Below, in pieces: positions 1 through 36,430 of a stretch of DNA of 36,430 nucleotides. The stretch is from Thermoproteales archaeon (GTDB lineage Archaea; Thermoproteota; Thermoprotei; Thermofilales; Thermofilaceae), in the NCBI GenBank assembly GCA_021163245.1, contig JAGGXB010000131.1:1-36430 (forward strand), in the 5' to 3' direction. Made by a program: the position numbers and the translations under genes. The notes beneath the pieces were generated by a model, which saw only the letters and a program-made list of their open reading frames with translations, was not told the origin of the DNA and did no database searches. Position 1 is the stretch's first letter. Every line of letters starts with the position of its first letter.

Positions 1-6
1 ATTATC

Positions 7-26
7 TGTATTATTATTGTAATACA
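7..26. repeat. Short inverted repeat upstream of the first gene
   Basis: The arms TGTATTA (7-13) and TAATACA (20-26) are perfect reverse complements around a 6-base loop. They lie 27 bases before the first start codon. This could be a weak terminator hairpin of a gene outside the window or part of a promoter. It is AT-rich and short, so chance is possible. Confidence 0.3.
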
Positions 27-52
27 AAAAGAATATTTTATTAGTGATGTAA

Positions 53-421
53 ATGCCTTTGCCGAAAGCTATAAAACTAAAAAGTCTTGAAGATCTAGTG
101 AATATAGTTGTATCTGCACAAATACCATTAGTTCATCATCTTATTGTGAATGATAAACATGTATATTTCCTACCTTTTCTTAGTATAGGTAATGTAGGTA
201 TAATATATTATCTTGTTACTCAACAGCCTCTTGAGGGTAAATTTATAGTTTATAATAAGTTTAACGGCAAGATATCTATTGAAAAAGAGTATAAAGGCGG
301 CGATACTAGATTGACACATGTTCCGATAATAGAGGTCATTGATCAGAATGCTTTTTCTCATAAAATATTTCATATAAAAAAGGAAAAGAAAAAGAAGAAG
401 AAAAAGAAGGAAGAGAAATGA
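53..421 (+). CDS. Uncharacterised archaeal protein with Lys-rich tail
   Basis: A 122-residue protein that I do not recognise. The first ~105 residues alternate hydrophobic and polar stretches like a small alpha/beta domain, with a His-His pair near residues 28-29. From about residue 108 it becomes a Lys-rich tail (nine consecutive Lys followed by EEK), probably disordered and suited to nucleic acid or ribosome contact. No signal peptide or clear membrane segment is seen. The ATG at 53 follows a weak GTGATG element at 43-48. It is the first gene of the window and lies 70 bases before another unrecognised gene on the same strand, just upstream of the uL24 operon, so a translation-related role is possible but is only inferred from context. 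Confidence 0.7.
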   Translation: MPLPKAIKLKSLEDLVNIVVSAQIPLVHHLIVNDKHVYFLPFLSIGNVGIIYYLVTQQPLEGKFIVYNKFNGKISIEKEYKGGDTRLTHVPIIEVIDQNAFSHKIFHIKKEKKKKKKKKEEK

Positions 422-425
422 TAGT

Positions 426-443
426 AAATAAATATATTTATTT
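426..443. repeat. Perfect 18-nt A/T palindrome in a gene gap
   Basis: An exact self-complementary run of 9+9 bases made only of A and T lies just after the stop of the gene at 53-421 and 48 bases before the GTG start at 491. It may be a terminator hairpin or a TATA-like promoter region for the next gene. Low-complexity chance palindromes are common in such DNA. Confidence 0.3.
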
Positions 444-490
444 GATTAAAGAATAGATAAAATGTATATTGGTAAAAGGGGTGCTTTTGA

Positions 491-913
491 GTGTCAAATT
501 CAGAACAAAAATATATTCAATGTGTGTGTGGTAGAGTTATTAAGGATGCATCAGAATATAAAGTTTTATATTTGAAAAAAGAGCAAAGAGAGCTTGATAT
601 TTTATGTCCTAATGATACATGTTATTTAAGAGAGCTTGGTTTCATTAAGTTTGATGTTATAGAAGATAAGCCTAAGATAACACGAGCATCATTTTATTCG
701 CCTTTTGTGACTTGGAATATCGCTAGGCTGGGTAAGGAGCAGGCTACAAAATTGTTAAGACAACATCTACAGGATCTTATTAAAAAGTATGTCGATTGGA
801 ATAAGATTATTGAAGAAACAAAGAAACAGGAGGCTCGAGAGGAAGAATTTAGAAGAAGAGCGGCTGCTTCAGAAGAAGTTGTATCTGAAAGCGTGTCTGA
901 AGGCGGAGAATAA
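491..913 (+). CDS. Uncharacterised archaeal protein with putative Cys4 zinc site
   Basis: A 140-residue protein that I cannot name. Cys11 and Cys13 (CVCG) and Cys39 and Cys44 (CPNDTC) could form a zinc knuckle in the first 50 residues. The middle is mixed alpha/beta. From about residue 95 it is strongly helical and charged and ends in a Glu/Ser-rich tail. The GTG start at 491 is preceded by GGGGTGC at 478-484, matching the GGTG-type ribosome site used in this window. It lies between another unknown gene and the promoter of the uL24 operon. The zinc site plus charged helix would suit an RNA- or ribosome-associated factor, but that is inference. Confidence 0.75.
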   Translation: MSNSEQKYIQCVCGRVIKDASEYKVLYLKKEQRELDILCPNDTCYLRELGFIKFDVIEDKPKITRASFYSPFVTWNIARLGKEQATKLLRQHLQDLIKKYVDWNKIIEETKKQEAREEEFRRRAAASEEVVSESVSEGGE

Positions 914-982
914 AGTTTATTTTAAAATTTTTATTTTAGAATAAAGACATTCTATAATTTATTTTTGCATAAATAATCATCA

Positions 983-1001
983 AAAACTTTTATAAAATAC
1001 T
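983..1001 (+). promoter_or_regulatory. Promoter (BRE/TATA) of the uL24 ribosomal operon
   Basis: The 19-mer AAAACTTTTATAAAATACT contains an A-rich BRE-like stretch and a TATA box (about 988-996). The identical 19-mer occurs at 9376-9394 in front of uL3. The start codon follows at nearly the same distance in both cases (67 and 60 bases from the first base of the 19-mer). A second TATA-like element lies at about 1005-1013. Confidence 0.7.
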
Positions 1002-1049
1002 ATATTTTTATAAAGAAGTATATCTGCTGAATGTATGGTGTTTATGGTT

Positions 1050-1448
1050 ATGTATAAGGCTGTTACATCACAGCCAAGGAAGGTTAGAAAAAAGATGATA
1101 TATAATGCGCCATTACATAAGCTATCTAAGCAGTTAGTGGCGCCTTTATCTGATGAACTTAGACGTGAGTATAATATTAAACGTCTAAGAGTTAGAAAGG
1201 GAGATACTGTAATGATTGTTCGTGGAAGCTTTGCTGGGCTTGAGGGTAAGGTTGTTAAAGTTGATGTAAAGAAGAGGAGGATAGGTGTTGAAGGTGCTAC
1301 TCGTACAAGATCTGATGGTAGAGAAATTCCTGTTTTAATTCATCCTTCTAAGGTTATAATAACAAAGCTTGATTTATCAGATAAGATGAGGAAACAAATA
1401 ATAGAGAGAAAGAAACCTATGGAGGTGACTGAGAGTGAAGAAAGTTAA
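1050..1448 (+). CDS. rpl24: 50S ribosomal protein uL24
   Basis: Early-assembling large-subunit protein that binds 23S rRNA near the exit tunnel. The KOW motif is visible in the middle ([20 protein letters not shown]), preceded by the archaeal N-terminal MIYNAPLHK element. From ATG 1050 the protein has 132 residues, normal for archaea. In-frame ATGs at 1035 and 1044 also exist. I prefer 1050 because GGTG at 1037-1040 is then 9 bases away, close to the 6-8 bases at uL3 and uS19. First gene of a tight operon (uL24-eS4-uL5-uS14-uS8-eL32-eL19-uL18). The usual upstream neighbour uL14 is absent. Confidence 0.95.
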
Positions 1449-2184
1449 AGGATCACTACATCATTTGAAGAGAAGTAAATCACCGAAGTTTTGGCCTATA
1501 TCTAGGAAGGAAGCAGTGTGGTCTGTAAAACCAAGAGCTGGCCCCCATCCTTTACACAGAGCGATACCTCTAGGTATAGTTATTCGTGATATGTTAGGTT
1601 ATGCTAATAATATGCGAGAGGCTAGGAAGATTTTGGGTCAGAGACTTATTGAGGTTGATGGAAGGGTAGTTACTGACTATAAGTTTCCTGTCGGGTTAAT
1701 GGATGTTATACATATTAAACCCTCTGATGAGTATTTTAGGGTTGTTCCTGATAGAGTTCGCTTATTAAGATTAGTTAAGATAAATTCTGATGAGTCTTCT
1801 CTCAAGATTCTTCGAATTGAAAAAAAGACTATGGTTAAAGGAGGCAATATTCAGTTAACTTTCCATGATGGACGTAACTATTTGTTAAGGATTAAAAATC
1901 CATTTGAGCCAGAAGAGGATATATATTCAACTTTTGATTCTGTGTTGTATAACCTAAACGACAAAGAGATAGTTGACCATTACCCATTTAAGGAGGGTTA
2001 TATCTCAGTTGTCATTGATGGGTCTAATGTTGGGGTTATTGGAAAAATAAAAAATATTAGACAAATATTTAAGAAAGTAAAAGCACAGGTAGAAATTGAG
2101 GATGCTGAGGGTGGTATTACACGCACTATCTTAGGTTATGTGTTGATAGTTGGAAAGGATAAGCCAACTATAACTTTAGGGTGA
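1435..2184 (+). CDS. rps4e: 30S ribosomal protein eS4
   Basis: Archaeal/eukaryotic small-subunit protein of 249 residues. It has the eS4 N-terminal segment ([16 protein letters not shown]), an S4-like RNA-binding region around residues 50-100 with [19 protein letters not shown], a central domain, and a C-terminal KOW-like part. The GTG start at 1435 overlaps the end of uL24 by 14 bases and has a very strong ribosome site, GGAGGTGA at 1421-1428, six bases upstream, so translation is probably coupled. Its place between uL24 and uL5 is the canonical archaeal order. Confidence 0.96.
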
Positions 2185-2189
2185 ATAAG

Positions 2190-2723
2190 GTGGCCTCACG
2201 TCTCTATTTAGAAACATCGCATCCTATGAGAAAGGTCTATATTAGCAAAGTTGTTGTTAATATGGCTGTGGGCGAGTCAGGAGAACGTTTAGCGAATGCT
2301 GTAAAATTATTAGAAGAACTTACTGGACAGAAACCCAGTTTAAGAAAGGCTAAGAGAACTGTTAGAGAGTTTGGTATTCGTCGTGGAGAAAATATTGCAT
2401 GTATCGTAACTTTAAGAGGTGATAGAGCTATAAACTTTTTAAAGAGAGTTTTAGAGGTTGTCGGGTATACGATAAAGAGATCAAGCATTGATAAATTTGG
2501 AAATTTTGCTTTTGGTATTAGAGAACATATTCTCATACCCGGCGTAAAATATGATCCAAAAATCGGTATATATGGGTTTGATGTTATTGTTTCGATGGAG
2601 AGACCTGGATATAGGGTTGCTAGACGAAGGATTAAAAGGTCTCGTATACCATTACGGCATAGAGTGACTCCAGAAGAAACAGTTGAATTTTTAGAAAAAG
2701 TTTTAAACGTTAAGGTAGTTTAG
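2190..2723 (+). CDS. rpl5: 50S ribosomal protein uL5
   Basis: Large-subunit protein of the central protuberance that binds 5S rRNA and contacts P-site tRNA. Recognisable features are NPMRK-like [14 protein letters not shown] at the start, VGESGERL, the GQKP segment, and the archaeal C-terminal [10 protein letters not shown]. From GTG 2190 it has 177 residues, normal for archaea. An earlier in-frame GTG at 2181 overlaps the eS4 stop. I prefer 2190 because GGGTGA (2178-2183) then lies six bases upstream, matching the spacing used elsewhere. It is essentially contiguous with eS4. Confidence 0.95.
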
Positions 2724-2731
2724 GTGATAGT

Positions 2732-2896
2732 ATGGCAAAATTAAGGCCTCCTAAGAAGAGAAAATTTGGTAAAGGAGCTTTGAAATGTGTTAGATGTGGG
2801 ACACATGAAGCTATTATAAGGATATATGGATTAAACTTATGTAGAAGATGTTTTAGAGAAGTGGCACCTGATATTGGGTTTAAAAAATATTCGTGA
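2732..2896 (+). CDS. rps14: 30S ribosomal protein uS14 (zinc-binding form)
   Basis: A 54-residue small-subunit head protein. The four zinc ligands are visible: Cys19 and Cys22 (CVRCG) and Cys37 and Cys40 (CRRC), followed by the conserved [14 protein letters not shown] ending. ATG 2732 is preceded by AGGTGATAG (2722-2730). It sits between uL5 and uS8 as in other archaea, nine bases after uL5. Confidence 0.95.
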
Positions 2897-2922
2897 AATA
2901 GTTTTGGTTAGGGGTGATAAGA

Positions 2923-3315
2923 TTGGTCATGATGGATACTCTTGCGAATGCTTTGACGACTATTATGAACGGTGAGAGAAGAGGAGCTAAGGAATGTGTT
3001 ATTATGCCTGCGTCAAAACTTATCGCACATGTTTTAAGGGTAATGCAGAAAGAAGGATATATAGGGGAAATTGAGTTTATTGATGATGGTAGAGCTGGAA
3101 AGCTTAGAGTTCAGTTGTTAGGCAGGATTAATAAGTGTGGTGTTATTAAACCTCGGTTCAGTGTTAAAAAGAATGAATATGAGTTTTGGGAAGAGAGATA
3201 TTTACCCTCTAGAGATATAGGGTTATTAATTGTGTCAACTCCTCAAGGTGTAATAAGTCAGATTGAAGCTAAAGAAAGAGGGTTGGGAGGGGTTTTATTA
3301 GCATACGTTTATTAA
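2923..3315 (+). CDS. rps8: 30S ribosomal protein uS8
   Basis: Small-subunit protein that binds the central domain of 16S rRNA. The start [14 protein letters not shown] matches the archaeal family pattern. The C-terminal region contains [12 protein letters not shown] and the glycine-rich [11 protein letters not shown] ending. I chose TTG 2923 because GGGGTGA at 2911-2917 is five bases upstream, the arrangement seen at uL11 and at the 33-codon ORF. A start at GTG 2914 would overlap this site, and ATG 2929 is also possible. At 130 residues it is complete. The gene that normally follows, uL6, is missing here. Confidence 0.95.
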
Positions 3316-3343
3316 ATTGTTGGTGTAGGGGTGACAGGTTATA

Positions 3344-3826
3344 ATGAGTGATGTTGATAAGGAATCTAAAGAAGAGGTTGAAGAACCTGTAGAGGAGGAA
3401 AAAGGAAAGAAAAAAATACCTAAGAAACCGAGTAGAGATGTTAATTTCTTTAGACTTCTTAGAAAGCGTACATTAATAAATTCCAAAAGGCCTAGGTTTA
3501 TAAGAATGAATTCATGGTATTTAAAGCGTTTACCTTCCTCTTGGAGAAGTCCCCGAAGATCTTTAGATAATAAAATTAGATTACAGAAAAAGGGTTATCC
3601 TGCACTTGTTAAAATAGGTTATAGGAATCCTAAACTTGTTAGAGGTTTACATCCTTCTGGTTTTATCGAGGTATTAGTGACTTCTGTAAAGGATTTGGAT
3701 GATATAGATCCAGAGATACAAGCGGTCCGTGTATCTAGTAATGTAGGCAGAAGAAAGAGGGCAGAAATAATTAAAAAGGCTGAAGAATTAGGAATAAAGA
3801 TTCTGAATATAAGTCAAGGTGTGTGA
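3344..3826 (+). CDS. rpl32e: 50S ribosomal protein eL32
   Basis: Archaeal/eukaryotic large-subunit protein of 160 residues. The core (about residues 40-160) contains the family signature WRSPRR, KIGYRNPKLVRGLHPSG and VRVSSNVGRRKR. The first ~30 residues are an acidic then Lys-rich extension (DKESKEEVEEPVEEEKGKKK). It follows uS8 after only 28 bases, exactly where uL6 would normally be, and overlaps the ribosome site of eL19. Confidence 0.95.
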   Translation: MSDVDKESKEEVEEPVEEEKGKKKIPKKPSRDVNFFRLLRKRTLINSKRPRFIRMNSWYLKRLPSSWRSPRRSLDNKIRLQKKGYPALVKIGYRNPKLVRGLHPSGFIEVLVTSVKDLDDIDPEIQAVRVSSNVGRRKRAEIIKKAEELGIKILNISQGV

Positions 3827-3831
3827 TAGCT

Positions 3832-4278
3832 ATGTCATTAAAGTTTGTTAAAAGGCTAGCTGCTCAGGTAATGGGTATTGGAGAAAGTAGGGTGTGGATT
3901 GATCCTGAGAAAATTGAAAGGGTATCTATGGCGATCTCAAGAGAGGATGTAAAAAGATTGATTCATGATGGTGTAATAAGGAAAAAGCCTGTGTCAACTC
4001 CTTCTCGAAGTAGGGCTAGGCAGCGACATTTAGCTAAAAAGAAAGGTAGAAGAAGAGGTTATGGTAGTCGTAAAGGACCGAGATATAAAGAGAAAGAAAT
4101 ATGGATAGCGAAGATTAGATTACAACGTAAATATTTAAGGAGGTTGAGAGAAAGAAAGCTTATTGATAGGAAAACTTATAGACTATTATATCGTTTGGCT
4201 AAAGGCGGTACGTTTAGAAGTTTGGCTCACATGAAAATGTATATTGAGGAACATAATCTTCTGAGGAAGAGGCCGTAG
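3832..4278 (+). CDS. rpl19e: 50S ribosomal protein eL19
   Basis: Large-subunit protein that forms an intersubunit bridge in archaea and eukaryotes. It shows the expected N-terminal AAQVMGIGESRVWIDPEKI, the basic linker rich in SRSRARQRHLAKKKGRRRG, and the long C-terminal helix with YRLLYRLAKGG. From ATG 3832 it has 148 residues, typical of archaea. A GTG at 3823 in frame overlaps the eL32 stop. ATG 3832 fits the GGTGTG ribosome site at 3819-3824 better. Confidence 0.95.
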   Translation: MSLKFVKRLAAQVMGIGESRVWIDPEKIERVSMAISREDVKRLIHDGVIRKKPVSTPSRSRARQRHLAKKKGRRRGYGSRKGPRYKEKEIWIAKIRLQRKYLRRLRERKLIDRKTYRLLYRLAKGGTFRSLAHMKMYIEEHNLLRKRP

Positions 4279-4287
4279 GTGACAAAA

Positions 4288-4875
4288 ATGACAAGAAAAA
4301 GATATAGATTAACTTTAAAGAGAAGGAGGGAAGGTATAACAAACTACTATAAACGTAGAAAACTTATATTGTCTGAAAAGCCGAGGTTTGTTGTTAGATT
4401 GTCCAATAAACATGTTTTAGTTCAACTTATAGACGTTAGTCCTAAAGGCGATGTTACTCTTGTTAGTGCTCATTCTAAAGAACTAGAAAAGTATGGATGG
4501 AAAGCTGCATTTAATAATACACCAGCTGTATATCTAGTAGGTTATTTAGTTGCTTTGAAAGCTTTAAAAAGAGGTATAAATGAAGTTGTATTAGATATTG
4601 GATTAAGAGCATCGACTAGAGGGGCCCGTGTTTTTGTTGCGGCGAAAGGAGCAGTGGACGCGGGACTAAATATACCACTTGGTGAAAAAATACTTCCGGC
4701 AGAAGAACGTATTAAAGGTCAACATATCGCAGATTATGCTAGAATATTAAAAGAAAATGATCCGGAGCGTTATGAAAAACATTTTTCGCTATATTTGAAG
4801 AAAGGATTAGATCCAGAGACCGTTCCAGAGCATTTTGAAGCTGTTTTAAATAATATTAAAAAGTCTTTTAGTTAA
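4288..4875 (+). CDS. rpl18: 50S ribosomal protein uL18
   Basis: 5S rRNA-binding protein of the central protuberance. Recognised by [14 protein letters not shown] near the N-terminus, the [13 protein letters not shown] strand, [12 protein letters not shown] and the C-terminal archaeal extension with [13 protein letters not shown] 4288 follows GGTGA (4278-4282) by five bases, and GTG 4279 overlaps that site. From ATG 4288 it has 195 residues. Last gene of this operon: the next two genes run in the opposite direction and end 17 bases downstream. Confidence 0.95.
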
Positions 4876-4892
4876 AATTTATCCGCTGTATT

Positions 4893-5360
4893 TTATATCA
4901 TTTGTTTAAGGATATTGTTAATGTCTTTTCCTCGATAGCCCAGTTCTCCTTTTTCTTTAAAGTGTTTTTTAATAGTGCCTTTAAAACCTCCTGAGGGAGG
5001 AGTAAGTCTGAAAACCGGCTTAATTTCTTTCAGATCTTTTATTGATATTTTATTTGTTAGTAATGCATTAGCTAATTCTTCAAAAGATGAAAACCCTTTT
5101 TCTTCCAAATATTCCTGTGTAATTTTTTTGTTTCCTATAAGTCTTCCTCTTTTGCTAAGTAATAATGCTAAAGTTTCTTTATCAATTTCTCCATATGTTA
5201 CAATGTATTCAACCTTTTTTAACATGCCTCTGACGACTTTATTGTCAGGTACTAGTACTGCATGGTTCACTTTATGAAGATTTAAGAGTTCTAATGTTTT
5301 TTCTTCTTCTGGTTTTAATCCTTGTGTTCCTCTTAATCGAATAACTGCAAGTAATTGCAT
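4893..5360 (-). CDS. rpl30: 50S ribosomal protein uL30 (on the inverted segment)
   Basis: Large-subunit protein of 155 residues, archaeal-length uL30. It begins with LLAVIRLRGTQGL, contains LVPDNKVVRGMLKKVEYIVTYGEI, and has the archaeal C-terminal domain with FRLTPPSGGFKG. On the minus strand, GGTGAT lies five bases before the ATG and overlaps the uS5 stop, so it is translated with uS5. In other archaea uS5-uL30 point the same way as uL18 and uL15. Here the pair is flipped in place and converges on uL18. Confidence 0.95.
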   Translation of the reverse strand: MQLLAVIRLRGTQGLKPEEEKTLELLNLHKVNHAVLVPDNKVVRGMLKKVEYIVTYGEIDKETLALLLSKRGRLIGNKKITQEYLEEKGFSSFEELANALLTNKISIKDLKEIKPVFRLTPPSGGFKGTIKKHFKEKGELGYRGKDINNILKQMI

Positions 5361-5366
5361 CGTATA

Positions 5367-5981
5367 TCACCATTGATCAGGAGATTTAAACTTGTATGTT
5401 TCTTTCAAAGCATTATAGACAGCTTTGGCCATGTTATGGGCTGTTCTTGTTTCTCCTCTCGATCTAGTCCATATATCTTGTACTCCAGCAAGCCTTAATA
5501 CTGTTTTACTTATGTCTCCAGCTGCTAGACCTACGCCTCTAGGAGCTGGCAATAGTTCTACTGTAACACTTCCACTTTTGCCTATAACTTTAAATGGTAT
5601 ACTATGAGGTCTACCACATAAACATTCCCAGCTACCACATCCTCTCCTGACAGGTATAACATTTAGCTTCGCATTCCTAATTGCTTTTTCGATGGCTTCA
5701 CGTATCTGTTTACCTTTACCCATTCCAACTCCAACATACCCACTTTCATTTCCAACAGCTACTGTAACCTGGAATTGACTTGTTTCGCCGGCATCGGTTT
5801 GTCGTTGTACAAAATTTACACCCAAAACTTCATGTTTAAGATCTGGGAGTAATGTATCTATAATTTCGACTTCCTTTATTGAAAGATTATTTTCATATAT
5901 TTGATCAATATTTGTTATCTTACCTTCTTTTACTAATATTCCTAATAATGTCCTAGGTTTCCACTCTTGTATCACAGACAC
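5367..5981 (-). CDS. rps5: 30S ribosomal protein uS5 (on the inverted segment)
   Basis: Small-subunit protein involved in decoding fidelity and mRNA entry. From GTG 5981 it has 204 residues. Features are IQEWKPRTLLGILVKEGKI at the N-terminus, the double-stranded RNA-binding domain with GVGMGKGKQIREAI, the archaeal insert GCGSWECLCGRPHS with three cysteines, and the C-terminal PAPRGVGLAAGDISKTVLRLAG. GTG 5981 is preferred over GTG 5990 because GGTG (5991-5988, minus strand) is then six bases upstream. It leads a two-gene operon with uL30, driven from the divergent region shared with uL15. Confidence 0.95.
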   Translation of the reverse strand: MSVIQEWKPRTLLGILVKEGKITNIDQIYENNLSIKEVEIIDTLLPDLKHEVLGVNFVQRQTDAGETSQFQVTVAVGNESGYVGVGMGKGKQIREAIEKAIRNAKLNVIPVRRGCGSWECLCGRPHSIPFKVIGKSGSVTVELLPAPRGVGLAAGDISKTVLRLAGVQDIWTRSRGETRTAHNMAKAVYNALKETYKFKSPDQW

Positions 5982-6183
5982 ATTAAACACCGCTTAGCTT
6001 AAGACTTATAATATATATTTTAATTTTTTTCTGGTTTTTCTGATTTAAGTATTTTTATATGTTGAAAACTATTAATTAAAATATACTGTTTAGTACAGGT
6101 TGAGATTAAATATTTAGGCTACAAAAATTTTTTATAAAAATAAGTCTTCAACTAAGAGTAGTTAATTTTGATGGTGTACGTTG
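5982..6183. promoter_or_regulatory. Divergent promoter region between uS5 and uL15
   Basis: About 200 bases of AT-rich DNA. On the minus strand a TATA-like run (about 6006-6021) lies about 25 bases before the expected uS5 transcript start. On the plus strand, TTTATAAA at 6131-6138 precedes uL15 by about 50 bases, with GGTG at 6173-6176 as ribosome site. No small ORF or C/D RNA was found in either direction. This region exists only because uS5-uL30 are inverted. Confidence 0.6.
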
Positions 6184-6633
6184 ATGGTAGTAAGAAGAAG
6201 TAAAAAAAGTAGATATATGAGAGGTTCACGTACTCATGGATGGGGTAGAGTTGGACAGCATAGAAAAAGTGGTGATAGGGGAGGGAGAGGAAGAGTAGGT
6301 TATAGTAAACATAAATGGTCCTGGACAGTTAAATATGCTCCGGATTGGTATGGTAAACATGGTTTTGTCAGACATCCTTCACTTGTTTTAAAATATACTA
6401 CTATTAATGTCGGCGAACTGGATGAAATAAGTAATTCTTTAGTTGAAAATGGTCTAGCAATTTCCACAGATGACGTGATATCGATTGATCTGGGTAAGCT
6501 AGGTATAAATAAACTTCTAGGGAGAGGTAAAGTTACGAAAAAATATATTATTTCTGTGTATAAGGCTTCTAAAGAAGCTATTCGTAAAATAGAGGAGAAT
6601 GGAGGAAAAGTAAACCTTCTCGGTGAAGAATAA
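6184..6633 (+). CDS. rpl15: 50S ribosomal protein uL15
   Basis: Late-assembling large-subunit protein that threads into 23S rRNA. The glycine/basic N-terminus (RGSRTHGWGRVGQHRKSG, then GGRGRVGYSKHKW) and the C-terminal GINKLLGRGKVTKKYIISV identify it. The chosen ATG 6184 gives 149 residues, normal for archaea, and a TTG three bases earlier is also possible. Its stop overlaps the SecY start (TAATG), so translation is coupled. In the usual order it follows uL30; here it starts a new transcription unit. Confidence 0.95.
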   Translation: MVVRRSKKSRYMRGSRTHGWGRVGQHRKSGDRGGRGRVGYSKHKWSWTVKYAPDWYGKHGFVRHPSLVLKYTTINVGELDEISNSLVENGLAISTDDVISIDLGKLGINKLLGRGKVTKKYIISVYKASKEAIRKIEENGGKVNLLGEE

Positions 6634-8078
6634 TGGGTGCCTATGAGGTACTACAACCAATTTTCCATATACTTCCAGAGATTCCTAAGCCTAAGAGACG
6701 AATAAGTTTGAGGGAAAGGCTATTATGGACAGGATTAGTACTGTTAGCATATTTAACTATGTCACAGATACCGCTTTATGGAATACCTATTCAACAAGGT
6801 GAACAGTTACAGCCATTTGTATTTTTCCAAGTTGTTATGGCTTCTAGAAGAGGAACGTTAATGGAGCTCGGTATAGGACCTATAGTAACAGCTGGTATTA
6901 TATGGGAGCTTTTAGTTGGAAGCAGGATTATTACGCTTGATATGACATCTCGTGAGGGTAGAGTTGTTTTCGCAGGGGTCCAGAAAATTTTAGCCATTGT
7001 TTTTGCTGCATTTGAAGCACTAGCATATATTCTAGGTGGTGCATATGGTGCTTTAACTACTTCTGCAGCCATCGCCATATTCTTACAATTGGTTTTTGTA
7101 AGTATACTTGTGTTATTGATGGATGAGATGTTACAGAAGGGATGGGGTATAGGCAGTGCTATAAGTTTATTTATAGCAGTTGGAGTAGCTCAAAGGATAT
7201 TTTGGGAGACATTTTCTCCTATAGGACCATTAGGAGATGGTTTATATGTTGGTGTTTTTCCTTCATTGGTTTATTCTGCATATTACTACTTAACAACAGG
7301 TAATAGTTCTTTGCTTTATGAAATTGTTGCAAGGAAATCGGGTTATCCGGACTTAATAGGATTTTTCGCAATGATCTTCTTTATTCTTTTGCTTATTTTT
7401 CTTGAAGGTGTAAGAATAGAAATACCAGTAGCAGCACCTAAATATGGAGGTATAAGATCTCGTATACCTCTAAAATTTTTATATGTTTCAAATCTTCCTG
7501 TCATATTGGTTGGAGCATTGTACTCTGATTTATTCATTTTTACGCAAGCTTTATGGCCTCGTCTTAATCCCGATAATACTAATCCTTGGTTTAATATAAT
7601 AGCAATGTATAACAGAACTGAAACAGGTCAATTAGTGCCTTTAAAAGGATCTCTTGTTTATTATCTTTCGCCGCCAAGGACTATTTGGGGTGTTATGGAA
7701 GATCCAATACGTGCTATTGTTTATTCAGCACTTTTCATACTTTTCTCTTTTCTCTTTGCTATTGCGTGGGTTGAAACCTCGGGGATGGATCCTCAATCAC
7801 AGGCTGAACAATTAATAAAGTCAGAACTACAAGTGCCTGGTTTTAGAAGGTCTACAAAGATTCTTAGTATATTGTTGAGCAGATATATATGGCCTTTGAC
7901 AATACTTAGCGGAATTCTTGTAGGTGTTATAGCTGTAGTAAGTAGTATGCTAGGAGTTTTAGGCTCAGGTATAGGTATATTGTTAATGGTCGGAATATTA
8001 GTACAGTATCAAAGTTTGCTTGCTAGAGAGCAGGCTCTTGAAATGTATCCTATGCTAGCAAGATTGATAGGCGAATAA
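6633..8078 (+). CDS. secY: Protein translocase subunit SecY
   Basis: Channel subunit of the Sec translocon in the cytoplasmic membrane. It has 481 residues with about ten hydrophobic segments. Landmarks are RLLWTGLVLLAYLTMSQIPL (first transmembrane region), the plug and ELGIGPIVTAGIIWELL region, the cytosolic loop RIEIPVAAPKYGGIRSRIPL, and the C-terminal MDPQSQAEQLIKS. The ATG overlaps the uL15 stop. The adenylate kinase gene that often follows secY in archaea is absent. Confidence 0.96.
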   Translation: MGAYEVLQPIFHILPEIPKPKRRISLRERLLWTGLVLLAYLTMSQIPLYGIPIQQGEQLQPFVFFQVVMASRRGTLMELGIGPIVTAGIIWELLVGSRIITLDMTSREGRVVFAGVQKILAIVFAAFEALAYILGGAYGALTTSAAIAIFLQLVFVSILVLLMDEMLQKGWGIGSAISLFIAVGVAQRIFWETFSPIGPLGDGLYVGVFPSLVYSAYYYLTTGNSSLLYEIVARKSGYPDLIGFFAMIFFILLLIFLEGVRIEIPVAAPKYGGIRSRIPLKFLYVSNLPVILVGALYSDLFIFTQALWPRLNPDNTNPWFNIIAMYNRTETGQLVPLKGSLVYYLSPPRTIWGVMEDPIRAIVYSALFILFSFLFAIAWVETSGMDPQSQAEQLIKSELQVPGFRRSTKILSILLSRYIWPLTILSGILVGVIAVVSSMLGVLGSGIGILLMVGILVQYQSLLAREQALEMYPMLARLIGE

Positions 8079-8128
8079 TTTTTTTATCTATTTTATCTAT
8101 TTTAAAAAATAGGCATCGAGGTGCAAAT

Positions 8129-8344
8129 ATGCCTAGAAGAGTTACATCTAGGATAATTGATAGGAAGGATGAAGTATATGAGTATTTAAAAATGCATAAG
8201 GAGGTTCCTACTTCAGTTATAGTGCGTGATCTAAATTTGTCTCATTCGCAGACATTTTACATACTCAGAATGCTCCTTAAGGAAGGTAAAGTTAGAGAGA
8301 TAAAGAGGGGAAAAGTAGCCTATTGGACAGTCACAGAAGAGTAA
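8129..8344 (+). CDS. Small winged helix-turn-helix protein
   Basis: A 71-residue protein made of one winged-helix domain. A recognition-helix-like segment LSHSQTFYILRMLLKEGKV is followed by a wing (IKRGKVAYWTVT). The fold resembles MarR/ArsR-type DNA-binding proteins and also the C-terminal domain of archaeal eS25. The sequence does not decide between them. The ATG has a strong site, GAGGTG, five bases upstream. T-rich runs at 8079-8100 separate it from SecY. The next ORF is a tiny basic protein whose MGG start recalls the N-terminal tail of eS25, which favours a ribosome-related role, but weakly. Confidence 0.85.
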   Translation: MPRRVTSRIIDRKDEVYEYLKMHKEVPTSVIVRDLNLSHSQTFYILRMLLKEGKVREIKRGKVAYWTVTEE

Positions 8345-8395
8345 AATTACGAAAAACTATAAAAATTTTTTACACATTAAAGTTTGGGTGATAAA

Positions 8396-8497
8396 ATGGG
8401 TGGTAGGCAGCGTACTTCAATATTTTTTGATGTAGAAAAATCTTCTAAGGGAAAAGAAAAGAAAGGTAAGGAATCAAGGTCAAAGAAGTCTAGGTAA
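8396..8497 (+). CDS. 33-residue Lys/Ser-rich basic protein
   Basis: A very short ORF: MGGRQRTSIFFDVEK followed by a Lys/Ser/Gly-rich tail ending SKKSR. It is believable because GGGTGA (8386-8391) lies four bases before the ATG, exactly as at uL11, and because its stop overlaps the ATG of the SPOUT methyltransferase (TAATG). The MGG plus basic tail resembles the N-terminal extension of archaeal eS25, whose winged-helix domain could be the preceding gene. That link is inference. It may also be a small ribosome-associated protein of its own. Confidence 0.65.
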   Translation: MGGRQRTSIFFDVEKSSKGKEKKGKESRSKKSR

Positions 8498-9330
8498 TGG
8501 TATTATCTTATAAACCTAGATTAAAAAGAATAATAGTTATACCCTCTACCCTTTTTATAAAGGATAACGAGCCTATAAAAACTTTTAAGGTAGGTCAATT
8601 AGCAAGATGGTGTTCTATCTTTCGGGTAGAGAGAATAATTATATATCAGCTTGATGAAGAGTATAGGAATGGTATATTTTTAAAAAATATTCTTGAGTAT
8701 ATAGAAACACCACAATATTTGCGTAAGTATCTTTTCCCTAAGAAGAAGATTTTTAGAAATGTGGGTGTACTTCCTCCTTTGAGAACTCTTTCTCATAGTA
8801 AAATACATGAATTTAAAAAAATCAAGTATAGGGATGGTTTAGTTTTAAATAAAGTGGGTAGAAACAAGTATCTTGTGTATGTGGGGGAAGAAGAACCTGT
8901 AGTTGTTGTTGGAAAACCAGGTAGAAAGAAGAGGGTTGTAATAAAAATTACTAGTTCAGGTATGGGAAGGATAATTGATAGGCACAAAGTACCTTACTAT
9001 TGGGGATATACTGTATCAATGGTAGAAAACATTTTTGAGGCATTAAAACTAGAACATTCAGTCTTGAAAATAGGTACGTCTCGTCTTGGAGATGATATAA
9101 GAAAGATATATAGGAAAATATTAAGGATAATCCAAAATAAAAGATATAATGCTATAGCATTTTATTTTGGGTCATATGATAAAGGGTTATTGGAAATTAT
9201 TGGGGATAGAGATCCAAAGAACTTTTTTGACATATTTGTCAATTTGGTACCTTTTCAAGCTACAAAAACTGTAAGGACAGAAGAAGCTGTTCCAATAGCT
9301 TTATCTATTTTTAATGTTTTAATTAGTTAG
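8497..9330 (+). CDS. SPOUT-family RNA methyltransferase (DUF171/SPOUT1-like)
   Basis: A putative SAM-dependent rRNA uridine methyltransferase of 277 residues. Family features are the N-terminal RIIVIPSTLF strand, GQLARWCSIFRVERIIIY, the PQYLRKYLFPKKK segment with a following OB-like insertion, and the C-terminal SPOUT knot residues in YNAIAFYFGSYDKGL and LVPFQATKTVRTEEAVPIAL. The archaeal member normally lies directly before uL3, as here. Start overlaps the 33-codon ORF. The methylated position is not known from sequence alone. Confidence 0.9.
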   Translation: MVLSYKPRLKRIIVIPSTLFIKDNEPIKTFKVGQLARWCSIFRVERIIIYQLDEEYRNGIFLKNILEYIETPQYLRKYLFPKKKIFRNVGVLPPLRTLSHSKIHEFKKIKYRDGLVLNKVGRNKYLVYVGEEEPVVVVGKPGRKKRVVIKITSSGMGRIIDRHKVPYYWGYTVSMVENIFEALKLEHSVLKIGTSRLGDDIRKIYRKILRIIQNKRYNAIAFYFGSYDKGLLEIIGDRDPKNFFDIFVNLVPFQATKTVRTEEAVPIALSIFNVLIS

Positions 9331-9375
9331 CTTGTTTAATTATAATTTTAAGCATTTGGAGAAAGATATTAGGTC

Positions 9376-9394
9376 AAAACTTTTATAAAATACT
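9376..9394 (+). promoter_or_regulatory. Promoter (BRE/TATA) of the uL3 operon
   Basis: The 19-mer AAAACTTTTATAAAATACT is identical to the one before the uL24 operon (983-1001). TATA is at about 9381-9389. Transcription is expected to begin near 9410, giving a leader of ~25 bases that holds GGTG (9424-9427) before ATG 9436. Confidence 0.7.
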
Positions 9395-9435
9395 TCATTA
9401 TTTTGTGCTTACGACTTTAGTAATGGTGTTGTATA

Positions 9436-10446
9436 ATGGCAAAAGGTCATACGCCTCGTCATGGTTCAATGGGTTATTATCCTCGTAAAAGGGCACGTAG
9501 TATAGTTGCCAGGATACGTAGATGGCCTGATATAGGTGAGGTTAAGCCTCTAGGTTTTGCTGGATATAAGGTTGGTACACTTCATGTAATTAAAATGGAA
9601 GATAATCCTAATAGTCCATTTTATGATCAGGAAGTTGCAACTGTTGCAACAGTTGTAGAAACGCCGCCTATAATTGTTGCTGGAGTGAGGGTTTATAAGG
9701 AAACAGTTTATGGATTAAAAACTTTAGGTGAGGTTTGGGCTAAAGAGACTCCAAAAGATTTAGCACGGGTATTCACTGTTCCTAAAAAAGATAACTTATA
9801 TGAAGTACAACTTAGAAAGATTAATTCACTAAAAGAAAAAGTTGATAAAGTAAGGCTTTTATCAGTAATGCAACCTCGACTTGCAGGTATACATAAGAAA
9901 AAGCCAGAATTGTTTGAGATTGAAATAGGTGGTGATCCAAGTAAGGCTTTTGAATACGCTCTAGATCTCTTAGGGAAGAGTATTGAGGTATCTTCAGTTT
10001 TTTCGGAGGGTGATATTATAGATGTGATATCTGTAACTAAGGGTAAAGGTTATGCTGGAGTTATAAAGAGGTTTGGAGTGAAGGAGTTGCCTAGATGGCA
10101 TAAACATCGTAAGGGTAGTAGAAGAATCGGTAGTGTAAGTCCTCAGAATCCATCAATTATGAGAATGGTTCCATTTGCAGGACAGCTAGGATTTCATCAA
10201 AGAACTGAGTATCATAAAAGAATTCTAAAGATTGGAAGTGTCAATTTAGAAAAAGGAGAAGATGATATAAACCCTTCAGGCGGTTGGCCACATTATGGTT
10301 TAGTAAAAAGTCAGTATATTTTAGTTGAGGGTACTGTTCCAGGTGCTATTAAACGTTTAGTTAAGATTAGGTTCACTATTAGGCCAGTAAAGATACAGTT
10401 AGAGAAGCCTAGGATAGTTTATGTTAGTACTAAACCTGTTGGTTAG
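9436..10446 (+). CDS. rpl3: 50S ribosomal protein uL3
   Basis: Large-subunit protein next to the peptidyl transferase centre. It has 336 residues, normal for archaea/eukaryotes. Landmarks are the basic start HTPRHGSMGYYPRKRA, the beta-barrel with FAGYKVGTLHV, the loop containing VTKGKGYAGVIKRFGVKELPRWHKH, GSVSPQNPSIMRMVPFAGQLG and FHQRTEYHKRIL. First gene of the uL3-uL4-uL23-uL2 run. GGTG at 9424-9427 is the ribosome site. Confidence 0.97.
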   Translation: MAKGHTPRHGSMGYYPRKRARSIVARIRRWPDIGEVKPLGFAGYKVGTLHVIKMEDNPNSPFYDQEVATVATVVETPPIIVAGVRVYKETVYGLKTLGEVWAKETPKDLARVFTVPKKDNLYEVQLRKINSLKEKVDKVRLLSVMQPRLAGIHKKKPELFEIEIGGDPSKAFEYALDLLGKSIEVSSVFSEGDIIDVISVTKGKGYAGVIKRFGVKELPRWHKHRKGSRRIGSVSPQNPSIMRMVPFAGQLGFHQRTEYHKRILKIGSVNLEKGEDDINPSGGWPHYGLVKSQYILVEGTVPGAIKRLVKIRFTIRPVKIQLEKPRIVYVSTKPVG

Positions 10447-10456
10447 GTGGTAAATT

Positions 10457-11263
10457 ATGTTGTTGCTTGAGGAAATCGTTGAGAAGGAGGTTGATATATA
10501 TAATTTAGAAGGTAACACTGTAGGTAAAATTAAGCTACCTAAGGTTTTTTATGTTCCTATAAGAAAAGATATTATAAGAAGAGCAGTTTTGGCATTACAG
10601 ACATCTAGATTACAGCCTAAAGGAACAGATCCTGAAGCTGGCGAAAGAACTACAGCTGAAAGTTGGGGTGTTGGAAGAGGAGTAGCTAGAGTACCAAGGA
10701 TTAAAGGTAGTAGTAGAGCTGCATTGGCTCCGAATGTTGTAGGGGGTAGAAGAGCACATCCTCCACGTGTAGAAAAAAAGATAAAGGAAAGAATAAATAA
10801 GAAGGAAAAGATAGTTGCTTTTCTTTCTGCTTTGTCTGCTACAGCAAACAAGGATTTTGTTCGATTAAGAGGTCATATAGTTGATGATATTAATGATCTT
10901 CCTATTATTGTTGAGGATGATTTAGAAAATATTGAAAAAAGTAAGGATCTGAGAGAGTTTTTTAAGAAAATAGGTTTATGGAATGATGTGTTTAGAGCTT
11001 ATAAAAACGTTAGAGTTAGAGCTGGTAGAGGAAAAATGCGTGGAAGAAAATATAAGAAGCCTAAAAGTGTACTTATAGTTGTTTCAAAAACAGCTCCTAT
11101 CTTTAAAGCTGGTAGAAATTTTCCGGGTGTAGAAATAAAAGATGTATATAGTCTTAATGTTGAAGATCTTGCACCTGGAGGTGATCCAGGTAGGTTAACC
11201 TTGTTTACTGTTTCTGCTATTCGAAAAATTGAGGAAAGGTATGGTGATAAAATTGTCACATAA
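10457..11263 (+). CDS. rpl4: 50S ribosomal protein uL4
   Basis: Large-subunit protein lining the exit tunnel. It has 268 residues. The tunnel-loop region contains [18 protein letters not shown] and [15 protein letters not shown], and a basic stretch [19 protein letters not shown] precedes the C-terminal domain with [26 protein letters not shown] at 10446-10450 precedes ATG 10457. Its 3' end overlaps the uL23 start region. Confidence 0.97.
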
Positions 11264-11519
11264 TATATCTTCTATAATTATAAGACCTCACGTAACTGAG
11301 AAAACTCTTAACTTAATTGAACAAAACAATACACTGACCTTTATAGTCAAGTTTTCTGCCACGAAGTCAGATATTAAAAGAGCTGTTGAAAAGCTTTATA
11401 ATGTAAAAGTTGTAAAAGTAAATGTTATTATAACACCGAGAGGGTATAAAAAGGCATATGTTAAACTCTCTCCGGAATATAATGCTATAGATATAGCAAC
11501 TAACTTAGGTATGGTTTAA
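11253..11519 (+). CDS. rpl23: 50S ribosomal protein uL23
   Basis: Large-subunit protein at the tunnel exit where SRP docks. Recognised by [34 protein letters not shown] and the basic loop [12 protein letters not shown] chose TTG 11253 (88 residues), which overlaps the uL4 end by 11 bases, because GGTGATAAAA lies immediately upstream in the spacing seen at uL11 and SecY-linked genes. ATG 11241 or TTG 11229 would add a few residues. Confidence 0.95.
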
Positions 11520-11530
11520 GGTGATTATAA

Positions 11531-12262
11531 ATGGGTAAAAGATTATTAGTACAGAGAAGAGGCAGAGGAGGGTCTGTTTTTAGAAATCCTAGATGGAAAA
11601 AGTTGGGGCCCGTTAGATATAGGGATTATGATCCACGAGAGTTTAAAAGCAAAGTAATTATAGGTACTATTAAAGCTTTGCTGCATGAACCGGGTCGTGG
11701 GACTCCTATAGCTTTAGTGAAGTTTAATGATAAAGTAGAGATGTTGATGGTGGCACCGGAAGGTGTTGCTGTTGGACAAAAAGTTTATTATGGTAGTAAT
11801 GCGCCTCCTAATTTAGGAAATGTTCTCTCTGTTGGAAATATTCCTGAAGGCAGTATTATTTGTAATGTGGAAGAGAGACCGGGTGATGGTGGTAAGTATG
11901 CAAGGTCTAGTGGGACTTATGCGACAGTGATTGCGCATTCTGGTAATAAAACACTTATACAGTTACCATCGAAAAAAGTTAAAGAGGTTCTTTCTGAAGC
12001 TAGAGCTACTATTGGAATTGTTGCTGCTGGTGGCAGAATAGAAAAACCTTTCTTGAAGGCTGGAAAAGTTTATCATTTGTCAAGGTCTAAGTCGTTTAAA
12101 TATCCTACAGTACGAGGTAAAGCTATGAGTGCATATGCTCATCCTGCTGGAGGAGGTCATCATCCAAAGGGATTAACTCCTGTATCTAGAAATGCACCTC
12201 CTGGTAGAAAGGTAGGTCATATAGCTGCTAGGAGAACTGGAAGAAGGAAGGGAAGACATTAA
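11531..12262 (+). CDS. rpl2: 50S ribosomal protein uL2
   Basis: Core large-subunit protein of 243 residues. It contains the OB-like domain (TPIALVKFNDKVEML), RPGDGGKYARSSGTYATVIAH, and the glycine-rich C-terminal loop AYAHPAGGGHHPKG with the conserved histidine near the peptidyl transferase centre, ending in basic GRRKGRH. The strong site AAGGTGAT precedes the ATG. T-rich runs and an intergenic gap of about 100 bases follow, so uS19 probably has its own promoter. Confidence 0.97.
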   Translation: MGKRLLVQRRGRGGSVFRNPRWKKLGPVRYRDYDPREFKSKVIIGTIKALLHEPGRGTPIALVKFNDKVEMLMVAPEGVAVGQKVYYGSNAPPNLGNVLSVGNIPEGSIICNVEERPGDGGKYARSSGTYATVIAHSGNKTLIQLPSKKVKEVLSEARATIGIVAAGGRIEKPFLKAGKVYHLSRSKSFKYPTVRGKAMSAYAHPAGGGHHPKGLTPVSRNAPPGRKVGHIAARRTGRRKGRH

Positions 12263-12320
12263 GTAATTTTTACTAGCGGGTTTCTTGTTTTTAGTCTTTT
12301 CGGTATTTTTTATGGAAATA

Positions 12321-12354
12321 TTTAAATAATCTGCACTTTTTAACACTTCAGGTG
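12321..12354 (+). promoter_or_regulatory. Promoter and ribosome site of the uS19-uL11-uL1-uL10 unit
   Basis: TTTAAATA at 12321-12328 fits a TATA box about 35 bases before ATG 12361. AGGTG at 12350-12354 is the ribosome site. T-rich runs at 12268-12310 may end the uL2 transcript. Confidence 0.5.
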
Positions 12355-12360
12355 TTTTGT

Positions 12361-12774
12361 ATGGCTATTGCGATGAGGGAGTTTAGATACAGAGGTTACA
12401 CAATTCAGGAGTTAATGGAAATGCCTATGGATAAGTTTATCGAGTTGCTGCCATCAAGACAAAGAAGGTCTTTATTACGTGGTCCTAGTGAGAAACAGAG
12501 AAAACTTTTGGAAAAAATTAGGAAGGCGAAGTCTTTGCAAAAACAAGGTAAGAAAGTTGTTATAAAGACTCATGTTAGAGATCTAGTGATACTTCCAGAG
12601 ATGGTCGGTTTAACTATAAATGTTTATAATGGAAAGGAGTTTGTTCCTGTTGAGATAAAACCTGAAATGATAGGACATTATTTAGGGGAGTTTTCGATTA
12701 CAACTAAGAAAGTTGAGCATGGTGAGCCAGGATTAAAGGCGACTAGATCTTCGATGTTTATGCCAATTAAATAG
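12361..12774 (+). CDS. rps19: 30S ribosomal protein uS19
   Basis: Small-subunit head protein. It begins [19 protein letters not shown], has the family core [46 protein letters not shown] (seen in parts) and ends [14 protein letters not shown] 12361 gives 137 residues, and GGTG six bases upstream supports it. In the canonical superoperon uS19 is followed by uL22 and uS3. Here it is followed by the stalk genes uL11-uL1-uL10 instead. Confidence 0.96.
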
Positions 12775-12800
12775 AATATTACTATATTTGGGGTGATAAA

Positions 12801-13329
12801 ATGTCTGAGAGAAAAACATTACAGTTTCTCGTTGAAGGTGGTAAGGCTACAGCAGGTCCACCTATACGTCTATTATAGACGGGGTTAAGGACCTGCTTTG
12901 GGGCCTTTAGGATTAAATGTAATGGCAGTTGTTAACAAGATTAATGAGTTGACGAAGGATTTTGCTGGGATGCGTGTTCCTGTAAAGGTAATTGTCGATG
13001 TTGAAAAGAAAACATTTGAAGTCGAAGTGGGTACTCCTACCACGGCGGCTCTTATAGTTAAAGAATTGAAGGTTCAGAAGGGAGCAGGGCAGCCGGGAAG
13101 AGAAAATATTGGTAATTTGTCTATGGAGCAAGTAATAAAGATTGCATTAACAAAAAAAGAGGATATTAAAGCTAAAACTTTAAAGGGGGCTATTAAAAGT
13201 GTATTAGGTACTGCTTTAAGTATGGGGGTATTGGTGGAAAATAAAAGTCCTAAAGATGTACAGAAGGAGATTGATAAAGGAGCATATGATGATTTAATTA
13301 AAAAATATGAAGGGGAGAACAAGTTATGA
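12801..13329 (+). CDS. rpl11: 50S ribosomal protein uL11, interrupted by a 22-nt mRNA intron
   Basis: Base protein of the ribosomal stalk, binding the GTPase-associated centre of 23S rRNA. Two exons: 12801-12865 (65 nt) and 12888-13329 (442 nt). Together they make 169 codons including stop, 168 residues. The joined protein reads [18 protein letters not shown] across the splice, the most conserved part of the N-terminal domain, with the split codon (AT|A) for Ile22. The C-terminal domain has [21 protein letters not shown] 12801 has GGGGTGATAAA directly upstream. Unspliced mRNA stops at TAG 12876-12878 after 25 codons. An ORF opening at TTG 12898 would lack the first 33 residues of the spliced protein. 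The stop overlaps the uL1 start (ATGA). Confidence 0.93.
12866..12887 (+). other. 22-nt bulge-helix-bulge intron in uL11 mRNA
   Basis: Both splice sites lie in a canonical hBHBh' fold. Outer exon helix: AGCAGGTCC 12851-12859 pairs with GGACCTGCT 12889-12897 (9 bp). Central helix: ACCT 12860-12863 pairs with GGGT 12882-12885 (three Watson-Crick pairs and one G-U). 5' bulge ATA 12864-12866 and 3' bulge TAA 12886-12888. Intron helix: CGTCTA 12867-12872 pairs with TAGACG 12876-12881 around loop TTA. Cleavage after the second base of each bulge, the rule for archaeal splicing endonuclease, removes 12866-12887 and restores the uL11 frame exactly. The central helix pairs 5' exon with the intron 3' end, the orientation seen in tRNA introns. 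Confidence 0.93.
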
Positions 13330-13976
13330 GTTTTCCTTTATCAAAAATTGGAGAGGCTATTAGAGAAGCAAAGAAAAAGAGTAAGCCTAGAAGATTTACA
13401 CAAAGTGTGGAATTAATCATTACTTTCCGAGATTTGGATGTTAAGAAACCTGAGAATAGAATTAATTTGACGGTAGTGCTTCCTCATCCGCCTAAGAATA
13501 AGAGACCTAAAGTAGCAGTTATTGCTTCTGGAGATCTAGCTTTGAGAGCACGTGAAGCAGGCGCGGATTTGGTCATTGATAGAGAGGAATTAGCTAAAAT
13601 AGCCTCTGATAAGAAGCAAATAAAAAGGATTGCCTCCGAGTATGATTTCTTTTTTGCTCAAGCTGATCTTATGCCTCTAGTCGGTAGATTTTTAGGTAGA
13701 TATCTTGGTCCTAGAGGAAAGATGCCTACTCCGGTGCCTCCTAATGTCAATATATCACCATTTATCGAGAGGGCAAGACGATCAATTAGATTAAGGATGA
13801 GGAACCAACCACAGGTTCTTTGTAGGGTGGGATCAGAAGATCAACCGGTTGAAGAAATACTTAAAAATGTTGAAGAGGTACTAAACGCTATAACAAAACG
13901 GATAGATCCTCGACATATTAATAAGGTGTATGTTAAATTAACTATGGGTCCTGTTGTTGAAGTCAGTAGGAGGTGA
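13326..13976 (+). CDS. rpl1: 50S ribosomal protein uL1
   Basis: Protein of the L1 stalk at the tRNA exit site, and a translational repressor of its own operon in several archaea and bacteria. It has 216 residues. Landmarks are [20 protein letters not shown], the second domain with [20 protein letters not shown] and [20 protein letters not shown], and the C-terminal strand [16 protein letters not shown] 13326 overlaps the uL11 stop by 4 bases and has no separate strong ribosome site, so its translation probably depends on uL11 being read to the end. Confidence 0.96.
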
Positions 13977-13981
13977 ATATA

Positions 13982-14887
13982 ATGTCTCTATATAAGGTTG
14001 AGTATAAAAGAACTAAACCCGTTTCACCTGTAAAAGTGAAGAGACTTGAGGAAATAAAGAATTATTTAAAGAAATATAAATATTTACTCCTAGTTGATAT
14101 AACGAATGTTACTGCTCCTGTATTACATGAAAGTCGAAGATTACTTAAAAGAGATGGATCTGTTCTAAAAGTTATTAAGAATACTCTTACGCGTTTTGCT
14201 ATTGAAGAAGTTAAAAAAGAAAAGCCTGGGATTGAGAAGATTGAGTCGTTTTTAAAGGGTCAAAAAGCTATAATTTTTACAGATAAGAATCCGTTTGAGA
14301 TACAATTATTTTTAAATAAGAATAAAATTCCTAGGGCTGCTAAGGCAGGTGATATCGCTACAAGAGATATTGTTATTCCAGCAGGTAATACTAATTTTGC
14401 TCCAGGACCTATATTGAGTATGTTTAACAAGCTTAAGATACCAATAAAAATACAAGAGGGGAGCATATGGGTTTCTAAAGATACTGTTGTGGCTAAGGCT
14501 GGAGAAACGATTACGGCAGATGTAGCGGATCTATTAGGAAAATTGGGTATAAAGCCTATAGAAGTAGGATTAAATGTTCATGCTATTTACTTAGATGGCA
14601 ATGTTATAAAAGCTGAGGAAATAAATATTGATCCCGAATATTATAGTGAGCTTTTCGCTACTGCTGTAAGAGAGGCAATAAATCTTTCGATAAACAGTGG
14701 TTATCCGACCTATGAAACTATTGAGGATATCGTTAAGAAGGCTCATCTGGAAGCAGTTTCGTTGGCTGCTAATGTTGTATTTATTACTAAAGATACAGCT
14801 GAACAAATACTAGGTAAACTATACAGAGAGGCTCTTTCACTCTATGAGCTTATAAAATCTAAGAATCCTGAAGTTTTTCAAAGCTGA
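13982..14887 (+). CDS. rpl10: 50S ribosomal protein uL10 (P0) without the acidic C-terminal tail
   Basis: Stalk base protein that anchors the P1 (L12) dimers. From ATG 13982 it has 301 residues and a strong site GGAGGTGA (13968-13975 region) upstream. The rRNA-binding domain contains YLLLVDITNVTAPVLHESRR. An archaeal insertion domain follows (about 105-190), and the helical spine (about 218-301) that binds P1 dimers is present. It ends at NPEVFQS. The charged linker and the final GLGALF-like motif that archaeal P0 usually carries are missing. The P1 gene that usually follows is also absent; the next gene is alaS. Confidence 0.94.
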   Translation: MSLYKVEYKRTKPVSPVKVKRLEEIKNYLKKYKYLLLVDITNVTAPVLHESRRLLKRDGSVLKVIKNTLTRFAIEEVKKEKPGIEKIESFLKGQKAIIFTDKNPFEIQLFLNKNKIPRAAKAGDIATRDIVIPAGNTNFAPGPILSMFNKLKIPIKIQEGSIWVSKDTVVAKAGETITADVADLLGKLGIKPIEVGLNVHAIYLDGNVIKAEEINIDPEYYSELFATAVREAINLSINSGYPTYETIEDIVKKAHLEAVSLAANVVFITKDTAEQILGKLYREALSLYELIKSKNPEVFQS

Positions 14888-14888
14888 T

Positions 14889-14905
14889 AATCTAAATTTT
14901 AGATT
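14889..14905 (+). terminator. Short hairpin after uL10
   Basis: AATCTAAA (14889-14896) and TTTAGATT (14898-14905) are perfect complements around one base, starting two bases after the uL10 stop. Allowing a normal loop leaves a 5-6 bp AT-rich stem. T-rich sequence follows. It may help end the uL10 transcript before the alaS promoter (possible TATA at about 14922-14930). Confidence 0.35.
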
Positions 14906-14993
14906 AACTTTCTATTATTAATTTAAATATATTAACATGAATATTTACTACACATATATACTGTTACAGTTGTCAGTGGTGGTGTTAAAGTAA

Positions 14994-17732
14994 ATGAGGG
15001 AAGATCTAGTAAATTTACCATTCTTTATCGAAAATGGATTTAACAAAAAAAGGTGTAAGGCTTGTGGCAAAATATTTTGGACCCTTAATAATGAATCTGA
15101 ATACTGTGGAGACCAACCCTGTGTTGACTACGAATTTATAGGTAATCCTATAAAGGTGAGTTTTTCTTCAATCAGTGAAGTAAGAAAAGCATTCATAGAT
15201 TTCTTTAAAAGACATGAACATACACCTATAAAGAGATATCCTGTCGTTGCGAGATGGAGAGATGATGTTTTTTTAGTAGGCGCGTCAATTTATGATTTTC
15301 AACCTTGGGTTACAGAAGGATTAGTTAATCCTCCAGCAAATCCATTAGTTATTTCGCAACCTAGTATTAGGCTTACTGATGTAGATAATGTCGGTAGAAC
15401 AGGTAGGCACCTAACGGGTTTTGAGATGATGGCTCATCATGCATTTAATATTCGAGGAATGAATATTTACTGGGTAAATGAGACAGTTGAGTATGCGTTT
15501 AAATTATTAACCGAGGTTTATAAGATACCGCCTGATGAGATTTCGTTTAAATTTGATTGGTGGAGTGGAGGTGGGAATGCGGGAGAGGACTATGAAGTAT
15601 TGGTTAGAGGATTAGAGGTGGCTACACTTGTTTTTATGCATTATAAGTTGGTAGATGATAATCCTATAGAAATGGAAAATAGGATAGTAGATACTGGTTA
15701 TGGTTTAGAAAGAATATTCTGGTTAATAAAGGGTACTTCTACCATATATGAAAGTGTATTTGAGGGTCTTATTAAAGAGCTTGTTGAATATATAGGGTTG
15801 GAACCAGTTCCGAAAGATATAATGTTTTCATTAGCAAAGAAGATGGGAAGGTTGGATTATAAAGAATATGAAATGACTCAAAAGATTAAAAAGGAAATAG
15901 CTAATATTCATGGTTTATCGCTTGAAAAACTTGAAATGTTCCTGAGACCGTATGAATCTCTGTATGCTGTATTAGATCATAGTAGAACTGTTTTATGGAT
16001 GATTGGTGATGGTATTGTTCCATCAAATGTAGGAGCTGGATATCTTGCTAGACTATTAATTCGTAGAGGTATTAGGTATTTAAAATATCTTAAAACTGAT
16101 TTAAGTTTTAGTGATATTTTAAATAAACAGATCATGTATTGGAAGAGTGATTTTCCAGAGTATCTTAGGATTAAGGATGAGATTTTAGATATTGTTAGTT
16201 ATGAAGAAGCTAAATATGAAGAAACTATACGAAGAGGAAAAAGAATAGTTAAGAATATTTTGTCGAGATTATCTGAAAAAGGAGCTAAAACATTTCCTGT
16301 AAAAGAATTAGTAACATTGTATGATTCCCATGGTATAACGCCAGATTTAGTCGAGGAGGTGGCCAAAGAGTATAATATCAATGTTGTTAAGGGTTATGAT
16401 TTTTATTCTATGCTAGCTGAGAGACATGAAAAGACGAAGAAAACAAAGGTTGTTGAAGAATATATAATAAAAATCAAGGATAAAGTAGAAGGTCTACCAC
16501 CTACTGTTTCATTGTATTATATTGATTCCAATATTAGATCTTTTAGGGCAAAGGTGCTTAAGAAGCTTGATGATAAATATTTGGTTTTTGACAGAACTGC
16601 TTTTTATCCAGAGGGTGGTGGTCAGCCTGCAGATATAGGGGAGATTTATTTCGATAATGGGAAGTGCGATGTAAAATGGGTGGGAAAAATTGGAGGAGTA
16701 ATTATACATATGTGTGAAGGAGTTCTTCCTGAAGAAGGAGATAATGTAGTGGGTGTAATCAACTATAATCGTAGAAAAATGCTTATGAGAAATCATACAG
16801 CTACGCATATTATTTTGGGTGCAGCTAAAAGGGTGCTTGGCAAACATATTTGGCAAACTGGTGCACAGAAAGGTATAGATCAGTCTAGGCTAGACATAAC
16901 GCATCATAGGAGGATTACTAGAGAAGAAATTGAAAAAATTGAATCTTTGGCAAATATGGTAGTGATGGAAAATAGACGTGTAAATAAGTTTTTTATGGAT
17001 AGGATTGAAGCTGAGAGTAAATACGGTTTTACTCTATATCAGGGAGGTGTTGTTCCTGAACCAGTTCTAAGGATTGTAGAAGTTGAAGGTTGGGATGTTG
17101 AAGCATGTGGAGGAATTCATTGTAGTTTTACTGGCGAAATAGGTCTTATAAAGATTATAAGAGTAGAGAGAATCCAGGATGGTGTTTCAAGAATAATATT
17201 TAAGGTTGGTAGATCTGCTCTAGACTATATTCATGAGAATGAAAGAATACTAAATAATATTTGTGAATTTCTTAGAACAGAGCCTAAAAAATTAGAAACA
17301 AGAATTAGAGAAATAATACAGGAGAATAAAAGGCTTAGCAAAAATATTTCTAAATTTGAAGAGTTTCTTGTTAAGAATAGGGCTATTGAGCTCTACCAGA
17401 AGAAAGGTAAAAAAGTGAATGATTTCTTTATAATCGTAGAGAGATTAGAGGAAGATTCAAATAGAGTTAAGGAAATAGCCTTAGCGTGTGGTAAGGCTAA
17501 TGATTCTTCTATTGTTCTGTTACTAGGTAATAATGGATATTTTGTCATAAAAGTGGGTGAAAAAGTTATTAAAGAGGGTTTGACGGCTAAAAGAATATTT
17601 CAGAGTCTATTTAAGCCACTGGGATGGAGAGGTGGTGGAAGTGAGGATTTAGTACAAGGTAGGGCCATAGAATATAGTATTGAGAAAATAGAGAGAAAAA
17701 TAGCTGAGTTTGTTAAAAATTATGAGCGTTAG
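14994..17732 (+). CDS. alaS: Alanine-tRNA ligase
   Basis: Charges tRNA-Ala in the cytoplasm. It has 912 residues, the archaeal length. Archaeal-type N-terminus with a four-Cys knuckle (CKACGKIFWT and CGDQPC), class II catalytic core (RPSIR-like SQPSIRLTDVDNVG, TGFEMMAHHAFN, MENRIVDTGYGLERIFWL), then the editing domain with zinc ligands in NHTATHIILG (about residues 600-605) and CGGIHC (about 705-710), and a C-terminal helical plus DHHA1-like region ending in WRGGGSEDLVQG. GGTGGTG lies upstream of ATG 14994. Overlaps the next gene by 11 bases. Confidence 0.97.
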   Translation: MREDLVNLPFFIENGFNKKRCKACGKIFWTLNNESEYCGDQPCVDYEFIGNPIKVSFSSISEVRKAFIDFFKRHEHTPIKRYPVVARWRDDVFLVGASIYDFQPWVTEGLVNPPANPLVISQPSIRLTDVDNVGRTGRHLTGFEMMAHHAFNIRGMNIYWVNETVEYAFKLLTEVYKIPPDEISFKFDWWSGGGNAGEDYEVLVRGLEVATLVFMHYKLVDDNPIEMENRIVDTGYGLERIFWLIKGTSTIYESVFEGLIKELVEYIGLEPVPKDIMFSLAKKMGRLDYKEYEMTQKIKKEIANIHGLSLEKLEMFLRPYESLYAVLDHSRTVLWMIGDGIVPSNVGAGYLARLLIRRGIRYLKYLKTDLSFSDILNKQIMYWKSDFPEYLRIKDEILDIVSYEEAKYEETIRRGKRIVKNILSRLSEKGAKTFPVKELVTLYDSHGITPDLVEEVAKEYNINVVKGYDFYSMLAERHEKTKKTKVVEEYIIKIKDKVEGLPPTVSLYYIDSNIRSFRAKVLKKLDDKYLVFDRTAFYPEGGGQPADIGEIYFDNGKCDVKWVGKIGGVIIHMCEGVLPEEGDNVVGVINYNRRKMLMRNHTATHIILGAAKRVLGKHIWQTGAQKGIDQSRLDITHHRRITREEIEKIESLANMVVMENRRVNKFFMDRIEAESKYGFTLYQGGVVPEPVLRIVEVEGWDVEACGGIHCSFTGEIGLIKIIRVERIQDGVSRIIFKVGRSALDYIHENERILNNICEFLRTEPKKLETRIREIIQENKRLSKNISKFEEFLVKNRAIELYQKKGKKVNDFFIIVERLEEDSNRVKEIALACGKANDSSIVLLLGNNGYFVIKVGEKVIKEGLTAKRIFQSLFKPLGWRGGGSEDLVQGRAIEYSIEKIERKIAEFVKNYER

Positions 17733-18447
17733 GTTTCATAAAAATTATAAACGTATTTCTCTTATTTTTAGTGATAGTTTGAAATATGCCGTGGAGGATT
17801 TCTTTTTCCTTTTAAACAGAGGATATAATAGAAGTTCTTCATTAGATTTAGTGACAGCTAGATACAGATTAAGTAGGCTTGAAAGATTATTGCTTTATAG
17901 AGCTGTGTTTAGTAGAACTGTTTCACTTGATAGAAGGAGAAAAACTTTATCTAGCAAAAAAATAATAAATGAAAAAATATTGGTAGATGGCTTTAATGTT
18001 TTATCAACTATACAGTCTGCTTTATTGGGAGATGTGTTGGTTAGAGGAACTGATAATATTATAAGAGATATGTCGGCATATGTCCGTAAAATTAAGGTTT
18101 CAAATTTTCTAATTACGTCTCTCTTTATTTCATTATTTTTTATCTCCCGTTTTTTTCCAAAATATGTTATCTATGTTTTTGATTCACAAGTTAGCAGAAG
18201 TTTACTCATGTTGCGAATTTTATCCTGTTTTTCTAAAAAAGCTAGTTTTCGAGTTTCAGGAAAATTAGCAAAGAATGCTGACAAATATATTGTTATGCAT
18301 GCTGATGAGTTTATAGTTGCTTCAAGTGACTCTGTTATTGTTGATAGGGTAAATAGAGTATTTGATATGGGTGGTGAAATAGCAGAAATTATATCAATAG
18401 AAACGATAATAGATTTATCAGATTTATTGGATGGTTTAAGGGTGTAA
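17722..18447 (+). CDS. DUF434-like protein (PIN-like C-terminal part)
   Basis: A protein of 241 residues resembling the archaeal DUF434/DUF5616 group. The N-terminal part (about 1-60) contains SDSLKYAVEDFFFLLNRGYNR and RYRLSRLERLLLYRAV. The middle begins with ILVDGFNVLSTIQSAL, an acidic strand-loop typical of PIN/NYN-like nucleases, and the C-terminal half has further Asp residues (VFDSQVS, ASSDSVIVDRV). Nuclease activity is inferred only. Residues ~125-165 are unusually hydrophobic. ATG 17722 overlaps the alaS end, so the two are co-transcribed. Confidence 0.8.
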   Translation: MSVRFHKNYKRISLIFSDSLKYAVEDFFFLLNRGYNRSSSLDLVTARYRLSRLERLLLYRAVFSRTVSLDRRRKTLSSKKIINEKILVDGFNVLSTIQSALLGDVLVRGTDNIIRDMSAYVRKIKVSNFLITSLFISLFFISRFFPKYVIYVFDSQVSRSLLMLRILSCFSKKASFRVSGKLAKNADKYIVMHADEFIVASSDSVIVDRVNRVFDMGGEIAEIISIETIIDLSDLLDGLRV

Positions 18448-18449
18448 TT

Positions 18450-18818
18450 ATGAGAAAAATATCTCCACGTGAGCTTAGGAGACTTTCACAGAGAATGGGT
18501 TTAAATTTAGAGGAAATTGAGAATGTTGAAGAAGTTATTATAAAGCTACCTAGTAAAGAATTGGTTATAAATAATCCAAAGGTTTCTGTAATGTCGTTTA
18601 AAGGAGAAAAAATATTCCAGGTTATGGGCGAGGTTAGTGAAAGAGAAAGAAGTGACGAGATTAAAGAAGAAAAGATTGAGATACCCGAGGAAGATGTTCA
18701 ATTAGTTGCTGCTCAGACAGGAGTTTCACTTGAAGAAGCGCGTAAAGCTCTAGAAGAAACACAGGGAGACCTAGCACAGGCTATAATACTGTTAAACGCA
18801 AGAAAAAGTACAGGGTAA
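18450..18818 (+). CDS. nac: Nascent polypeptide-associated complex protein (archaeal NAC)
   Basis: Homodimeric ribosome-bound chaperone acting at the tunnel exit. It has 122 residues: a basic N-terminus (RELRRLSQRMG), the NAC beta-barrel (about 25-70, with KELVINNPKVSVMSFKGEKIFQVMG in parts), a charged linker, and a C-terminal UBA domain (VQLVAAQTGVSLEEARKAL, GDLAQAIILL). GGGTG precedes ATG 18450. Position three bases after the DUF434-like gene indicates one operon. Confidence 0.95.
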   Translation: MRKISPRELRRLSQRMGLNLEEIENVEEVIIKLPSKELVINNPKVSVMSFKGEKIFQVMGEVSERERSDEIKEEKIEIPEEDVQLVAAQTGVSLEEARKALEETQGDLAQAIILLNARKSTG

Positions 18819-18824
18819 AAACTA

Positions 18825-19424
18825 ATGTTATCGAATTATAAATACATAGTTGAAAAACTTTTAGAAAAATTGTTTAGAGACTATAATTTTCTATCCTTTT
18901 TTTCACCTAATTTACTAACTGTTCTAGGCTTATTTTTCTCTCTATGTATATTAATGGTATTAGAATTCTTTATTTTTGACCCGAATACTTTGTTGTTAAT
19001 CATAGTTTTTTTGATTTTATTATCTGGATTAATGGATGTATTGGATGGATATGTAGCTCGACGCTACAATAAAGTTAGTAATTTCGGCGCTTTTTTAGAT
19101 TCAACTCTTGACAGAATATCAGATGCTGTTTATGCCTATATATTTTTTAAGTTAAATTTAGTTAATGATATTTTTTTCCTATTGCTCCTAACTGGTTTTT
19201 TTCTTACCAGCTATAGTAGAGCCAGAGCTGAAGGTATTGGAATAGAAATGAAAGGTATAGGGATAGTTGAACGTAGTGAAAGGATACTATTAATAATCGG
19301 AATTCTAAGCATAGCCTTCTTTAATAAAACGTTATCCCAATACGGTATTTTTATACTGTTATTATTAACCTGGATTAGTGTTTTTCAAAGAATTCTTCAT
19401 GTTTATACGTCTACGTCAAAATAG
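18825..19424 (+). CDS. CDP-alcohol phosphatidyltransferase (archaetidylinositol phosphate synthase-like)
   Basis: Integral membrane enzyme of 199 residues for archaeal phospholipid head-group attachment. The signature DG-x2-AR-x8-G-x3-D-x3-D is visible in DGYVARRYN...GAFLDSTLD. Several hydrophobic helices follow. The closest archaeal use is joining CDP-archaeol with inositol phosphate, but glycerol-phosphate or serine substrates cannot be excluded from sequence. It lies in the alaS-NAC operon, six bases after NAC. Confidence 0.87.
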   Translation: MLSNYKYIVEKLLEKLFRDYNFLSFFSPNLLTVLGLFFSLCILMVLEFFIFDPNTLLLIIVFLILLSGLMDVLDGYVARRYNKVSNFGAFLDSTLDRISDAVYAYIFFKLNLVNDIFFLLLLTGFFLTSYSRARAEGIGIEMKGIGIVERSERILLIIGILSIAFFNKTLSQYGIFILLLLTWISVFQRILHVYTSTSK

Positions 19425-19434
19425 GTGTTTGATC

Positions 19435-20487
19435 ATGATTGAAATAGACGGTTCGTATGGTGAAGGAGGTGGACAGTTACTTAGATATAGTATAGCTCTC
19501 GCTGCATTATTACGAAAGGATATACATATATTTAATATTAGGGCTAAAAGATCAAATCCGGGATTGAGAAGACAGCATTTGACTGCTATCAAAATTATCT
19601 CTAAATTTGTAGATGGCAGGGTCGAAGGATTAGAAGTAGGCTCTAAAGAAATATACTTTTATCCTCGTCAAAATCCTAGACCGGGAAAGTATTTCTTCGA
19701 CATAGGTACTGCAGGGAGTATTCCGTTGCTTTTGCAGGCTGTGTTACCTGTAATGCTGGCCGCTCGTGGAGAAATAAGATTAGAATTAAAAGGAGGTACA
19801 ATTGTTCGTTGGTCTCCACCTATAATATATATTGATAGGGTTCTAGTTCCGTTACTGAGATTTTTTGGCGCTAAAATAAAGGTTGAAACTATTAGACATG
19901 GTTTTTATCCGCGTGGAGGGGGATTAGTGATAGCAAACACTAAGTTTTCTTATCCCCTACAGAATGTTAATTTTGGATTTTTTTCCCATATTAAAGAAAT
20001 TGGAGGTATATCATATGTTGGAAATCTTCCGGTGCATATAGCTGAAAGACAGGCTAAAAGTGCAGAAAGAATATTGAAGAAATATGGATACATTAAATAT
20101 CTTAAGAAAATTGAAATAGATACATCTACACCTGCTATCGATAAGGGAACCTGTATTGTTTTATGGGCGCTAACAGACAATAGTGTAATTGGAGGTGATT
20201 CAATAGGAGAAAGAGGTAAGCCAGCAGAAAAAGTTGGGGAAGAAGCAGCAATGGCTTTAGTAGATATTCTTGAAGCTGGCGTGGCTATTGATCCACATGC
20301 TTTAGATAACTTAATAATTTATATGTCTCTGGCAGATGGTTTATCTAGGGTTATTGCTAATGATTTAACGTCTCATGCAAGAACTGCTATAGATATATGT
20401 TCGCGAATAACAGGTGCAGAATTTAGAGTAAATAAAAAAGGAAAATTTGTGGAAATAATAGCGAGAGGAATAGGCTACAAGAGTTAA
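19435..20487 (+). CDS. rtcA: RNA 3'-terminal phosphate cyclase
   Basis: Converts RNA 3'-phosphate ends to 2',3'-cyclic phosphates using ATP. It has 350 residues from ATG 19435: MIEIDGSYGEGGGQLLRYSI, RAKRSNPGLRRQHLTAIK, GTAGSIPLLLQ, HGFYPRGGG, and the nucleotide-accepting histidine region DPHALDNLIIYMSLADG. GGTG at 19424-19427 lies before the ATG; an upstream in-frame extension would run into the previous gene. Last gene of the alaS unit. Its stop interlocks with the stop of the convergent neighbour (TTAA). An RNA-end enzyme is of interest in a genome with tiny RNA introns, but no direct link is shown. Confidence 0.95.
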   Translation: MIEIDGSYGEGGGQLLRYSIALAALLRKDIHIFNIRAKRSNPGLRRQHLTAIKIISKFVDGRVEGLEVGSKEIYFYPRQNPRPGKYFFDIGTAGSIPLLLQAVLPVMLAARGEIRLELKGGTIVRWSPPIIYIDRVLVPLLRFFGAKIKVETIRHGFYPRGGGLVIANTKFSYPLQNVNFGFFSHIKEIGGISYVGNLPVHIAERQAKSAERILKKYGYIKYLKKIEIDTSTPAIDKGTCIVLWALTDNSVIGGDSIGERGKPAEKVGEEAAMALVDILEAGVAIDPHALDNLIIYMSLADGLSRVIANDLTSHARTAIDICSRITGAEFRVNKKGKFVEIIARGIGYKS

Positions 20488-21287
20488 GAAAAATATATTT
20501 TTATTTTATCACCGGGGTTAATGTTCAAGATATTGGAAGCTGATCCTTGATTCACTGCAATTTCAAGTTTTTTACAACTATTTTCTTGAAGTAGAAGTTT
20601 ACCTTTCTGAACATGGCCAAAGCTCTTGACAAATGGAATTAAATATTGTTTTCCTTTTATTTCTACTAAAAATTTACCACCGAAAGTATAACCTTTTTCA
20701 AAAATGTATGAAGCCGAGATATTCGTGGCTATATTTCCAAAATCATCTATAAAATATACTATTCCCTCAACATATGTATCTTTCTCTAAAGGAGATTTGA
20801 CGGGTGTGTCAACCGGGTCATTTATCAAGGGTCCTATTTCCTCTAGCTTTGTTCCACAAGCTATATATGCCGAAACAGGAGCGAATATATCTCTTCCATG
20901 AAACGTATATGAGATATTTTGAAGCATATATTTTTTGTTCTTGATCTCGTGAATCTCTAATATTTTATCTAGTGTAGCGGGTCTTATAAGAACACCATTA
21001 TCAGGTCCTACAAAGAAATAGTTTTTAGTTCTTATTATAAGTGGTCTTCTAGATGTTCCTACTCCTGGATCGATCACAACTGTAAAGATAGTGTTTTTAG
21101 GAAAATAATGAAATGAACATTCGAGAACATATGAAGCCTCTATTATATTCCATTTTGTTAAAGAATGTGATATATCAACTATTTTACTCTCTGGACATAT
21201 GGAATATACTACGGCTTTCATGGATGCTACATATGGATTCTTGAGGCCGAAATCTGTTAAAAATGCGATTATAGGATATTGCTCCAT
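20484..21287 (-). CDS. SAM hydroxide adenosyltransferase (DUF62 family)
   Basis: Splits S-adenosylmethionine with water/hydroxide into adenosine and methionine, related to the bacterial fluorinase/chlorinase. It has 267 residues. Family motifs are IAFLTDFGLKNPYV at the N-terminus, VVIDPGVGTSRRPL, FVGPDNGVLIRP and the FHGRDIFAPVSAYIA segment with the catalytic His, then a C-terminal beta domain. No ribosome site is seen close to the ATG, so a leaderless transcript is likely. It diverges from the Cgi121 gene across 54 bases. Confidence 0.93.
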   Translation of the reverse strand: MEQYPIIAFLTDFGLKNPYVASMKAVVYSICPESKIVDISHSLTKWNIIEASYVLECSFHYFPKNTIFTVVIDPGVGTSRRPLIIRTKNYFFVGPDNGVLIRPATLDKILEIHEIKNKKYMLQNISYTFHGRDIFAPVSAYIACGTKLEEIGPLINDPVDTPVKSPLEKDTYVEGIVYFIDDFGNIATNISASYIFEKGYTFGGKFLVEIKGKQYLIPFVKSFGHVQKGKLLLQENSCKKLEIAVNQGSASNILNINPGDKIKIYFS

Positions 21288-21341
21288 AAAATTAATAATA
21301 AATTCATGAATTATTAAGATATCAATACTAAGTGTTAAAAA

Positions 21342-21899
21342 ATGATTAAAGAGATATGGATAGAAGAAGATAAATATATCGTTGATGTTTCATATTATAC
21401 TTTGAAAAAGATAAAGTTCAAGAAATTGTTAGAAGAGGTCAAAAAAATTGAAGAAAATACATGCAGTATAGTTGCTATTAACTCGGACTATGTAATAAGC
21501 TTAATCAATATAATAGTTGCTATTCAGTATGCATTAAGAGCTTTCAAAAGAAATAAAAATATTTCTCGTATGTTTCCAATAGAAGTATTATTATATCTAG
21601 CTGGGAGAAGGGAAATTTCAACTACTTTAGAATATTTTTCTTCCAATAAAATAATAGAAGATGTTATTATTGCTATTATTTGTAAAAATAAAGATAATAT
21701 AGAAACAATGAAGAATAAACTTATAGAAAAATTCAGATTAAAGGAATCCGAAATACCAATAAATGTTGAAAAAATAAAAAGGATTAGAGAGTTTTACAAT
21801 ATAACAAATAAGGAGATAGAGACTACTTTTTCAAAGAATCTAGAAGATGCATTAGTTAAGTTAATCGCAATTCGTTCAGCTTTTCTCTCTATAACTTAA
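21342..21899 (+). CDS. cgi121: KEOPS complex subunit Cgi121
   Basis: tRNA-binding subunit of KEOPS, the complex that makes t6A37 in ANN-decoding tRNAs. It has 185 residues. The family core is seen in VAIQYALRAFKRNKNISRM and PIEVLLYLAGRREISTTLEYF, followed by the C-terminal alpha/beta part with AIICKNKDNIETMKN. No strong ribosome site is seen before ATG 21342. Its last 24 bases overlap the end of the convergent THUMP gene. Confidence 0.9.
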   Translation: MIKEIWIEEDKYIVDVSYYTLKKIKFKKLLEEVKKIEENTCSIVAINSDYVISLINIIVAIQYALRAFKRNKNISRMFPIEVLLYLAGRREISTTLEYFSSNKIIEDVIIAIICKNKDNIETMKNKLIEKFRLKESEIPINVEKIKRIREFYNITNKEIETTFSKNLEDALVKLIAIRSAFLSIT

Positions 21900-22430
21900 T
21901 CTTTTCTTTCTTCTAATTATCTCTAATGATACTATATCATCAGGATTTAGAATAGATATCCCAGCTTCTTCACCAATAATATCTATCCATATAATTTTAT
22001 CAGGATTTTCAAGGTCTACTTTGTTCTCAAGATTGGGTGCAATTGCTCCGATTATATTTTCACTTCTCATGTCCGTTAATCTTTTCCTAATAGTAATCCT
22101 ATATTTTTGTTTTTTATCAAGCATGCTTTGTGCAAGTTTTAGTGCTTCTTCTTTAATATTTTCAATATTATTAATAGTTGTTAATTGTATAGGAACAATT
22201 TTTAATATAAATCTGAAATACCAGGGATTTTCACAAGCTTTTCTTTTTAATTCTCTAACTACATAAAATGGATCAAGTGATGTTCTAGCTACCAATAATC
22301 CAGGTAGTCCAGTTTTTCCAATAATTATATCGTCATCACCTAGCTCCTTTAAAAAATACCATAACTCAGATATACAATCTTCTTCTCTGCCTCTTATAGT
22401 AGAGACTACAAGGTTAAACCTTTTCAACAT
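21876..22430 (-). CDS. THUMP-domain protein (Tan1-like tRNA acetylation adaptor)
   Basis: A 184-residue RNA-binding protein. It starts FNLVVSTIRGREEDCISELWYFLKEL and has the THUMP core in the second half (KYRITIRKRLTDMRS, IGAIAPNLENKVDLENPDKIIWIDIIGEEAGIS in parts). Archaeal stand-alone THUMP proteins of this length resemble Tan1, which presents tRNA to an acetyltransferase making ac4C. The partner is not in the window. Being next to Cgi121 groups two tRNA modification genes, although they converge. Confidence 0.88.
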   Translation of the reverse strand: MLKRFNLVVSTIRGREEDCISELWYFLKELGDDDIIIGKTGLPGLLVARTSLDPFYVVRELKRKACENPWYFRFILKIVPIQLTTINNIENIKEEALKLAQSMLDKKQKYRITIRKRLTDMRSENIIGAIAPNLENKVDLENPDKIIWIDIIGEEAGISILNPDDIVSLEIIRRKKRLSYREKS

Positions 22431-22469
22431 ATTGTTTCACAAAAAAGAGGTGATATAGAATGAAGATTT

Positions 22470-23207
22470 TTAAAGTTCTAGTTCTAACTCTTCTTCTCCT
22501 AATTCTATTGCAGCTCTTTCTTCTATTCGTTCGACGGTTCCATCTCGAATCCAGACAATCCTATCACTTACATCTATCATTTTAAGATCATGAGTAGCTA
22601 CAATTACCGTAACTTCTCTTTCTTGATTTAACTCCTTTAATAAATGAACTATTTTTAGTCCTGTGTTTAAGTCAAGATTTCCTGTCGGCTCGTCGGCTAG
22701 GACTATTGCTGGATCATTGGCTAAAGCCCTGGCTATAGCAACTCTCTGCTGCTGACCACCAGACAGTTCGGTTGGTCTATGATGAAGTCTATCACCCAAT
22801 CCTACTCTTTCTAATAACTTTTTAGCTTTTTCTTCTCTTTGTCCTCTGGGAACACCTGCGAATATCATAGGTACAGTTACATTGTCTAAAGCTGTTAACA
22901 CTGGAATAAGGTTAAATGTCTGGAAAATATAACCGATCTTATGGCATCTTACCCATGCAAGTTGTTTGGCAGTCATTTTGGAAATATCTCTACCATCAAG
23001 ATAGACTTTACCTTTCGTAGGGTTGTCTAGGCCTCCTATCATATTAAACAATGTAGTTTTACCGGAGCCTGATGGACCTAAGATAGCTAGATATTCTCCA
23101 TATTTAATTTTTAGATTTATTCCTTTTAATGCTTTAACAGTCTCTCCCTTTAGAAAATAATATTTATGTAGATCTTCGGTTTCAACAACATAGTAGGTTT
23201 CAGTCAA
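22470..23207 (-). CDS. ABC transporter ATPase, MacB/LolD type
   Basis: A 245-residue ATP-binding subunit. It contains Walker A (GPSGSGKTT), Q-loop (YIFQTFNLIPVLTALDNV), signature LSGGQQQRVAIARALA, Walker B (IVLADEPTGNLD) and the switch His (VIVATHDLKM). The pattern is that of exporters that pair with FtsX/MacB-like permeases. No permease gene adjoins it, so its partner is elsewhere. GGTGAATAAAA precedes the ATG. The tail is acidic (EERAAIELGEEELELEL). Confidence 0.93.
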   Translation of the reverse strand: MTETYYVVETEDLHKYYFLKGETVKALKGINLKIKYGEYLAILGPSGSGKTTLFNMIGGLDNPTKGKVYLDGRDISKMTAKQLAWVRCHKIGYIFQTFNLIPVLTALDNVTVPMIFAGVPRGQREEKAKKLLERVGLGDRLHHRPTELSGGQQQRVAIARALANDPAIVLADEPTGNLDLNTGLKIVHLLKELNQEREVTVIVATHDLKMIDVSDRIVWIRDGTVERIEERAAIELGEEELELEL

Positions 23208-23461
23208 TTTTTATTCACCTTACATATTTATTTTGCACAATTATAATTAAAACCTTTATGTGTTTTAATAGTTTAATTCATAGTAATAAATATAGTCCTT
23301 AGATGATATTTATTAGATATATTCATGATTTGATTTTTTGGTTTTTGCAAAAACAAAAATATTTTCCGTATGTTATTCCCTATTTTGAAAAACGTAAGAT
23401 TAATATATTCGTTTGCAATATCATCTAAACCTTAGGTTAGCAAATTTATGGTGGAGAAATA
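23208..23461. promoter_or_regulatory. Longest intergenic region: divergent promoters with two inverted repeats
   Basis: About 254 bases between the divergent ABC ATPase and TFS-like genes. It holds a perfect 12-bp inverted repeat (TTAGATGATATT 23299-23310 and AATATCATCTAA 23417-23428) enclosing a perfect 14-nt palindrome GTTTTTGCAAAAAC (23341-23354). TTAATATATT at about 23400-23409 is a probable TATA box for the TFS-like gene. The repeats could bind regulators of either gene. No ORF with a ribosome site and no C/D RNA fits here. Confidence 0.5.
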
Positions 23462-23749
23462 ATGGTCGAGTTTTGTCCAAAGTGCGGCTCAATACTTGTT
23501 CCTGTTCGGAAGAAAGAAGGCTTGTTTCTAGTTTGTAAAAAGTGTGGTTATGAGAAAAAGGCATCAAAAAGTGCAGGATACAAGAAAAAAGAAAAAATTT
23601 CTGAGAATAAAAAGAATAAGCTTGTGATTATAACATCTTCTTCTATTACATCTAAAGAAAAATTACAAGAAGAAAGAGAGTTGTTGCAAGAATACTATGA
23701 GGTTTTTCTTGAGACTATGGAGGGAGAAGAAGGAGGCGGAGAAGAATAA
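23462..23749 (+). CDS. TFS/RpoM-like single zinc-ribbon protein (no catalytic ribbon)
   Basis: A 95-residue protein starting with an N-terminal zinc ribbon like that of transcript cleavage factor TFS or the RNA polymerase M/Rpb9 family: Cys5, Cys8 (CPKCG) and Cys25, Cys28 (CKKCG). A Lys-rich linker and a helix rich in Glu follow, ending EGEEGGGEE. The C-terminal ribbon with the Asp-Glu pair needed for RNA cleavage is absent, and the downstream bases do not encode it. It may therefore bind polymerase without cleaving. Exact role unknown. GGTGGAG precedes the start by a few bases. Confidence 0.8.
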   Translation: MVEFCPKCGSILVPVRKKEGLFLVCKKCGYEKKASKSAGYKKKEKISENKKNKLVIITSSSITSKEKLQEERELLQEYYEVFLETMEGEEGGGEE

Positions 23750-23760
23750 TATTATTTTTT

Positions 23761-23777
23761 AGATAAACTTTTTATCT
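23761..23777 (+). terminator. Hairpin between the TFS-like gene and ABCE1
   Basis: AGATAAA (23761-23767) pairs with TTTATCT (23771-23777) around CTT, followed by T-rich sequence. It can end the TFS-like transcript. The same stretch could also serve as an upstream promoter element for ABCE1. Confidence 0.35.
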
Positions 23778-23819
23778 TTAATTGTTTCTTTTAAATCATT
23801 CGATCTAGTGTGGATGACT

Positions 23820-25628
23820 ATGAGGATTGCAGTTGTTAACTCTTCTTTATGTAGACCTACGAAATGTATGAAGGAATGTATCCGTTTCTGTCCAATAAAT
23901 AGAAGCGGAGCCAAATGTGTATGGATTGATGAAAAAGATAATAAAGCAAGGATATCCGAACAGCTATGTGTTGGTTGCGGGATTTGTATTAAGAAATGTC
24001 CATTTACTGCTATATCAATTGTGAATCTACCAGAAAAAATGAGTAAGAATCTTGTTCACCGTTATGGTCCTAATAGTTTTGAATTATTTAGACTTCCTAT
24101 TCCTAAACCCGGTAAAATAATTGGTATAATAGGCGGGAACGGTGTAGGTAAATCTACGTCATTGAAGATTCTATCCGGTATTCTAAAACCTAATTTGGGA
24201 AGATATGATGATCCTCCTTCATGGGATGAAATAATAATTAGGTTTAGAGGATCTGAACTACAGCCATACTTTGAAAAGTTGTCAAACAAAGACATCAAAG
24301 CTGTGTTAAAACCACAAGTTATTGATAATATCCCTAAGTTTGTTAAGGGGACTGTTAGAGATATTTTAAGTAAAATTGATGAGAGGGGTTTATCTAAAGA
24401 CTTAAAACAAGAACTTTCTCTTGAGAAAGTATGGGAACGAGATATAAAATATTTGAGTGGAGGTGAATTACAAAGACTTGCTATAGCGGCAACTTTAGTA
24501 AAAGATGCGGATATTTATCTAATCGATGAGCCATCTAGTTATTTAGATGTTAGGGAACGTTTGAAAGTAGCTAAGGTTATTAGATTATTGACAAAGGAGA
24601 AAAAATATGTTGTGTTAGTAGAGCATGATCTAGCTGTTTTAGACTATCTATCAGATATCATACATATAATTTATGGAGAACCAGGTGTTTATGGAATAAC
24701 AAGCTTACCACGAGGAGTTAGAGTTGGTATAAATGCTTTTTTACAAGGTTTCCTAAGAGAAGAGAATATAAGAATAAGAGATTATAAAATTGAGTTTAAT
24801 ATAAGGCCTCCTGAACGTGAGTCGATTAAAGAAAATAAGTTGCTCGAATGGTCTGATATATCAAAATGTTTTAAAGATTTCAGATTAATTGTGAAGGCAG
24901 GGGAAATATATAGGGGTGAAGTTATAGGAGTATTGGGACCAAATGGTATAGGAAAAACTACTTTCGTAAGAATGCTTGCAAATATTATAAAGCCTGACAA
25001 TGGTTATATAACATCTACATGGCCTGTAAAGATGAGTTATAAACCCCAATTTATTTCTCAGGTTAGTTATGATGGAACGCTCAGAGATTTCTTTAATGAG
25101 GTAGGTATCAATTTATCTTCTTCTTTTATAAATAGTGAGTTAATTAGACCACTGAGGCTTAATTTATTAATGGAGAGGTATGTCACTGAATTGAGTGGTG
25201 GCGAGCTTCAAAGAGCGATGATAGCAGCAGCTTTAGGAAAAGAAGCTGATATATATCTCTTAGATGAGCCTATGGCTTATCTGGATGTTGAGCAACGTTA
25301 TGCAGTTGCAAGAGTAATAAGACGGTTAACAGAAGAAAAGAGAGCTGCTACCTTTGTTGTGGAGCATGATATTGTTGCTATGGATTTTGTGGCTACATCT
25401 ATAATGGTATTTGTCGGAAATCCTGGAATTGAAGGTTTAGGATATCCTCCTACAAGTTTAAGAGAAGGTATGAACATGTTTTTAAAGGAGGTTGGGATAA
25501 CATTTAGACGTGATCCTGAGACTTTGAGACCAAGAATCAATAAAGAGGGATCATGGCTTGATAGATATCAAAAAGAAGTACTGAAAGAGTATTATTATAC
25601 TAAGGTTCTTGAAGATAAATCAAAATAA
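23820..25628 (+). CDS. abce1: Ribosome recycling ATPase ABCE1 (Rli1)
   Basis: Splits 70S ribosomes after termination. An N-terminal iron-sulphur domain has two 4Fe-4S cysteine sets (CRPTKCMKECIRFCP and CVGCGICIKKCPF). Two ABC domains follow: Walker A GGNGVGKST and GPNGIGKTT, two LSGGELQR signatures, and the hinge regions. From ATG 23820 (MRIAVVNSS, the usual family start) it has 602 residues, full length. ATG 23814 and GTG 23808 are in-frame alternatives. No clear ribosome site is seen, so initiation may be leaderless. Confidence 0.97.
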   Translation: MRIAVVNSSLCRPTKCMKECIRFCPINRSGAKCVWIDEKDNKARISEQLCVGCGICIKKCPFTAISIVNLPEKMSKNLVHRYGPNSFELFRLPIPKPGKIIGIIGGNGVGKSTSLKILSGILKPNLGRYDDPPSWDEIIIRFRGSELQPYFEKLSNKDIKAVLKPQVIDNIPKFVKGTVRDILSKIDERGLSKDLKQELSLEKVWERDIKYLSGGELQRLAIAATLVKDADIYLIDEPSSYLDVRERLKVAKVIRLLTKEKKYVVLVEHDLAVLDYLSDIIHIIYGEPGVYGITSLPRGVRVGINAFLQGFLREENIRIRDYKIEFNIRPPERESIKENKLLEWSDISKCFKDFRLIVKAGEIYRGEVIGVLGPNGIGKTTFVRMLANIIKPDNGYITSTWPVKMSYKPQFISQVSYDGTLRDFFNEVGINLSSSFINSELIRPLRLNLLMERYVTELSGGELQRAMIAAALGKEADIYLLDEPMAYLDVEQRYAVARVIRRLTEEKRAATFVVEHDIVAMDFVATSIMVFVGNPGIEGLGYPPTSLREGMNMFLKEVGITFRRDPETLRPRINKEGSWLDRYQKEVLKEYYYTKVLEDKSK

Positions 25629-25697
25629 GATACGAAAGACTAATATACGTTTTTGTCTATAGAAAAACGCAAAAATATTGCTGTGCGGTGGGTCGAT

Positions 25698-25970
25698 ATG
25701 TCTCAGGAAGGTGTAATATTCATTGGGCAAAAACCGACACCAAATTACGTATTAGCAGCTGTTACACAATTTAGTCAGGGTTCGAAGAAAGTGGTTTTAA
25801 AGGCTAGGGGTAGAGCTATATCAAAGGCGGTTGATGCTGCTGAAATCGTTAAGAGATTTCTTGGAGATAAAGTGGATATAGAGAATATTAGTATAGGTAG
25901 CGAGACTGTAGGCGAACCAGGTAAACAAAGAACTGTGTCAACGATAGAAATAACATTAGTACACAAATAA
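25698..25970 (+). CDS. albA: Chromatin protein Alba
   Basis: Abundant DNA/RNA-binding dimer. From ATG 25698 it has 90 residues: VIFIGQKPTPNYVLAAV, KARGRAISKAVDAAEIVKRF, and STIEITLVHK at the end. A longer frame from TTG 25653 has no family support. In the Sulfolobus Alba the lysine pair at 16-17 governs DNA binding and the first is acetylated. Here the equivalent pair is Gln11-Lys12, so the acetylated position is replaced by glutamine. GGTGGGTCGAT lies just upstream as ribosome site. Confidence 0.94.
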   Translation: MSQEGVIFIGQKPTPNYVLAAVTQFSQGSKKVVLKARGRAISKAVDAAEIVKRFLGDKVDIENISIGSETVGEPGKQRTVSTIEITLVHK

Positions 25971-26057
25971 TATTCTAAAAACTTATACGATATTGTTTTT
26001 TATTCTTTTATTATTAATTTTTATCTAGTAAAATTATGACAGTGTGAGGTTTATTGA

Positions 26058-27896
26058 ATGAAACTGTATCCAATAATTGAACCCGTTATACTGGAAGCAA
26101 ACAAGGCTTTTATTGTCAAACTGGTTATTGAAAACGATGTGGAGGAAGAGTTTAATATTGTTCCTTTGATCGAGTTAGAAATTGGAGGAAAGACAAGAAT
26201 GATCTTTGTTTCTGAGGCATTTGATTTAAAGCCTTTGGAAAAGAGAGAATTATCTATGGAAATGAAGGTTCCGAATATTGAAGGTATAGGGAAGATATAT
26301 TTTATTCTTGAAAGTAACGGAAAAGAGTTAGTTCGTCGGGAGAAACCAATAGCTGTGATAAAAAATTATAGAGATAAGCCTCTTTTTATATCTTTTGTAT
26401 GGCATCATCATCAAGCACCTAATTATCTTCCTGATGGTAGTTTTCATAGCTTATGGGCTTTTAAACATGTGTATGAAGGAGATTTTTATGGATTTGATAA
26501 AGGAGGTCCTTATAATATCCATAGGTTAATGCATCAAGAAAATCCCAGTATAATTGATAATGATCATTTTTCACCCTCGCTACTAGAGCAATGGTCTATT
26601 GTATTAGAAGATACGAGCAGATATGAAAAATCTTTAGGATCTCAAAATTTAGGAAAAATCAAAGAAGTCTTAGAGTTTTTTCAAAAGATGGTACGTAACA
26701 AAAAAATTGAATTGCTCGGAAGTATGTTTGCGCATTCAATTCAGGGTTTTTTAGTTAGAAAATTTACCCTTAATGGCTTTGGAGAATTTATAAAAGAGTT
26801 ACTTAAGTGGGAGTGGACAGTTGGGTTAAAAATTTCAGAGAGAGTGATGGGGGTCAGGCCTCGAGGTGCTTGGACTCCTGAGATGTTCTGGTCCATGGAA
26901 CTTCTTCCAATATATAACAGTCTGAATATAAAGTATACAGTTCTATGTGAGCAACACTTTAGATTATCTGGTGGAGATAAAGATACAATATATGAACCGT
27001 ATATTTTAGAAGATCTCATAACTGGAAATAAAATAACGATATTTTTTAGAGATCTAGAATTGAGTAATTGGATTAGCTTTAAAGTTGATTTCATGGATGA
27101 AGAGGAGGCCGATACATCCGCACGTGAATTTATAATTAAACTCTTTGAGAGATATCTTAAGTATCCGGGAAAGATATGTGTTATTGCACTGGATGGAGAA
27201 AATTGGATGATTTTACCACGACCAAAAAAATATTCTGCTTATTTTCTTGGAAGAATATGGAAATATATAGGAGAATTAAAAGGTATATTTCAAACAATTG
27301 CTCTTAGTGAGTATCTAAAAGAGAATCCAGCAGAAAAAACTCTATACTATATTCCATATGGGTCTTGGATATCGTTAAGCGAAAAACAATGGATAGGTGG
27401 CGTAAAAGACACTTTATGGAGGAATATTATTGAGAAAATACCATGGATAGAAGCTTACTATATGATAATACCTGAAACTAAAAGGTTAAAATTGCTTTAT
27501 GATGAGAATACACCCTTGTACAAGATGATGAAGGCTCTATCTATATCTTTAGACAGTGATTATTACTGGTATGCAGAGGAAAAAGTTTATCAAAACGCTA
27601 TAAATATGTGGTTGAAAGAAGCATATAGAATAGCTAGGCAGCAGTTATCTAAGATAGATATAAGTATTGTAAAAGAAAGAGATGATATTGTCATAATAGA
27701 GATCCAAAATCGAATTGAGCATGATATAAAGCTGAACGTCGTTTTGAAACATAGGGATGAAGTCATAAGAAACATACATGTACTGATTCCCACACTGAAA
27801 AAGGAACAAATATACCTGCCTATAATAGAAAGTAAGGGTTGCGAAGTTGGGATTTATGCCTCAAAGGTATTAATTGATTCCTATAAGATAAATTAG
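26058..27896 (+). CDS. Glycoside hydrolase family 57 enzyme
   Basis: A 612-residue alpha-glucan-acting enzyme. The first ~105 residues form a beta-rich accessory domain. The GH57 barrel then shows the conserved regions: HHHQAP (about 116-121), ELLGSMFAHS (218-227), AWTPEMFW with the probable nucleophile Glu275, and ALDGENW with the probable acid Asp379. A helical domain follows and the last ~90 residues look like another beta domain. Likely substrates are glycogen, starch or pullulan. No signal peptide is seen, so an intracellular glycogen role is plausible. Stop interlocks with the convergent ThyX stop (TTAG). Confidence 0.9.
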   Translation: MKLYPIIEPVILEANKAFIVKLVIENDVEEEFNIVPLIELEIGGKTRMIFVSEAFDLKPLEKRELSMEMKVPNIEGIGKIYFILESNGKELVRREKPIAVIKNYRDKPLFISFVWHHHQAPNYLPDGSFHSLWAFKHVYEGDFYGFDKGGPYNIHRLMHQENPSIIDNDHFSPSLLEQWSIVLEDTSRYEKSLGSQNLGKIKEVLEFFQKMVRNKKIELLGSMFAHSIQGFLVRKFTLNGFGEFIKELLKWEWTVGLKISERVMGVRPRGAWTPEMFWSMELLPIYNSLNIKYTVLCEQHFRLSGGDKDTIYEPYILEDLITGNKITIFFRDLELSNWISFKVDFMDEEEADTSAREFIIKLFERYLKYPGKICVIALDGENWMILPRPKKYSAYFLGRIWKYIGELKGIFQTIALSEYLKENPAEKTLYYIPYGSWISLSEKQWIGGVKDTLWRNIIEKIPWIEAYYMIIPETKRLKLLYDENTPLYKMMKALSISLDSDYYWYAEEKVYQNAINMWLKEAYRIARQQLSKIDISIVKERDDIVIIEIQNRIEHDIKLNVVLKHRDEVIRNIHVLIPTLKKEQIYLPIIESKGCEVGIYASKVLIDSYKIN

Positions 27897-28795
27897 TACA
27901 TTTTTCTAATGTGAAGATTTACATTGTAGTCTAGTTTAATTTTAAATCCTAAAAGTTCCTCAACTTTTTTCTTTTTTCTATTTGAAACTCTATAGCCAAG
28001 GATATCCGTCATATCTACTGAGATAAATTCACCAAAATCTGCTTTGTCGAATTCATTCCTTATCTCTTCTCCCATACTTTTCATTTTTTCTGTTAATATT
28101 TTTGCTTCTTTGTAACATTTCCCTTGAGCTCTTCCTCTGCATACCTTTTCAGAAATACAATATGGTCCTGCAGTACTGAATATTCTTGGAGATATCGCAT
28201 ATAAGCCAGCCATAAGTGCATAAGTAGCGTTTCTTATTTCCCATTGTGCATCAAAACATGTACGTTGGTCTATAACATGTAAGAGCTCTTCTGCATTCAT
28301 TGCTGAAGAGATATGTGTTTTGGTAGCTATAGGAAGAGCAAATCTAGCATCTTCGGCGGGTATACCGTATTTAAGTAGTTTATTATAAGTTTTACCTTGC
28401 TCTAGTATATTTCTTATAAAATCTACTATGATTTCTGGGTCTTTCATTAAGATCTTAGGCGGTATCACAAACCATGGATCTCCATTTTCTAACTTTGTTT
28501 CAATCTTTGTAAATCTTAAGCTTTGTTGAACATGTGCAGCTATTCTATATCTAACCCATTGATGCGTAAAGCTTCTCGAGACACCTTTAAAAGAAATTAT
28601 ATAATATGGAAAGTCTAAAATGCTACTCAGTTTCATTTTCCGAGCTAATTTAAACATTTTTTCAATATCTTTTTCTTTGATTATCTTTTCATATTCTGGA
28701 GCCGAAAATATAGATATGGATGACCAAGCTATTGTAGCTGTTATTTTTTCCATATTCGGAAGATAATTAAGAATATAGACATCCACAATAATCAC
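27893..28795 (-). CDS. thyX: ThyX-family (FAD-dependent) thymidylate synthase, variant motif
   Basis: Makes dTMP from dUMP with methylene-tetrahydrofolate, FAD and NADPH. It has 300 residues. The C-terminal half keeps the family substrate site: EDARFALPIATKTH, NAEELLHVIDQR and AQWEIRNA. The hallmark RHR-x2-S-x4-S-x-R-Y motif is present only in altered form, RYRIAAHVQQSLRF (Arg82 to Phe95): His becomes Tyr and the first Ser becomes Ala. Cys residues occur near the C-terminus (CISEKVCRGRAQGKC). It may be a true ThyX of a divergent archaeal branch or a paralogue with changed chemistry. Confidence 0.85.
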   Translation of the reverse strand: MIIVDVYILNYLPNMEKITATIAWSSISIFSAPEYEKIIKEKDIEKMFKLARKMKLSSILDFPYYIISFKGVSRSFTHQWVRYRIAAHVQQSLRFTKIETKLENGDPWFVIPPKILMKDPEIIVDFIRNILEQGKTYNKLLKYGIPAEDARFALPIATKTHISSAMNAEELLHVIDQRTCFDAQWEIRNATYALMAGLYAISPRIFSTAGPYCISEKVCRGRAQGKCYKEAKILTEKMKSMGEEIRNEFDKADFGEFISVDMTDILGYRVSNRKKKKVEELLGFKIKLDYNVNLHIRKMY

Positions 28796-28858
28796 TGAAA
28801 TATTTTAGATAAAGCCATTATATTAAAGTTAAAAATCTATTTTTATAGATGATTAAAT

Positions 28859-30214
28859 ATGATTGATTACTCTGATCTTCGTAAACAGGCTTTATTGCTA
28901 GCTTTAGAAGGAATAAAAGCGGCTGATCCAGAACAAGCGGTTAAAAGATGTATGGTAAATCGAAATGATTCTATAGAAATATGTGGAATAAATTTCTCCA
29001 AAGATTATAATTTTTATATTATTGGTGCTGGCAAGGCTAGTGGAAATATGGCTTTAGCAGTGGAAGAAATACTGGAAGATAATCTGGTTAGTGGTATAGT
29101 AACAGTTCCTGAGGAAATAGTGTCTAGATATAGTTCACAAAAAATAGAGTTTTTAGGGTCAACACACCCATATCCCAGCGATAAAAGTGTTTATGCGGCA
29201 GAGAGAATAATAGATTTTGTAAAAGAACTGCCAAGTAAAAGTTTGTTAATCTCTCTTTTTTCTGGTGGAGGATCAGCTCTAATAGAAAAACCTGTAGATA
29301 ATGTTACGATAAAGGATATAGCTAAAACAAGTTCTTTGTTAATGAAGGCTGGCGCAGATATATACGAACTAAATACTGTTAGAAAACATTTGTCTAAAAT
29401 TAAAGGGGGATGGCTAGCTAAACATGCATTTCCGATATCAATGATTTCTCTCCTTATATCTGACGTTGTTGGAGATAGGATTGATGTAATAGCTTCTGGA
29501 CCTACAGCACCCGATAAAACTACTTTTGAGGATGCTTTAAGGATTCTCAAAAGGTATAATTTAGAGAAATCTGTACCTAGAAATGTCATAAAATATCTAT
29601 ATGATGGGGTTAGGGGACTTAATCCTGAAACGCCTAAACCAAATGACAGAATTTTTGAAAATGTTAAAATTTTTGTCGTTGCTAGCAATATAGTTTCATT
29701 AAATGCTATGAAGAAAAAAGCTGAAGAAATGGGGTATAAAGCTATTATTCTAACTTCAAGAGTTTTAGGAGAAGCAAAAGAAATAGGAAAACTTATTGCC
29801 GGAATAGGAATAGAAGTTTATACAAATGGGAATCCTTTAGCTCCACCAGCTATTCTTTTGGCTGGAGGTGAGACAACAGTTACAGTAAAAGGAGATGGAA
29901 TAGGAGGCAGGAATCAAGAGTTGGCTCTTTCAGCTGCCCTAATGTTACAAGAATATGAGGGGATTGTAATAGCATCTATAGGTAGTGATGGTAGAGATGG
30001 TCCGACAGATGCTGCTGGAGCAATCGTCGATTGTAATACTATAAGAAAAGCATATGACCTAGGTCTTAATCCAAGGAAATATTTAGATAATAATGATAGC
30101 TACAGTTTTTTTGAAAAAGTGGGGGGATTAATAAAAACAGGTTATACTGGAACTAATGTTAATGATTTTATTATTATTCTAGTAAAAAACTCAAGGGAAC
30201 AAAAAAGAGGTTAA
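28859..30214 (+). CDS. gckA: Glycerate 2-kinase (MOFRL family)
   Basis: Phosphorylates D-glycerate to 2-phosphoglycerate, feeding the non-phosphorylative Entner-Doudoroff branch of archaea. It has 451 residues in two domains: the N-terminal DUF4147 part with FYIIGAGKASGNMA, SLFSGGGSALIE and ISDVVGDRIDVIASGPT, and the C-terminal MOFRL part with LAGGETTVTVKGDGIGGRN, QELALSAA and SIGSDGRDGPTDAAGA. No ribosome site near the ATG; probably leaderless. Stand-alone gene, divergent from ThyX. Confidence 0.95.
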   Translation: MIDYSDLRKQALLLALEGIKAADPEQAVKRCMVNRNDSIEICGINFSKDYNFYIIGAGKASGNMALAVEEILEDNLVSGIVTVPEEIVSRYSSQKIEFLGSTHPYPSDKSVYAAERIIDFVKELPSKSLLISLFSGGGSALIEKPVDNVTIKDIAKTSSLLMKAGADIYELNTVRKHLSKIKGGWLAKHAFPISMISLLISDVVGDRIDVIASGPTAPDKTTFEDALRILKRYNLEKSVPRNVIKYLYDGVRGLNPETPKPNDRIFENVKIFVVASNIVSLNAMKKKAEEMGYKAIILTSRVLGEAKEIGKLIAGIGIEVYTNGNPLAPPAILLAGGETTVTVKGDGIGGRNQELALSAALMLQEYEGIVIASIGSDGRDGPTDAAGAIVDCNTIRKAYDLGLNPRKYLDNNDSYSFFEKVGGLIKTGYTGTNVNDFIIILVKNSREQKRG

Positions 30215-30257
30215 AAAACGTTTAAAATTTTATATTTTTCATTATCTAGTTATATTT

Positions 30258-30716
30258 TTATCTTCTTTGACGACTAAACCTCCTTCTACTAAACCCAGGT
30301 CTTCTTCTAGACCTAAAATTTTTGACTTCTTTTTCAGAAATATTATTTTCATTATTTACTGTTTCTATTTCTTTTTCTGCATCCTCGATTTGACCAAAAC
30401 GTCCGACAGATAACCGCATTGAGCCTTTATAGACAGTAACATAACCATTCTTTATCGTGATTGTCGATCCTTCTCTTTCCTTCACTTTGTCTATATCTTC
30501 ATCCCATAAGGATAAATAAACTGTGCCTGTTTCATCTCCAACTAAAGCGTCCGCAACTCTATGCTCATTTCCATCTCTCCTAGAAAAAACGGTCTTTTCT
30601 TCATTTACTTCTAAAACCTTTACGGTTATTGTGAACCATTTCGATCCAGGATTTAATTCTTCTACCTTTTTTTCTACTAATTCTTGATTATTTCCTAACA
30701 TTTTACTCTCATGCAC
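30258..30716 (-). CDS. ssb: Single-OB-fold ssDNA-binding protein (crenarchaeal SSB type)
   Basis: A 152-residue protein for binding single-stranded DNA in replication and repair. The OB fold (about 20-110) has SKWFTITVKVLEVNEEK, ALVGDETGTVYLSLWDED and ITIKNGYVTVYKGSMRLSVG. The tail is Asn/Glu-rich and then Arg/Ser-rich, ending RFSRQRR. The acidic tip common in Sulfolobus SSB is lacking. GTG 30716 overlaps the upstream Hsp20-like gene by 8 bases; ATG 30701 is an alternative start. Confidence 0.9.
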   Translation of the reverse strand: MHESKMLGNNQELVEKKVEELNPGSKWFTITVKVLEVNEEKTVFSRRDGNEHRVADALVGDETGTVYLSLWDEDIDKVKEREGSTITIKNGYVTVYKGSMRLSVGRFGQIEDAEKEIETVNNENNISEKEVKNFRSRRRPGFSRRRFSRQRR

Positions 30717-31113
30717 TTTTCATGTGCACAGGGTAGTGAAAATCAATACTTATAAATTTTTCGTTTATTTTTCTCTTTGGTTTCTGAAAATCAATTACTA
30801 ATACTCCATTTTTGTAAGATATTGATGCATCTTTTAAAGAAATAATTTCTGGATCAATAGCTAAATGTTTTTCATAGATACCTATTATACTGTGAGCCCT
30901 GACTGTAAGAATATTATTTTTCTCATATATCTTAATTGTCTCTTCAAAAGCACCACTTATATCAAATAGAAGTCTAATTGTTTTATCTCTATAGTGTATT
31001 TCTGTGTATGGTTCGATTACACCGCCACGTCTAAACGAGCTATATTCCCTGATAATATCTTTGTTCTGGCGAATCTTAAAAATTTTCTCAATAAAGCTTT
31101 TAAAGAATTGCAT
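30709..31113 (-). CDS. Hsp20/alpha-crystallin-like protein, divergent
   Basis: About 134 residues. After a basic amphipathic start (MQFFKSFIEKIFKIRQ), the sequence GGVIEPYTEIHYRDKTIRLLF and the following strands (DISGAFEETIKIYEKNNILTV, then VLVIDFQKPKRK) match the beta-sandwich of small heat-shock proteins. The C-terminal I-x-I anchoring motif is not obvious. GTG 31122 is an alternative start. The gene overlaps SSB, so the two are co-expressed. Confidence 0.7.
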   Translation of the reverse strand: MQFFKSFIEKIFKIRQNKDIIREYSSFRRGGVIEPYTEIHYRDKTIRLLFDISGAFEETIKIYEKNNILTVRAHSIIGIYEKHLAIDPEIISLKDASISYKNGVLVIDFQKPKRKINEKFISIDFHYPVHMKSA

Positions 31114-31179
31114 TATTAACACTAATATTATTAATGATATTAAGCTTAAAATAATTTACATTAATGATCAGTGACGTAT

Positions 31180-32550
31180 ATGTATTTCAGCGAAATATTG
31201 TTTTTAATTTCACTGATATTAATGATAAATTATAGTTATTTTTCACTTTTTCTAGTCCTTTATGGCTCAAGAAAAAATAACCGGTCTATCGATAAAAAAA
31301 GGATTAAGTATCCTAAAGTATCTATAATAATCCCTTTAAGAGATGAACCCTCGAGATTAATTGACGGACTTATCGATAATATCATGTCATTAAAGTATCG
31401 CAAAGATAAAATTGAGATCATTGTTATTGATGACAGTAGTGATACATGGGAAAAAAACAAGAAGTTGTTTGAATCACGATTAACACAATATACATTAAAA
31501 TATATTCATAGAAAAGAAAACAGAGGTTTTAAGCCAGGTGCATTAAACGATGCTTTGAAGATAGCGTCTGGTAAAATATTGGCATGTATTGATGTTGATT
31601 CGAGACTTCCGAAAACTGCACTAATAGATGCGATTTCATTACTGGAGAGTGATGATACTTCATATGTCCAGTATATTACTCGTCCTATTATTAGAAATAA
31701 GATATCTAAGGGGTATTCAATATATATTGAATTTAGAAACTCTGTTTTTCAACCAGCATTTGATAACTTTGAAAGACCTCTAATTATAGGGTATGGTTTT
31801 TTTATTAAAAAAGATGTTATAGAAAAACTGGGAGGATGGAAAGAGAATGCTTTAGCTGAAGATTTAGATCTTTCAATGAGATTAAGTAAAAACGGATATA
31901 AAGGAAGATTAATAAAAGACAGATATGTTCTGGAGGCAGCTCCATCTCTATATACTTCCCTTAAGAAACAACAAGAAAGATGGATTTTTGGAGCTTTTCA
32001 AACTTTTATAGGTGTATTAAAAGAAACGAAGTATTTTGTGGATAAAAAGATATGGTTGACATATGTAGTGCTTACTTCTATGTTTTTAAGTTTGGCATCT
32101 AATTTTATCATATCTTTAGTACCTATTTTTTCCTTTCTATTGAACGAGAAAATAAATATGTTTTATTTTGTAACTCTAACGACTATTAACAATATAGCCT
32201 TGGGACTTGTTGGAATAAAAGTTATTGTTTCACTTCTACGTTATCAATCATTGAAGGATATCATTGTTGGTTTTATAATTGGAGGTGTATTATATAACAT
32301 GTTATCTTTAAAGACATTGATATTGTTTTTTAAAGCTCTCTTTAATAAACAAATGAGATGGGTAGTTACGATTAAAGCTGATTCATATAAAAATATATGT
32401 GAAATAGACTATGCAACTATTTTTGCTGCATTACTTTATGGGCTAGCATTTTTTCTCTCTATTTTTAAAGCTAAAATCTTCACATTATGGATGTTATCAT
32501 TGTTTGCAAGTACAATTTTTTCTTTGTTTTGTGAGATTAAAAATAGGTGA
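31180..32550 (+). CDS. Membrane glycosyltransferase, family 2
   Basis: A processive-type GT-A glycosyltransferase of about 456 residues. One N-terminal transmembrane segment is followed by the catalytic domain with VSIIIPLRDEP, VIDDSSD, the DxD-like ACIDVDSRLP, ALAEDLDLS and the QxxRW motif (QQERW). Three or more hydrophobic segments follow. The pattern resembles cellulose/hyaluronan synthase-like enzymes making polysaccharide or glycolipid. GTG 31171 is an alternative start. A TATA-like run at about 31145-31155 suggests a leaderless transcript. Confidence 0.9.
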   Translation: MYFSEILFLISLILMINYSYFSLFLVLYGSRKNNRSIDKKRIKYPKVSIIIPLRDEPSRLIDGLIDNIMSLKYRKDKIEIIVIDDSSDTWEKNKKLFESRLTQYTLKYIHRKENRGFKPGALNDALKIASGKILACIDVDSRLPKTALIDAISLLESDDTSYVQYITRPIIRNKISKGYSIYIEFRNSVFQPAFDNFERPLIIGYGFFIKKDVIEKLGGWKENALAEDLDLSMRLSKNGYKGRLIKDRYVLEAAPSLYTSLKKQQERWIFGAFQTFIGVLKETKYFVDKKIWLTYVVLTSMFLSLASNFIISLVPIFSFLLNEKINMFYFVTLTTINNIALGLVGIKVIVSLLRYQSLKDIIVGFIIGGVLYNMLSLKTLILFFKALFNKQMRWVVTIKADSYKNICEIDYATIFAALLYGLAFFLSIFKAKIFTLWMLSLFASTIFSLFCEIKNR

Positions 32551-32557
32551 TGGATAG

Positions 32558-33004
32558 ATGAGAAAAGAATATCCACTAAATCCCTTGGTTGGAGTTAGTG
32601 CACTTATTAAATATGTTAATGATATACTGATTGTAAGGAGGGCATATGATCCAGCTAAGAATTTATGGAGTCTTCCAGGGGGAATGGTTGAGTTAGGAGA
32701 AAGCTTAAAAGAAAGCATAGTAAGAGAAATTAAGGAAGAGTTAGGAATAAAAATTATTCCTTTATGTCTTTTTGACGTAGCTGAGTATATTGAGAATGAT
32801 ATATCAGGAAAGGTAAAGTACCATTTTATAATCCTTGTGTACTATGCTGAAATCGATAAACCAGATAGTATAACTTTATCTGACGAAATAACTGATGCAA
32901 GATGGATTTCTCCAGAGGATGCACTGAAACTTAAATTGACCGAGAGTACCAGAGAGATCATTAAGAAATTTATCTCGAAGAAATTATCTTGTATAGATTC
33001 CTAA
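32558..33004 (+). CDS. NUDIX hydrolase
   Basis: A 148-residue nucleoside-diphosphate-X pyrophosphatase. The Nudix box G-x5-E-x7-REUxEExGU is intact: GMVELGESLKESIVREIKEE followed by LGI. WSLPGGM precedes it. Such enzymes hydrolyse ADP-ribose, oxidised nucleotides or nucleotide sugars; the substrate cannot be told here. AGGTGAT precedes the ATG. It follows the glycosyltransferase by seven bases, hinting at a nucleotide-sugar link. Its end overlaps the convergent SWIM gene by 35 bases. Confidence 0.94.
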   Translation: MRKEYPLNPLVGVSALIKYVNDILIVRRAYDPAKNLWSLPGGMVELGESLKESIVREIKEELGIKIIPLCLFDVAEYIENDISGKVKYHFIILVYYAEIDKPDSITLSDEITDARWISPEDALKLKLTESTREIIKKFISKKLSCIDS

Positions 33005-33305
33005 GTTCTCTTTTTAGTCTCATATTTATTCGTTCATTTATAAAGGAGGATCCTTTATCTAGCTTTAACAAAGTTGAGACAGCTACAACATGAGAGCAGA
33101 TACCTTTATCTTTAAATCCTGGACAAGTACATATTAGTTCACCATTTTCCACTTTTACTATATGTCTGTTCTTTCTACCCATTACATAAAACATATAGTC
33201 GCTGATTTTTACTACTCTACCATCTTCAAGAAGCCAGGCGGCTTTATTAATCATCCTTGTATACATATTTTTTGATGGTTCTTTGGTCTTCGTTGTAGCT
33301 GTCAA
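32970..33305 (-). CDS. SWIM zinc-finger protein
   Basis: A 111-residue protein with one SWIM domain: CTCPGFKDKGICSHVVAV gives the C-x-C-xn-C-x-H zinc site. Small archaeal SWIM proteins bind nucleic acid or partner proteins, and some assist recombination. The function here is open. The TTG start at 33305 is supported by GGTGTT seven bases upstream; a later ATG at 33266 is possible. Confidence 0.85.
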   Translation of the reverse strand: MTATTKTKEPSKNMYTRMINKAAWLLEDGRVVKISDYMFYVMGRKNRHIVKVENGELICTCPGFKDKGICSHVVAVSTLLKLDKGSSFINERINMRLKRELRNLYKIISSR

Positions 33306-33412
33306 GAATCAACACCATATCCTTTATGGAAGATCTTAGATATAAAGTTAGTTAATACATATTTTAAGTTTAGAAGCAATTAATATATTCTATCATATTG
33401 AATATATAAAAT

Positions 33413-33925
33413 ATGACTAAGATAGTTGTATTATCTGATACTCATGACAATCTTGAAGCTGTTAAAAAAGTCTTGAAATACATAAAGGAAATAGATCCTA
33501 GTTTTATAATACATTCAGGGGATATAATTTCTCCTTTTTCCTTGAAAATGTTTAGTAGCACTGGAAAGAAGACTTATTTTGTTTATGGTAATAATGATGG
33601 AGAAAAAATATTATTGTCAAAGTTGGCTGAGCAACTAGGTTTTACAATAGAAGAACAGCCATTATTTATAGATCATGAAAAGTATAGAATAGTTGTTCTC
33701 CACGGCGTGAATGGAAAGGATAAAACAAAGAGATTAGTTAGGGCTCTGGCTAAGAGTGGTGAGTTTGACTTAGTTATATATGGACATACTCATGAGGCTG
33801 AGGTCTTAAATATAAATGGGACTTTGATAGTAAATCCTGGAGAATTATCAGGGTATCTGAGTGGTAAATCAACTTTTGCGATAGTGGATCTCGATAAGAA
33901 AGAAGTTAAGATAAAAGAGTTATAA
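33413..33925 (+). CDS. Metallophosphoesterase (YfcE/MJ0936 type)
   Basis: A 170-residue dinuclear-metal phosphodiesterase. The metal-binding motifs are clear: LSDTHDN, HSGDI, YGNNDGE, LHGVNG and YGHTHEAE. Family members hydrolyse phosphodiester test substrates; the cellular substrate is unknown. No ribosome site before ATG 33413, so probably leaderless. It converges with the YjbQ-like pair, ending two bases from it. Confidence 0.93.
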   Translation: MTKIVVLSDTHDNLEAVKKVLKYIKEIDPSFIIHSGDIISPFSLKMFSSTGKKTYFVYGNNDGEKILLSKLAEQLGFTIEEQPLFIDHEKYRIVVLHGVNGKDKTKRLVRALAKSGEFDLVIYGHTHEAEVLNINGTLIVNPGELSGYLSGKSTFAIVDLDKKEVKIKEL

Positions 33926-33926
33926 T

Positions 33927-34331
33927 CTAATTCTTTTCTATTATCGTTATCATTATGTGTCTTCTTCTAGCATTTGTAAATTGGTTTTCTAAAAAGAATA
34001 CACCATTATTTTCAGGGATTATTAACTTTCCATTTTCTACAAGTATATTTAATGATGTACTAATTAATGAGGAACGTAAATGAGCATAAGCATTACCTGG
34101 ATGTTTCCACCCATAAACTGGTATAAGGTTCCATAATTCTTTTTCTATTTGTTCTATAACTTGGTTTTCTCGGGGTAATATGAGGAGAGCACCAGTTGAA
34201 CCCTTAGAAAAAATATTAATGAATCCCTTTTTTACATTTTTACAAATATTCAGTATTTTAGGAGTAATGTCGAAAAGCTTTGTAGGTCCATACGTAATTA
34301 TAAAAAAATCTTTTTGTATAGTTTTTCTCAT
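33927..34331 (-). CDS. YjbQ/UPF0047 family protein (second of a tandem pair)
   Basis: A 134-residue protein of the YjbQ fold, trimeric proteins associated with thiamine phosphate synthase-like activity. GFINIFSKGSTGALLILP corresponds to the strand normally carrying His-Thr-Thr-Ala. GWKHPGNAYAHLRSSL matches the NAHLK-like region with the second His, and NGVFFLENQFTNARRRHIM matches the LGxWQ...R end. The usual first His is replaced (KGST). It overlaps the upstream paralogue by 4 bases. Confidence 0.8.
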   Translation of the reverse strand: MRKTIQKDFFIITYGPTKLFDITPKILNICKNVKKGFINIFSKGSTGALLILPRENQVIEQIEKELWNLIPVYGWKHPGNAYAHLRSSLISTSLNILVENGKLIIPENNGVFFLENQFTNARRRHIMITIIEKN

Positions 34332-34699
34332 AAATCCACCTTCTCTATGGCTATTTTTCTAATTCCTTTTTCTTTATTTAAATCGATGAGTACTACTTGT
34401 TGAAACGAGCCTAGAAATAAATCATTATTGTATAAAGGTATTATAAGAGTCCTATGAAATAATGATAATTTAACATAGTCATTAGTAATAGGCATATTTT
34501 CTAGGAATTTGCCAAGATCATTTATCAGATTCGGTTCGTATTCAATCATTGTTAATGCACAAAGTTGATCGAGGGCTGAAATAATGATTAATCCATTTTC
34601 TATTTTGTTTTTATCGATATATTTTTTTACAAAATGAGTTATATCGTAGGCTCCTTTTCCATAAGATTCTATCTCGTTTATCTCTACCATAATACTCAT
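34328..34699 (-). CDS. YjbQ/UPF0047 family protein (first of a tandem pair)
   Basis: A 123-residue YjbQ-like protein: GAYDITHFVKKYIDKNKIENG, then IIISALDQLCALTMIEYEPNL where HTTAAI/TINEYEP would be expected, and LFLGSFQQVVLID at the LGxWQ position. The His-Thr-Thr catalytic element is lost (ALDQLCAL). Together with the next gene it may form a hetero-oligomer with complementary halves of an active site. A TATA-like run at about 34713-34730 (minus) fits a leaderless start at ATG 34699. Confidence 0.75.
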   Translation of the reverse strand: MSIMVEINEIESYGKGAYDITHFVKKYIDKNKIENGLIIISALDQLCALTMIEYEPNLINDLGKFLENMPITNDYVKLSLFHRTLIIPLYNNDLFLGSFQQVVLIDLNKEKGIRKIAIEKVDL

Positions 34700-34741
34700 C
34701 TCATAGACATCTTCAAAATATAAATATGTTAATAAGATTTT

Positions 34742-34790
34742 TCAGTTGGGTAAGTTTACATCATTGGTCTGTGCCGGAAGTATTCATCAT
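34742..34790 (-). ncRNA. Box C/D guide RNA (sRNA A)
   Basis: Reading the minus strand: C box ATGATGA (34790-34784), 12-nt guide ATACTTCCGGCA (34783-34772), D' box CAGA (34771-34768, one base from CTGA), spacer CCA, C' box ATGATGT (34764-34758), 12-nt guide AAACTTACCCAA (34757-34746), D box CTGA (34745-34742). Equal 12-nt spacings are the rule for archaeal 2'-O-methylation guides. A TATA-like element TATATA (34814-34819) lies about 25 bases upstream. Expected targets are TGCCGGAAGTAT and TTGGGTAAGTTT in rRNA or tRNA, each methylated at the fifth base (G). Confidence 0.82.
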
Positions 34791-34835
34791 CATTTTTTAC
34801 ATTAATCTATGTTTATATAATATTACTGTTTTTTA

Positions 34836-35336
34836 ATGATGAGAAACATGGGGTTAACTTATCAACATACTACCTGGAATGAAAATATATATTCCCATGG
34901 TGAAGTAAAGGTTATTTTTTCTGGTAGGGGTAAAGTAGATAATTCAGAGAATGTAAAGTTGTTTTCGTTTCCAGTTGATCCGCATTATCTTGTCGTTAGG
35001 GGAGAAAAAATAAGGGGTTTACTTTGTGATTTTTCGTCTAAAAATATATGTGATTTTTATATTTTTTTAAAGAAGAGAAATGTTAAGAAATTGAAGGTAA
35101 AAGTTATTTTTAGAGGAAAGATATCCAGTAATTTGATAAGCTTTGAGAAAAAGATATATAGAATAAAAGTTGAATGGAGTAATAGACATCTTCACGCTAT
35201 AACTTTTCCTTCAAAATATCAGATAGTGAATGTATTTCCGAAAGGATATAAACTGGATAGGAATAGGAATGGGGTGACGATATCATGGCTTTGGAAAAAA
35301 GGTTTTTCAGGAGATATAATTGTAAAGTTTAAGTAA
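34836..35336 (+). CDS. Uncharacterised protein
   Basis: A 166-residue basic protein that I do not recognise. It is rich in beta-strand patterns (EVKVIFSGRGKV, LKVKVIFRGKI, YRIKVEWSNRHLHAITF, GVTISWLWKKGFSGDIIVKF), which suggests a beta-sandwich. No Cys cluster, nucleotide-binding loop, signal peptide or membrane helix is clear. Start choices are ATG 34836, 34839 or 34848. A TATA element at 34812-34820 suggests a leaderless message beginning near the second ATG. It diverges from the guide RNA and the YjbQ pair. Confidence 0.65.
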   Translation: MMRNMGLTYQHTTWNENIYSHGEVKVIFSGRGKVDNSENVKLFSFPVDPHYLVVRGEKIRGLLCDFSSKNICDFYIFLKKRNVKKLKVKVIFRGKISSNLISFEKKIYRIKVEWSNRHLHAITFPSKYQIVNVFPKGYKLDRNRNGVTISWLWKKGFSGDIIVKFK

Positions 35337-35381
35337 TTTCTTTTTCGAATATATTTATATTATACCAGTCAGTAATAATAT

Positions 35382-35406
35382 GGCTATTAATAAATCATCT
35401 ATAGCC
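35382..35406 (+). repeat. Possible leader hairpin before the PAC2-family gene
   Basis: GGCTAT (35382-35387) and ATAGCC (35401-35406) are perfect complements around 13 bases, ending 14 bases before ATG 35421 and just before GGGGT (35411-35415). With TATA at about 35347-35362, this hairpin would lie at the very start of the mRNA. It may modulate access to the ribosome site. Only six base pairs, so uncertain. Confidence 0.3.
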
Positions 35407-35420
35407 TATCGGGGTCTTCT

Positions 35421-36179
35421 ATGGGTATAGTAACTATTAAAAAAATAAAGGAAGTTAAATTAAGAGATGGCGTATTAATACAGGGATTGCCAGGCATTGG
35501 ATTTGTAGGTAAAATAGCTGTTGATTATATACTTTCTGAGCTAAAATTACCTAAAATAGCTGAGCTATATTCTGATGGATTATTATTACCTGTTGGAAAC
35601 GCAGGTGTGTATATAAATGATAAAGGAGTATTTACTATACCGAGCTATAGGTTTTATCTACTTGAGGGAAAAGAAAGAGACATAGTCTTTTTATCTGGTG
35701 AAGTACAGCCTGTCAGCTGGTCGCAGTATGAGGTGGCTGAGAAAGTATTAGAGTTTTTCATGTCGATGGGTGGGAGAGAGGTTGTGGCTGTATGTGGAAC
35801 CACGGCCAGAGAAGATAAAGTAAAAGAAGTATATTATGCCGCAGATACGGAAGAAACAGCTAAATGGTTAGACAGCTTCGGATTTAAGAAATCTATTGGC
35901 GGTACTATTACTGGTGCATGTGGCCTTTTACCAGCTATGGCTCATTTAAAAGGCATAAAATCATATGTATTGATGGGAACAACTCTTAGCGCCGATCCAG
36001 ACCCCGAAGCAGGAAAAGTGATTGTAGAAGCATTAGTTAAAATGTTTGATATTAATGTAAGTCTCGAGAATTTGAACAAGATAATTGAAGAAATTAAAAG
36101 CAAGAAAAAAGAACTGGAACAATCTAAGGCTCTGTTAAAAAAGGAGCAGAGAGAGAGACAGCCACCTTACTATGTATAA
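35421..36179 (+). CDS. PAC2-family proteasome assembly chaperone homologue (PbaB-like)
   Basis: A 252-residue archaeal protein of the PAC2/COG1938 family, homologous to proteasome assembly chaperones and ATP-independent proteasome activators. It starts with LIQGLPGIGFVGKIAVDYIL, then TIPSYRFYLLEG, VAVCGTTAREDK, GGTITGACGLLPAMAHLKGI and LMGTTLSADPDPEAGK. A C-terminal coiled-coil-like segment (about 215-245) ends in PPYYV. The last three residues fit the HbYX pattern that docks into the 20S alpha-ring pockets, which supports an activator or chaperone role. Confidence 0.92.
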   Translation: MGIVTIKKIKEVKLRDGVLIQGLPGIGFVGKIAVDYILSELKLPKIAELYSDGLLLPVGNAGVYINDKGVFTIPSYRFYLLEGKERDIVFLSGEVQPVSWSQYEVAEKVLEFFMSMGGREVVAVCGTTAREDKVKEVYYAADTEETAKWLDSFGFKKSIGGTITGACGLLPAMAHLKGIKSYVLMGTTLSADPDPEAGKVIVEALVKMFDINVSLENLNKIIEEIKSKKKELEQSKALLKKEQRERQPPYYV

Positions 36180-36182
36180 AGT

Positions 36183-36231
36183 TCAGTATTGTCACCAAAC
36201 ATCATTTTTCAGTATTGGAGTCATTCATCAC
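36183..36231 (-). ncRNA. Box C/D guide RNA (sRNA B)
   Basis: Reading the minus strand: C box GTGATGA (36231-36225), 12-nt guide ATGACTCCAATA (36224-36213), D' box CTGA (36212-36209), spacer AAA, C' box ATGATGT (36205-36199), 12-nt guide TTGGTGACAATA (36198-36187), D box CTGA (36186-36183). AGT before C and ACT after D can pair as a short end stem. A minus-strand TATA (CTTATATAC, about 36264-36256) lies 25 bases upstream. Both guides end in CAATA. Expected targets are TATTGGAGTCAT and TATTGTCACCAA, each methylated at the fifth base (G). Confidence 0.88.
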
Positions 36232-36241
36232 ACTATTTTTA

Positions 36242-36430
36242 ATGATGAACATGGGGGTATATAAGGATGCTTCTAGAAAAAATAGAAATATGCATAGTGT
36301 TGTTGGCTTAGGATGGTGGAAAAATGTTACTAGTCGGTTAATGGATAAGCTTAGGGATAAGCCTTATTATGATGTTTTAGATGGTTTTAAAAGGCAGTTG
36401 GAGCTGGAGAAGAGGAGCTGGGTACATATC
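36242..36430 (+). CDS. Partial uncharacterised protein, runs off the window
   Basis: An open frame continues to the last base: ATG 36242 (or 36245, 36251, 36290) gives 63 codons, including NMHSVVGLGWWKNVTSR and DKPYYDVLDGFKRQLELEK. I do not recognise it. It begins close to guide RNA B, whose probable minus-strand TATA overlaps the first codons, so if B is real the true start may be the later ATG at 36290. No ribosome site is clear. Confidence 0.5.
   Translation, partial: MMNMGVYKDASRKNRNMHSVVGLGWWKNVTSRLMDKLRDKPYYDVLDGFKRQLELEKRSWVHI

Follow-up and report, generated by a model that had tools for sequence, protein, structure and literature searches.

Gene Layout at the Locus

In the window, which is the whole stretch of 36,430 nucleotides analysed here, the minus strand carries a box C/D sRNA. 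On one side of it ends a PAC2-family gene (35421-36179, Pfam PF09754), and on the other an open frame starts at about 36242, extends past the contig end and gave no Pfam match. Both neighbouring frames run on the plus strand, and the sRNA is oriented opposite to each of them. Read from 36231 down to 36183, the minus strand is GTGATGA-ATGACTCCAATA-CTGA-AAA-ATGATGT-TTGGTGACAATA-CTGA, which amounts to 49 nt from box C to box D; this interval lies inside the match of the covariance/sequence model considered below. Box C (GTGATGA, 36225-36231) is followed by the D' guide (36213-36224), box D' (CTGA, 36209-36212), a 3-nt spacer AAA that would form the K-loop between D' and C' (36206-36208), box C' (ATGATGT, 36199-36205), the D guide (36187-36198) and box D (CTGA, 36183-36186). 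Each guide is exactly 12 nt long, and the final T of box C', in place of A, sets it one base off the RUGAUGA consensus. The four boxes and their 12/3/12 spacing, as well as the CAATA with which both guides end, had been proposed in the preliminary description of this DNA and are directly established by reading the strand.

The flanks carry two further elements. A terminal stem of 3 bp can be drawn between AGT (36232-36234) and ACT (36180-36182), for which the covariation across orthologues is weak, even if it exceeds that of most shuffles. A TATA-like element, TTATATA, occupies 36258-36264; its presence agrees with the preliminary description, the distance to box C being 26 nt rather than the 25 first given. 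This position fits an archaeal transcription start just before box C, and in five of seven orthologues TATA-like elements, judged by eye, lie about 23-26 nt upstream of the same box.

Conservation within the Order

A pattern built from the D' module and run over 101 genomes retrieved full orthologues in seven genomes of the same order (G002, G004, G005, G007, G010, G012 and G026). In all of them the first guide keeps TGACT(C/T)CAA and the second TG(G/A)TGACA, against variation in box D', in the spacer and in the flanking sequence; the conservation of both guides is a direct observation. A covariance/sequence model was then built from eight sequences, that of the window included, and used to search the order's 27 genomes. 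It recovers its eight source sequences at 62-73 bits, as expected for matches by construction, and matches the window at 36177-36237 with 72.9 bits, a score to which the window sequence contributes as part of the model. Besides these, the model search returned three partial relatives with only the D-guide half and a different first guide, namely in G023, in G015 and in a second gene of G004.

The internal duplication suggested in the preliminary description is not upheld, because the D guides of relatives end in ACAAG or ACACG instead of ACAATA, without keeping the shared end, and because each guide is explained by an unrelated 16S site of its own. From this comparison, the common CAATA reads as coincidence or late drift.

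Predicted Targets in 16S rRNA

The assembly of this genome (1.95 Mb in 148 contigs) contains 16S rRNA only to model position 826, before both targets, and no assembled 23S rRNA, and for this reason the targets were read in the rRNA of relatives. The target set comprised the complete 16S and 23S sequences of six same-family genomes, and E. coli-equivalent numbering was taken from alignment to the 16S of E. coli. In this search, which the preliminary description had proposed along with a comparison of relatives, both guides reach at least 9 bp in relatives' 16S (10 bp for the D' guide and 9 bp for the D guide), and the seven same-order orthologues keep both guides.

For the D' guide, 10 consecutive Watson-Crick pairs with AATTGGAGTCAA of 16S are directly established in six of six related sequences. 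The pairing involves guide positions 2-11 from box D', the register used by the archaeal C/D RNP, and the N+5 residue, a G at E. coli-equivalent 962, lies inside the duplex; a perfect ten-base core in 16S plus 23S is found for only 0.07% of shuffled guides. On the strength of this pairing and alignment, methylation of a universally conserved spot of 16S is very probably the task of the D' guide. Four bases beyond 962 lies position 966 in h31, a modified position. What the D' guide indicates is a conserved methylation site close to 966, among the functional loops of the ribosome. The main text of the pan-archaeal survey (Dennis et al. 2015, PMC4644070) makes no mention of site 962.

The D guide forms 9 consecutive pairs with GCGTGTCACCAA of 16S in five of six relatives, through guide positions 4-12 from box D, with positions 1-3, which adjoin that box, unpaired. 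Its N+5 residue is a G at about E. coli-equivalent 1356, in the h43 region. This match by itself is no more than suggestive, because an equally good one is reached by 1.1% of shuffled guides. The D guides of all seven order-level relatives have their best site in 16S plus 23S at the same h43 position, which renders the second target believable for the window sRNA too. In this comparison the guides of G005 and G010 were paired with their own 16S, and those of the other relatives with the 16S of G005; the G004 guide forms all ten core pairs, those of G005 and G010 nine each, and the window guide appears among the weaker ones. Taking pairing and relatives together, the G at about 1356 is a probable methylation target of the D guide.

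Machinery and Class Membership

The same genome encodes fibrillarin (E=1.6e-98) and Nop5 (Nop, E=1.4e-74) in adjacent genes on contig C11, a direct observation. Transcription of the sRNA, its assembly into an RNP and the methylations are what we infer from the sequence, along the following lines. The pairing of boxes C and D would form a kink-turn and that of C' and D' a kink-loop, both binding L7Ae, after which Nop5 and fibrillarin would join the RNP. The D' guide would then pair with the h31 region of 16S, leading to 2'-O-methylation of the G at 962, and the D guide with the h43 region, where methylation would probably fall on the G at ~1356, with each methyl group placed five residues from D' or D.

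The order C-D'-C'-D, the guide length (12 nt each, within the expected range of about 10-12 nt), the complementarity to rRNA including the N+5 residue, the conservation and a host possessing fibrillarin and Nop5 are all those of archaeal box C/D sRNAs. As described in the main text of Dennis et al. (2015, PMC4644070) and in work cited there, such sRNAs likewise combine RUGAUGA and CUGA boxes with a pair of 12-nt guides and follow the N+5 rule; they too target rRNA, with both sites in a single rRNA, and have a free-standing gene. Against this description the window sRNA has no structural difference, being one more copy, so far unannotated, from an archaeon that is uncultured; an Rfam search of the window gave no match, which leaves the sRNA outside any named Rfam family. 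The locus almost certainly encodes an archaeal double-guide box C/D sRNA, some 55-60 nt long, in a free-standing gene driven from its TATA element; the sRNA would very probably act on position 962 of 16S and probably on position ~1356. It is a genuine member of a well-known class that had escaped annotation, convincing yet ordinary. It adds a well-supported guide RNA for an uncultured archaeon, leaving the understanding of C/D RNAs unchanged.

Alternative Readings

Boxes as short as these, in an AT-rich region, could in principle fall into order by accident, in which case the locus would be an intergenic piece of AT sequence where ATG and CTGA happen to abound. Scanning for C-(10-14)-D'-(1-12)-C'-(10-14)-D yields one match in the window and none in 150 first-order Markov resamplings of it, and a similar strict pattern has four matches in the whole 1.95 Mb genome, where the reversed control pattern has none. 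One of the strict-pattern matches, on the minus strand of contig C72 (5802-5853), is a C/D sRNA whose guides match 23S at two sites with 10 bp each, indicating that the pattern finds genuine C/D genes in this genome. Together with the target complementarity and the orthologues with conserved guides, these counts make a chance origin very improbable, and the conservation in relatives refutes it.

The sRNA might have a single active guide, with D' methylating 16S at 962 and a drifted D guide acting as a weak anchor or rRNA chaperone, without any methylation at ~1356. Consistent with this, the window guide misses positions 1-3 by box D where the G004 guide pairs ten and those of G005 and G010 nine, and archaeal C/D sRNAs with defective or empty second guides are known from the main text of Dennis et al. 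(2015, PMC4644070). Yet nine consecutive pairs remain and span the N+5 residue, and TGRTGACA is conserved family-wide; we regard a single active guide as less likely than not. Far less likely is a D guide that, within a genuine box C/D sRNA, targets a tRNA or another RNA, as some archaeal guides do target tRNAs according to the same main text (PMC4644070). Among 30 of the 32 detected tRNAs the best match is poor, with a core score of 5.6 (computed without the N+5 penalty) versus 6.8 at the 16S site, and the orthologous D guides all point to that 16S site. A tRNA target was rejected for the guides in general, no better match being present among the 30 tRNAs compared. Many genes of this tRNA set (L108-L137) exceed the length of a tRNA without intron, reaching 112 nt, and tRNA introns are consequently probably common in this genome.

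Wider Spread of the 962-Guide Module

Returning to the double-guide sRNA with predicted sites at 962 and ~1356, its D' module is found beyond the order. In an exact search of named genomes, it occurs in Vulcanisaeta (five genomes), one Sulfolobales genome, an Acidilobaceae MAG, a Desulfurococcaceae MAG and two Thermoprotei MAGs, as a D' or D half combined with other partner guides. The 962-guide sRNAs of Vulcanisaeta, Sulfolobales Acd1, Acidilobaceae and Desulfurococcaceae (L098-L107) have the same core TGACTCCAAT, one base before CTGA. Unlike in the window sRNA, this guide may occupy D' or D, and its partner is a different guide. Such a distribution suggests reassortment of the module or several independent origins, and reassortment or convergence of guide modules is known for archaeal C/D sRNAs (main text of Dennis et al. 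2015, PMC4644070). At loci L094, L095 and L096 the h43 guide half is joined to a different first guide, the G004 case being an additional gene of that genome; this suggests that half-genes are exchanged between sRNAs.

One scenario, which we advance tentatively and with slightly less than even confidence, is that methylation of G962 in h31 of 16S is an old and widespread C/D modification of Thermoproteia, its guide module having been kept while the partner guide was repeatedly swapped. In the present order the module would have become coupled to the h43 guide, a single RNP then serving two sites in the head of the assembling 30S subunit. Because one guide recurs in several orders beside changing partners, it offers a clean case for studying the reassortment of guide modules.

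Neighbouring Genes and Another Candidate

A conserved linkage between the PAC2 gene and the sRNA was considered and rejected, since in relatives the orthologous sRNA is located elsewhere; in G005, for example, PAC2 lies at 87 kb versus 881 kb for the sRNA. The relatives came from a search across genomes, a PAC2 protein search of contigs having given no match. In L005 a C/D sRNA does adjoin PAC2 and carries different guides: it begins at 2377 on the plus strand, directly after the relative's PAC2 gene, and its D guide has a perfect 23S match at its ten core positions.

The window contains a second C/D sRNA candidate at 34742-34790, also on the minus strand, with the arrangement ATGATGA-12-CAGA-3-ATGATGT-12-CTGA. 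The best 23S sites for its guides are about 44 nt apart (positions 2059 and 2103 of a relative's LSU), and two such nearby sites correspond to the usual double-guide layout.
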